64,000 bases of DNA, taken from the NCBI GenBank assembly GCA_033439255.1, contig CM065883.1:930001-994000 (forward strand), in the 5' to 3' direction. The stretch is from Hericium rajendrae (Eukaryota > Basidiomycota > Agaricomycetes > Russulales > Hericiaceae). Under the pieces are notes generated by a model, which saw nothing but the letters and a program-made list of their open reading frames with translations, was not told the origin of the DNA and ran no database searches. A program made the translations under genes and the position numbers. Shown here piece after piece: positions 1 through 64,000 of this stretch (positions are counted from its first letter, which is position 1; each line of letters opens with the position of its first letter).

Positions 1-189
1 AAGTCGTATCTGTTACCTTGTTTTGATTATACCCCGGAGGCATCTACCTTTGCATCTGTCTTTACGCACATATCACGGACCTGAAGGAATATCAATCCTG
101 TCCACATTGTTGTACATCTACTGGTATACGTGTATCTACGCCTTGATCTACGCCAACATAGCTTATATCTTGCATTTAAATCTTACGTC

Positions 190-1132
190 TTAGCTCTGCT
201 TCTTGAAAATGTCCGGCCACAGTTCCCGCAGCTGCTGCAAGCTTCCAATGACGGGCACGTCCTCCTTCAGCCCGGCCTCGAGCTCGTGCGCCTCGCCCAG
301 CTTCTTCACCTTGCCGCCCTCCACCGTCTCGAGCCCGAACTCGCAGAAGTGCACGCAGCGGCCCCAGCCGAGCCGCCGCGCGCCCTCGATGTTGCCGCGG
401 TTGTCGTCGATGAAGGACACCTTCGTGGGGTCGCTGACGCCCGCCTTGCGCAGCGCGAGGTGGTAGTACTCGGGCTCGGGCTTGCAGTAGAAGCCGGGTT
501 CTGCGTAGTCGCAGTAGATGACGCCTTCGAATTGATCTTCCAGGTTCAGGATCTTCAGGACGCGTGCTGCGTGCTGCGCGGCAGATGAGCGTGTGATCCT
601 GAAATGGGTGAGTGCGGGAATCGTACCGTGCGATATGCATTCGTGAGCGCCCAAACGCGGACTTTCGAGCGGTCGATGTCCTGCAGGAGTTGCCGCAGCG
701 CGGGGTCGGGCTTGAGCATTTCTTCCAGCGGAAGCGCTCCGTCGCATTTAGCGTCGAAGTCTAGGGGATCTGGTGTCGCACATGGGTCAGGTCATTGTTC
801 TGTGCAGTGAAGACAAGCCAGTAGAGGGTGTTGAGGAAATGACTTCACCTACGTTGTCATGCAGAGTAAGCCCGCGCAATGCCAATCCATACTTTGTGTA
901 GTATTGGAGATGCAGGTCGGCTGCCTCTTCATGATTGTGCCCTAGACCCATGAAGTAGTCTGCGTGGCGTAGAGACGGATGAGCGTCTACGAGGCGACGG
1001 AGGGTCGAGGGTGGACAGACCATGGATGCGCTTTGCCATTGCTTCGGCAATCTTCGTACTCGCGGAATAGAGAGTGTTGTCGATGTCGAAGAAGACGATT
1101 GGCTTCTCACCTGTGTGTTTATCCATTGCCAT
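190..1132 (-). CDS. SDT1: Pyrimidine 5'-nucleotidase, Sdt1/Phm8-like HAD hydrolase
   Basis: Predicted cytosolic HAD-superfamily phosphatase that removes phosphate from pyrimidine (and possibly other) nucleoside monophosphates. HAD motif I is seen near the N terminus as FFDIDNTLY, with both aspartates present. The C-terminal part holds the typical Sdt1 block VIYCDYAEPGFYCKPEPEYY (motif III lysine) followed by VSFIDDNRGNIEGARRLGW (motif IV acidic pair). The gene is split by at least two introns, around 1010-1030 and 780-860. The start is taken as the ATG reading MAMDKHTGEKP at 1132; an in-frame ATG six bases downstream and one at 1180 (MKVSPQ) are alternatives. It diverges from the eL6 gene. 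The family call is firm; substrate preference is known only from yeast relatives. Confidence 0.85.
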
Positions 1133-1713
1133 TACTTGTGAGCGCAAGTCAAACGTAGAGATCTGAGGACTTACCTTCATGTTGTTGTTCTACAGTCATA
1201 CCTTCAATATATGGGCTCAAGGACGCTCAAAAATGGATATTATGATTGGGCGCTTTGCAGGCGGTCGTCGATGGTTCTGTTCTAGCCTATGAAGGACCCG
1301 TTCAAGGTCTTAAATACAAGGGAGTCAGGGCGGGGCCGGAGGGATGAGGATGGGTGCGGCGAATCGCCGGCCCGGCTCCGCGGCGGCGTCGTTCCCAATC
1401 GGTCGTTCGTCGATCCGACCGAACCGGACTCCGCTCAGCCTCGTCGTAAACTTTGAAGCATATAGACGTCCTCAACAGCAACCTCAAGATCCACGACTGT
1501 GAGTGCAATTTCAGACCTTCCAGATGGTTGGGACATGACAGGGCGAGGTTTGGCCTGCTTAATGGCTGCTTGGGGCCAATTTGGACCGATAGGAATGGAT
1601 GGATGGATCCACGATGGGCTGGATGACCTTACCGCGCCCAACCAACCCATATTCGCAGCCACTGCAGTGAGATCCCCATTTCGCGCTTGCTGACGTTCCC
1701 TCCGCATTTCTAG
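1133..1713. promoter_or_regulatory. Divergent intergenic region SDT1/RPL6 with candidate RPL6 5'UTR intron
   Basis: About 580 bases separate the two divergent starts. A very GC-rich block lies at roughly 1325-1420. GTGAGT at 1499 and TTCTAG ending at 1713, directly before the eL6 start codon, fit a 215-nt intron in the eL6 leader. Leader introns just before the ATG are common in fungal ribosomal protein genes, but this one is inferred from splice signals only. Confidence 0.5.
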
Positions 1714-2486
1714 ATGGCCCGCAGCAAGGAACTCGTCACCGGCGTCGGACGTTTGTCGCGCTCGCAAGTCTTTGCGAAGCGCGGCCTCTACAAGGGCATC
1801 AAAACAACCGAGGCCCCCGCGCCCGCTGAGGTCGCGCCCACCAAGGAGGTCCCCGTCGGCGGCGCGAAGAACGGCGAGAAGCGCCTCGTCCCCACCGCGA
1901 AAGCCCCCCGCTTCTACCCCGCAGAGGACGTCCGCCAGCCGAAGAAGAGCAGGAAGACGCCCAAGGCGGCTGCCCTCCGCTCTTCGATCACCCGCGGGAC
2001 CGTGTTGATTTTGCTGGCGGGTCGTTTCCGGGGGAAGCGGGTCGTTTTCCTGAAGCAGTTGGAGAGCGGGTTGCTGTTGGTGACCGGGCCCTTCAAGGTC
2101 AACGGTGTGCCATTGCGCAGGGTGAACCAGGCGTACGTCATTGCGACGTCCACAAAAGTCGACCTTGGTGATGTGAAGGTGTGTCTCCTGTCGCGTATTC
2201 TGGCCTGGGCGTGTCCTGAGTGACTACGGTGCAGGTCGATGAGAAGATCAACGATGTCTACTTTGCCAAGTCCACGAAGAAGGGCTCACGATCGGCGGAG
2301 GAGGAGTTCTTCTCGGAGGGCAAGCCGAAGGAGAAGGAGGCGTTCCCTGAGGCGAAGTCCGCCGACCAGAAAGAGGTCGACAAGGCCATTCTCGCGACTA
2401 TCAAGAAGCAGGACAACCTTTCGAAATACCTTAAGTCGACCTGGGGTCTGTCGAAGGGAGAGTACCCCCACCAGCTTGCCTTCTAA
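1714..2486 (+). CDS. RPL6: 60S ribosomal protein eL6 (RPL6)
   Basis: Component of the large cytosolic ribosomal subunit. Two coding exons (1714-2178 and 2235-2486) joined over a 56-nt GT-AG intron give 238 residues. The eL6 signature is clear: [20 protein letters not shown] followed by [24 protein letters not shown], then the C-terminal YFAKSTKKG. The N-terminal half is basic and alanine/proline rich, as is normal for eukaryotic L6, and the product ends in a typical short tail GEYPHQLAF. The ATG at 1714 directly follows a TAG that is probably the 3' splice site of a leader intron, so a small upstream coding exon cannot be wholly excluded. Confidence 0.95.
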
Positions 2487-2850
2487 GCGGTGTTCGGTAG
2501 TAGGAGTTGGCGGCGGTGGTGCTATGCTACATGGAGTAGGAGATATGATATGCGTTTCCCATGTTTTTCTTCCTAACACGAATATCTGCATCTCTTTCTC
2601 GTCTGTGCATTATATCCTTGATTGTCTGTCCTGAATTTGAGCATGGGCCGAGACCCTCGTACACGATATATCGGATATGTCGACGACCTAGCACAATATT
2701 GCTGGCGTCACGTGTTCCCTAAAAGGACTGGCGTTTAGTCGCAAACAACCTTGGCTGTCTTTCCTATGGTCCGCTACGGTCACATACACTCTTGCGTTGT
2801 TCGCTCTTCAAGCCAATAGCCCAAGCAAGCAGGCACTATCTTTATCCATC

Positions 2851-4026
2851 ATGTTTGCTGCGAGGCGTACTGCACGCGTCTTCGCACATGGAAGTCCTTC
2901 CAGAATCCGCACGACTCCTGCCAGTCGTAGGGGATTCGTCGGTTCGACAATCCAAACACTGTCAGATGGTTTCCTGGACCTGGCCTTAGCGCTCCCTCTT
3001 CCCCCGTCTTTCCCTCCATATTCAACGACGATCATCCTGGTGACCGTTGTCTCCCGCCTTGCGCTGACTGTGCCATTTTCCGTTTGGGTGCGTGCCTCTC
3101 CATCGCAGTGTCGAGTCTGCTGCAGATACGTCTAGGGCTGCGTTTCTGTGTGAAGGCAAAAAGACGGCAATGGCGCGCGGAAGAGCTGGTCGCGCCCCAG
3201 GTCATCAGCGAAAAGGCAGAGGTGGAACAGCGCATTCTGAAGGAGATGCAGTCGGAACGAGCGCGTGGAACCAAGGATGAGCTGCGCGGGATATTCGTGA
3301 AGCGAGTGCAGAATACCGTTGAGTCTTCGCTGTGTTTCGTGTATGTGCTTTATTGATGCAGTCCTTAGCTCAAAGCACGACGGAAAGAGCTGATTTCCAA
3401 GTATCGCTGCAATCCTATCGTCACGATGTTGGTGCCGCCTGTCACCCAGCTCCCGGTCTTCGTCGGCACATCCATCGTGCTCTCAAGCATATGCCAGCCT
3501 CCGACCGTGTTCGACTCTGAATCGTTCCTCACACTCACGTCGCTCGCTCATGCGGATCCGACTGCGACGTTGCCTGTAGTCTTGGGACTGGTCACTTTGG
3601 CAAATGTCGAGTCCGCGCGCTGGTTCATCAGCGACACAACCTTGGAGCGGGAGAAGCAGGAGGAGAAGCGGCTAGCAGACAAGCGTGCACAGGGCCATAT
3701 CGTGATCGAGCCACGCAAGGTCGTCCGTACTGGCTTGAGAATCTTGTCCATCGGACGCATCCTGGTCGCGTCGATGGTCCCTGGAGTAAGTCGCGCTGTC
3801 TCAGACTTGCAATAGACTAACATTTGTTCTGTAGGGGGTCGTGCTTTACTGGGTTTCGTCAGCGACGTTCGGATTGTTCCAATCATGGGTATTTGACTGG
3901 TGGGAGAGACAGCGCGCTCTCAAGAGGCGAGTACAGCTTGCTGGTGACGCCCCGTCGCCTGCTGTACCTAAGCCTACTGTTCCTACGCCCGCTGTTCCCA
4001 GACAGCGCAAGAAATCTGGGCGGTGA
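2851..4026 (+). CDS. COX18: Mitochondrial inner-membrane insertase Cox18 (YidC/Oxa1 family)
   Basis: Predicted mitochondrial membrane insertase that exports the C-terminal tail of Cox2 across the inner membrane during cytochrome oxidase assembly (role known from yeast and human Cox18). Four coding exons: 2851-3087, 3126-3317, 3369-3785 and 3835-4026, all in phase. An arginine-rich presequence starts MFAARRTARVFAHG. The Oxa1-type core is visible as a first membrane segment (YSTTIILVTVVSRLALTVP), a basic matrix loop (KAKRRQWRAEELVAP), the NPIVTMLVPPVTQLPVFVG segment, and the last segments ending LYWVSSATFGLFQSWV. It lacks the long C-terminal ribosome-binding tail of Oxa1, which favours Cox18. 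The first intron would be only 38 nt, unusually short; that junction is the least certain. Confidence 0.85.
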
Positions 4027-4573
4027 TGCGATCTCAAATGATAGATGCCGCCTGCAGGCATCACAGCTCATTATGTGAGTGCAGTCTTCCGATACCCCCC
4101 TAAATGATTACAACACGTGGTTGAGGGAACCCCGCATTATGCCCATACGTGGGTTGGTGGACGCCCGATGACTTTTTCTTGATCTAATATGATTCACATC
4201 TTACCTTGTCTTCTTCGAGTCATCGTGCTAATGCATCTTTTACAGTCGGGATCGTAGCTTTCGGTACTTCGGTACAAGCAACCTTAGGTATTACAATGGC
4301 GATACATAATATCATACCATTTCTCATCCTCTAATCGCGTGTGGGTATGAAAGTCTTTGGATGCGAAGAGTCCAATATATCGTCTATCAACGTGAAGCTC
4401 ATGAATCATTATGGGCGAACGTAGGTAAGAACTATATGGTACGATGGCCGCTAAGAATAACTCTATGCACACACTGCTCTGCAGGGCGTGTCAGTTGGAT
4501 GATGAACAAGACAAGAATGATCGTAACTGCTCACCGATGCGGCTGATTAGACGGCTCCCCGCCCCCATAAGTG
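4027..4573. other. Convergent intergenic region, no gene seen
   Basis: Spacer between the convergent COX18 and DUF7704 genes. It holds only short open frames with no recognisable similarity, and presumably contains both 3' UTRs. Confidence 0.6.
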
Positions 4574-5137
4574 TCATAAAACCTTCCCATCCCTCTTTTC
4601 CATGTATCTTCCAATCCCCATGTGCCAGGCCATTCGCGGGACCATTAAGGTCAACCCCAACAAGACGGTAGTCCATAGCATCCCGCTCCATTCTGAGAAC
4701 CTCCATCGGTGTTCGCCCAACGCCCAAAACGTCAACACTAAGTGGGCGATGTCGCCGATAAGAAGGGGCGTTAAGAGGGCCCCTACGATCTTCTCCTGCA
4801 GCGCAGGCTGGGCGGCAAGGTACTTCCGCGCGGCGGCCAGGAGGAAGAGATTGACCAAGCCGACAATCGCGCAGACATGGGCAAGCTGCACGATTGTGAC
4901 GATCGACGCTAACGGCAGCTCATGAGGAGGCTGTGAGTGCTTCGGCCATGGCGCTTGCTGGTTATGCGTCTACAAACGCAGGTTCGTGATGGGTACACGG
5001 GTGCAAATAGCGATGATTGTGCTCACCTTCTCAGGGTCTACCAAAGTCCCGAGCAGTCCCACCGTCGTCAACAACGGCTCATAGAGTCCGAAGATAGCGT
5101 AGTAGAATTTCGGGAGGGCAGAGCGGGAGTCAGACAT
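4574..5137 (-). CDS. DUF7704-type fungal membrane protein
   Basis: Two exons (5027-5137 and 4574-4969) joined over a 57-nt GT-AG intron give a 168-residue membrane protein. The N terminus LPKFYYAIFGLYEPLLTTVG with GTLVDP, the middle QQAPWPKHSQPP, then VCAIVGLVNLFLLAAAR, LLIGDIAHLVLTFWALGEH and a final segment with LLGLTLMVPRMAW match, from memory, the small four-helix proteins annotated as DUF7704 in agaricomycetes. These are often multi-copy in such genomes and their function is unknown. The acidic and histidine residues within the helices (LYEP, GDIAH) recall EXPERA-like folds, but that is inference. It is convergent with COX18. Confidence 0.8.
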
Positions 5138-6331
5138 TTTGCTGCCCTATGTCAGCCCAACGCCGGCCTTTAGGAGTCTCTTTAATCAGGACGACAACCT
5201 GACCGTGTCTTGGACAGAGACGAAACCGGCAGGCCAAGAGCAGGGAGAAGGGCGTGCTGCCCTGCTGCGCAGTCCAGCAGTACTTATACCATCATCCATC
5301 TTCCGGAGGAACATACGAACGGGAATATGGTCAGCAGGAATTAGGTCACCGGGGCCTTCACAGGTTGCCCTGATCTGAGGAATCTGGCAGAGCGTCCCAG
5401 AAGATAAGAATTCGAGCAGCTGGTCATGAATTCGTAGCGTGCATGGTACAGAGTTAGTAGAACATTCTCATGCGCGTGTTGATGGCCTCCTTGTATGCGT
5501 ACGCCCGGCACCGTTGGATGTCAGACCTTCAAGTTCAGGCACTGACTGACCCGTAGCTTCGGCACCGACACACGCGTCGACCTGCCCTAAAGCACAGGTT
5601 TTAACCCTGCCAGCCGTGTGTTTTTTTCTTCATCTTACATCACGGTCTATCTTAACAACCAAGGCAGCCATTCGCTTCTCACCTTGAGCTACCTAATGGC
5701 GAGGACCAAGAATAACCTTTGGAGGATATAATGCCCGCGTTTCGGATATTACTTCCTGGAAGATGTCGGGCTTCGCTTCCTTCGCACAGTCATTTTCTAT
5801 CTCATTGTATCGTACCTGCTCCTCCCAATACATGCATTTTTTATCACTAGTCAATTTGCAGCAGCGGCAGATCTCATACCCGTGAAAAGCTGATACTCAT
5901 GACAGGGAAGCTCTGTTCTCACTCACTTGAGAGGTTTGTCTTCAAGAAACTTGTCCATAGACGGTCCGTAAACAACGTGGGATGGTCATCGTGTTTTGTG
6001 TGGTTCCGGAAACACCATACGGACAGAAGGGAATGTCAGTGCGCCAGCACATGCACACCGAATCCGAAGCTGGCATGGAGCATGGGCGACGTGCGGTCCA
6101 TGAGAGTTATTTTCGACAATCATGATGGACTTAACAGTGCACACGGACATCGGTGCGCATGCCAGGAAGGCAGGCATGCAACCAATGAAATTTCCGAACT
6201 GGCGGTCAACAAATTCTGACCGGGCTCCCGTCGTCCGACTGCCGTTCCACGTCCTCGTACCAGCGTTGTACAGTATACATCATTGAAATCGTCCCGCAGC
6301 AGTTGAGTCCCAGATTCTGAACACAGTCGAT
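5138..6331. other. Intergenic region without a supported gene
   Basis: About 1.2 kb with only short, unrecognised open frames. The right end (about 6100-6331) is the 3' flank of the SDR gene and is similar to 8140-8330, so it belongs to the duplicated segment described separately. Confidence 0.5.
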
Positions 6332-7398
6332 CTACAACCAATCCTGATTGCCCTTGTGCGACAAGAAGGAGCCGTTTTGCTCTGGCTTCAGACTGTGAAT
6401 GATAGCTAGCATCGCATCCACAGATTCCTTCGGCGTGAGCGGGCACTCCCAGTGTGGGTTATACTTCTTGAACGAGACGACCATAGAGGCGAACTCCTCA
6501 ATTTGCTTCGGCGTGGCTACACGGGACAGCATAAGTTCTACTGCATCTTATCAACTGTAACAGATAATGCGCACGGGGAGCGGTCTGGTTATTCACGAGC
6601 CCTGGGCTCAGCGCGAGGAAACCGACACCTCCTTCCGGCTTGTGGTCCACGGCGGATTTGGCCATGACTAAATTGACGGCAGCTTTAGACACGCAGTATG
6701 GCCCGCTGGTCGCATATTTACTGCGGAGCGTCAGATCGATGTCCCCGACGCCACTGCTAATCACAACGACTTTCTTCATGGTGCTCTTCTTGATAAAAGG
6801 AAGGAAAGCGTTGATGGTGACAACGACGCCGACGACGTTCACATTAAACTATCCGACACGGTCAGTTAGGCAAAGTAGCAGCAATCCAAGAAGGAAAGCT
6901 TACAACATCCAGAAGATCCTTCGAAAGTTGTTGGTCCGAGGGACTATAACAACATGAATATAGGTACTGTACGTCATGGAAAGAAGGCCAACATACTATT
7001 TATCAAGAGGCTGAACATGTCTCTCGCTGGGAAGCCAGACAGCATTATTGATCAATAAATAAATCCAAAGATCCGCCAGTGATCTTGGCCGTCTCTGCCG
7101 CTGCCGCCTGGCGGAATCCTTAGTCCACAACAGATTAGGAACCTGACAATACGTACCCTCACGGTTGCATGATCACTGATATCGGCCTTCACGATGTGGA
7201 CGTTCGAGCGCTGCAGGTCACTTTGTGCAACACTGGGGTTGCGGACAAGGGCGATGACGGTGTTATCGGTTTTTTGCTCTGCAAGGCGAGTAGTGATCAG
7301 ATTAGAACATGCTGAGATGTAAATGGTGCCCATACCAGTTGACGAACGAACTCGATGCCGATGCCGCGGTTGGCTCCTGTGATAGCAATAGAAGGCAT
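6332..7398 (-). pseudogene. Short-chain dehydrogenase/reductase with a 4-base insertion in the LINNA motif
   Basis: NAD(P)-dependent SDR of the small C-factor-like fungal type. The start at 7398 reads MPSIAITGANRGIG (dinucleotide-binding glycines). Later exons give NTVIALVRNPSVAQSDLQ, DLLDVFNVNVVG, VVVISSGVGDID, the catalytic YCVSK, and the C-terminal block DAMLAIIHSLKP ending SHKGNQDWL. Splicing is consistent throughout except at about 7055-7062. There the expected LDLLINNA reads GATTTATTTATTGATCAAT: a TTTA duplication puts the chain out of frame and into an immediate stop. All other motifs are well kept, so the lesion is recent, or it is an assembly error. The first exon junction needs the tandem acceptor CAGAG. 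Substrate unknown. A decayed partial duplicate lies about 2 kb away. Confidence 0.75.
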
Positions 7399-8139
7399 GT
7401 TGTATGCGGTGTCCGGATAGCTAGTTTATTGGTGACAGAGCTGGTTCCCTAAACGCATTTTATGCTGATCCGTTCGACCACCATCTTCGTGGATGACTGA
7501 TCGAATGGTTAGGAGCTCTTTCCATGGCGGGCAGTTGGGACATGTGTGACGAAGACGGGAGGGTCAAACGAAATGATGCTCACGTAGTGACTATTCACGT
7601 TGGGCTTGTTCCACTTCGAAACAGATGCCCGGGCGCGTCTTCCTCGACGCGTCTTCCGCACCGGGGATCGCTTTAGTGACTGGCTGACTGATCCAAGTCT
7701 TCAGACCGCGATATCTGCCATGTTCTGTGATATCGGAAGCTACTGGCTGCTGACGAAGACTGAATGAAGGGGTGTGATCTGGATGGGCATCAATTGTCGA
7801 GAGGACGAACGCCATGTTCCATGCTATATTTGCTGGCCAACATCATGCCCGCAAAGTTACTTCGTTGGCATAAGATACGTACGTACGTGATATGACTGGG
7901 CGCCATCCAGGAGCCATCTCTAGAACGATATTGGACTTGACTGCTTTTCCGGATTCTGAAAATTGCCACTGTACGCACTCAACTGTCAATTTTTTCAGGT
8001 ACATGACTAGAACCACCCACCGGAGATATGACCTGCACCCGCGCCGACGTCCAACATGCAAAGCTATTAGCGAGCTAGGTTGGCATAGCGGCGGGGGGGC
8101 ACAATACAGTTAAGATACGTTCATTAATGACACGCAGAT
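7399..8139. other. Intergenic region, no supported gene
   Basis: Stretch between the SDR gene and its decayed duplicate. Only short unrecognised frames were seen, including one on the minus strand at 7591-7815 with no family resemblance. A small ACGT alternation occurs near 7878-7890. Confidence 0.5.
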
Positions 8140-8511
8140 ATAGTGAGAGAATGACCATGATGTTCCCTACAGAGTGCAGAGCACACAGAAATCGGTGTGC
8201 ATGTCAAGAATCAGAGTGCAGGCATACAATCAACGAAACGGCAGACTATAATCGCTGCTGGGGGTCTCGTCGGTTGATTGGGATTCCATACGCTTTCAAT
8301 TAGAATTACCGTACACATTGAAATTGTCCAACAGTAGCCTGTTCCGAGACGTCGAGAACAGACACATTACCACCACTCCCAGTAGCCTTTGTGCAACAAA
8401 AAGAGGCCGCTCCGACTTCAAATTGTGAATGACGGCTAGCATCGCATCGGGTGGGTGAGAGTGGTGGTTCGTGGCGCGTAGTTCTATTTTTAGGAACAAT
8501 TGGTTCCCCAC
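8140..8511 (-). pseudogene. Decayed duplicate of the SDR gene 3' end and downstream flank
   Basis: The minus-strand translation here contains DAMLAVIHNLKSE, which matches DAMLAIIHSLKPE of the SDR at 6332-7398, preceded by a weaker match to its KKYNPHWECPLTP region. The DNA similarity carries on past the SDR stop codon: 8170-8330 resembles 6140-6300, including shared CATCGGTGCGCATG/AATCGGTGTGCATG and TTGAAATCGTCCCGCAGCAG/TTGAAATTGTCCAACAGTAG tracts. The copy has many substitutions and small indels and no start region, so it is a truncated, older duplicate. It abuts the fluoride exporter gene. Confidence 0.7.
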
Positions 8512-8578
8512 ATGATCGAACGTTATCGGTTGACTGCGTTTCTCATCTTCAGCTCGAGCCTCGAATGCTCACTGCTTC

Positions 8579-9931
8579 ATGGCAGATGTCCCACCCTCAT
8601 CTCTACCAAACGGTATCAAAAACGAGTCGAACTCCTCCTCGGAACACACCTTCGCTGATGAAGCTCTTACGAGGTCACGCACGGACCACAGACTGGACGG
8701 TTTATCTCGCCGTCGCACCACCAGCACGATAGGTCGCAGCGATGTAGGCTCTGTTCTAGCGCGTCACGAAACATTAGAAGATGCAGAGTCCCTGGCGGGG
8801 ATCGATCGTCCCCCGAGCGAAGAAGAAATACTACCGCCCCCCAAAATCTTCCATCCTTTCTCCCCTGCGGTCATCGCGCTTCTCATGCCTGCATCCGTCT
8901 TTGGCGCCCTCGCCAGACTCGGTATTCAAGCCTTGGTAGACTATGACGGACAGAGCATATTCTCGCTCGCATGGGTCCAAGCAATCGGCTGCGTTATCAT
9001 GGGTGTATTCCTCCCACTGAAAGAGCCTCTTGGGAACTTGTGAGTCTTGTCGCGCATAAACTTGCTTTCATGATCTCACCCAAGCAGTTATGGCCCTTTA
9101 TATACCGCTTTCACCACAGGTACAGTTACTTTACTCTTAAAGTCGGTTTACCAATCTGACATCTTCGCAACAGGTTTCTGTGGCTCTTTGACGACGTTCT
9201 CAGGCTGGCAACTGGACGTATTTAATTCCTGGATAAACGTGGCGGATTTTCATCGCGACTGGTTACGAGATGTTCGTTCAACAGTCTCGACTCTTTCGTG
9301 TCTCTAACGACATACTCAGGTCATTGATGGATTTACCAAAGTTTTCTTCACCCTTTCGATCTCAATCGCGTCCCTATCATTCGGGGTTTATGTCTCTACC
9401 CTGGTCGTGCCTTTCATACCCATTATCCCCCCTCCGCGTCCAGTCATTCGCCACAGCATCACAGTCATTTCCATCCTCATCTATTTCGCAACATATCCTG
9501 CCTATTTTCGAATGTCTCCCTCGTTCCGACATCAGGCTACAGCTGCCCTGTTGTTTTCCTTCCCAGGAACATTGACAAGATATACCTTGTCTATTTTCCT
9601 GAACCCCCGCGTCAAACTTATGCCAATCGGAACGCTCGCAGCCAACACTCTCGGCACCGCGCTGCTCGCATTCTGTCATGTTCTACAAGGGTTGCCAAAT
9701 CCTGTTTCGCCGAATGCGTGCTCGTTGCTGCAGGGATTGGTGGACGGATATTGCGGGTGTCTTACAACGGTCAGTACGTTCACGGCGGAGATTGGTGCAT
9801 TGAGGGTTTGGAAGGCGTGGCTCTACGTAGCAGTATCGATAGTCACCGGGCAGTTGCTTATGCTGGTGATCATGGGACCCTCATTTTGGGCAGGAGACGT
9901 TCGGGAGCAGGGGAGTTGTAAATTTGTATGA
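8579..9931 (+). CDS. FEX1: Fluoride export channel FEX (fused twin CrcB/Fluc domains)
   Basis: Plasma-membrane fluoride channel that expels F- from the cytosol. Eukaryotic FEX is a fusion of two Fluc-type halves, and both halves are present. The first ends with GFCGSLTTFSGWQLDVFNSW, and the second carries GYCGCLTTVSTFTAEI, each holding the signature GxCGxxTTxS motif. Membrane segments are seen as AVIALLMPASVFGALARLG, AIGCVIMGVFLPL, ISIASLSFGVYVSTLVVPF, SITVISILIYFATYPAYF and VAVSIVTGQLLMLVIMG. An N-terminal Ser/Thr-rich cytosolic tail of about 90 residues precedes the channel. At least four exons: splices after EPLGN (before FYGPLYTAFTTG), before GFCGSL and before VIDGFTKVFF are all phase-consistent. 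The ATG at 8579 is the first in frame. Confidence 0.92.
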
Positions 9932-10199
9932 AGGAGATGATGTATGACGTCGAGTATCGCATGATCACGGCGTCTGTTATTGCGTAGTTTACGCTGCTGG
10001 TCGATGGCACGGTAATATGTGGATATTTCCTGGCACATTGCAGTGAATACGGTTTCTACTCGGTTGAGCGTCGGCGTATGTTCGATTGATGCGGGAGCGC
10101 CTCGTGGCGGAGTGTGAATGCGACTTCCATGAAGAAATGCACCCTTGGACCTCCTCGGCCACCTAATTTGAGCGGTGCTCTCCTTTCGGACTCTTTTCC

Positions 10200-11871
10200 A
10201 TGTCCCGCCGGTCTCAACCAACGGTCATGGACGCAAGCCAGGCCGAAATACCAGAGGACGATACGCTGAGCGGCGCCGCAGAAGGCGATGAGGCAATGCA
10301 GGAGGTGGAAGAGCAAGAGGGTTACAGTACGTGCTCATTTGATGATAAGCGTCCAACCGTTGCCAACACGAGGATTACCTGATACTCTTCTATTTTCCCG
10401 TCACACAAAACTGCCGCGTTCAACGTTGCCCGTTCATCTCTTCTCAATGAATTCGCCTGGATCAGCGTCGTCGACTCCAACATCAACCTTAACATGGATT
10501 AGCTGGTTTTGCTCACTTCCAGGTCATGACTACTTCTGCGAAGTCGCCGAGGATTTCATCGAGGATGATTTTAACTTGACCGGCCTGAATGCAATGGTGC
10601 CATTCTGGAAGGAGGCAATGGAGATGGTCTTAGATGTGGAACCAGGTGAGTCATGCTACTCAGTTGTTCGAAGTGCGTTCGTCTGACTGTCTTGCCCGTG
10701 CAGACGAGGATTCCGCCAAAATACCAGACGTATCTATCGTGGAAGCTTCTGCAGAGCTGCTGTACGGACTCGTACATCAGAGGTACATTCTGACGCGTGC
10801 GGGCCTTCAGGCGATGGTGAGTCTTGACCAATCACATCAGACGCGGTATTGACCGGTCATGGAGGCGGAGAAATATGAAACAGGTGTCTTTGGATCATGT
10901 CCTCGGGTGTACTGCATGGGCACCAACGTCGTACCATGTGGACGTTCTGATCTACCTGGACTGGATACAGTCAAACTATACTGTCCAAACTGCAACGACA
11001 TCTACGTACCCCCTAGCAGCCGATTCCAAGGGGTAGATGGTACGTGTTTTGCTTTTCTAGGCTCTACACTATCCAAATTAAATGCAATCATATTCATTTT
11101 AGGCGCGTTTTTTGGAACAACATTTGCACATCTTTTTTTCCAGAGTTATAGAGAATTCATGCCGGCACCATTCTGGAAGCCGCCTGCTTCGTCAGAACCC
11201 TTGTCCCCGGTCCGATCCCCCAGAAGTCTAACGGGAAGCACATCGTCGTCTGGAACGCCGTTTGTCAACCCCAACGTTCATGGTGGACAGAAACGAGCCG
11301 CAGGAAAGGTATATACCGCGAAGATATATGGTTTCAGGGTTAGCGAGAAGGCAAAGAACGGGCCTCGGATGCAGTGGATGAGACTCAGGCCGGAGTCTCC
11401 CGAGGAACTTGACTACGTGGATTGGAGAGGGCGGTGGATCGACGAGGAGGACAACTACGACGAGGACGAGGACGCGGAAAGCGCAGACGACAGGCACATG
11501 GAGGATTTTGATGCTGTAAGTTACTCTTAGGACGGTGACGTAATTAACCAGACGAATGTATCGGCCTTTGTCTTCCTTAGGACAACGCAGGAGGAGACGA
11601 TGACGAGGAGGAGGAAGAGGAAGAGGAGGAAGAGGAGCAGATAGTGGGTGGATCTAGGAACCGGCGGCAGGCCACCGAGTCCCCTCCAACAGACGCACCG
11701 CCCGTCTCGCCTTCAGAACCTACTGGGACTTTGGATTCGAAAGCCCAACCAACCACCATCAAGCTGTCTTCCATCTCTCTGTTCAATACTGGATCGAAGG
11801 TGAAGGTAGTGCGTCAGCCGATGTCTCACCAGATGTCTCACCGTTTGAAGATGGTATTTTCCTGGTTCTGA
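10200..11871 (+). CDS. CKB1: Casein kinase 2 regulatory subunit beta
   Basis: Regulatory subunit of protein kinase CK2; it forms a dimer that bridges the catalytic subunits. Six exons. Recognisable in order: TWISWFCSLPGHDYFCEVAE, DDFNLTGLN, AELLYGLVHQRYILT, the zinc ribbon CPRVYC...LYCPNCNDIYVPPSSRF (four cysteines in two CxxxxC/CxxC pairs), and GAFFGTTFAHLFFQSYREF. The exon 5-6 junction is 11515/11581, phase 0. The protein extends well past the conserved core into an acidic region (EDEDAES and a run of ten glutamates near 11600-11640) and a serine/proline tail. Acidic extensions occur in fungal CKB subunits. The ATG at 10200 follows a pyrimidine-rich stretch. Confidence 0.93.
11600..11640 (+). 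repeat. Purine-only GAG/GAA tract coding poly-glutamate
   Basis: A short low-complexity GAR tract inside the last exon of the CK2 beta gene, encoding about ten glutamates in a row. Such tracts are prone to length change. Confidence 0.7.
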
Positions 11872-12465
11872 AAGGACCAGGTCTTCAAAGCAGCGTACTG
11901 CCCTGTAACGACGTCTGATTGCGAAACTCATCACGTTTGAATGAAGAAATCTTTTGTAAATAATCCATTTCGCATTATTTTAAAAATGACTTTTGACGTA
12001 TCACCCAAGAGACTTCGTTTTTGACAATAATTCCAGCATGGAAGAAAGAAGCCATCGAGGAACACATGGTTAACAAAGTGATGGCTACAGATATTACCCG
12101 AGGAAAAAGGCAAACCGAAACTAAGTATCCCATGTGTTGTCCTTGACATAAACTACCAAGGTGAACGAGAACCAGGTGGTGCCCGTAGGGCCGTGCTATA
12201 TTTATTTGACGAGATTTTTTGTTCCCGGAAGACATCCAATACGATGAGGAGAGATCCATGTTTTGTTGCACATCGAGAGGTCTCGCTAGACGCCCGGTGG
12301 GGCCGGAGCGGCCTGTTCCGATTCTGCATGAAGCGTGCGAAAAACCTGACGATCAACTGTACAGATTCAAGCCACAGAATGCGTCCGTCACGCGTGACAT
12401 AGTACGGATACCGCCAGACCAATCCGCCGCCGCCGCTGTCCGTCAAGCCTTCAAGAACAAAAGCA
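11872..12465. other. AT-rich intergenic region, RPL36 promoter
   Basis: About 590 bases between tandem genes. The first part (11930-12210) is AT-rich and lacks convincing frames. The open frame at 12219-12500 overlaps the first RPL36 exon out of frame and looks accidental. Confidence 0.5.
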
Positions 12466-12892
12466 ATGGTTCGCAACGGTACGTACCATGTTCGCTGTAA
12501 TGTTGTGGAGAGGTCCTGATCGTTCACGTAGATCTCCGCCGCGGCCTTAACCACGGCCACCCCACCACCCCCATCCCCAAGGCGGTCCGCCCTAGCCACC
12601 GCAAGGGCATTCGCTCGACCAAGACCACCTTCGTCCGGTCTGTCGTGCGTGAGGTCGTCGGGTTCTCGCCATATGAGCGCCGAGTTATGGAGCTGTTGAG
12701 GAACTCCAAGGTGCGTTTGCCCGTACACTGAAATGGGGTCGAGAAATTGAATATGCAATGCGTTCTTGCGTACAGGACAAGAAGGCTCGCAAGTTGACGA
12801 AGAAGCGCCTGGGCACGCTTCTGCGCTCGAAGCGCAAGCTCGAGGAGCTGAGCGCCATCATCCAGGAGAGCAGGAGAGCTGGTGGTCACTAA
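12466..12892 (+). CDS. RPL36: 60S ribosomal protein eL36 (RPL36)
   Basis: Large-subunit cytosolic ribosomal protein. Three exons, 12466-12478, 12532-12710 and 12776-12892, give exactly 102 residues, the usual eL36 length. The first exon is only 13 nt (M-V-R-N plus one base). Motifs: [60 protein letters not shown], and the basic end [18 protein letters not shown]. Both introns are GT-AG, 53 and 65 nt, and all phases agree. The tiny first exon is missed by a simple open-frame scan but is well supported by phase and length. Confidence 0.95.
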
Positions 12893-13334
12893 AAAGCTAC
12901 GGTTGCCTATGTCACTTCATTCGAGGCTCGGAGGGCCTTATCCATCTGCATGTTTCCACGATATCTGCCGACCGTCTTCCTCCGTCTTATGAGCCTCTAT
13001 GTTAAATTCTATGGTCGAAAACATGCGTCATGTAGAGGCAATGCCGAGTGCGTTCAAACAATGGCCCGTCGAGATTTTCGTGTCCCTTCCCGCATCTGGC
13101 TGCGAGGCATTCGACCGACTCGTAAGCATCAGTAACATCATATTCGATATTTACTTCTGGAAGCTTTTTATGCACACTGCTTTGGCTTCACTGAATAGAA
13201 TCTCATGCGTATGAGCAATAAAACTAACTACTCGAATATTTCGAGTTACATGCAGGGTGAAAAGACGTCACGAACGACGGGTATGTATGGTAAGGAGACG
13301 ATGTTGACTTGAAAGATGCGATGGTTTGACTGGA
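12893..13334. other. Convergent intergenic region, no gene seen
   Basis: Spacer between the convergent RPL36 and SDR genes. It contains only short unrecognised frames. Confidence 0.5.
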
Positions 13335-14657
13335 TCAGAAGCCTTTGACCTGCTCTTCACACCAGTCCCAGAGCTTCTTCATCAGCTCGGGATTCGTCGC
13401 ATCGTCAGCAGGACGCGAAAGACGGGCCCAAGGGACGAGATACTGTAAAACAGCTATTAATATAAATTAGTTGCGATGAAAAAGACTAGATGCAAACCTG
13501 GCCATTCAGATTTAATGCTTCCTTCGCCGTGCCGGCATACAGCTGGCTGATAACTCCAAAGGAAACATCGTACAACACCGCGCGCTCCAATAACCCAGAA
13601 AACGGCATTTTGCTGTGGCGTTGGAGGTCAGTCCTAATGCCTCCTGGAAGTTGTACAAATATTAGATGAGCTCCACAGCAGAGAACAGCGACATACCTGG
13701 GTGCACGGCGAGCGAGACGATTCCCTGATCACCATACCGATGTGCAAGCTCGTTCGATAAGAGAATATTCCCCTGTTACGATCGAACATGAGTCGTTAAA
13801 AGAACAGCAGCTATGTACGAATATATTTACCAGCTTGCTTTGCCCGTAAAGCTTATATTTACCGAGCTTAGTGCGCGCTGCTAGTGCTTCGTCGCCTTTC
13901 TTCAGGGAATCCCAGTCCACACCACCCTCCACGGGGAACAGTTCGTGTCCATTAGAGGATGTGTGGATAATCCGTGCTTTGTGCGTCGGGTTGGAGGCGG
14001 GTTTTGCAGCACGAAGCAAGGCTGGCACAAGCAACGTCGTGAAGAAAAAGTGGCCTAGACGCTTTGAAGTTAATAAATTATCCAAGGGATACGGAAAGTG
14101 AGCATTCGCACCTAGCACGTTGGTCCCGAACTGGACGTCATAACCTTGCTCCGACAAATAATCAAGAGGCGGGAACATTATGCCCCTGCGATAAGATATG
14201 GTTGGTGCGAACTCAGCCGGGGTAGCGTTAGTGGGCTTACCCGTTGTTGAAAAGGACATGGAGCTCCTGCTCCTTGGACAAGAACTCCTGAGCAGCTTTG
14301 CGGCATGAAACCAGATCGGCCAAGTCCAGCTGCAAGAAGAAGATGCCTGACTTCTTAGTGCTTTGTTTGATCTCCTTTATGGCCGCGTCGGCCTTCTCTT
14401 TCGACCGGACGGCCATATAAACCTTGGCATTTTTGGAGAGCAATATCTGCAGACAGATTCAACGATGAGAAACATGACGCGATACAAGATGTATTCGAGA
14501 AGCTTACCCGGCAGGTCTCCTTTCCTAGGCCAGAGCTACCACCGGTGACAATGATAGTCCGCCCAGACAAATCTGGTACATCGTCAGCAGTCCATTTAGA
14601 CTTCGGCGGGCACAGCTGGCTCATGAAGCCGATACGCTTGACTGTGGAAGAGGCCAT
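13335..14657 (-). CDS. Short-chain dehydrogenase, retinol-dehydrogenase/WWOX-like
   Basis: Predicted NAD(P)H-dependent oxidoreductase of the classical SDR fold. The start at 14657 reads [21 protein letters not shown]. The cofactor motif is TGGSSGLG, followed by [24 protein letters not shown] (a variant of NNAG), [12 protein letters not shown], and the catalytic YGQSK. The C terminus ends in [17 protein letters not shown]. About six exons with short introns. Homologous in fold, but not close in sequence, to the broken SDR at 6.3-7.4 kb. The N-terminal [20 protein letters not shown] layout is typical of the large fungal RDH12/WWOX-like group, whose substrates are mostly unknown. Confidence 0.88.
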
Positions 14658-15172
14658 GGCTGTTTCTGGATACAGAAGAAGGAACTTGTGATGAATAATG
14701 CCTCCATACGATGGCAAGCGCTTTATATCCACTCCCCACCATAAGTTACGTGCAAGAGTCCCTAACTCATGGACCCATGCCTCGCTACGCGCGTGCGATG
14801 CCTTTCATTCGGCACAGTGATACTAGTGAGTCGGCGATAGGATAGCACCCGTGTCTTAAAACCACCAGTGTACACTGATCGAACGAGAGCCTTCTCGCGA
14901 AACGGAAACGCATCTGATGGGTGCGACTTGACGCTTTCCCAAAGAGCAATACCGGCGTTATTGCCAGTTGGTGTGCCGGGCGCGCTGCATAGGCTTGGGA
15001 TGAGATGGACGTCATGACAATGGACCACGCGTAGTGTCTGCAGTGCGCATCCGCTTCTGTCGGCCAAATCGGCAGGCGCGTACACTTGAAATCACGTGGA
15101 ACGCTCCAAGGTCGCACGCGTCCGTTGCGCGTCCTCATCGCAACTTGCATAACCCTCCATTTCATCTCGTCC
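14658..15172. promoter_or_regulatory. Divergent promoter region SDR/PEX2
   Basis: About 515 bases between divergent start codons. ACGCGT occurs near 15024 and 15115, well spaced, with no obvious cluster. Nothing else recognised. Confidence 0.4.
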
Positions 15173-16722
15173 ATGAGCCAAGAAACATTATGGCAACGAG
15201 CATGGGACGAAGCACAGCCTCGTCTGAGTGTCATTCAGGATTCTCTTCAGTCAATACCCAAACCTAGGCCACGAGTGCTTCGTGTCGGCCAACTCGATGC
15301 TGAACTCTTGGATCAAGAGCTCGTTCGTTTACTACAAGAGCCCTTCTCGAAAGCTCTTTCCACATTCAATGTATGTCTTTTGTTATGAGGCATTATGTTC
15401 CGTTCGCCTCACTCTTATCAGTCAGCCCTGAAAGCTCGTTTTGAGCCGGAGCTCTTTCTTCTCATACAGCTCACACTTTACAGATTCTCCATCTGGAACA
15501 CTGGCGCATCGTATGGCGCGAAGCTTCAGGACTTGTGCTACAAGAGCCCCATTACCTCCCGCTCGCTTTCTCGTGCGCCCGTCATTGACTTCAACTTCTC
15601 AGTCATAACCGATTCTCACCAGCATCCGGCCTGCCTCGTCGGACGCTCCTCGTCCACTGTGCGCTGACCGTGTTCATCCCATATATTCACGCCCGAATAC
15701 GCGACCATGCGCTTTCAAGGGCTTGGCCTGAGGCTCCTAGTTCCGACCGACGCAGGAAGGCATGGGAGTTGCTCACTAGACTTGAAACGATTCATTCCGT
15801 TCTCGCATTGGCGAGCTTTATTGCTTTCCTGTGGGATGGAAGGTAAAGTCTCATCTTGATTTCCCATCCAAAGTCGCTATAGCTAATATATGCGTATCTA
15901 GATACCGGACTACGATAGACCGCCTCCTTGGCATGAGGCTTACTTCTGCGCGACATAATGCCAAGCGTGAAGTTAGCTATGAGTTCATGAATCGCCAAAT
16001 GGTTTGGCATGCCTTCACTGTAAGTTCTGCATTGTTACCTGTCCCTAGCATGTCTCACCGTGCACATGGTTCAGGAATTCCTCGTCTTCATCCTCCCCAT
16101 GCTGCCCCACCGTACCCTCCGGCGGGTGTTCAGCGCCATTCTAACAGGTCTTACCCATCCATTGGCCTCGCTCCTTGCTGTCATGCCCAAAAGGGCACAA
16201 ATGTTTGTCGGAGTATCACCCCAGACTTTAGAGCTAGGAGGCATCGTATATGAGCGTCGAGGGAAGTACTGGAACCTCCCCGACACCGAATGCGCCATTT
16301 GTCACGAGGACGCAGCTCTTGATCTGAACCTCGCCCATCCGGGCAGCGCCCTTTCGCAAGCAGCCACAATGACGTCCTCCACAGATACAGCCGGATCAGC
16401 CGGCGACGAGCAGATTCCTACGCACCCACTGAACACCCCGTATCGCACAACGTGCGGACATTCGTATTGCTACGTGTGCCTCACGGGAAGAATGCTGCGC
16501 ACTGCCGATGAGCAAGGCAGTCCGTGGGAGTGCCTTCGCTGCGCGGAGCCAGTACGAGGAGTAGATCGTGTACGCGGCGAAGTCGCGTACTGGACCAGTG
16601 AAGAAGGGAGTGAGGAGGAGTATGGGAGCGATTACTTCGATCAGCTCGGGAGCAGCATGAGTGGTATCAGTGCCGGGAGTCGAAGTTGGATCAGTGGCAG
16701 CGAGGGAGATGTATCTGAGTAG
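15173..16722 (+). CDS. PEX2: Peroxin-2, RING-type E3 ligase of the peroxisomal import complex
   Basis: Membrane RING peroxin; with Pex10 and Pex12 it ubiquitinates the receptor Pex5 for recycling. The start is taken at 15173 (MSQETLWQRAW); an in-frame upstream ATG exists at 15086. The Pex2/Pex12 N-terminal domain is seen as RVGQLDAELLDQELVRLL, LKARFEPELFLLIQLTLYRF, GLPRRTLLVHCALTVFIPYI, HSVLALASFIAFLWDGRYRT, RLTSARHNAKREVSYEFMNR and FLVFILPMLPHRTL. The C-terminal RING reads CAICHE...CGHSYCYVC...CLRC. Between the second and third zinc ligands lies an insert of about 45 residues rich in Ser/Thr/Ala. Five exons, phases consistent. The tail is acidic and serine rich. Confidence 0.92.
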
Positions 16723-16875
16723 AACACTATCTATCCCCTGTCCACCGTAAATATCATTGTCTGAACACGCCGGCATGCCATTAATATGTGTATTAGTGTG
16801 GGTAAATCTACCTAGATCTGTGAGTACGTGTTACCTATCGCATATAGCCAATCCGTGTGTCTGTCTTCCAGATTC

Positions 16876-19800
16876 TCATTTCCCGAAGACCTCCGCCATG
16901 ACCTGCTTCAAGACAGTTGGATCCGCTTTGCTGAGATATTGTGTCTGCATGACCTGGCTTCCTCCGCATGCGGCTTCGGCTTCTTGAAGCTTGATAGCAA
17001 GGAACGAGGATAACGTCGTCGTGCGCACTGGGTCGTTATCCCAGATCTATGGAATGTGAAAGATAAGCAAGAAGTCGAATGAGGATGGAGGTACCATACC
17101 AGTTTTCTACGATCGTATTCAAGAGTGCCTTCGGTCTCGTTGAAAAATGCATCGGAAGGGCGATCCCACCAAGCTTTCAACTTCGTGCTATTTGAGAAAC
17201 AATAAGCATCAAGGAATCAGAAGTATGAGCCATACGTACCTGTCGTCCAGGGAGTCATCCTGCCTCTCCATGACTTCCTTGAGTTCTGAAAATACGTCCA
17301 ACCACAGGTTAAAGATCTCGGTCGGCAATCTGTCGAGCACTTCTGGTCGTCCGGTGGACAGAAGGGACGCAATGCCCATCGCTGCAAGCTTCCGGTGGCG
17401 AGGCTCTGACATGTTGTCGAACTAGATATTGAAACAAAGCCATATGAGTAACTAGGGTTCGTCCAGTACCCAAACAGAGAGCTTACTCGACGCCACCACT
17501 GATCAAGGAGGCCTTCCCAAAGCTGACTTTCAGGCGTTGCATGCACAGTAGCAGTAACAGTCATCAGTTGAAGGAAGATATTTCTGTCGGCTAGAGCAAT
17601 CCGAGCCAGGATAAATATGTGGTGGGTCAAGTGAATGGTATCCGCCTATCAGATAAACTGGTCAATAGATGTGGACAACCACGGATAACGAATCCTACTT
17701 CATCGTTCCTGATGGTCTTCATGAGTGAGGTGAAGAGTCCCGACGCATGTAGAGCTTCCGCATACGTTGAGGGTGGAGCGAGTTGGAATAAGAGTTCGAG
17801 TGCGATGAGAATGTCGGTCACGTTGGCCGACAAGGCTTGACCCATGGCCCGAAGGAATGCGGGGAAAAGATCATGAGAATAGGTCTGTAGAGCAAGAGAT
17901 GAGATGCGCGAACACAGAAAATGATGGAACCATGCTTACCTGCACCACTTGGACAGCGTCAAGCAAGAAATAACTTTCAACGATGCCAACAACTTTCCCC
18001 AAAAGATCTAGATTCTCGCTTAACAGAGAGATCGCAATGGGGAAAAGGTCAATGAGTGAGGCTCCATCCGTCCGTGCCATATTTGGAGTATTCCTGAGTG
18101 CCGCCGACCAAAGTCCAAGAGCATCCTCATCGAGGTGAGTACTAGCCTGAAAAGGACGTTCGTTCAGATTCCGGAATGTCAACGATGCCAGACCCTGACT
18201 TACCCCTGGTGCAAGACTTTCTCGGACAAGAGGTACCACTATCACGGCCAGTGGACCAGATTGATCTTTTGCAGCCTTGATCAGAGGTTAGTTCGAGTCA
18301 TCGGCGTCGACCAATAGACATTGAGCTCACTGTGACTAGGCTTGACACGGTTGAGAGTAAAGTGCCCTTCATCAACCACTCATCGCCAGCAGATGCCCCT
18401 GACAAAAAAAAACAGTGAGGATGCATGACATAGTGAGAGCATAGTGAAACTTACAGAGTTCTGGAAGAGGCTCCGTTATCATAGGAATCAGAGGGACGAT
18501 CTATGAATGCGTTCAGATAAGAGTATAGCAGCATAGGAACGGTGTACCCTAGTTTCAGCCCGGTCGATGATAGTAGTCAAGCAGTTGGCAACTTTGCGTT
18601 TGCTCTCTGTGCTTTCAGCATCTCCGATGAGCGCCAGCAGTTCCTTCACCATTGGCCCCATGAAAGGTACAAAGAAGTCCGCGTTGTAATCCAAGCTCTG
18701 TGGGTAGTTCTGTTAGCCACTTGCCAATTATGCCAGGCCATCTGACGTACATCCACGCATTCACGGATCGCAGTTGCAGCGGTCAGGCGGACCACCTCCG
18801 CTCCGGTCTCCTTCTCTGACAGTAGACGCAAGAGAATTTGCCAGATTCGAGTATCGTTTGGATTAGAGCACATGTCTCCAACCCATTTTCCGATGAGCCA
18901 CGCAACACGACGCTTGAGGACTAGAAAACTGAGCTCGATAGGATGATTAATACCCGAAGATGACGTCCACATATGCTTTGGATTGCTACTGACTCGGTGC
19001 TGGGGTTGTTCACCTCGACGGTCGCAATATTTAGCCATGCATTGAAGTCTATCTTGCCATTTAATCGATGTGCACATCGTCCAACAGCAGTATAGATGGC
19101 TTCTTTCTGGATTATGCTCTGGAGATCTACCACAGGCTGCCCTGCCAATGGGTATGAATATACTGTTTCTACTGAATGATCGAGGGCTATACCGTTAATT
19201 TTGTTGAACGCCTCGGCAAGCAAAGGGCTGACATATTCTGAGTACTGATTTGCAAATGTCAGAAGTACTCGTTCGGCACAAGGCTAAGGTGACAGAACGT
19301 TAGAAGGTACAGCATAGGGGTGTAGCATGCTCACACGAATCTCGAATTCCCATTGTGCGTCTTCTTGTTCTTCCGCATGAACCCACTCTTCAGGATCGGC
19401 CATCCAGCCCTCCAGGTCGGCAGGTTTAAGCGGCATAAAGCTTGTAACAAGAAGGGTCACTGCGCGCTCCACAAACTCTTGGGGCATCGCTGGAGCGCGG
19501 GTCAGACTAGACATTCGTCGCGATGCCTACGAGACGAAAACATACTGGTATCAGTGGTGTGTGCACGCTTCCGGGTGGGCGACCACTGTGCCAGGCTTTC
19601 CTTGAACAGCATCATGCATTGTACCAGAAAACGCAATGGAAACACGGCATAGGGTGAATCTAGGTACTGTCTCAGCTCGGCAAAAATACATAGACGAATG
19701 AGGACAGACCTGCAATGAGGTCTGGTGTGGAATTTGCTTGAACCACCTTATCCCAATAGTAAGACACTAATTCGTCACACATCGGAAGAGCAACGAAGCG

Positions 19801-21041
19801 CCCAATATCAATTGCTTGCAGACGTCGCAAGAATTTTCCGATCGTCATGATATATCTCGTAAAGAGATCCACTGAGCGCGACGTGACGGGATCCAATTGG
19901 ATCTTTGACAGATGAATCGACGTCATAATGTTGATACGCAATTCAACCATAGATCGCAGATGGACGGCTGTCGACTGGAAGAACTCTAAGAACTACGAGA
20001 TGCATATAAGCAGGTTGGGGGATAAAAATTAGAGTTAGCGACTGACCCATGGCCGAAACTGCTGATATGGCTCCGATTGTATTTTGTTCCAAAGCCACAC
20101 AGATATTTTCATGAGAGCTTTGAAGAGTAAGTGAGCCAATAGCAAATCCTCAGCGGTTCGGGTCGAGCTCATGCTTTCTGCGCTCAAAGAAGTAAGACCT
20201 GACGCAATACTGGCGTATCGAGTGGACAGAACAAGATGTAAACTCTCGGCTAGCTATTTCGCAGATGAGTTTCGCCGTTCGTGTTCAAGAGAGAGAACAA
20301 ACCTCTCGCATTGTTTTGACTCCGGGAGCCATCTTGACCTTCGATAGCTCCTTCAATATAGAATTCAAAACACGGAGCGAACGATGAAGTATGCGTGATG
20401 TCCGCGGATCCGACGTCAACGCGATGTGTGATTCCAATGAGTTGTTAATCTGGCCCATCAGGTCGGTGACAAGGGAGGGCCTTGGATAAATTGCCAATAA
20501 GAACCTGGAGCGCAGGACGACACAAAGCACCATTACCACTGTTGCGGAAAATCCAGTCGCGCCATCCTTGCGACCACCACTTCATTGCACGCGGCGATCT
20601 AGCGACATGTTCTTAAGCTTTAGTGTCTGCTTCCATCAATTAGCAATTACTTACAGTGTCATCTTCCTCATCCAGAAATGCAAAGCTTCGTGCTCTGATT
20701 TTGGTCTTCTCTTCAGGAGAGAAAAGTCTGGCAACCTCTCAGTACCTCTTCACTGTTGGCAAATATGCAGCGAATGATACTACGTACCTTGCAGACCGCC
20801 AGTGGTTCACCGCGGCATTCTTGAATTGGATCATGGCGAGCTGACGCACTGGAAGAGCTACCGACTTCTCAGCTGCAATCTCGTGCAAGGCATCATACGT
20901 TCCGGACATGTCAAGCATCTCCTTAAGACGTGTCGATGCGGCCTGCATCTCAGCCGGGTTCTGAGATGCTGCACTACATACGACGATATACAGCTCTTGA
21001 GGTGAGACATGTTGCGGGACAGCCGCTGGTTTTTTGCCCAT
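16876..21041 (-). CDS. KAP120: Importin-beta family karyopherin Kap120 / importin-11-like
   Basis: Nuclear transport receptor made of HEAT repeats that carries cargo through nuclear pores with Ran-GTP. The start at 21041 reads MGKKPAAVPQHVSPQELY. The importin-beta N-terminal domain follows: AASTRLKEMLDMSGTYDALHE, VRQLAMIQFKNAAVNHWR, LFSPEEKTKIRARSFAFLDE and later RILHRSLRVLNSILKELSKVKM, which match the Kap120/IPO11 pattern. The C terminus ends KQVMAEVFGK. The gene occupies about 4.2 kb and is broken into many short exons by roughly 50-nt introns, so only domain-level continuity was followed. Family assignment (Kap120 rather than another long karyopherin) rests on the N-terminal block and on overall length of about 1000 residues. 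Confidence 0.82.
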
Positions 21042-21144
21042 TGGACCACAGCAGAGAAAACAGGGATATATGTGACGGAAAGAACTAAGGCAAGCAGGTA
21101 GGGGTATATGGGCAGCGGGGACGCATTTGGAGAATGCGGTCAAC

Positions 21145-21186
21145 ACGCGTACATAACGCGTCCACAAATCTGAAGATCTGACGCGT
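21145..21186. promoter_or_regulatory. Cluster of three ACGCGT (MCB-type) boxes between KAP120 and SLX4
   Basis: ACGCGT occurs at 21145-21150, 21156-21161 and 21181-21186, inside the 337-base divergent promoter. ACGCGT is the MluI cell-cycle box bound by MBF (Mbp1-Swi6) in ascomycete yeasts, driving G1/S expression of replication and repair genes. SLX4, a repair gene, fits. The second box extends to ACGCGTCCACAA, which recurs in the FPGS/REV1 promoter. Confidence 0.6.
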
Positions 21187-21378
21187 CTTGAACGGGCCAC
21201 ATCAGTTCAAACTTCAACTTGAGCCGTGTCCTCCAAGTACTCTTGCAGGCATTGCTCACATCTGTGCACTCTCAAGCTGTGTATGAGTGTGAGCTTGCTG
21301 CTTGGATTCTCTTCCCAGCCTACCGCCCTCAGAATCGCCGCCGTCGCTCGCCCCTGTGCCATTCTTTTCAGATCCGCT

Positions 21379-23557
21379 ATGTACGCTCGAAGACATGCAC
21401 GCTCCTCTCAGGCTTTCGAATTTGTCGACGACTCTGAGCCTGAAAGGGAGAATTTGAGACAAACACAAAAGGTTGCCAGACGGTTGAAGAAAGAGCAAGA
21501 GTCCCGTCCAGAAGCAAGCTCCGTCAACGCCCAAGGTCCAATGTCCAGCGGCACCCGTCATCGTCCTATTTCTATCCAGCCTAAAGACGAAGTGATTGAA
21601 CTCACTGGCGAGTGCACTGTGTACTTTGATCTATTGGCTGCATACTAATTCGGTGTATGCAGATTCAGCCGACGAATCAGCGGCTGATGAGCCACGGCCG
21701 TCTCTGCCCATGCCACCCAAAGATACTCGTCAGGATATTCCCTCAGGACACGCTTTTCATGAAGACATGTCTTCCACGGGCATTCGTCATCCAAAGTCGC
21801 CTGTCAAGGGACCGCGGTACGATGACGACGGTGAATTCTGCATCCAGGTCGGCCGTTTTGCGTACTCTGGAGACGAGCGGGTCAAGCCGGTCAAGGCCAG
21901 TACAGAAGCCTTCGTGCAGTCTGGTAGCAATGCCGCAAGTGCCAAGTCGACACCTGAACCAACATCCAAGCCAGTGCGCACGAGGAAGACTAAAGCACGC
22001 CTTGCTATTGACTTCTCTAACGCCGAGCTAGCCTCCCTTTCGAAATGCGTCTCATGTCAAATTTCCTGGACTGTGCGAAAGACTGTTCGCCAGAAGATCA
22101 ATCATATACAGACTTGCGCAAAGAAGCAGGGTTTGACACAAGACTCATTGAACGTCCTTCTTCGTCAGGAGCTAGATAAATCAACTCCAGCGGGCAGCAA
22201 GACTGTCTCTAGTGCTGAGCAAGAACCACCCGCAAAAACGTTCATGGAAGAAGTCGTTGACGATGCTGTTCCGAAGAGGCGGACGAAACGACCGAATGTT
22301 GTCCGGACCGTCGTGGGCTTGAGTCAGACGAGGACCAACATTCTGGACAAGGCACGCTCGTTTATCCAGGGCCGTCAGAATTCAGTAGAAGCTGTCCCCG
22401 AAGCCACTCAAAAATTCGGTCCAAGTAATCTTGCCTCCATTACTGAGGTTTCTGCGCCTCCCCAAACGCAACCTTTCCGTCATAGCAAGTTAGCCATCGG
22501 GCCCTCAATCGTCGAAGGTTTGATCACTACAGATGCATCGCCTAGTGGTTCTAGTGAATCACGCGACGATGAAAGTGGAAATGCCCCACCTGCAACGCGA
22601 ACTATGGCTCCTTCCAGGCTGGCTACGGCTCTGCTGCGCGATACTGGTACTTCAACGCCGTCTTCGACATATTCGTCTGCTGCGCCATCCGTGATCAGTG
22701 TACGTTTGCTTTTCATCTCTCGTGTAGATCCTACTTATAACACGTAGATATCCTCCTCTTCTCCTACACACCGTCACGTTATTTCTACTGCTCGCTCCAG
22801 CTCAAGCGAACGCTCTCGGCAACATCATTCAGTAACCACTCCGGAAGATCTCGTCCCTACTCGCCAGTCTCCTCACCTTCCGACTCATGTGAAAATCCCG
22901 CGCATGTCGATGGGTGAGATTGCATCTCATGCGGAGGGTGGAGAAGGCCAAGAAACCATAGTCGCCGATAATGTTTCCCACGGATGGTCTGACGATGATG
23001 CTTATATGCACTTCGAAACGGAGTTGAATACAATGTCGTCTTTCCAACATCACCCGCGTGTTTCGAGGTCGTTGTCGCCTATCCTTTCTCGAGATGATCG
23101 TAATGACAACTCACCTGCACCGTCGCAACAAGCTGGGCGCAAAATGAAGAGGGTACGAAGCAACAAGGGCAATGGCAAGGTCAAAGAAGGGGTCGTCGGC
23201 ATCATGGATGACACGACCTTCGCATCACAGTTCAGAGACCTTATCCTGGCGGACGCCATGCTCCATCTCCGCATACTACGATACGAAGTACGAGTTGCTC
23301 GTATTACTGAATACGATGCCTTTCATACTGACTCGTACTGCTCAGCCTATTGACTTTCAAGTATTCATGACAATAGCGGAGAGCTTGGGAGTCTCGAATC
23401 GGGGACTGAAGCTCAAAATCAGGAGCTTCCTTGACCAACACGTACGAGATCAAGAACGCGAATCGTACTTGCCTTAACTGATTTTTTGACACGACAGGCG
23501 GTCAACTTCTATGGCGCAGAACCGGGAGGTACTCGGACGAGAAAGCGGCATCCTTAG
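21379..23557 (+). CDS. SLX4: Structure-specific endonuclease scaffold subunit SLX4
   Basis: Predicted nuclear scaffold that binds the Slx1 nuclease for cutting branched DNA. The chosen start (21379) reads MYARRHARSSQAFEFVDDSE; the protein is mostly disordered and Ser/Pro rich. Two conserved islands support the call: a zinc-finger-like block CVSCQISWTVRKTVRQKINH...C near residue 190, and the C-terminal Slx4 domain, from FASQFRDLILADAMLHLRIL to PIDFQVFMTIAESLGVSNRG and IRSFLDQHAVNFYG. Splices: intron 1 21608-21662 works in phase only with a GC donor (G|GCGAGT...CAG); later introns are GT-AG. The stop codon is 120 bases from the convergent FPGS stop. SLX4 proteins diverge fast, so the call rests on the C-terminal domain. 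Confidence 0.78.
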
Positions 23558-23676
23558 ATGCTATAAGAAAATTTCCTCGAAATAATTATAGATATATCTA
23601 ATCCAGCCCCTGTTGAAGGTATGACGGGAGTTTATCCGGATATCCTGCATGGTATCATGACATCGTCCAATGTGAG

Positions 23677-25744
23677 CTATAGAGCCACGTCCGACAGCCC
23701 AGCGACTTCGATGACACCTCCAACAAGATGGAGACTGCCAGACACCAAGACGTCCACGTTTGTATCGCCGTCACCATCGCGAGTCGATGCAAGTTCGCGT
23801 ATGAGACCAATTGCATGCTCGATAGATGGGAGCACATGGATATTCTGAGATGGGAAGGACGGCACCAGGGAAGACCATGCCGTCGCTAAGTCCTGTTGTG
23901 TCTTCAAGTGCGCCAGGTCGTTCTCTGGTATGGCGAGAGTGGTCAAATCTGTGCCAGCCATGTGAACTGTTGCTAACTGAAGAGTCGAACCGATATCTGT
24001 ACCTCCTTTGAACCCTCCGTCAGCGTATGTGACGTTCGTGCAGAAGATTATATGGGTGAAGAACGAGTTCCGTTCTTCGTCGGACCCAAACAACTTGAGC
24101 TGAGCGGCAACAATGGAGAGGACGGTGCCTAAGAACGACGACCCATTGCGACCGCTCGTGCAATTAAAGACGAGGATTCGCATTCGCTGCCGTCTTCTGC
24201 TAGACGTGAGGTGAAAGTGTAAAAACGGCATAAGCGCAGCACTCACCCTGTCGTGGGTCTTAATGCGGCTTCTGGGCTTACGAACCATCGAGTACAGCAA
24301 TCCAGACTCTCAGTAGTGTGTGCGCCGTCCAAAAACCAGGTTGTGTTGTGGTATCTGGGATCAGCTACGATTTGACATCTTCCAGGCCATCGCGCGTTCT
24401 CAAGCCCTGCAATGAAGGACTTGGGAAGCTGCGCCGTCGGCTCGAAACCGTCTTGGATCTGCAAGAATTTACGAGCTAAATGGACTGCCAGGTTGGCATT
24501 CTGAACTTGATGGGCCCCCGCTAGCCCTGAAAACAATGGATATGTCACCCGATCAGTCTTTGGACGAGAACCATCGTACCAAGTTTGATGTCAGCCAACT
24601 CGGGCATTTCAGGTACGACGGAGAATTCAAGATGCCTAAACAGAACATGAGAAGTTGCGGACCTCACTGCACTATACAACACACTTTGCGATCAATACTT
24701 TGCTGTTTGAGCACCGATAAGGCTTCTTCAGGTTGGTTGACCGTCAAAGCTGGCACTCCTTCCTGAATGCACAGATCAGTCCTCGAAACAGGAACTAAAG
24801 ATGGGAACCTACCTTGTAGATGCCTCCTTTCTGCCACGCAATTTCTGGAAGCGTCTTACCAAGCACCGCGGTATGGTCGATGCCAAGAGCAGACACGCCA
24901 GTTACGATGGGCTTTGGAACGATGTTGGTACTGTCGTAGGTGCCGCCCACGCCCACCTCCAGAATCGTGGCATCGACCTATTCCATGATGAGATCATGAG
25001 ATGTTTTATGAAGATCTTGGTGATATAGCATTCACCTTTAGAGTCAGAAAAGCATGAAAAGCAACCAATGTCACGTATCGGAAATATGCTGGTTTTGCTG
25101 GAGTCTGCGGGAGCTTTCGCTATGGAGAAATTTAAACTAGAGATATTGAAGAAGTTTAGAGACATACGATATCATTCTTCTCTAGTCGATCCCAGACTTC
25201 GAAGAAATATTTGGCAAACTCCTCCTCGGATAGCGGTGTGCCATTGATACGTATTCGCTCACGAACTGCTACAAGATGTGGAGACGTATAAAGTCCTGAT
25301 TTTGTCCTTAGCAAATAAATAATATGTCAACAATCAGTCATACCTATCTTCCAATCGGGTTTAACGTGACGCAATATTGAGTTGGCAAACGCGGATGTAG
25401 AGCCTTTGCCTTTAGTTCCCGCTACATGGAGCACGTTAAGCTTGTTCAGGTCTTCTTGCTGGTTGTTGGGTAATGGGTTCTCGGTCATCGAAGTCTGTAA
25501 TACGACAGACCTTATATCCTATTCTCCCCAAGTATTCAACCATTTCTGGGATGGCAAATTCACTCTGACGCCCTCCGGAGGCTCTGACCGCTTCGAGGGT
25601 TGCAGCGTTGGATTGAAGTGTATTGAGACGGTCTATTGCATCCTTGTAGGTCCTGGTTGACATAGCTCTGGAAAAGACGTGCACAATGCGTCTTAGAGCA
25701 AGAGATGGGGGTTGGTGGGTGAGATAACGAGTGCAAAGGTGCAT
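23677..25744 (-). CDS. FPGS: Folylpolyglutamate synthase with alternative mitochondrial/cytosolic starts
   Basis: ATP-dependent ligase that adds glutamates to folates, keeping them in cells and mitochondria. The Mur-ligase P-loop is HVAGTKGKGSTSAF; also present are YTSPHLVAVRERIRI, TILEVGVGGTYDSTN, SALGIDHTAVLG, the second-domain WPGRCQIV and WFLDGAHT, and the C-terminal VDVLVSGSLHLVGG. The first ATG at 25744 gives an N-terminal extension MHLCTRYLTHQPPSLALRRI followed by VHVFSRA, rich in Arg/Leu/Ser and free of acids, i.e. a mitochondrial presequence. A second in-frame ATG at 25663 starts the core (MSTRTYKDAIDRL). Two starts for mitochondrial and cytosolic forms are known for eukaryotic FPGS; here they are inferred from sequence. 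Multiple short introns. Confidence 0.93.
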
Positions 25745-25893
25745 TCGACCGAATATGTAGTGTCACCCCGGCGCTCAGCAGCTTCCTCTTCCTCAGGCCC
25801 GGATTGATCGCTGCGAGGCAGATCTCAGATTTCCCCGAGATCTTATCTTATTTATCACGTGCGCGAGACGAGAATGACGTGACCGCGATTTGA

Positions 25894-25918
25894 ACGCGTT
25901 GGCTTCACGCGTCCACAA
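25894..25918. promoter_or_regulatory. Paired ACGCGT (MCB-type) boxes between FPGS and REV1
   Basis: ACGCGT occurs at 25894-25899 and 25907-25912, the second continuing as ACGCGTCCACAA to 25918, identical over 12 bases to 21156-21167 in the SLX4 promoter. The region is the 279-base divergent promoter of a folate gene and a translesion polymerase fragment, both plausible S-phase targets. Confidence 0.6.
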
Positions 25919-26023
25919 CTTGAACGAACTTTAGTCGACGAACATCCCTTCATTCATAACATTCGCAGTGCGGTTGCCTGATAATTTCTGCTAACCTGCC
26001 GTAATCTCTTCATGTGCGAGCCA

Positions 26024-26945
26024 TGGATAAGTTTGTTACGGTGACAAAACGCTCAAGCTCTCGTGCCACAAGCTCAGATGGTGAAAAAACAAAAATGAAG
26101 CACAGATACAATCCCTATGGCATTAACAAGAGCAACGAACGGGGTTATGAAAGATGGAAGGATAATAAACGGACGCAGAGGTAGGCATTGATTTATCGTA
26201 GTTTTCGGTGTCTCTCATGGAAAACATATGTAGAATTCTCGCCCCCTTTCGAAAAGATGCGTCCAGTCCATCCACAGTTTCGTCAGGAAGAATTACCAAG
26301 CATCTCCTCAACACGCTCACCGACGAATCAAACCCCATCACTCACTCTGACAGCATTCGACGAGCTGGTACGTCATCAGTTGAGTATGGAATGAGAAATC
26401 TACTGACTTTAATAATGGGTTAGATCATGTCTCATCTGTTGCGACGGGACACCAATGCGGGGAAAACCATGGCTCGAGACGCACATATTTTGACATACGA
26501 AACACAAAGCTTGCAGAACAGACCACTGCTCAAGAGACGAGTGTGTTGCGTAATGTCCGCGTGTACATCAACGGGTATCTTCAGGACACGACGGATATTG
26601 AAATGAAGCGAATCATTTCTCAAGCAGGAGGTGAAGTAATGTTTGTCGAGTTTTTTTAGCTTCAAGAAAAAAAGCTGATGAGCATCACAGGCGGACTGCG
26701 GCTGGCGCAACACATATTTTAACCTCTCAGCAACTGAACGGGGCGAAGACGCACAAATTGCTCACTTCAAAGCGAAACATAAGATCCATGTTGTCAGGCC
26801 TGAATGGGTCATAGACAGCATCAATGGCGGGATGCGATTACCTGAGAGGGCCTATTCCGTTGTGACGGATACGACGACCTCAAATCTAGAGGACATGATG
26901 CAAGTGAGCTCAAACATCCACAAGAGCAAGACACCCAAACTATGA
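26024..26945 (+). pseudogene. REV1: N-terminal REV1 (translesion polymerase) fragment with BRCT domain, frameshifted
   Basis: Spliced exons from MDKFVTVTKRSSSRATSSDG give the N-terminal layout of fungal Rev1: YFDIRNTKLAEQT, then a BRCT domain VYINGYLQDTTDIEMKRIIS, AGATHILTSQQLNGAKTHKL, and after a break VVRPEWVIDSINGGMRLPER. All introns are phase-consistent. A one-base loss lies between LLTSK and AKHKIHVVRPEW (near 26775). Shortly after the BRCT domain the reading ends with NLEDMMQVSSNIHKSKTPKL and stop. No deoxycytidyl-transferase domain follows; EFR3 begins next. So this is a truncated and frameshifted copy of a host gene, or the remnant of the original locus. Its promoter still carries the MCB-type boxes. 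Confidence 0.8.
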
Positions 26946-27121
26946 CACGACGCATTCGTTAAGACTCAACGTCCATAATCATGGAAAATAAATCATCGAT
27001 CGGATACCCAGTTGGCGATTCAAAACCGGTGGGGAGGCTCGTTTCCAAACTATTGTAGTATTTTGATGCAATGTAGCGATGAGTTGTATTTCATTGTACA
27101 CTGATCACGACGGGCCCTCCC
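26946..27121. other. Short spacer between REV1 fragment and EFR3
   Basis: No feature recognised; it marks the place where the catalytic part of REV1 would be expected but is absent. Confidence 0.5.
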
Positions 27122-30100
27122 ATGAGTATACACAGGTGCTGCTGTTCTAAGATGCAAGAGATAGGTGTTAGACTCTTGAAGCGGGGCTGGTCCCGGGGAG
27201 TGCGGGGAAAGCACGTGGCCACTACGTCAAAAAGTGTTGAGGTCAGCGCGACGGATGCGGCTCGTACAACCCACCGCAAGCTCGACGTCCTCTACCCTCT
27301 TTCGCTCTCCTTAAATACACCGCCCTTATTCTACCCCTTCCTACTTATACAGGACTCTCCTTCAAGGTCACTGGCTCTCCTTTCGTTCAATGCATCTCCC
27401 TTCACACCGAATCACGTGCAATTAATATCTGCATGCTACCCTCCATCCGCCGCCCTCCTCACTGCGGGTCCAGAATATCGTCCCAATGCTCAAGAGTTAT
27501 CGCGCCTAACGTATTATGCCTCAAACAGACCAGGAAAGATCAACAAATTAGGGTCTGAGCTCGAGAAGAGAATCAGGGGGGAATGCAAGAAGGCGCAAGC
27601 TGGTAATGCTCGTGCTAGAGCGTGAGTGCCAATCCTTCGTCATTCAGCCTGCTTTGACGAAGCATTATTCAGTTCGCTGCTCATTTCACTTTCTATCATG
27701 CGCGCACTGGCTACGGAGTGTCGCCGTGATATCTCCCTCCTGACACCTTCTCTGCTGACCTCTATAGACACAGTTCTCGCCGGTCTTTCTACCGACCTCG
27801 AGGTCTCTGCGAAAGTTGCGACATTGGTGAGCATAATATGAATGGAGTCTTTATAGGATCTTCGTACTGAATATGTTTAGTTCACCACCTTCACCACCTT
27901 CACAGATGGACGCCTCATCGGCGTGGATAGTCATGTCACGAGGGTTTACATGTCTATTTTGGACAGGTTCTCTCAAATGAGTGCCATAACCTCCAAGTCC
28001 TCTGACCACGAGTTTCGAAATCGGTAAGGAAATCTCTGTCATAGAACTATTTTAGTCTCATCCACATGCAGAACTCGTTTAGTGGGCCTTGCTGCTCTCA
28101 GTGGGGCCGTGACGTCGGAGGCACTATATGGCTCGAACTCATTCAGGATTCAAGCCTCTAAAATTGTGTCAGCGCTGGTGATAGACGTGCACGACGTTGA
28201 TCTCTCGATATTGGAGAATGAGTAAGCATCGCATGGTTTGTCTTGAAAGTGTCTAATTGATGGCCTTCCTAGATCCGCAACATTGAAGGAGAAAACAACA
28301 TCTCCGTATCTGGCGGAATTCCGTACACGACCTACGGTCGAAAGACGCGCCGCGTCAATACATCTTCACAAGGATGGTGATAAGGGACCTTCGTCCGTCG
28401 ACGTCACGAATGCCTGTCTGCGGACCTTTTCGACTCTTCTTGATCATTCCAACGGTGCTCAAGTAGCTGACGTGGTGCACGCTGCGTTAGAAAGCCTTGA
28501 CGACTGGAAGGGATGGGAGAAAAGTGGTCATTGCTGTTGGCTGGCTCGGAAAATGACCGACTGGTCGCAGTATCAATATCGATATGCTGTTCCGACACGG
28601 TTAGTGGAGTGTCTCCAGGAGAATCAAGATGCGCCTGTCACTAGGCCGCTGCACCATGCCTTAGCTTCCATGATCACAACTGTCTTCGATTCGCCCACCA
28701 CGGTCGTCAATCTGTCCACTTCTGACATCATCTCAACCCTCATTACCATCGTCCTTCGCAGAACAGCATCAGACCCAGATGACAGTCTTCTACCGTCTTT
28801 GGCGGCTTGCATTGCTTCGTTGAGCACCCATGTCTACTATTCTGACCAGATACACGATCTGGCCAGTGAACTGATTAGTAGGTTAATCACTGTTGAAGCC
28901 AACGGTGTTCCTGGACGAGAACGAGATGCGAACGACCGAAGTCGAGTCCAAGCCGTTAGGTGCCTCCTAGCCGGTCTGGTCGGTCTTATCCAGGCTGCTA
29001 ATCGTCATGAAGCGGGCAAACCAGACGAGCAGCGAGGTCGAGAGGAGCATAGAAGAAGCGAGGAGACGTCTAACGCTATTACTTCAACCTTTATTGCCTC
29101 AGAAGATCCCCAAAAACCGGTGCGGGTATCGATTGAACATGCCGACGACACTGGACGTCCATCTAATCGGACGAAGCTTGCTCCCGAGATATGGCAAGAC
29201 ACCCTGCACATTCTTTGCGACGAGAACTACGCTGTTCGCGCCGACTACGTCACTGCTCTTATCTTGTACCTAGAAACAGAAATATCGAGACGCGGCGAAT
29301 ACACCGACCAAGATGGCGTCCGGCGCCCACGACCATTGGCTGAAGGCCCTCTGCAGCAAGCGAGCAACATGATTGCAATGCTCTACGGCGATGCTTCTAC
29401 CCGATTTCTTCATGCTGCTCACGTGTATCTCTACATCTTGACTACTGCTTCTTCCCTTGGGACTTCCACGGCGTCATCATCTCCCGCTCGTTCGATGATT
29501 GGAGATGTGACTGGGAGTGCTGATGCTTCCGGGGTTGTTTACACCACTGCCGAGCCGCGTTTGTCCCTCACTGGCGAGCGCCGGGATTCCCCGACTCATT
29601 CACAGCACAATCGTCGGTCCATGTCTATCCCAGTCCGCATTCGAAAGCAGTCCGCAATTCAGCAAATGTTATCCCAACTGCCGTCGGAGCTTTCACTTTC
29701 CATCGCCACCGCATCGGACTATCGCAACATTCTTGTCGTTCTGCAGACAATTCACGAGCACCTGCCGGTCCGCGGTTTGCTGACAGGTGTACCGTTTCTA
29801 CTGCGTCTAGCCTCTATGGTCCGGAACGAAAGTACGCATCCCAACGAACTGGCTCGCGTACTCATTTTGCGGGAAGTTATCGTCCGAATTTGTCTATGCA
29901 TTGGGAAGACATGGGATTGCCAGGACGTGGTGACTTTGGCCGAACAGGTTTGTCGTCATGTTTCGATTGATTCCAGCTCGACGAATTGAATGCTTGTATC
30001 AGTCCCTTTCTTCAATGCCCGTCTCGTCTTATCTTCCCATATCTCTGAAGCGAAAGCCGGGGACATTAAACCCTCCGGAAGAACCTGTTCCATTAGTTCC

Positions 30101-30816
30101 AGCCGATTTAGCCCAAAGCACCTGGTTAGGAGTAGATATTGACTCCGTGATTCGCACGCTAGTGAAGAACCAGAACGTGAAGAATGCCACCGGCATGGAC
30201 GAAGAAACCCTTTATCGCCGTCTGACGGCGGAATGGAGCGCAGAAGCCGCTCTTAAAGATTGTAAGCATTCTTTGGATAACAGTTCTCGCGCCATATAAC
30301 GGATCCTTGTAGCGATGGAGCCTCAACCAGCTCATGATCCTTTGCGCGGCGATGGAGCTTCACAGCGTCTTAAGCTCGCACCGGCATTGATGCACATTGA
30401 GAACATGTCATTGCAGAGCTTGACTAGACCTACTCGCGGCGTCGGCGTGACGGACCTCCGTGATGCCCTTGAGGGCCGCAGTAGCATGTCCAACCCTGCG
30501 CTGGTCAATGCCGCACCGTCGATTTCTACGCTGGAGCATCCATTGGCCTCGCACGGTGACGCGACCTCAAACAGGCTGGTGCCCGTGCGTTCCAGGCCTG
30601 AGAAACCGAAGATCTCGGGAAATCCAAGCGAAGTACGAGATGTTCTTAACAAGCTCCGCATAGGAAAGCAAAGCGGAAACAGTAACCTACTCAAAGCCTC
30701 TTTCCCTGCTCTCCAGAGACGGGAATCTCAGTACGTGCTTCCCAGAAGTTGCGATCGTCCACACTCATCTGTGATTGTTTAGTTCATCGACCCTTCTTCC
30801 ACCTTACAAGTCATAA
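27122..30816 (+). CDS. EFR3: EFR3-like plasma-membrane scaffold for phosphatidylinositol 4-kinase
   Basis: Membrane anchor that recruits the Stt4/PI4KA kinase complex to the plasma membrane. Conserved N-terminal block: FTPNHVQLISACYPPSAALL, GPEYRPNAQELSRLTYYASN, RPGKINKLGSELEKRI, then ARARASLLISLSIMRALATE, CRRDISLLTPSLL and further helical repeats (ARM/HEAT-like), DWSQYQYRYAVPTRLVECL, IWQDTLHILCDENYAVRADY. The tail from about 30315 is disordered with RDALEGRSS, GNPSEVRDVLNKLRIGK and LLPPYKS. The start is unsure. Relatives, as I recall, begin with Met-His just before LFTPNHV; here ATGCATCTCCC at 27398 lies one base out of frame, and the nearest in-frame ATGs are 27152 and 27122. The stop, 128 bases from the convergent VPS52 stop, was placed after splicing the last small exon. 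Confidence 0.82.
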
Positions 30817-30943
30817 CTCTCGAACGTATTTGCATGCTTCCATTTTTAAAAGGACTCAATGGACCTTTGGGTATTTATTGTGGACATGGTTACGGGAATT
30901 ATTGCAGTGCTTGTTTGCCTAGGTGCAGGTATTTAAATAGTGG

Positions 30944-33480
30944 TTACCCTCCTGCTCCGGCACGTCCTGTAGTCACCATGGCCTTGCGTGCCTGCTCTTC
31001 TTTCTTTTTCCAATATGTTATTTCCGTCTGAGCCTTCGGATGTGCTGGTGCCTCACGGAAGCCGCGCTGGTCAACATAGGTGAGTGTCAATTCATGCCAT
31101 TTCCACGGAGCTGACAAGCTCACATTCAAGCCTTGCAGAAGTTCTTCGTAGAGCGCCGATCGCGTCTTCGCCCGTATGCGAGCATCGGTGAGTTTGTCTG
31201 TATGCGTCTCAACCAATTTCGTCAATTCCTGGCGCAAACGCAGTAAACTGTATTCGAGATTCAGCCGATATTCACGATAACGGTGATATAAGTCTTACTT
31301 GGAAAAGATCATAGTCTCTTCGGTCTGTTCTGTCAGAATAACGAAGGAAAGGAATATCTTTATATATCGTCGGCATATCTCATTTTCCAAAGTCGTCAGC
31401 CGGGTTATTCGTGGGTGATTGTTGCAGAGACATACCGACAAAACCAAGGTATCGGTTGTTGCAGCTGCCCGCCGGAAGTAGCCACCGCCAGCGCCCTCGG
31501 CCAAATTCTTGAGAGCATCAATTTGATCCGTCATACCTTTCTGGAATAAAGGCCACATCTGTAGCCGAAGGCCGAAAACGAAAGTCTCCAAAGGTGGGCA
31601 TTCACGCTTTTGGATCTCGACCATGACCTCTTCCGTCAGGCGAATTATTGTCAGAAGCGGTACAACTGGAGGCAATGGCTCTAGCGAGGCTTTTACAAAG
31701 TTCTGACAACCAGGAAATCAGTCGCGCGGATGAACTACAGCATGTCTCCGCACCTGTGTGTGATCAAGCGCAGGATCCATAATCTGCTTCCAGATAGCAT
31801 TTGACGATGAGATGCTGTCTTTATTCGCAGTTGTTCGTGTCCCATTGGTACTGTACACGCTGTCTGCCCGGTTTCTGGCTCGAGGTGTCAATGCGTCCAC
31901 CTCAGTGCCTGATACTGACAACGTGTCCTCGGGATGGTCTGCAGAAAGCGAAAGCGACGTGCGAGGGAATGAGGTCGCCGTGGCCGACGGAGGCACGGGA
32001 GGAAGAGTTTCGGTTGCAAAGAACTTTGTGACGAATGTATACTCTGCTGTGCCGTTGTCCATCAGGACCAGAAGACAGGATCTGAGTAACGCTTCAACGT
32101 CTTGTATCTGCAATAACGTTCAGAATTGACGGTGGTACTGATGAAAGTCAGACATACATATGTCTTGTCGTCTGCCATGTATGTCAACGTCACACCAGGG
32201 CCCGCTATCCGAGCATAGCCCAGTCGTTCTATCTCAATCTCCGCGGACTTCTCCGGAGTGCTTGCTGCAGCAACAATGGTGTCTGCCTTCTCTATATTCC
32301 TCGCCTGTGCCCAATTCATCACATGTCGCATAAAGATTCATCAGCGACTCACCTTAATCCAACCGAGACTTCTCATGTAGCGGCGGAATCCCGTTTCGTA
32401 GTATGTCCGCGCTGCCCCAATATAAGCTTTCTGGACTTCTTGGGCTACGCTGGGAGCCTGACGCTGCAGAAACGCAAACAACGGCCTGTATTTCAGAAAT
32501 ACAGATGTTTGCACGACTTGCATATTTGTTGTCATGCTGGCCTTGATAGGTTGTAGCAAGGCCATGAAGAAGGCGCGCAACTTGGTCGCCGCCTATAGTT
32601 TTAATGAGTTCTAGCGGACATTCGAGCGCGTACAGTATTATACATACAACAATGCGAAGGCCTTCTGCTACTTCTCCCAAGTCGCGTGCAGCTTTAACGC
32701 GAGTGCGAGCCTTCAAGATTTCAAGACGGTGTTCGAAATTCTCGACGGCTGGGATCCACGTGTCGTCGACACTTGTGTCAAGAATGATAGTCGCCATGGC
32801 TGGAGGGATGGTCAAGTCCGTGAGCAAGCTGGACAGAGGTTTCTCTATTTTCTGAAATAATTGCAGCTGAGCGAACAAGTATGAACAAATCATCGACAAC
32901 GTACCCTTCGACTCTTCAGCCTGGTCTCGATATCCTTGCTTCTGTCTTGGAGATCAGATATCTGCCCGGAGACAGCGGAAAGATCCTTTTGAAAAGTCGA
33001 CAGGAATGACTCCAGAGAATCCAAGAGGTTCACGCTGCTCTGCGCCTGCAGTTGGCCTACAGCTTCATCTAGCTATTGCAGGATGCACATACCTGTACTT
33101 GATCATGAAGCTCCACAAATTCTCTAGCCCTTCCTCGAACTCCAATAAACCAAACGTTAGCTCATTGGTGCGACGATGTACAAGAGTGGGATCTCACAAG
33201 ACGTGCTTTCTCCCTCTGATCGTGGGCGTGTACCTCCATTGTCTATGGTGTTCCCGTGAGGATAGTTTCAATATTCACGAGATGAGGGCTTACTCGAATC
33301 TGCGGAGTACATAACAATCCAAGATAATGCGATGCCGGTCCTCTGATATTGTGCGCTGGTTACTGAGAGGATCACTGCTAGTGGTATAGCGGTCAGAGTA
33401 AGGCACCGAGTCCAGCAGTATCCAGCGCTTGACGTCGACGCGCTCCGTAAGCGGATTCGGTCATCAGCTCTGGTGACCAT
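30944..33480 (-). CDS. VPS52: GARP/EARP tethering complex subunit VPS52
   Basis: Subunit of the Golgi-associated retrograde protein complex, which tethers endosome-derived vesicles at the trans-Golgi. In order: AREFVELHDQVQ, VNLLDSLESFLSTFQKDLSA, VSGQISDLQDRSKDIETRLK, KIEKPLSSLLTDLTIPPAM (the Vps52/Sac2 signature), VAATKLRAFFMALLQPIKAS, NMQVVQTSVFLKYRPLFAFL, YYETGFRRYMRSLGWIKA and the C-terminal KTRSALYEELLQGLNVSLSA, PWKWHELTLTYVDQRGF. The N-terminal coiled coil and helical C-terminal domains agree with the family. Many introns. The first exon is uncertain: ATG at 33480 (MVTRADDRIRLRS) joined over a 44-nt intron gives a consistent frame, but is only provisional. Confidence 0.82.
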
Positions 33481-33628
33481 TTCTCGATGCAATTAATGGC
33501 GGGCGACTTGATTATTGCGTAGGAGACAGATAGTGACGCAGTAGTTTGAAAGCATTTCAAAAAATAGAAATATGCGCATGAATAACGTATTTCATCCATG
33601 AAGTGAAGCAGAAAGTACAAATTCTATG

Positions 33629-35551
33629 CTACAATTGTCCAAAAGCATGCTGAAGGGAATAACTGGTCCGACTAGTGCCAGCCTCACCGTTGGACTGGTA
33701 TGCATGACTGGGAATGAACTCGAGACGTTGACTACGCAAAGCGGAGCCTACAGGGTCCAATTCGTCTTCGCTTTCGTATCCCAGCGCGTCGAACTGATTC
33801 CAGTCGAACCCTGGTGGATCGACTACGATATCGTTCAACAATCCCACAAGTTCTGGATGCGACAGCTGCAGGTCGCGCAACCACCGTCGACTGACCATCC
33901 AGCTCGCGACGCCTTTGGGCGGCATATGGAACCCAGCTTTCGGCGGGCCCTCATTGCGGTCTTGTCGCGGCGCGCGCTTCGGCTTTAAGCCCTTCTCCAC
34001 TTTATCATCTTCATCCAGGATGCCGTAGTACCGAAGCATGCGAGTGCTTCTCCATGGTATCCCGCGGACCACCAATGTCTTGGATTTCGATCTTGAAGTG
34101 CTCGCCTCAACTTTCTCACCTTCCGACTCCTCAGAAGACATGCAGTCGATCTGCATTGCGCCGTCGAATGTAGCATGTGTAAAGGCTTCTGTTTTCGCAC
34201 GAGCTTCTACGCGACTGCTAAGCTTCTGTCAGATGCAGACTGCATGAGCTCTCGACGTCTCAATGTCGCCAATTAAACCACTTACAAATTTCTTGCGACT
34301 GCTTCGACGAGACCTCATCGCCTTACTATCCTCCCTAGCCTTCAAAGCAGCAGCAGCTGAGACGTCAGTCTGCGTCTTGAACTTTTGTCGTAGGGTCGTG
34401 AAGGCCTGATCGAATGTGGACTCCAGACTTTTCTTTGCAAATTCCTTCGACGGGACGTGCTTATATAGCTCCTGATTTGCTTGAAGGTCTGCTATAACAC
34501 GAGCTTTCATCTGAGAATTATGCTTCGACTGCTTGACTGTCCGTTCCCAGTTGAAGCGGACAGGTTCGTCATCGCCTATTGTGAAACCGTCCAGATGGCT
34601 CGCAGGCAAGTCGTCGTCCGGGTCAACTTGCATGAGACGATACATGTGTTTCCGCATGGCGAGCTGTTTGATGTTAAGCCATAAGAAAAGATCCGCATAA
34701 CAGAGCAAAAATAATTACATGGATCGTGTAAACACGTTTGTCATGGTTGTTCATGCGTTTCCTGGGCCTTTCAGCGTCACTCCCTCTACTTTCATGGCCC
34801 TCATCGTTGCTCGACACGGATATCGGTCTCTTCCTAGATCTGAAACGTGATAGAATGGGATCTGAGCCAGAAGGCGAAGGCGAAACGATGTCGACGGCAG
34901 ACGGTGAGGCAGCCGACACCGAATGGACAGGTGAAATATGCTCGTCAAGACATGTTGTGTTGGCCGCTGCATGCGTCTGACTTTGCCCGGCAGGACTATG
35001 GACATTCGGTGGAGAGAGGGTCATCGCAGGAGGCGAAAGTCCACCACTGGTCAAAAGATGCGATTGTTGCAAACCGTTCGGACCCTGAGAATGAGACGGC
35101 GACAACACCGAGATGATACCACGAAGGCAAGCAATCTCTTGTTTCATCTCGGCCATCTGTGTTTCCATTGCCATGTGCCTGTGAGCATACTTGGCTTCGA
35201 GCTCCTGTTCCCATGCAACCCTACGCTTGCGCTCTGTCTCGTGGGCTTCTTTTAGTGCAGCCAAGGTACGGACGAGATGCTGGATCACTTGTGCACCATC
35301 TGGCTTCGGTCTACGGCAAATGGTCAGTACAGAGCCGGGGCCATTGAGAGATGAAAGAACCTAGGGGGTGGTGGTTCATAAATTGCATACTCCAACTCGC
35401 TACGATGCGGAGCAAAGGTTGATTGCGATGCCTCCTGAGCAGTGAAGTGCTCAACAGGTTGCACATGTTGTGCATACGGTAATGGTAATGTTCGTGTCCT
35501 TGAATAAGCGATGTGGGGATTCAGAGCATCTGAGAGTTCACTAGAGGACAT
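33629..35551 (-). CDS. Uncharacterised coiled-coil protein, probably nuclear
   Basis: I do not recognise a named family. The start at 35551 reads MSSSELSDALNPHIAYSRTR. A coiled coil follows (VIQHLVRTLAALKEAHETER, then METQMAEMKQEIACLRGIIS), next a long Ser/Pro-rich linker, and a basic stretch RFRSRKRPIS...ERPRKRMNNHDKR that could serve as a nuclear localisation signal. The second half has LAMRKHMYRLMQVDPDDDLP, NWERTVKQSKHNSQMKARVI, RSRRSSRKKF, and a terminal domain TLVVRGIPWRSTRMLRYY, ASWMVSRRWLRDLQLSHPEL, GFDWNQFDALGYESEDELD. The layout (leucine-heptad segment, basic patch, acidic tail) would suit a chromatin or transcription protein, but that is inference. It diverges from RPN11 across only 264 bases. 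Confidence 0.65.
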
Positions 35552-35815
35552 TTTATGATCCCATTGAGTCTGATAAATGGTGAGTGGCAGTATATATACC
35601 ACCGGCACAAGTGCAAAGACCCGTTACTAGTAGAAGCTGCTAGAAGCCATATATGGAAGCGTTACGGTGTCTGTTTGTTTCTAAGGCTCTTGGGCAACAA
35701 GCCCAAACAATGCGCAAACAATCGAGACGCGTCAGCGACGCGCAAGCCAATTCAGGCGCCAGAGGCGGAAAACCCTGTACACAACCTTGAACTCACTCTC
35801 CTCCTACACACTCAA

Positions 35816-37033
35816 ATGGACGCAAATTTCGAACGTATGTTGGCCCAGAGAGCGGCGGCTGGGCGGGATGATGGATCTGCGTCCGTACCAGACAAGTGAG
35901 CATCCGTTATATGAAGCTCCGTAACAGCCATTGAGACCATTTTTCGTCTTACAGCGGCGAGGTCATCCATATCTCGTCACTGGCTCTCTTGAAGGTTGGG
36001 AGGACAGAAATGCGCATGGACCCGTGACTGACGTTCTCATTTTTACCAGATGTTGAAGCACGGACGCGCCGGCGTGCCGATGGAAGTTATGGGTCTCATG
36101 CTCGGAGAATTCGTAGACGAATATACTGTGCAAGTCATCGACGTTTTTGCCATGCCTCAATCCGGCACAACAGTATCCGTTGAATCCGTGGACCATGTGT
36201 TCCAGACCAAGATGCTTGAAATGTTGAAGCAGACGGGAAGGTTCGATCGACTGCGCTACGTCATGGTCCCGAATTAACGTTGTCTATCAGGCCCGAGATG
36301 GTTGTGGGCTGGTATCACTCACATCCAGGATTCGGATGCTGGCTTTCGGCCGTCGATATTAACACGCAGCAGGTGCGTAACGCCCCTGAATTCTTACGCA
36401 GTTCCTCATGACGTTACTATCTAGTCTTTCGAGCAATTGAATAACCGCGCTGTCGCCGTTGTCGTCGACCCGATTCAGTCCGTTAAGGGGAAGGTCGTCA
36501 TCGATGCTTTTCGCCTTATCAGTCCAACATCTATGCTGGCTGGCCAAGAACCGCGTCAGACGACGTCGAACATTGGGCACATCAATAAGCCGTCGATCCA
36601 GGCGCTCATCCACGGTCTCAACCGGAATTACTATTCGATAGCGGTGAACTATCGGAAAACAGAGCTGGAGCAAGCGATGCTGATGAATCTCCACAAGAGA
36701 AATTGGACGGAGGGCCTCAAGCTGCGCGACTTCAAGCAACACCGAGAAAGCAACGAGACGGCAATCAAAGTGCGTATCAAACCCTTCAATGGAGAACTGT
36801 CTCATGACCTCATTTTTGTACCCCGTTCTCTCACCACAATTTAGTCCATGCTGTCGCTTTCAGAAGCATACAACAAATCAGTACAAGAAGAGTCAACATT
36901 GACGCCGGAACAGCTGAAGACACGGCATGTAGGCAAGCAAGATCCCAAACGGCATCTGGAAGAAGCGGTGGAGAAAGCTATGGGTGATCAGGTGGTGCAA
37001 AACCTGGGCACGATGCTGCTTGCGGAACTTTAG
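35816..37033 (+). CDS. RPN11: 26S proteasome lid deubiquitinase RPN11
   Basis: Zinc metalloprotease subunit of the 19S lid that removes ubiquitin chains from substrates. The start at 35816 reads [19 protein letters not shown] domain: [40 protein letters not shown], and the full JAMM motif [14 protein letters not shown] with both histidines and the aspartate, plus the upstream glutamate in EVMGL. The rest is nearly canonical ([40 protein letters not shown]) to the end [16 protein letters not shown]. Five exons with short introns at about 35896-35952, 35992-36050, 36240-36290, 36371-36424 and 36772-36842. Shares a short divergent promoter with the gene to its left. Confidence 0.96.
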
Positions 37034-37773
37034 ACTTGTCTCCGCTGGCCTAGCCCTGGACTTTGCTATCATTGTACACTTCTTAACTCCTTACGATTGT
37101 GGCACTGAGTTTGATTCCGACCCTGTGTACCTTCTGTAATGCAGCTTGACAGACTTCGATCCTAAGTGCGTGCAGATCGCCGCGGTCACACACCGACAGA
37201 CTGTGGATTCACTGTTCAATCAAAGACAGCTGTGAGATGATGGGCGGCGAAGGAGTCCCCTCATGTGGTTTGTCAGTCCTGAAGGGCATCAAAGTCTAGC
37301 GCCATGACGTCTGCGGATGCGAGCTTCGAAAGCTCGCAATGCTGATCTCACGAGGCTAGTCTGACGCGGTTGCATAGTGTACTTCCATATGCTCACAGCA
37401 TCACCCAGCCAAAGACGGCTGGCTACTGTCTTCACAGGCTCCGAAGGGAATGTGATCATGCGCCTGAACAAGGTTGCTAAATGAGCGAATGGATCAGCCA
37501 TGTCTGGAGGTGGCCAAGTTCTTTGCGCCGATACAGTCGACTGGACCATCGGGACCATTAGTGCTTCGGAAGGGTTCCAGGGTCCCTACTCGGACCTTGA
37601 GAATGAAGAAGGCCATCACGACGTCGTCGGGCCATTCTTCGGTCACGGTACATACCTTAGAGGTATTGATGCCGACAATTGAAATTGAGGAAGAAAAGCT
37701 AGAGAGCTTAAGCAGCGAAGAATCTCCATATGCTCTTGGCCGACATGGTATCTACCATACACATAGTGCCCTG
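37034..37773. other. Spacer with overlapping unrecognised open frames
   Basis: About 740 bases between convergent RPN11 and bS18m. Open frames of 60-105 codons occur on both strands at 37289-37791 (for example plus 37474-37791 and minus 37289-37558). None has a recognisable motif, and they overlap each other, so I do not call a gene. Confidence 0.4.
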
Positions 37774-38489
37774 TCACCGCTTATAAAGTGACATTCTGCT
37801 GAAGGTAGGCATGACACCCATCATCTTTGCTCGCCGTATTGCTTTTGTCAGTCTCCGTTGGCTGCGCCAGGTGAGGCCAGTCTGAGCTCGACCACGGACT
37901 TTGCCCATTTCCGAGACGAAGGCTGACAGCAATGCGGGGTTGGTAGCTTCGACTACAGGATCAATGTCGAGTTGATGAAACGCATCCTGCTTCCGCGCGT
38001 CGGCAGTCCCGGGCCCTACCAGGGGGCGCTTGCGCATGGGAGCGAGGTAGTCGCTCTCCAGAGGTACGATGGCTTGTGGTTTGATGAACTAGGTCAAAAG
38101 GTCAGCACTGTCATAATGGCGAGTCTGTCCAAGCGGTGCGCACTGAGGCTGTGGACCGGAATGCTTTGAACCGCCCACGGTTTGGAAGATCACCATTTAC
38201 TATAGTGGCATGCCTGTCAACAACTGTTTTGCACCGCAAACGGTAGAGGCACATTACCTGAAAATTCTGAAGAGTCAGAAGCCATTGCATTCTTCTTCTT
38301 CTCGACCACCTCAGCGTAGTCTTCAAAGTCGGAGGTAGCCTGGTTGAAATCACCCGTGGCATCAACATCACGGTCGAGCTCGCTCACGCGACCAGCTAAT
38401 CTAGCGCTGGATGCGTGGGCCTTCTGTACGGCAAATGATGGCAGTGGGCGACGAGCCAGAGAGCGGAAGGAGGTGGCCAGGTGGAACAT
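37774..38489 (-). CDS. RSM18: Mitochondrial small-subunit ribosomal protein bS18m
   Basis: Mitoribosomal protein of the bacterial S18 family. The start at 38489 gives a presequence MFHLATSFRSLARRPLPSFA followed by VQKAHASSARLAGR, rich in Arg and Ser. The S18 core is in the last exon: QTGLTWRSQRRLTKAIRRAK followed by MMGVMPTFSRMSL, the typical bS18 helix. Before it come ESDYLAPMRKRPLVGPG and DIDPVVEATNPALLSAF. An intron separates the acidic middle part (SELDRDVDATGDFNQA) from IVPLESDYLAP; its exact acceptor (about 38070-38100) is not resolved. About 190 residues in total. Convergent with RPN11, divergent from the Rim15 gene. Confidence 0.85.
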
Positions 38490-39127
38490 GGCGAAAACGG
38501 GGCCGCTAAGCTCGCTTTGACTTGGAGTTGGGACAAGTAAAGCAGGTGAGCAGCTAGCACGGGGGTCAACGATGAGTAGGACAAAGCAGAAAGCTAGAGG
38601 ACTCACATGCTCAAACGCAAGATGTTCTTCACCTGGTGCTGGAAACGAAGGAAGGGCGTAGCGAGGTGGCGCGGGTCGAGAGCGTCAGGTGCTGATATGG
38701 ACCCCGGGGCAGTCCGTGACGAGAAAATGGGGGAAATGGAGGATCTGCGAGAGAGGAAAAATAGAGGAAGAGTCAGCAAGGGAAACGAGGCGAATGATGG
38801 AGAGAATAGACGCAAAGTGAGCTACGAAAACGGTGAAGAGGCCGAGAATTGAGTGGGAAATTCGGGAGGGCGCCGACTATCACCAAGCGTCACCCGTCCT
38901 TTCATATGCTCTCGCTCCTTCTCTCTTCCACCCTCCATCCTCACCGCTCCCCCTCCGACTTTTCATCTTCCATGCGCTCTTAACCATTCATCTTCGTGCG
39001 ATTCTTATCGTCTGCTCTATCGTACTCGCATCTTGCGTTGGCCTGCGTCCTGGACTCCCCTTCTCATCATTTAATTCCGGCCTGCCAGTAGTCCAATCCC
39101 AACTACTCTTCCCTTCCACCTTCCTCC
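38490..39127. promoter_or_regulatory. Divergent promoter region bS18m/RIM15
   Basis: About 640 bases between the divergent starts. Purine-rich on the left (38700-38870) and strongly pyrimidine-rich on the plus strand from about 38890 to the Rim15 ATG, a common feature of basidiomycete promoters. No motif cluster was recognised. Confidence 0.4.
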
Positions 39128-42100
39128 ATGTCCGACTCGGGCGCACAGCGTCGACAGCCCCCAAGTCCTCTTGTCTTCTCCCCAGAATCAGCGCTACCAC
39201 CCGTTGTCGCTCCCTCCGTCAGCTCCAGCAGTAACCATGGCTCCGGGTCCAACACTGTCTCGATGCCCTTCGTCAGGCGCCACGTAACGAGGCGCCTCAA
39301 GGCTGCAAAGCTCGATTGCGACAAGGAGCTCCAGCGCGTCACCAATTCTATCACTGCTTTCTTTGAGGAGAGACTGCGGGAAGGCGAGCAAGAGCGCGAG
39401 CAAGAACGTGAACACCGCGAGCAAGACCGCAATCTACGTGACCGGGCTCGGGATCGAGAAGGCGAGGCGACGGACACGGAGGCCCTTCGCGAAGCCTTCA
39501 TCTTACAACAGGCTGAAGCCAGATCCTTCATCCAGTCTGACGACGCCAGCTCTGATGGCGGGTATGAGGCAGAGATGGAGGGGCATCATTCTCGTCAACG
39601 TGCGTCCCTCGACGAAAGCCCTTCGCAAGGCGCCTCTCTGACTCACCGGTCGTCGTTGCCTGGACTTACAGCCTCAACGACATCCTCCAGTCCAGCTCCG
39701 TTACGTAGGCAGGCGACCATCTCATGGGACAAGCCGCCCAATATCTCAGGAGCCTCTAGCCCCGCCACTGGATCAGCGCCGAGTCCTGAATTGAGTACCA
39801 GCCCACGGAAGCGGGATAATGGCTCTGGCACTTCGGCTTGGGGCACTGGCGGGATTGCTTCTCGTCGGCTATCTCGCTCTATTCACATTCCCATGCGTCC
39901 GTCTCGATCCGCGCAGAGCTCTCGCTCGACCTCGCGTTCCCGTTCCCCACTCCCCCCGACGACGCACTCGAGTTTCTCGGAGTCGTTGGCCAATGTAGCT
40001 CCTCGCGACAATCGTCGATCCTCACGCATCCTCATCGACGATCCTGTCGACCCTATCATGACGAACCTGTACGAACTCATATCTGTCGCAACGGATGTGA
40101 CGGAGATGACACTTGCACAGCTGACCGCACAGCCCAAGATTTGCGAGTCTATCGTCCAGAGGGTACAGGACATCGGGAAGGCTTGGGACGATCACCCGGA
40201 TTGGCATGGGCGGAACTGGTATGTCCAGGTTCTGCTTGCCGTGGCCAGTTTGAGTCGAGTCGTTGAATGGTGGGAGGCCGAGAAGCAGTTCTGGAATTTC
40301 GACGACAACGACGATGAGCAGGAGGATCCGCTACTGTTTGTGATGAAGCCTGCGGACGAGCAGATCCTACCGCCGGCGCCCACACCACGGCTTACGGCTG
40401 AGGATGAGAGTAGGTTGCGCATGTCGCGATCGACCAGTCAGGGCAAGAAGCCGAGGGATGACGCAGCAAGAGATTCCTCCATGACGCTCGCGCCTCCAGG
40501 GCCGACCAGGGCGAGCTCGTCGAGGACACTGGATACCGCCGAGTCTGCGCGGGTTCTGGCGACGGAGCGTTTGCGGCTACAGGCCGAAACTGCCCAGAAT
40601 CGCAACATCGTTCTAGAACTGAGTTTAGATGGAGATCATCTTATATGGGTAAATTACGCTTGGAGTATAGTTGTTGGGTGAGTAACATTCCTGAACGTCA
40701 AAAACAATGTGCTGACAGTTTGACTATAGGTCTGACCCGGATGAATTACAGGGAATGAGTCTATCGGCACTCCTCGCTCCTCAAGATGCGACCGTCTTTC
40801 GCGAAGCTACCCAGCGGTTGCAGGAGGACGATTCGCATACTGTGGAGGTCCGCTTCCACCTTCAAGTCATACCCGAAGATGAAAGAGATCCCGACAATCT
40901 TTACCAATTCATGGAGGCGAAAGGCATGCTTATGATTCGAGAAGACGGCCAGCCTTCTCATACCATGTGGGTGATCAAGCCTATTGGGCAGCCGGAGTAT
41001 ATACAGCCCTCGCCCCACATCTTGGTCGAGGCCGACGAAGGTGAAGCGGGCGAGGAACCATCGTACACGGAGGTGGGCGACCGCAGCTTTGACGAACGCG
41101 TTGAAGAACCGGCGACGCCACTACCGTTCCCTCGCCCGATCAACATGAACCCGATTCTCTGTCGTATCTGCGAGAACAACATCCCACAATGGTATTTCGA
41201 AAAGCATAACGAGACATGCAGCGAGACGCATCGCTTGGAGGCGGAGATCGGGGAATGCAACGAGTCGATTGCGGAGCTGCGCAGCGCGATTCGCGATCTG
41301 ACTGTTGCGTTGGATCGTTCGTCACCAGCACCCAATCCTGAATACCGTGGGATGCCAATTATGCCTCCTTCAACTTCACCAGGATCATCTTCACCTTTGC
41401 ACATCTTCCGTCTTGGCAAGATGCAGCGCTTTGGCGTCAAAAGATGCAACGCCGGATGCTGGAGCAGTTGGAGGAAATTACTCAGGTCGCTTCGGAGGTT
41501 TCAGTGCCCGCCCTCAAGGAAGAGGAAGCAAAGGAGCCCATCGAGCGCCAGCGACTTCTGTCTCCCAGCTCTGAGCGCAAGATCACGCAGATTCGCAGCT
41601 GGACGAAGCCAACAATTCAAGATGGCGCGCTTAGCCAGCTCGTGCAAGATGCGGAACGTGTAATGCGACAGAAGATTGACACTGTCGTGCGTTTGCAGAA
41701 CACCATCCGGTACTCTGAGAAAGTTCGGCAGGAGTGGGAAGAGCGAGTGGCGGACGCGTTGGATGGTGATGATTGCGATGACGACGTCGAGCAACGCGAA
41801 GGTGAGGATGGCGAAGGCTCCATGGATTCACATTCAAGTACCACCTCCGAATATGCGTTCAATGGGAGTGGACCGTCTGCTGATCCTACCCCTGTCGCTC
41901 CGGCCTCTCCCGTTCCCCTTGTGTCGACCAGAGAGAACAGTTCATCCGTGTCATCTGTGTCAATGCCGCCTCCGCCGCCACCTCCACCGACTTATCCTTG
42001 GCAGCCCATGCAAACGCGATCCTCTACTCCTTCCTCTGTTTCTTCCCCATTGGCTTTGGCTGCGCCCATTGTCGCCTCTCCACATTCTGACGAGAATCCG

Positions 42101-44965
42101 CCTCATATGGACCTTAATGACAGCGCTGGACGGACTATCCGTGCGCGTCACTCCTCACAGAACTTGGAGCCCAGACTCATGGTGACACCGCCTCTCTCGC
42201 CGCTTGTTACCCCGCTGGATGCTCCCACTGCACGAAAGTCTCATCGTCGACATTCCACTATCCATCCCGTGTTGAGCACGTCTACGGTTAGCTCCGTCCC
42301 CGGTGGCCCGCTGTCTCCTCGCCTTCCTTCGGCCGCGCCTCCGCCACGGACCGCAGCGACGTCCATTAAAGACTTCGAGATCATCAAGCCTATCAGCAAA
42401 GGCGCTTTCGGCTCCGTCTTCTTGGCCAAGAAGAAGGCGACGGGCGATTACTTCGCGATCAAGGTTTTGAAGAAAGCTGACATGATTGCGAAGAATCAGA
42501 TCACCAATGTGAAGGCGGAGCGCATGATCTTGATGAAGCAGGCGGAGTCTCCATTTGTGGCTAAGCTCTTCTTCACGTTCCAGAGCAAGGAGAATCTTTA
42601 CCTTGTCATGGAGTATCTCAACGGAGGTGACTGTGCGGCGTTGATCAAGACGCTGGGTGCGCTTCCGGAAGAGTGGACCAAGCAATATATCGCGGAAGTG
42701 GTCCTCGGCCTCGAGTATCTTCATCAACGCGGTATTGTTCATCGGTATGCATACTTTCTCTCTCGTTGTTATCGTTATTTCATGACCATCTTTCCAGTGA
42801 TCTGAAGCCTGACAACTTGCTCATCGACCAGCATGGGCACCTCAAGTTAACAGATTTCGGATTGAGCAGAATTGGTCTGTTGGGACGTCAGACAAGAGAA
42901 GGACAGATGCTGTCGCAGCCTCAGCCTGAGCGGGGCATACGCTCACGAGCACGCAACAGCCCTCGCTCGCGGCCTCCGTCAATCGACTCGGCATACTTGT
43001 CCTCTCCTCTGATTCCTATCGAGCTGTTGGGTGGAGGTTCGTATTTCAATCAGCAGCCCGCCCCGATTTACCGGCATGGAACTCCCTCATACCTATCATC
43101 CACAGACGACGTCAGCGAATCCAGCGGTTCGGATTCGATCCCGCCCTTTTTCGCGCGCAGACCGGGTGGCCAGTCCAACGACAGTCCGCTGCAATCCTTC
43201 GCGAGTGAACTCACGAATGACCTGCGTTCGCACTCTACGCCTGGCAGCGGGACGCCGCCCGGCGAGCAGAAATTCGTCGGGACTCCGGACTATCTGGCTC
43301 CTGAGACTATCCTCGGTCTGCGTGGTGATGACGCCGCGGTCGATTGGGTGAGTGCTTGTCAATTGTCATGCTAATGGCAAACTCTGATTTCAAAGCCACA
43401 GTGGGCTCTCGGTGTCATCACATACGAGTTCCTGTACGGACTCCCTCCGTTCCACGACGAGACACCTGAGAAAGTGTTCGAGAACATATTATCTGGTCAT
43501 ATCGAATGGCTGGATGAGTATGTTGATTATTCTCCGGAAGCCCGCGACTTCATGGAGCGCCTGATGACTCTGGATCCGAGCCGGCGTCTTGGTGCCAATG
43601 GTGCTGAGGAGGTGAAATCACATCCTTTCTTTGCGGGAATTGAGTGGGACAAGGTGACCAGTACAGAAGCTGCGTTTATCCCTCAGGTGACCGATCCCGA
43701 GTCGACGGACTACTTTGACCCGCGAGGCGCAATTCTACAGCTCTTCGAGGACGATCCGGTACCCACAGCTGCGCTGAGCACCGCAGAGCATCCTCACCTT
43801 GGTCTGGATATACCACATTCCGAGGCTGTCAACGTGCCGAGGGCAATCGCGAGAACGTCACGCCTGCAGATGAGGATTTCGGGACATTCAGTTTCAAGAA
43901 TCTGCCGGTGCTGAAGCAGGCGAACGACGACATGATCCGCAAGCTGCGGACCGATCAGATGGCGCCCATTAGCCATACTTTGTCCGACCCGACAGCATCG
44001 CACACGCGGAAACGGAGCATTTCTACAAGGCAGAAGAGGACGCCCACAAATGTCGTGACCTCCTTCGACAGCAAGTCGGCCACCACTAATCCCCCGTCCC
44101 CTGCTACGTCCACTTCTTCAATCGCATCCTCTCCCTCCCGCGGCAGCATGCCCCCTTCCACCCCTGGCAGTGTAGTCAGCCATATACGCAAACCTTCCGA
44201 GTATGGTGCGGTCGAGCGCTTCAAACTGAACAACATGGATATCGATGGTAACCGTCGCAATTCGCTGCCCAGTCGGTTGCGGACCGCCTCGGTGTCATCG
44301 AGCATGGGCGAGGGATCTGTTTCGGATGCATGGCCTCCGTCCATCGGTCATGCGTCCAGCCACTTCGAGGCGAACACCCCGCCTTCATCAGTCGCGTCGA
44401 TCGACCTCAAACGCGGTCCCGACCCGAACGACCGCGCTGTCACCTGCCTGCTGGCGGAGGACAATCCTATCACTGCAAAGATCATCGAGACCCTGTTGAT
44501 TCGGCTGGGTTGTCGATGTGTCGTGGTGGCGGATGGGTCAGAGGCGATTAGCGTTGCTATGGGCGACATCAGTGAGTATTTTTGTTTTGATCATCGAGAG
44601 GCACGGCTGACATATTCCTGAAGAATTCGATTGCATCCTGATGGATCTGCACATGCCTGTTGGTGAGTAGTGCGCTTATTGCTGGCTTGTGAAGATCATG
44701 CTGACAGATTGTAGTCGATGGGGAGAGCGCTGCTCGCTATATCAAAAGTACGAACAACAAGAACACGACGACGCCCATTATCGCTGTCAGTGCCTATTGC
44801 GGAACCGACACGAATCAACCCAGCAGCCTATTCGCTGCTTCGCTCGCGAAGCCGCTGCAAAAGGCTGATCTGGTGGCTGCGATGCGTTCGCTGGGATTCA
44901 AGACCTCGACCATCCCCGAGGCTCCGTCTACGCATGGGACCGCGAAAACAATCAGCGCTCGATGA
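39128..44965 (+). CDS. RIM15: Rim15/Cek1-type protein kinase with PAS, zinc finger and response-regulator domains
   Basis: Large Greatwall-related kinase governing entry into quiescence downstream of nutrient signals. In order: a disordered N terminus with a highly charged EQEREQEREHREQ stretch; a region with ATDVTEMTLAQLTAQPKICE; a PAS domain split by an intron at about 40679-40730 (IVLELSLDGDHLIWVN...ALLAPQDATVFREAT); a zinc finger CRICENNIPQWYFEKHNETC; a kinase domain with DFEIIKPISKGAFGSVFLAK, HRDLKPDNLLID, DFGLSRIG, GTPDYLAPETILG; the AGC-type tail; and a receiver domain with LLAEDNPITAKIIETLL, DCILMDLHMPVVDG (acceptor Asp) and SLAKPLQKAD. The DFG-to-APE segment holds an insert of over 100 residues, as is normal for this family. 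Roughly nine exons; junctions near 41300-41400 and 43800-43840 are not resolved exactly. Confidence 0.93.
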
Positions 44966-45665
44966 CACGTTTCTTATGATAATGACATCCATTCGTTTTC
45001 ACTTCATTTCCTTTTCCTCAGTGTTTTCGTTGCTGTTCACGTTGGTTGACTACTCTACTCATCATTTCCGCATCTGCTCTCACACTATGACCTCTTTCAT
45101 ATCAGCATCCAGACATCTTCCACCGCATATCCAAACCTCGTCACTCGCATCTCCTTCGCTGCATTTTATTTCCTTTTGCATTGTACGTTAGAGTTATAGG
45201 AGACATTTAGTGCAGGCGTTTATTCGCCCCGTACATTGTTTGCTCCATGGAGCTCTCTCTCGTTTTGTGTGACATAAGCGCAAGCGCGTACCCGATTGAA
45301 CTGCAGCAAGGATGCAGCAGTGCGGGAAGCAAAGACGCGCAGCGCCCATTCGGCAGGTTGCTGTTCGGAAGGCATTCGGGGGTGTAAGTGCCGGAGAATT
45401 TCGCGGCAAAGCACGCTAAATGCGGGCGGTAAGGGGATATTGCGCCAGATTGCGGTCAAAGGTGGGCCAAAAAGGGAAGTCGGCGCTGAGTGGGAGCCAT
45501 ATGATCGTAGTGCACGCTATGTCGCCGCGAACGAGGACCATCTGGGGCTCTCCCCATCGCCCTCGTCGCGCTCATGGCTGCTCCCTCAAGTTGGTCTTAT
45601 CCCTTCCCGCCACCCGCCACTCCCGCCGCGGCGCACCCTATCGCGCGTCCACAGCCAGCCCCGGC
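44966..45665. other. Intergenic region upstream of the UIM protein gene
   Basis: About 700 bases. The left half is pyrimidine-rich and probably 3' UTR of Rim15. The frame of the next gene stays open upstream to 45420, so a longer N terminus is possible, but the composition there (Arg/Ser rich, no low-complexity proline) does not resemble the rest of the protein. Confidence 0.45.
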
Positions 45666-47848
45666 ATGTCTTACTATGGGCATCAGCCACCGATGCATCC
45701 GCAATCTCCACCTACCATCCCAGCTGGTCTGATCCCAGGTCATCCACAGCGTACCCAGAGCGCGGGCCCACACATGGACGGTTTGTTCTTCATGCAATCG
45801 CCTCAGAACTACTCCAAGTTCGCGAACGGCTCGTCGCGCCCGCAGCCAACCCCTCCGTCCATCCTCGTTCCTCTTAAGCGCTCCGCCGAGCCTGCTGCTG
45901 CGCCTCCCCCTCCCCTTCCACAGAAACCTCCCTATCTTCGCCGCGATTCGTCTGCATCGCCCCTTCCCCCATTACCCCCCAAACCCTTCGCGTCCGTTTC
46001 CCCCACAAATTCCGCACCCCGCTTGTCTTTGTATCCGCAGGCCATCCCAGGTCCCGTCGCGTTTCCGCAACCGATCACCATCCCTGAGGAGAAGTTCCCA
46101 TCGTCATCTCCACAGAAGATCAGTGAGGATGACGAGTTTGAGCGCGCATTGCGACTCTCTGCGCGGGAGGAGAACGAGCGGAAGAATCAGCTGCATTCGC
46201 AAGAGGAGGAGGAAATCGCGAGGGCTCTTGAGGAATCAATGACCCTTGACCGGCCATCGCCCAATTTCACAGGCTCACCAATGGCATCGACTTCATCTTT
46301 TGCGTCAACGTCTCAGCGGCCAGATTCATTGTCTGACTTCTCTTCATTGGCATCCTCATCGCGCTCAGCTCCCGCCCGACCCCATCTATCATCACCCTCG
46401 CGTGAATATGGCAGTGATAGTTTCATGTCGCTTGAGTCTGCGCAGTCGACTCAGACTCAATTGTTGGAAGACGAAGCGTTTGCACGTCGCCTGGCAATAG
46501 ACGACGACCAAACGCCGCCGCTACCAGCCGACCATCGTGCACAAGAGCCGGAGGCTTCGACTTCCCAGGCGCCAAATTCACTCTACTCTGATGTGGTCAA
46601 TTCGTACACAGGTATGTACATCTCCACATTTCTGCGAATTGATTGTATCCATCGCTCACTGCAACCGCCAGCATCAGCTCCAAATCTTTCGCCCAGAACA
46701 GGGCGAGGTAGCATCTCGGCGTCTTCAACATCTAGCCATGAGGCTCCAGCGAGCCAACGGTTACAGCATGAGGTCGCCCCCTTGCGACGTGTCTCCAGCG
46801 CTGATCAGGCATTCGTGACTACGTCTGACCTGTCACAATCTCTTGCACCTGGGCCCCGCCTAAACCCAATGTCTGCTTCAACATCTGCGATTCTCGAGGA
46901 TGATGAAGAAGGTGATTCACGGCCAGCCGCATGGAATTCAAAGACACCCAATCAATATGTGGAGCCTGAATTATTGCACGGTATCTGTAAGTGGTATCGC
47001 CTGTCGATCGTGCAGTTCTTTGAATTTATTCGCTTGCAGCGTTTGGCTTCCAGGCGCCGCCGATTGGTGTCCAGCCGGTAATCATGGCGGACCCCGTGCC
47101 CAGCGTGATTCGGCTGCCTTACGGAAGATGTCCCCCCATGCACATACAGGCCCCAAGCTGGCGACATTTAGTGAAGCTGATGGCGAAGCTCAGCGCGACG
47201 CGAATAGAGCCCGCAATTGAGGCTATGGCGGTGACAAGGACAGACTTGAAGCTGCGAACAGTCGTTCAGTTTGTCAAGGTCAGTGGGCGCTCATTTTCTC
47301 GGTACGGGTGCACTAACGTCGCCTTAGGTTCATCATTCCGCATCCGAATGGCGGACGGTGCTGTACCTGACCATCGACCATCCCGTCCCTCCAGGACATC
47401 CGCACATGTACAAGTACACGAACGGCGATGTCAGCCAGTTGCCCTTCTCATACTCACTATCCGGGCTGCCTGCGCTGCTACGTGACGGTTCAGACGGCAC
47501 GATGGCAAAGTACTACACCATCCCGCCGACGGCATCAACGCCGTTGCCAAGTCTGCCGATCAGCCTGTCGAACATGGCCATGTACCTAACGTCCGCCCTG
47601 GAGGACTCGCGCAAAGCGCTGAACGACAGCTCGAGCGGCATGCACAAGCTCGCGAAGATGGTCGACCAGTTCTACCCGAACGACCACGCGACGTCGGCGG
47701 TTGTCGGCGGCGATGGCAGCGAGCGCCCGGGAGCCGCAGTCTGTTTGGACGGCTGGTGCGTCGCGGGAACAAGAGCAAAGATCACCGTGGGGGCAATGCG
47801 GACAGATATGAGCTTGTCACGCCCTTCGTACCCGATGAGTGGGGCTAA
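45666..47848 (+). CDS. Uncharacterised fungal protein with ubiquitin-interacting-motif-like helices
   Basis: Not a named family to my knowledge. The start is taken at 45666 (MSYYGHQPPMHPQSPPTIPA). Proline-rich N terminus with PPPPLPQKPP and PPLPPKPF, possible SH3 or EVH ligands. Then three UIM-like helices: DEFERALRLSAREENERK, EEEIARALEESMTLD, and EDEAFARRLAIDDD, each with the acidic-x-x-Ala-hydrophobic-x-Ser/Ala pattern. The C-terminal half is a globular domain: GVQPVIMADPVPSVIRLPYG, APSWRHLVKLMAKLSATRIE, LRTVVQFVKVHHSASEWRTV, LYLTIDHPVPPGHPHMYKYT. The end requires a frame change near 47700-47750: a 47-nt intron with a weak GTCGGC donor would lead to ...LVTPFVPDEWG and a stop at 47848; without it the frame ends at 47909. 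A role in endocytosis or ubiquitin sorting is inference. Confidence 0.7.
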
Positions 47849-47909
47849 GTACTGCGCGGCGGGCTGGATCTTCCTCCTAATGGCCATGGACCATGGTAAA
47901 AGACGATAG

Positions 47910-49346
47910 CGATCAACGTGGGCGGCGCCTGGCGCGCTGCGTAGGCGCTGTAGCAGGCCTTTTCGCCGCGGCGTCTCGCACGGGGTGGATTACGATCGAT
48001 CTATTTGTTGGCTGGTTGTTGCTTGTATCACGGCATGGTTTGGTGCGTGTATCGTCTGGACCGTATTGCAATGTATCTTAGCTATTGCTCTAATAACATC
48101 CTATACCACACGGAACTTTTTCTCTCCGCCAATTTCTCGGCGACGAACCGGATCAGCGGTCGTTGATTGACTTGCCCGCCCGCCTGAAAGCTGGAAGGGT
48201 TTGTCCATTCTGCAATCAGAGCGGTCTCGGCGACGCGAAGATCATTTGCGCTTTCTGGAGTAATAATACGTGTAAGGTGCGTATCGCAGACAATGCTATT
48301 GGTGCCCGCGCGACAGATCATAGAATCAAGGTAGATGGTGTAAAAGGCATGTAGATACTAACCTTTGGTACGTGTATCGAAGCCCGTACAATCCAGGTGA
48401 GACCAGTGGTCGGACGAGTTGCGAACCAGGCACATTAAATTTACCCCACGTTCCTACTAGCTAGCCGAGCAGTCAGATGGACGTGTCTGCGCTTTCTGAT
48501 GCCTGCAAGTCCGAGATGTTCAAAAGATCGGCGGCATGGATAATAGGCTCGTATTATTATTCTTCAACGCAGCGAGACGCGCAATAAAACAGGATGGCGT
48601 CTGTTGCGGCGAAAGGCCGGAGTTATGCCATAGCGCGCGGAATTCAACGGAATGCCCGTCGCAATTTCTCGATCTATGGCGTTTGATCGTTCAGGCTGCT
48701 GCATGCATACTGCGATGACGTCCGTCATGCTCCCGGTCGCGGATATCGTCGATTGTTCATGTCGTAGCCTGAACCATTCGGGATAGCATCAGTCGGGATC
48801 GGGAGTCCGATCATGCATACTTTAAGCAGTTGAAATATGTGGTCCGCCGGCAGTACTGTTGTAAATGAGAATGAGACCATATTGCAACCTGGACCATGAT
48901 GCAAACATTTGACTTGGATACCGATGGACTTGGCTGGACCATGGCTGGGCATATCACGGTAGGCTTTAACGTTTCAGGCGCGTAGCGGTCGTGCCACTCG
49001 GGTGGGATTAGGCCCAGCGGTACACCGTGTGCGTCTATATGGGCAGGCGGGCTGCCTGAACGTTGGCTATATCCGACGCCTGATGCCTCGAAGGTGTCAA
49101 GTTTCTCATACGGAGAGGGTTTCTCAGCATCGATGAGGCGGAGAGTGAGAGGAAATGGACCGAGAGGGCGGCTGGCGCCAGCAAGGCGGCGGACCGGGCG
49201 GGTGTGGGCATCGGCCCCAACAAAATTTCCATCTTATCTGATAACATAAGCGTCCCCTGGGCTGCAGGACGGAGTACGTGAGATCACTCCAAGGTGTATA
49301 TTTTGCCATGCGGCCCTCCTTTCGCTGACCCTCCCTTCACGGCACC
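47910..49346. other. Intergenic region, no supported gene
   Basis: About 1.4 kb. A minus-strand open frame at 48082-48321 (79 codons, including FVAEKLAERKSS) is the best candidate for a small or decayed gene, but it has no motif I can name. The remainder holds only short frames. Confidence 0.45.
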
Positions 49347-50772
49347 ATGAATCGTCTACGCAGTCTAGCTGCCATCCTGCTCGGCCCAGCAGAGGTCGAC
49401 ATGGAGGAGTCTGTCGCCGCGCTCGAGGCCGCCGGCGTCCCTGTTTCCTTTGCTGACTGCCGGAACTGCCCCCACCCCTGCGAGGAGCCAGGTGAGCCCG
49501 CACGTTCCTCCACACTCTATCTCAGCTTCATGTCGCACGCAGGCCATGAAGAATACCCGCAGAAGATCGCATCCATGATCGACATGTCGTCGGAGATGCT
49601 GGGCTCCGTTAAGCCATATCGCAGACAGGTCGGTGTCAGCTCGCGCCACCCTAGAACGTTTTATCTGATAATGCGCCGGCGCTTTTTGCAGGTTGTCATC
49701 TCCACGGGCAAGTCGGACTGGGCGCGCTCCGTCACCGACGAGAAGGACTCCCTCGCCGCGCACCTCCAAGCCGTCGAGGCTGCCACGCCGACACATACCC
49801 CCGACAACACCGAGCCCGGCACCCCCGACAGCCAGCTCCCCAGCGGCAAGCCCACACGCACACCCATGACGGGCATATTCAAGGACTCGGCCGCATGGAC
49901 GGTGTCGATCCTGAACGGCAGCCACGACACGCTCTCCCGCTCGCATGCCCACGACAAGGAGACGGTTCTCGTGTTCCCCGACTACAAGATGGTGCTTGAT
50001 GTCCCCCGTTCCCCGGAAGGCGCGCAGGACCTCTGGGAAAACTCGGTCAACCCTGCCGTACCACGCATGGGATCTCTGGCCAAATCGACTGTCAAGTCAT
50101 GGATCATACCATATTCGTGTGTGATCCTGATCTGTAAGCCCGCTCCCAAGCCATCTGATAGTTCCCTCGTATCTGATACACGCTGCCACGGTCATACAGG
50201 CTCCCATAGACGGCGCGACGTTCGATGTGCAGTGGTGGCACCAAAGTTGGAACGAGGTGGGTGTTCTCAGTCAGCCACCATATAGCGCAATCAGATACGC
50301 CCCGCGCGATGCCGAGCGCTAATGCCCCCATAGCATTCTCCGAAACTCTAGAGCGCGAAGGATGGGACGTGCACACGCATTTGGACGACCCCACGGGGCC
50401 GCCACTCGAGGACTTTAATGACTCCGAGGAAGAGAAGGAAGCGGAGATGACGCGGCGCCTACAGGAGCTTGACGACCACCTGCCGAAGCGCGCGCTCATC
50501 CTCAAGACGTCGCATATTGGTGGGCATCGATACGCGGGGAACATCATCGTGAGTTTGCCCGACGTCCGCGCGGCCGCGGGCACGCTCACGTTCACTGCGC
50601 GGTCTAGATCTATATGCCCCAGGGCGCGGGCGTGTGGTACGGCCGCGTATCGACGCACGAGGTCGAACCCATCGTCCACGCCACCATCCTCGGCGGTCGC
50701 ATTCTCCCGCCCCTGCTGCGTGGGGGCGTCAACCTCGAGCGGCCAGACTGCAAGCGGCTCAACGACTGGTAG
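49347..50772 (+). CDS. Sucraseferredoxin/Aim32-like protein (thioredoxin-like ferredoxin fold)
   Basis: The start at 49347 reads MNRLRSLAAILLGPAEVDME. The N-terminal domain has the cysteine block FADCRNCPHPCEEPGHEEYP and a following VVISTGKSDWARSV. Next comes the CSHRRRDVRCAVVAPKLE segment and the C-terminal KTSHIGGHRYAGN, YMPQGAGVWYGRVSTHEVEP, HATILGGRILPPLLRGG, ending RPDCKRLNDW. These are the hallmarks of the Apd1/Aim32 sucraseferredoxin-like family: an N-terminal Cys-rich part and a thioredoxin-like ferredoxin domain with an HxGGHRxAxN signature, in which Cys and His ligate a 2Fe-2S cluster. Yeast Aim32 is mitochondrial and Apd1 cytosolic; which one this corresponds to cannot be told. At least five exons. 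Confidence 0.85.
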
Positions 50773-51325
50773 CATCCGCCGTCCGCGCTTCCTCTTTCTC
50801 TCCCAGGGTTACCCTTCCGCTCATTGTATCCGATATCGCAAGACACGTTTAGTAGACAACTCTAATCTATTTCTCAGATTTATTTGGCACTGGCTTCGCA
50901 TTTATTTACGCTTCCATGGCTGGACTGTCGTCATTACACCCATACATTCAAAATTTCCTGTAATTACTACATCACATGCCTATTGTAGGAAGCCCTCGAG
51001 CTATCAGAACAATCTCCGTTAAAAGAAGACACCTCGAAACATTAATCGTACGCATATGCATTGGAGACCGGATACTGTCTGGATGAGGGGAAACTGGATT
51101 GGTTGGTAACGGGTGAGTGTGATGTGCCGCATGTACTCGTACAGGGACGGGGCCGGATGGGGAGTGATAGTACAGGGACACAGACAGTGTGAGAAACAAA
51201 TGCAGCGGACAGCGCGCGGGCGTCCATCCAGGTGAAATGCATGAGAACACTTAGCGATGTATGTCACAATGCATGCGCGGAGACCGAGCCGGATGCTTGA
51301 GGACCAGAGGGACGGCCCAGTCTGG
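50773..51325. other. Convergent intergenic region, no gene seen
   Basis: Spacer between the sucraseferredoxin-like gene and SCH9, with short unrecognised frames only; both 3' UTRs fall here. Confidence 0.5.
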
Positions 51326-54137
51326 TCACATATTCATATCTTCATCGAACCCGTCGACGTAGTTTCTTCTTGCGTAACGCCCGGCGAACGTGCCGTCGTC
51401 CTCGGCCTCGTCCTCCGTCGTCGGGTCTTGCACCTCCTCGTCCTCTACAGCCGGATCGCCATCCTGCTCCTCGAGCCGCCCGACGGCCTGTGCAATCAGA
51501 CTCTCGCCTTCGCCGGAGAACGTGAACCCGCGGAAATGCTCCTGCACGCTGCTCGTTAGCGGAGGACTCCCTGTGGATGTCACGCCCAGGACGCTTCTTC
51601 GCGATAGTGATGCCTTGCGAGATCGGCGAGTGCTGATGGATTGGGCCTAGGCGGTCACTGCCCAAGGGCCCGTTGGGCGTGTACATCGTGCCGTTGACGG
51701 ACTGCGAGACCCAGTCGCCCGACGGATTGTTGTCGTCGAAATCTATCGGGTGCGCGTGGTGCTCGGCAATGTCCGCCGAGGTGAACTCCGGGTCGAAGTT
51801 CGCGGTCGACTCGTCCGACTCGACGACGGGCTTGAACGGCGGCGGGACTTGTTTGGCCGCGAGGGCCTCCCAGTCGATGTGTTTGAAAAATGCGTGCTCC
51901 TTCAGTTCTGCGGCATCCCGCTGAGCGCCTAGCCGATGCTTTGGGTTGCGGTTTAGCAACTAGTGCAGATCAGGGTCAGCGACCAAAGATGACGCAATCA
52001 AAAGGCGGGGGAAACGCCGTATGGAAGTTGAACTCACCCCTTTGACAAACTGCTTTCCGTCCTCCCCAATGACGCCCTTTGGGAATCTAATCTTCCCGAA
52101 GCAAATGTTCTTGTACATCTGCTGTGTGTCCTCAGCATAAAATGGACTCCAGCCGCAACACATCTCGAACAGCAGCACGCCCAAAGACCAGAAGTCCACG
52201 AGTTTGCTGTACCCGTGCTCGTCGAGCAGCACTTCTGGCGCAAGATACTCTGTCGTGCCGCAGAATGTGTTGGTTAGCTCGTCTGACCTAAGATCAGGTT
52301 TTGAGAGACCAAAATCGCAAAGCGCGACGTGACCCGTTGCATCGAGGAGGATGTTCTCCGGTTTCAGGTCCCTACGGAGATGTCGGATCTCGCGTCAGCG
52401 CACATACCACAAAGCAGCCAGCGGAACTTACCGGTAGACAATGTCATACTTGTGTAGGTGCTCTAACGCAAGTACGAGCTCCGCGATATAGAATCTCGCC
52501 CGTTCCTCGCTAAACCGCGTCTCCTTCTGCAAATGCCAGAAGAGCTCGCCACCGCTCTTGAAGTCCGTGACGAGGTACAGGTCCAGATCTGTCTGGAAGC
52601 TGAACTTCAGTCCGACGAGGAAGGGCGAGGTCAGCGAGCGCTGCAGAATTTTGCGTTCCCCGATAGTATGCGCGACCTCCTTCTTTGCGATAATCTCCTT
52701 CTTGGAGAGGACCTTCATCGCATATATCCGCTTCGTGTCCTTTTTCCGGACCTGGAACACGCGGCCGAACGTTCCCCGCCCAATGAGCTTGAGGAACTCG
52801 AAATCTCGCGGGGTCAAGGCACGCTTGGACTGGAGACGGGAGACAGGTCAGAACCGAATGGAGAAGACAGGATACACGTAAGTGGTGATCATGTGACGCG
52901 GGATAGACGGTGCCGCACCTTGCTCTGCTCGAAAGTAATCTGGATGCGGATTTCACCGGTGACAGCTTCGCTTTCCAGCGCGTTGAGTCTGGAGGAAAAG
53001 AGTGCCGGGGCAAAGTGGGGTCAGATCATGCGCATTCCATATCCCCGCGGACTATGCGGAAAATGACCGATGACACCTACTTGTACCATTGATCCACTGT
53101 GTGATCATGAATAAGGACAGGCTTGAACTGAACATTCCCCAGGAAGTGGTGATCCGACTGTGAGCGGTCGTAGATGTTAAAAGCGATAGTAGATTGGTCG
53201 GAAGTCACATCGCTGTGAGGAGCATCGACAAGATCAGATGGGAAAAGGGCTGGACGCAGATATGCACTCACAAGGACACCTCGTGTTTCCAGACGGGGTT
53301 GTGTGCGGACATGCGTCCACCTAGGAGCCCGCTGGGAGTCTGGGCTCCCGAGGATTTTGGGACCGAGAGGGACGACTTGCCAGAGCTTGAGCCAGAAGTG
53401 GACGGTGTGGAGGTGCTGGTGCCCCTAGCCCGCAGAGCAGCGTCTTGTGCTGCGGCTTTGCTCCCAATAGCCCCCAGGGCATTGATCGCAATAGAGGACG
53501 GTGCGCGCGAGATCGCGACGCCCTTGACCTCCTTATCCGACTCAGTAATGGGGTCCCGACTGATGAATTCGTTCTGCTCGAAGACGACGACGACGTATGG
53601 ACGAGAGTGAATGGAGGGAACGTTGAGCCCGCGGGCTGAAATGAGTTTGACATGGATTTGGCCCTTGGAGACACCAGAGGTGGTTCCAGGGGTGGAAGCT
53701 GAGGTTGACCCGCGGGTCGATTTGGGCGCAGAAGTGGATCCCGGAGGCGACTTTGCATCTGCGGGCCGCGACACGGTCGGAGGCGCAAGAGAAGAGCGTT
53801 TCGATGGCGGGAGTTGCATATTGAAGTCGGGCGCATGAAGAGAGAGAGACGTGGTTGGGAGACCTTGCGTGATACCGCCGAGCGAAGGTGATAGCTGACC
53901 CAGAGGAGTTGCGTCGCCAGGTACTTGGGCGGGAGACTGAGCGTGGGTGGTGAGGAGGTGGTGGTGAGGAGGGTGGTGGTGAGGCTGAGGCTGAGGCTGG
54001 GGATCGCCAGAGGGGCTATGGGTCTGGGCCCCGCCAGGCAGGCTGTCTTCAAACGGGTTACGTTCTCTCTGTCCATTTACGGCCGATGCTTTCGGCGTCA
54101 GCTGCTCGGAAAACGACGATGGCCAGAGCTTGATCAT
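51326..54137 (-). CDS. SCH9: AGC protein kinase Sch9 with C2 domain
   Basis: Nutrient-responsive AGC kinase, the fungal S6K/Akt-like target of TORC1. The start at 54137 reads MIKLWPSSFSEQLTPKAS. A disordered Pro/His-rich N terminus precedes a C2 domain (GQIHVKLISARGLNVPSIHS, RPYVVVVFEQNEFISRDPIT, HNPVWKHEVSL, IAFNIYDRSQSDHHFLGNVQ). Kinase: DFEFLKLIGRGTFGRVFQVR, DLKPENILLDATGHVALCDF, GTTEYLAPEVLLDEHGYSK (activation-loop Thr), then LLNRNPKHRLGAQRDAAELK. The tail has turn-motif-like TGSPPLTSS and the hydrophobic motif EHFRGFTFSGE. Kinase frame and tail frame differ; a 52-nt intron (donor GTACAC after NGT, acceptor ATCAG, about 51635-51686) joins them in phase as NGT-I-STRRSRKASLSRRSVLGV. Convergent with the gene to its left. 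Confidence 0.93.
53969..54000 (-). repeat. Short CAGCCT-type tandem repeat coding Pro-Gln
   Basis: A GGCTGA/GAGGCT hexamer repeat on the plus strand gives a short Pro-Gln run next to a His/Pro-rich stretch (HHHPPHHHL) in the SCH9 N terminus. Low-complexity coding repeat. Confidence 0.6.
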
Positions 54138-54310
54138 GGCGGGCACAGCGACGATGTCAAAGGTAGAGAAGAGAGATAATATAGATGCGGGTTATCAAAT
54201 TGGAGCAACCCAGACTTCGTTTTCGTCATGCGCTCTTTATGAGGAAACCTAGGGACCTGACACTGCTTGGCTCCACACTGCCCTCGCAGTAGTCGAGACC
54301 TCCGTATACA

Positions 54311-54913
54311 CTACTCCGGCCGATCCCCCACCTCTGCTAGCGACCGCACCTCCGCCTCTGTCCGCAGGCGATCTCGTCCGAACTGCATCGCCTGCATTGT
54401 CGCACCAATCAGCAGGCCTAGAACCCCCGTCCGATACGCTGCTTTCAGTGGCAGCCGGTCTGTCCCACCCTGCCGTATCAGCATCGCCCTGCATATCCGG
54501 ATCGTTCACTCACAGACGCCCGCAAACAACCCCGCCGTCCCTAACCCCGCCCCAATTTCGCTCACGTTCTCCCACCCTATGCGTTTCAGGCCTTCCTCGA
54601 ATGTGACCCATCCGAGCGCCGTGATGCCCAGCCTCGCGCCATCGGATCCTGCGCCTCTCAAGCCCGCGAGTATCATCTTGTAGTTCTTCGTCTTGTTATA
54701 GAAGTACCACCCCTTCACCGTCTTCGGTGGCCGGTGTGCATTCTCCGCAAGGAACCGCAGACCTGCTGCTCGCGAGCCTCGCACGAGACCGATTGCCGTC
54801 CCCAGTGCCATGGCGCCGCCCGGCAGGATGTAGAATCTGGAGGGGATGTCTACATGAATCGAATAAGGTGCGTTCGGATCCCGGGTCGCGCCCCCAATGG
54901 TGGCACTCGACAT
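54311..54913 (-). CDS. Tim17/Tim22-like small mitochondrial membrane protein
   Basis: Two exons (54514-54913 and 54311-54459) give a 182-residue protein; the 54-nt intron is GT-AG and in phase. The start reads MSSATIGGATRDPNAPYSIH. Four weakly hydrophobic, glycine-rich helices are seen: ILPGGAMALGTAIGLVRGSR, GARLGITALGWVTFEEGLKR, IGAGLGTAGLFAGVYRLPLK, and TGVLGLLIGATMQAMQFGRD. This GxxxG-rich four-helix pattern with RxxPK-like loops fits the Tim17/22/23/NDUFA11 superfamily. It is not a canonical Tim17, 22 or 23, so the family link is moderate and the role (import or complex I assembly) is inference. The upstream region carries a telomere-like AAACCCTAACCTAA. Confidence 0.62.
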
Positions 54914-55906
54914 AGTGAGCGTGCAGTGCCAGGCCTATCGACGGCTCGGAGATGCCTTGCAGGCTTCGAACGCGCCGGTACGTCAAACCCTAACCTAATC
55001 TACAGCATGCCTTGGAGAAAGTCGACTGCAAAATGATCATGGAAACAGGTACAATAATACAATACCCTGCTCAACAATCTTTGCGTCGGAAAACTATGTA
55101 CGACAGGTCTCGCCGAGATATCATGCCAGTCTCAGATATGAATTCTGTAAATCAACGACCGGACGGAGACGCAGATACAGCGCACAAAGTGCGCACACGG
55201 TGCGTATGATATATGGGAACAAGCTGGTGCTGATGCATAGAAAAGCCGCGCCTTGGAGGGCTGTAATATTGGATATACCATCAACCCCTGAATGCCCACC
55301 GCTGAGGCACCTAGGAACTTGAATGGAACGAGAATACTGATGTAAATCACGAATTCTTAGATTAAGGTGCAGTATTATCGGGCGCGATCGCATAATGTTA
55401 CAGATTTTACCACACGACCTGGGTGGTCCTGTACAATAGACAAGAGACCCACTTTATTCAAAGAAGTGCCCTAGAGTAAATAGGGAATAGGAAGGGAGGA
55501 CGAGGCCCAGGATCGTCAGCCATGGCTTTGTTTGTGTATTCGTCTGTATCGGCTTGTATATTGTTTTATCGTGTCTTCAGCGATTTGTACACTGTCATCA
55601 TCTGTTTCTCACACAAACAAAGTGGGGCCGCGTTCCTCGCCACTATCCTGCATGCTCACATTGTCGCGCTCGTCGTTTCTATCGTTCGCAACGCAATGCA
55701 CGTCGAAAAACGCACAGGACGATGGCCTATAGGGCCCGTGCGAGGGCCTGGGACCGCTTTCTCACGCCTGACATAAGCACGCCGAAGCAGTTCTGCTTGC
55801 TACTCAACCTTCTCCCCGAGCATCTCGCACCGTCCCGCCGCTAACGACATCGGCGCAACCTCCTGTATCCTTAGCATCCAGTACTTCACTGGGTGACGAA
55901 GAGAAC
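54914..55906. other. Divergent intergenic region with telomere-like motif
   Basis: About 1 kb between the Tim17-like gene and the forkhead gene. AAACCCTAACCTAA at 54985-54998 is close to two CCCTAA telomere units, and such teloboxes act as promoter elements in some fungi. A hydrophobic minus-strand open frame at 55132-55350 (MIYISILVPFKFLGASAVGI) has no recognised homologue. TCCTTAG near 55869-55875, just before the forkhead start, could be a leader-intron acceptor. Confidence 0.45.
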
Positions 55907-57324
55907 ATGATGGAGCAGTCGCCACCGCAGACTGTCATCCCTCCAGCCATGATGGCGCCCCCGGCAAACGGAGTGCCCCCCGACATGCAACCCAACTCCT
56001 ACTATCCTGAAGGACCAAATGACATTACCGGCGGCCTCCCTATCAACCTCGACTCCCTTCGCGATGGCCCTCCAGGAAGCAAGCCCTTCTATCCATACTC
56101 GACTCTCATCCGGTAGGTCTTGCTGTCGTTTGTTGATCGAGAGCGCCCGTTCTCACGGCTTCCCTCTCTCTCCCCTTGCCTGCTCGAATCCGCGAACACC
56201 TACCGTAGATATGCTATCAAGGGCTCCCCGAACCAAAAGTTGTTGTTGGAAGATATATACTACGCCATAGAGAGCCGTGTACGTTGTTTTGGGTGGGCGA
56301 TACGTTGACTCAGCGCTAATGTGGCAACCGACAATTTGCAGTTCCCGTATTTCAGAACGGCACCTTCGGGTTGGAAAGTAAGTTCTGCTTCGACAAAGCT
56401 GGGAAAGGATGGGAGGAGTTTGCAGGAACGGACGCGTCGCGCCCCAAATGCGGGACGCGACCGCGCTGTTTGACGCTGTTCTTGTTTGTTTTGCACGAAA
56501 AATACGTGCAAACGAACCGGCCTGCTCCATATTCCGCACCCTGTCTTTGTTTTCTCGATGCTTTCTCCAGGGGATTGCTGACTAATGTTATGTTCTTTCT
56601 CTTCTGTAGAACTCTGTTCGACATAATCTATCCCTCAACCCATGCTTCGAGAAGGTCGCACGGCCCCTGACGGATCGAGGCAAGGGTTCATACTGGACCG
56701 TCAACGACAATGTCGATCCGCGTACGGGCGTTCATCGTGTGCGCAAGAAGAAGCCCAAGGGTTCGCGAGGTAGAGGCAACCCTCAGCAGATCATCGAGGA
56801 CCACGACATAGACGAGTACATCCCTCCTGATGGCCAAGCTCCGCCGCCTTTCGACGATCCGAATGCCCAGTATGTGCAGCCTCCCTTGGATCCCAATGCT
56901 CCAGGACCAAGCAAGATTCCTTATCCACCACCCTACCCGTATGTCTATTCTACAATATATGCTTTTGTCTGATACTGATATTCGACCCAGGTTTGACCCC
57001 ACTTTTCCCATGATGCCTCCACCTCAGGGCGTCCGCTTTCCTCCACCGCCCATGCCGACGCTTCCAGAGGACCTCCAGGTCGACGAACAGGGCAACGTTG
57101 ACTGGCGTCTGGCCTGGATCAAAGAGCTCCAGCAATTGCAGAACCTGACGACGGAACAGGAGAAGGCTGGCGCGGACCAGGAATGGTATCGCATGATGCT
57201 ATTTCGTGTGCGAAGTGCGATGATGGTGCCCGCGCTGCCCCCTGGCGAGCTCGGCGGCCCGCCTCCGCCCATGCCTACCCCGAATCCCGGAGATGTGCCG
57301 CATGAGGATCATGAGCCTGCATGA
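55907..57324 (+). CDS. Forkhead-box transcription factor
   Basis: DNA-binding regulator with one winged-helix domain. The start at 55907 reads [20 protein letters not shown]; an upstream coding exon is possible. The forkhead domain is spread over four exons: [60 protein letters not shown], and [17 protein letters not shown], with the recognition helix [12 protein letters not shown] intact. A basic tail [12 protein letters not shown] resembles a localisation signal. The rest is proline rich, with a final part [20 protein letters not shown]. All introns are in phase (after TLIR, ESR, GWK and PPYP). The single domain and short length set it apart from Fkh1/2, as no FHA domain is seen. Confidence 0.92.
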
Positions 57325-57829
57325 GGTCATATGGGCTGTAGCCCTGTGGTCATCGATAGCAGAGGCGCGCAGGCATCGGAAATGGGGGTGGCTCTTCATA
57401 TCGCTAATGTCGCTATGCTTTTCGTTACTGTTTTCGTTCTCTTTTCTCTTGGTAGGTCGCACGTTTCGGTGGGTAGTGTTTGACGGGACACACTGCTGCT
57501 CGGCTAGGTCATTCGGATTAATATGTGGCATCCATAATATTTATGTAGCTATGGTCGATGACAGTTCGATATGTTGTCATGAAGGCGACAATGTTTTGTC
57601 AGTCAGACTGTGAGCTCAAAGCCTTGGACGCGATTGGACGTCAAGACGGTTGCGGGCAGTGCTTTGTCAGCGGAAGAGCGGTGGCGGCCGATGCTCCGAG
57701 TCCGAATCTCAATTTGCTAAATTAGTCATGCGGACGGTGGTCCTTTTCATTCCATTTGCTCCAAAGTCTCGCCTCCTCCGCTTTTCTTGACTTCCCTCTC
57801 CTCCTGCAACACACCCTCCTTCCACCACC
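57325..57829. other. Intergenic region, no gene seen
   Basis: Spacer between tandem genes. The right part (57740-57829) is pyrimidine-rich, the likely core promoter of DRE2. Confidence 0.45.
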
Positions 57830-58937
57830 ATGGCCCCAGCTGCAATTTACATCGTTTCTCAGCCTTCTGTCGAAGGTTCTCACAAAACCATGGCGGGTGC
57901 ACCCCTGAAAGGGCCCGCTCTGGCCATTGGCTCGCTCACCACCGCGCAGGATGGGAAATACCAGAGCCTCGTATCGGATCTAGAGAATTCCAGACAAGTA
58001 GACCGACAGATGCTGGACCGGCTCTTGGAAGGCGGTGAGCACGCTCTTTGAGCTCTGGCGATCGCTGGGAATCAGAACTGAGTCTGCGTCCTCAGCTGCT
58101 GTACTTGCTCCCGAAACATACGCCTCCGTGCACGTTACGCTCGCGCCATCCGAGTATGAGACATTGCTTCCTAGGCTGTCCGAGCTGCTCGGCCAGCTCT
58201 TCGCGGGACTCACGCCTCTTGGGACACTCCACCTCCTGAATTTAACACACTCCCTCCTCAGCCTCCCCTCTGAACTCACCCTCACCGGCTTCATTATCCT
58301 CTCATCCATCCCTATGGAAGGCATGGTCATCGCACAGAAGCCCGCGCACGTTCCCGGCGCGTCGCTCTCCCTTAAGACACGCTCGTCTATCTCCTTCCCA
58401 ACTGCCTCTGCGCCTGCTGCGGCCCTGCCGCGACGCAAGGCCGACCCCGCGCGTGCAGCATCAAAGAAGGCCCTGTGGAGCTTGAGCGGGCCCGTAGGCC
58501 CGACCATCGACGCGGAGAATCTGCTGACGGACGCGGACCGTGCGCGGCCGGCGGCGTGCGAGCCGGTGAGCAAGGGCGCGCCGCGGCGGAAGAAGGCGTG
58601 CAAGAACTGCACGTGCGGGCTCGCGGAGCTGGAGGAGGAGGAGCTGCGCACGAGCAAGGTCGTCGTGCTGGACGGCGAGGTGAACGGCGCCGCGGTCGAG
58701 GTCGAGCAGGGCGAGCGGGACCGCCTCGTGCGCGCGGCAAAGGCGTCATCGAAGGCGACGAGCAGTTGTGGGAGCTGCTTCCTGGGCGATGCGTTCCGAT
58801 GCGCGGACTGTCCATACCTCGGTCAGTTGTTCCGCATCTATCTCCTGTCACGCAAGTGCTAATGCTCGTCTTCAGGCTTGCCGGCATTTAAGCCTGGTGA
58901 GAAGGTGGAGATAGACTTCGGGATGGATGATTTTTAG
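57830..58937 (+). CDS. DRE2: Anamorsin/DRE2, Fe-S cluster assembly protein
   Basis: Cytosolic electron carrier that, with Tah18, feeds the cytosolic iron-sulfur assembly machinery. The start at 57830 reads MAPAAIYIVSQPSVEG. The N-terminal methyltransferase-like domain contains TYASVHVTLAPSEYETLLPR and LTLTGFIILSSIPMEGMVIA. The linker holds LLTDADRARP. The C-terminal cluster motifs are plain: CKNCTCGLAELEEEE (end of the 2Fe-2S site CxxxxCxxCxC type) and CGSCFLGDAFRCADCPYLG (twin CxxC, second cluster), finishing PAFKPGEKVEIDFGMDDF. Introns at about 58035-58098 and 58821-58875 are in phase. The alanine-rich linker is long. Confidence 0.94.
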
Positions 58938-59404
58938 TTGATCCCGGATCGACTTTTGTTGTTATATCTTGTTATTCATTTTGTGTTTCGTCCCACCCTG
59001 CATTTCTAGTGTTGTACTCATTTACCCCCTTCAACTTCTGTTACCTCACCAAAACTTCATACATGTCATTAGCGTAGTTTCGTCTGAGCGACACTGGATG
59101 GGCGTAATTACTTTGGAAATAGAAGAGGAGTTGATTGACCAATGATGATGCCCACTCTGACTAGCCAGTTCTGCGAAATCTTGTGCCTCTGTTGTAATGG
59201 CATCAGAGCTGGCGACCTAGCGACTGAACGTCATTGAGCCATCGTGACATGTCCGATCACACTTTACTCTCAGCGCTCATGTGCGGGCAAGATCACTTGC
59301 ACCGTACCACCACTCCACCTGAACTACCTATGAGAGATCGGTCACCAGTCTCATTTTTATAAAGAATGTAGGCTAACCACGTCGCTTTCCTCTGGCATTC
59401 GCTA
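58938..59404. other. Intergenic region, no gene seen
   Basis: Spacer between tandem genes DRE2 and BCD1; no recognised feature. Confidence 0.45.
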
Positions 59405-60826
59405 ATGTCCGTGCTCAGACGCTTTATCAGTGCGAAAATGACCGACCTCGCCTTAGCAGGCCCTTCCGAGCAGCCCGCATCGCCGGAGCCCAAGACATGC
59501 GCCATCTGCACCGAAAAGGCCGCGATCTACAGCTGCCCGCGCTGCCATACGAAAACATGTTCCCTTCCCTGCTCGACCGCGCACAAGACGGCGACGGGCT
59601 GCTCCGGCGTCCGTGACAAGACGAAGTACGTCCCCATGAACGCGTACGGCCTCGGCACGCTCATGGACGACTATACCTATCTCGAGGAGATGGGCCGGAA
59701 GGTGAGCGACGTCGGGCGCGAGATCGCGAGGGGCAGGTTTGGCGCGCAGGACCGTGGGATGCGGGGTGGAAGGGGGCGCGGGAGAGGGCGAGGGCAGGCG
59801 CGGGGGCGCGGGACGGCGCAGAAGACGAAGCGCGATGTGTTGAAGATGCAGCTCGAGCTGAGAGATATCGACGTGGACTTCCTTCCGGCGGGCATGGAGC
59901 GTCGGGCGCATAACCAATCTACTTGGGATTTCAAGTACGTGCTACATGTGTTCTTATGTCTGCTGTCGCTCATCCGTCTCTGCCTGTCTAGAAACCAGAC
60001 CGCCCTCCTCACGATCGAATTTAAGTTCCACATGCCGCCAGATGTACACAATCCGAATCTCACGCAGGACCCGCCATACACGCTTCTGACGCACAGAAAT
60101 AACTTCGACACCCCGCTTCTCGCCCTCCTGCAATCGCATCTCAGAGAGCGGGGCAAATCGCGGCGCGATGGCGCAACGCCGCCGTGGGTCAAGTCCCTTG
60201 TACTCCCCGACCAAGACGTCCCCGACTCGTTCACGCCGCCCCAATTCTTCATGTCGGCGATGGTGGACACTCTGACGCTCCGTCCTGGCACCAAAGCAGT
60301 CTATCATCAGCTCGATGGCGATGTGAAGCTGTCAACGCTGCTGAAAAACAAACATTTCGTTGAATTCCCGACTGTTGAGGTGTGGGAGGAGGGTGCATTC
60401 CGCGGGAGCCTGGTGGATGCGCAGGGAGGGGTCAGATCGGAGGTTTATGAAAGACCTGTCAAGCGACGCAAGCTAACCACGGCGGCGGGGAAGAAGGCTA
60501 TCAGTGGATTGCTGGGCGCGTATGGAAGTGATGAAGAGGAGGATGAGCGGCCAATAGAGCTTTTGGGCGATTATGCTGAGAGCGACGCTGAGATAGGCCA
60601 ACAGGAAAATGGAGAAATGGGCCAAGCCGATGATATAGGTGGGGGTGAGGAAGTTGTCGTCGAGGATGTGGGAGATGAGAGCGAAGGAGAAGGAGGAGAG
60701 CTGGGCCCCGTGGAGTATGCACTTTTGATGGACCTCATGCAGACGAAGCAATGGGAAGGAACAGAGGAAGCGGACGATCCAGAGGTAGATTGGGGCGAAT
60801 CGGATGAAGGAGAGGGAGTAGTATGA
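59405..60826 (+). CDS. BCD1: Box C/D snoRNA assembly factor BCD1 (HIT-type zinc finger)
   Basis: Nuclear factor needed for box C/D snoRNP assembly. The start at 59405 (MSVLRRFISAKMTDLA) or the in-frame ATG at 59438. The zf-HIT motif is complete: CAICTEKAAIYSCPRCHTKT followed by CSLPCSTAHKTATGC, then NAYGLGTLMDDYTYLEEMGR, as in Bcd1/ZNHIT6. An RG-rich insert (GMRGGRGRGRGRGQARGRG) follows, unusual so close to the finger. Next is the Bcd1 core, with IEFKFHMPP, LLTHRNNFDTPLLALLQSHL, and FVEFPTVEVWEE. The last third is very acidic. One intron at about 59935-59992 is in phase (FKNQTALLTIEFK). The stop is 35 bases from the convergent MED18 stop. Confidence 0.9.
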   Translation: MSVLRRFISAKMTDLALAGPSEQPASPEPKTCAICTEKAAIYSCPRCHTKTCSLPCSTAHKTATGCSGVRDKTKYVPMNAYGLGTLMDDYTYLEEMGRKVSDVGREIARGRFGAQDRGMRGGRGRGRGRGQARGRGTAQKTKRDVLKMQLELRDIDVDFLPAGMERRAHNQSTWDFKYVLHVFLCLLSLIRLCLSRNQTALLTIEFKFHMPPDVHNPNLTQDPPYTLLTHRNNFDTPLLALLQSHLRERGKSRRDGATPPWVKSLVLPDQDVPDSFTPPQFFMSAMVDTLTLRPGTKAVYHQLDGDVKLSTLLKNKHFVEFPTVEVWEEGAFRGSLVDAQGGVRSEVYERPVKRRKLTTAAGKKAISGLLGAYGSDEEEDERPIELLGDYAESDAEIGQQENGEMGQADDIGGGEEVVVEDVGDESEGEGGELGPVEYALLMDLMQTKQWEGTEEADDPEVDWGESDEGEGVV

Positions 60827-60860
60827 GGATGAGTGCGGTCTGTAGTACCTCCATACCAGT

Positions 60861-61645
60861 TCAGACATCTTGTCTACGAAGGTCCAAAAGGCCTTTCATC
60901 AGAGACTGTACTTCAAGTACAGCGTCGATAGACCGGGTGAGCGGCGTTTCTTGTGTGTTGCGAATGGGAACTGCCGTTCTGACCTCTACTTCCCATAAAG
61001 TGTCCGCATGAGCTGGTACCGGTTGTTGTGTCTTCGGGTCGACCTGTGCGCAAATCGCTAGGATAAGTTCTGCGGAAAGAAGATGGGCTTGGGCACATAC
61101 CTGCTCTTGCTGAAACATCTGTATCACCAAGCTACCACGTCGGAAAGCGTAGCCCCGTTTGTAAATCTGTGAGCGGCGACTGCATGGGAAGGGTAGCTTT
61201 TGGTCAACGAAATAAGATAAAGAGAAAGGCTGCTACCACGCACATATATCCAAGGGCAGATGCAAAGCTTAACGCATCACCTACAACGTGCACGATCGCC
61301 CAAGGACGCACTGTCGCTTCCGGATGTACACGAACGGATTCAGGCTTGAGATACGAATAGAGCACCCTATGCATATCGGCAATGTTACCATTCGCATCTT
61401 ATTCAATGAACGCATGAGTACTCACCAGCCAGCCTGCGGCTCCAGCAGCTCTTTCTTGGCGCGAAGCAAGCCGGGTCCTGGCCCGAATCGCGCTGCTGCT
61501 GGGCATCTATCGGCTCGAACACGACCTCACGGGTGTGCATCTGGCTCGTGGATTCGCTGTGTAGGGCGATACGGTTCAAGATTGCTTTGAGATCGTGAGC
61601 AAAGAATTCGCCAAACAGGGCGACTTCGTAGGATTGGGTGGACAT
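60861..61645 (-). CDS. MED18: Mediator complex subunit 18 (head module)
   Basis: Head-module subunit of Mediator, paired with Med20. The start at 61645 reads MSTQSYEVALFGEFFAHDLK. Further conserved pieces: AILNRIALHSESTSQMH, LLRAKKELLEPQAGW, LKPESVRVHPEATVRPWAIV, HVVGDALSFASALGY, YKRGYAFRRGSLVIQMFQQE, and the end SIDAVLEVQSLMKGLLDLRR. The frame changes between MHTREVVFEPIDAQ and LLRAKKELLEP. A 53-nt intron beginning at GTGAGG directly after MHT and ending GGGCCAG restores phase, but it removes REVVFEP, which I recall as conserved; the alternative is a one-base frameshift near 61490. The rest of the gene splices normally (for example QEQ-VDPKTQQPVP). Confidence 0.85.
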
Positions 61646-61942
61646 AGTTTTTGAAGCGTGAACGCGTGGAAAACGGAGAAGTCAAAGTCAAGGCGACGAG
61701 AGCATGCGCGTCTAACACGTTCATGATTCTCTGACGCGACGCGTTGTCGCATTGCCGAAGAGACGACATGTCGAAGTTTGCTGATCGTAGCCCAAAATAA
61801 AAATAAAAACCATACAACATCAGGCTTATGAGATATCAGACTGCCTCGGACTGAAACCGTTTGAGTTGTGGAATAGCAAACAGATTAATACTAGGTTAAA
61901 CAGTGCGACGAAAACGACATGGTATCTTCGATAGCATCTCGT

Positions 61943-63133
61943 TCAGAGCTTCCAAACCTGGCCTGATTCAAACCCGAGTTCGCGCAGCGCACCGCCTACG
62001 ATACCTTGCGAGTAGTTGCGGCCATATGGGCCAGCGATAGCAGCCACCATCCTGTCGATCAATAGTCATGCGCTGAAATTAGACATCTAGCCATAACCTA
62101 CGTACCCTTCCGGACCGCAGACTAGGACAAGTGTGTTTTTCTTGTTGAAAGAAGAATTTTCTGGCTGCGATGAAATTCGTCGAATGAGCCGCTGCCACCA
62201 CGAAACAGTTTCTTGTGCGTTAGGGTCCAAAGCCCTGGCAATAGCATCCTTGTTAATGCGTCCGACGTTCATAAGGCCTGGGAAGAGGCGGAAGAGGACT
62301 CCTTATTAAAGGAGTCTACGAATAAATGTATCCGAAGGCGCTCAGGATGCTGTTTGGCCATGTCAACAAGCGGCTGCAACAAGGAGGCAGGGGGAGCTCT
62401 GAGAGGTTGCGGAGGCGTGAAGCAAGGTGAAACGCGTGGAACCGGTCGCCGAATTGTCTCGAAGTAGCTGATGATGGAGCAACTGATGAAAGGGCGAAAA
62501 GCCTGTCCCTCCTGAGATCTTACTAGGTGTTGAGTCCAAGTTTCCGGTAGCACGGAGAGAAGCGCACCAGGATAATGTCATCCCAGGTACCCTCGTAGAC
62601 GGGTTTGGTCTTCAGAGGACCGCGTATCTCAATGGTGTCTCCGACGCGTTTCGAATGCAGCCACCTCCCGACTTCACCCTTGGCATACCGCTTCACCCAG
62701 AACCTTATATTCCCATGCTCGTCTATTCCCTCCAAAGGGGTATAAGGACGTTCAACTTGTATGTCGTCGTCCTTTACAAATATTGACCAGATGGGCAACA
62801 GTTCCGAGGCAGGAGGAAGGGAGTGTGGAGGTATATTGAGGGTCAATAGCTTGTGGTCAGGGCCGCACTGCTCGCTGGATGTGAGAGTAATAGGAGTGAA
62901 ATGCGAAGGGGCTATGGACTGATGCTGGACGGTAGGCGCCGAGCGGGATCTTGACGGCCATAAGAAATATCCGGTAATGACACCTCCGGCAGCAAGGGAA
63001 ATTACGATGGGTGCGAGTGACCTAGGTTTTGGGGTGCGGAGTCAGATAATGCACGGAAGGGTCCTTGCCTGTACAACGGCACGAGGAGGCGCCGAGAGGG
63101 CCAGGCGGCACGCCCACGACCGATGGCAAGCAT
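61943..63133 (-). CDS. Mitochondrial flavoprotein, Cyc2/cytochrome b5 reductase-like
   Basis: Ferredoxin-reductase-type FAD/NAD(P)H oxidoreductase. The start at 63133 gives a presequence MLAIGRGRAAWPSRRLLVPL, and a following membrane segment APIVISLAAGGVITGYFLW suits anchoring in the inner membrane. FAD-binding part: ERPYTPLEGIDEHGNIRFWV and the phosphate-binding GEVGRWLHSKRVGDTIEIRG. NAD-binding part: GGTGFSPFHQLLHHQLL and CGPEGYVGYG; the end is GGALRELGFESGQVWKL. This order, with short NAD domain and the C-terminal GxxxGxLRxLG block, resembles yeast Cyc2, which helps heme attachment to cytochrome c; plain cytochrome b5 reductase is the alternative. The first exon junction (near 63020-63070) is unresolved. 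Confidence 0.72.
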
Positions 63134-63349
63134 TGATTAGAAGAAATATCAAAGGCGTTGACTGCCAAATCGGGATTGTTAGAAGCTGTTGGTTAAATAC
63201 AAGCAAACACCGCCGGCTTCTTGTCGAGAACGCGAGCTGTTCGTTCTTCGACGACCGCACCGCCCCCGCCGCCTGTTTCTCGCGGTGAGTACACAATTCT
63301 AAACGCCCACTCTAATTCTACACACTATCTGTAACGACCACCCTCCAAA

Positions 63350-64000
63350 ATGAGGCACGAACACGAACAACCTAGTCCATTCCTTCTCTCCGCGACGCAG
63401 GCGGCGCATCACTACGCCGACAGTCCTTACACGAACTATTATGACTTTCTCGACTCCCCTCAGCTCGCGTCTGACTCTCAGCTTGCAGATGGAATCTTTG
63501 ATCTTGGCTTGGATTTCCAGGAGAATGCAGCTTTTTCAGAGGCAACCTTGTCAAAACCCGTTGGCCTTGGTATCGTCTTTGAGGGCTATGATCCTTTCAC
63601 GCGGCCCACCAGCAAAATCACTCCTTCGAACTCTGGCTCGGACGCTGGCTCCTTTTCTCCAGTTTTCGGCTCTGGTCTGCGCAAGCTCTCAGACTCTCCA
63701 TCTGCAACGGATTTCCCGGACTCTGACCATGCTTCGTCCAACGCAGGTCCCAGAACGCCAGAAGTTGCACCATCGCCCTCATTTTCAGGTTCTGTTTCTG
63801 CCTCTTGGTTGTTAGATCCCGGGGACATTTTTGCAGATGTGATGGTCGTCAACAGCCCTCTCCCTTTATCGCAGCTGCCTCAATATCAAGAGACAAATCT
63901 CGACTTTACTCCCGTCTACGATTCTCCTCTGATAGGCTTGTTTCCTGACCTCAATATGTATCAGTCTGTGGACGTGGATGCTTGTGTCGGAATTGATCCC
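63350..64000 (+). CDS. 5' part of an acidic Ser/Pro-rich protein, truncated by the window end
   Basis: The open frame from ATG 63350 (MRHEHEQPSPFLLSATQAAH) runs without a stop to the last base, at least 217 codons. The visible part is low in basic residues, rich in Asp, Ser, Pro and Phe (YYDFLDSPQLASDSQLAD, GIFDLGLDFQENAAF, LIGLFPDLNMYQ), which resembles the acidic activation regions of fungal transcription factors. No DNA-binding domain is seen yet; it would lie beyond the window. It diverges from the Cyc2-like gene over 216 bases. The family is not recognised. Confidence 0.7.
   Translation, partial: MRHEHEQPSPFLLSATQAAHHYADSPYTNYYDFLDSPQLASDSQLADGIFDLGLDFQENAAFSEATLSKPVGLGIVFEGYDPFTRPTSKITPSNSGSDAGSFSPVFGSGLRKLSDSPSATDFPDSDHASSNAGPRTPEVAPSPSFSGSVSASWLLDPGDIFADVMVVNSPLPLSQLPQYQETNLDFTPVYDSPLIGLFPDLNMYQSVDVDACVGIDP

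Follow-up and report, generated by a model that had tools for sequence, protein, structure and literature searches.

The question raised by this locus is whether the ACGCGT boxes found in two divergent promoters of Hericium rajendrae are MluI cell-cycle boxes (MCB), and whether a 12-mer common to both promoters belongs to the site. The window, i.e. the whole stretch of DNA that was analysed, is 64 kb long. The first promoter (21042..21378) lies between KAP120 (minus strand, ATG at 21041) and SLX4 (plus strand, ATG read at 21379). It holds three boxes in 42 bp, at a distance of 104-145 bp from the ATG of KAP120 and of 193-234 bp from that of SLX4: one at 21145..21150 (CACGCGTA, the worst match to GACGCGTC), one at 21156..21161 (AACGCGTC, forming the first half of the 12-mer) and one at 21181..21186 (GACGCGTC, the form also present at MCM5, MCM6, MCM7, RNR1 and POL3). 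The second promoter (25745..26022) separates FPGS (minus strand, ATG at 25663, with a possible organelle-targeted start at 25744) from a REV1-type BRCT gene (plus strand, ATG at 26023) and contains boxes at 25894..25899 (AACGCGTT) and 25907..25912 (CACGCGTC). The ACGCGT core is present upstream of the gene start in both divergent promoters, and all five boxes lie where the preliminary description had placed them.

The gene names given in that description were largely borne out by domain matches. KAP120/importin-11 carries IBN_N and TPR_IPO11 domains, SLX4 is recognised by PF09494 (E 7.2e-8) and FPGS by a folC match (E 2.3e-65), while the name REV1 holds for a BRCT domain only. The REV1-type N-terminal/BRCT region (26023..26942, plus strand) is without a polymerase domain and its BRCT halves are in different frames. 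Searched singly, the halves gave weak matches; read through the frame switch with an X, they matched Pfam BRCT (5.7e-6), and the top four of nine PDB matches were REV1 BRCT domains, the best at 3.4e-4. Neither a Y-family polymerase domain (IMS) nor REV1_C was found in the gene at 26023-26942, which is followed by an EFR3-like gene; these domains are located on another contig (IMS at C7:386389-386949, REV1_C at C7:388559-388894). An intact REV1 translesion polymerase gene at 26023-26942 is not supported. It could be imagined that REV1 is split, so that S-phase transcription of a BRCT-only gene sharing an MCB-bearing promoter with FPGS would supply fork recruitment in trans to the polymerase and C-terminal part encoded on C7, but this is rather doubtful; more probably the gene is a partial copy in decay, or the assembly is wrong where the frame switches. 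Elsewhere in the window, Pfam gave no support for the ORF at 61406-61681 as MED18, and positions 20500-26500 had no match in a plasmid collection.

Clustering of the boxes is the feature that attracts attention at first sight. ACGCGT occurs 22 times in the window against 15.2 expected (at least 22 in five of 100 shuffles), and pairs no more than 36 bases apart number four against 0.22 expected, the highest value among the 64 palindromic 6-mers. As described earlier, clusters are confined to these two promoters within the window, all four close pairs being formed by their boxes; the genome as a whole, however, shows no excess. When pairs with a gap of 0-30 bases were counted over 46.77 Mb with the reversed word TGCGCA as control, ACGCGT gave 478 pairs (0.65 per 64 kb) against 489, and 45 triples against 68. 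ACGCGT clusters as a class are not commoner than the control in either count, a comparison that does not decide the status of any single promoter, and clusters as a diagnostic by themselves were rejected on these figures. At the genome-wide rate, the chance of at least two pairs in one window is 0.14. The genes beside the clusters are likewise not of one kind: triple clusters adjoin a mixture of 15 protein families, of which few suggest S phase, and clusters also stand beside genes without a known S-phase role. CCT eta, a chaperonin taken as a control gene, has two copies of GACGCGTC upstream, at -98 and -122. Among the matches listed on contig C1, a close pair was found near one of three CCT loci and within 3 kb upstream of none of four replication/SMC domains, the pair of the SMC gene being 3.3 kb off. 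The genome-wide counts, the chance of 0.14 and the clusters beside genes without a known S-phase role speak for a CpG-rich palindrome which clustered by chance, with neither promoter regulated by MBF, and such a possibility has to be weighed against what is seen at S-phase promoters of the same genome.

The S-phase set comprised the promoters of five MCM genes, RNR1 and POL3. As RNR1 and POL3 were chosen for nearby triple clusters, the less biased test is provided by the five MCM promoters, which represent every MCM locus found (MCM2 was not found in this genome). Within the 105 bp that directly precede the ATG, CGCGTC/GACGCG ranks first of the 361 six-mers compared, with 14 occurrences against 0.52 expected and presence in five of five promoters, the background rates being those of the whole window rather than of promoters. 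ACGCGT itself is present in four of the five. The starts of the MCM genes were placed by eye at a stage when ACGCGT positions at some MCM loci were already known, and MCM4 and MCM6 were added later than the others. In the seven S-phase promoters a comparable excess is lacking for the other CG-rich palindromes (CGCGCG 3 against 0.81 expected, TCGCGA 2 against 0.92), a count in which MCM4 was cut at 250 bp, leaving out an ACGCGT at -383 in the apparent coding end of its neighbour. Upstream of RNR1 the ACGCGT triple stands at -437, -408 and -389; in POL3, identified as pol delta by PDB match, three copies precede the first recognisable exon by 148-184 bp. The SMC genes and further B-family polymerase loci on contigs C4, C1 and C11 were left out of the set, and ACGCGT is absent from the 1.5 kb before the other C4 and C1 polymerase domains. 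Taken together, the counts support ACGCGT/GACGCG as an S-phase promoter word in this genome.

A score was built from these S-phase promoters and applied to 150-bp stretches across the window. The best stretch is the KAP120/SLX4 promoter with a score of 6, which falls among those of the S-phase promoters (MCM promoters 2-5, POL3 8, RNR1 9). This value is partly circular as it counts the very boxes which drew attention to the locus, so that only the C/G next to boxes 2 and 3 adds independent support. The FPGS/REV1-type promoter scored 3; it exceeds only MCM3 among the S-phase promoters and is below five stretches of the window in addition to KAP120/SLX4. A candidate reader of the word is at hand, since the genome encodes two Mbp1-like genes with KilA-N and ankyrin domains. 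Compared with solved Mbp1, the two DNA-binding domains gave E values of 2.8e-19 and 3.3e-23, and ankyrin repeats are present at the same loci. With the word strongly enriched at MCM promoters and KAP120/SLX4 at the top of the window, clustering by chance is considered unlikely, even though it retains more weight than any other alternative.

The preliminary description had also suggested that the CCACAA half of the shared 12-mer may belong to the site as a basidiomycete-specific part. The placement of ACGCGTCCACAA was confirmed: it has exactly two copies in the window, both on the plus strand and one per promoter (21156-21167, and an exact match at 25907-25918). Its significance was not. Genome-wide there are 11 sites against 15 for the reversed control, where window frequencies would predict about 6.8, and CCACAA occurs in none of the 22 ACGCGT flanks in the seven S-phase promoters (MCM x5, RNR1, POL3). 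The chance that some pair among the 22 boxes of the window has a common 6-base flank is 20%; for a common flank between just the two clusters it is 0.6%, but this is a post hoc figure. Chance is enough to account for the common 12-mer, its CCACAA half was judged incidental, and the extension was rejected on the genome count and its lack at S-phase boxes. TTGAAC, a CHR-like word, was another candidate partner of the MCB: CTTGAACG is close to a box in both promoters and TTGAAC adjoins the GACGCG tandem of MCM3. It was rejected as well, with TTGAAC/GTTCAA found twice against 2.3 expected near 23 MCB cluster loci. It is therefore very hard to believe that a lineage-specific partner binds a longer basidiomycete site made of ACGCGTCCACAA, perhaps together with nearby TTGAAC.

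Comparable systems have been described in other fungi. In Cryptococcus neoformans, the promoters of DNA replication genes are enriched in ACGCGT (Kelliher et al. 2016, PMC5137879), and the likeness to its SBF-MBF regulon comprises both basidiomycete replication promoters with ACGCGT and an Mbp1-type factor (there Mbs1), whereas the top word in H. rajendrae is GACGCG/CGCGTC. The names SLX4 and REV1 do not occur in the main text of PMC5137879, but as most genes are designated there by CNAG numbers, little follows from their absence. In fission yeast, repair genes are reported to be among the targets of MBF. For the repair gene rhp51+, a separate paper describes two MCBs that drive it at G1/S and also during replication stress (PMC4221157). 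The present case resembles rhp51+ in having MCBs upstream of a recombination-repair gene, and differs in the gene itself and in the evidence, reporters there and sequence alone here. Among the matches listed, a literature search yielded no paper on the KAP120/SLX4 or FPGS/REV1-type promoters, and no statement of SLX4 as an MBF target in the passages covered on SLX4, MBF, repair or REV1. In Ganoderma lucidum, work with yeast one-hybrid assays, EMSA and ChIP-qPCR dealt with two ACGCGT boxes of the CAT1 promoter, which is bound by a basidiomycete APSES protein, Swi6B (PMC12285235); CAT1, in contrast, is a stress gene with boxes about 80 bp apart. By analogy, one of the two KilA-N/ankyrin factors of H. 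rajendrae could use the boxes for stress control and not for the cell cycle. Concentration of the word at MCM promoters, as well as a nuclease-scaffold gene and a folate gene as neighbours, make it quite improbable.

The explanation that remains preferred, and is held to be fairly probable as a whole, is that the boxes are MCBs read by an Mbp1-type MBF, as they would be at MCM, RNR1 and POL3. The working site would be ACGCGTC/GACGCG. We infer MBF binding, the timing and the responding gene of each pair. MBF control of SLX4/KAP120 is likely: the three boxes may give G1/S-peaked transcription, perhaps sustained under replication stress, with SLX4 as the most plausible responder and KAP120 possibly merely sharing the promoter. 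For the FPGS/REV1-type pair such control is possible; its two boxes may act likewise, with lower confidence. The G1/S reading first proposed for both promoters thus finds support in the word at S-phase promoters, the Mbp1-type genes and the KAP120/SLX4 score, and is weakened by the score of 3 at FPGS/REV1-type.

The promoters are a new case of a known type of switch rather than a new type. Clusters of boxes or a common 12-mer, taken alone, are poor guides. Within one basidiomycete genome, there is sequence evidence for GACGCG(T) as a mark of MCM promoters, and SLX4, which acts as the scaffold for structure-specific nucleases, is probably part of one regulon with the MCM genes.

The divergent KAP120/SLX4 promoter (21042..21378) carries ACGCGT, a candidate MCB box for an Mbp1-type MBF, at 21145, 21156 and 21181, and the divergent FPGS/REV1-like promoter (25745..26022) carries it at 25894 and 25907. 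On re-search of the window the five positions given in the preliminary description were all exact, and the 12-mer ACGCGTCCACAA claimed for both promoters is present at 21156-21167 and 25907-25918. ACGCGT occurs 22 times in the window against 15.2 expected, a number reached by 5 of 100 shuffles. CTTGAACG/TTGAAC words are also common to both promoters near the boxes (21187-21220; 25888-25925), and show no enrichment around 23 MCB cluster loci. The gene labels KAP120 (importin-11; IBN_N and TPR_IPO11), SLX4 (PF09494, E 7.2e-8 with joined exons) and FPGS (folC subfamily, E 2.3e-65) agree with domain matches. FPGS (25439-25762, - strand) has a second in-frame ATG upstream at 25744, then a targeting-like stretch; in dual mitochondrial/cytosolic FPGS an upstream in-frame ATG precedes the targeting stretch.

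The usual form of the site was read from S-phase promoters of the same genome. Five MCM loci, found by PF00493 profile search, were taken from sequence features to be MCM3, 4, 5, 6 and 7, and their translations were inspected by eye to place the gene starts. Over the 105 bp directly preceding the ATG, CGCGTC/GACGCG is the top of 361 6-mers and is present in all five promoters (14 vs 0.52 expected, expectations for promoter 6-mers being whole-window frequencies). ACGCGT is found in four of them (MCM4 -101, MCM5 -56, MCM6 -40, MCM7 -76), with a GACGCGACGCGA tandem in its place at MCM3. The promoters of RNR1 (PF02867; ACGCGT at -437, -408 and -389) and POL3 (PF00136; pol delta as best PDB match, E 7.4e-31) were chosen because ACGCGT triples lay near; at POL3 three boxes lie 148-184 bp before the first recognisable exon, the start codon not being placed. 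The seven promoters (2,462 bases) hold CGCGTC 28 times against 2.42 expected and ACGCGT 10 times against 0.85, with lower counts for CGCGCG (3 vs 0.81) and TCGCGA (2 vs 0.92), and the usual site is GACGCGTC or ACGCGTC.

There is no evidence for the proposal that CCACAA, the last six bases of the 12-mer, is a basidiomycete-specific half of the site: it is the flank of ACGCGT in none of 22 cases in the seven promoters, and a genome-wide count (46.77 Mb, 19 contigs) gave 11 copies of the 12-mer, with about 6.8 expected from window frequencies, against 15 of a reversed control. Box clustering is distinctive within the window, where ACGCGT has the most close pairs of 64 palindromic 6-mers (4 vs 0.22 expected), but not genome-wide: pairs with a gap of 0-30 number 478 against 489 control pairs, and triples, of which the KAP120/SLX4 cluster is one, 45 against 68. 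Since 12-mer, pairs and triples are no commoner than the reversed control, the 12-mer and clustering as such are not special. Individual pair positions came from the first matches listed, on contig C1 (478 being the genome total); among these, covering part of C1, a close pair lay near one of three CCT loci and within 3 kb upstream of none of four replication/SMC domains, the distance for the SMC gene among them being 3.3 kb. Also against the S-phase reading, two GACGCGTC stand at -98 and -122 of a control, one of the Cpn60_TCP1 genes (locus L068, C1:1561450-1562050), which a PDB match (E 3.6e-9) identifies as CCT eta; this region may be common to a divergent gene. Fifteen triple loci were fetched and three (L028, L029, L031) left out as repeats; around the other 12, 133 of 200 ORFs of at least 75 aa were scanned, leaving out the RNR1 side of L037. 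Fifteen families were matched at E 1e-4 or better, including TTI1, WW/rotamase, a YABBY match (HMG-like), Sec1, anthranilate synthase, cyclophilin, otubain and RNase III, and because such mixed families adjoin them, triple clusters are not confined to S-phase genes.

The name REV1 for the gene at 26023-26942 (+) holds for its BRCT domain, but the IMS and REV1_C domains lie on contig C7. The BRCT halves are in different frames, with the switch inside the domain, and a scan for GTA and GTG donors between 26636 and 26862 gave none. Read through with X, the gene matches BRCT (E 5.7e-6), REV1 BRCT structures being the top four of nine matches (best 3.4e-4); the halves taken singly give weak or chance matches only, and a search with the first matched itself alone. 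Polymerase and C-terminal domains are absent from this gene, and next comes an EFR3-like gene (27083-29989; PF21072, one ORF barely above the cut-off and one below). Y-family IMS domains are encoded on C7, C5 (Pol eta, E 7.9e-19) and C10 (which we take, from sequence features, to be Pol kappa). REV1_C has a single match, C7:388559-388894, and together with the IMS domain there spans 386389-388894. Because both domains are there, 1.6 kb apart and taken as one gene, the C7 gene is the predicted REV1; the window gene is a partial REV1, either split, duplicated and decaying, or misassembled.

A KilA-N (PF04383) profile search found two genes in the genome; the DNA-binding domain of Mbp1, whose structure is solved, is matched by each of them (E 2.8e-19 and 3.3e-23), and ankyrin repeats are encoded at both loci. 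The MBF/MCB promoter kind is already known. In Cryptococcus, ACGCGT is reported at promoters of the TF network and of DNA replication genes, 7 of 12 and 35 of 38 of which hold the CGCG core (PMC5137879); rhp51 is driven by MCBs (PMC4221157), and a Ganoderma APSES factor is reported at ACGCGT (PMC12285235). No mention of SLX4 as an MBF target was found in the parts covered of PMC3924824, PMC9258583 and PMC2726434, nor its membership among MBF/MCB promoters in the partially covered literature searched.

The S-phase promoters suggested a score, CGCGTC plus ACGCGT per 150 bp, which is 2-5 at MCM genes, 8 at POL3 and 9 at RNR1. KAP120/SLX4, with 6, is the highest stretch in the window; FPGS/REV1-like scores 3, and five other stretches score 4 or 5. 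The second-best lies near 61661, beside the start (61645) of an ORF (61645-61811, - strand) whose resemblance to MED18, noticed by eye, was not confirmed by Pfam scan. The score is partly circular, counting the very boxes that first attracted attention, and confidence in the MBF/MCB reading is therefore slightly lowered; the independent part is the C or G flank of the KAP120/SLX4 boxes at 21156 and 21181, as at MCM genes. From scores and flanks, MCB control, proposed earlier for both promoters, is fairly well supported on the SLX4 side and weakly on the FPGS side. Judged by its sequence, KAP120/SLX4 is most likely an ordinary putative MBF/MCB promoter and FPGS/REV1-like possibly another, and the joint reading, a predicted promoter of this kind at the former with a possible one at the latter, is considered reasonably probable.
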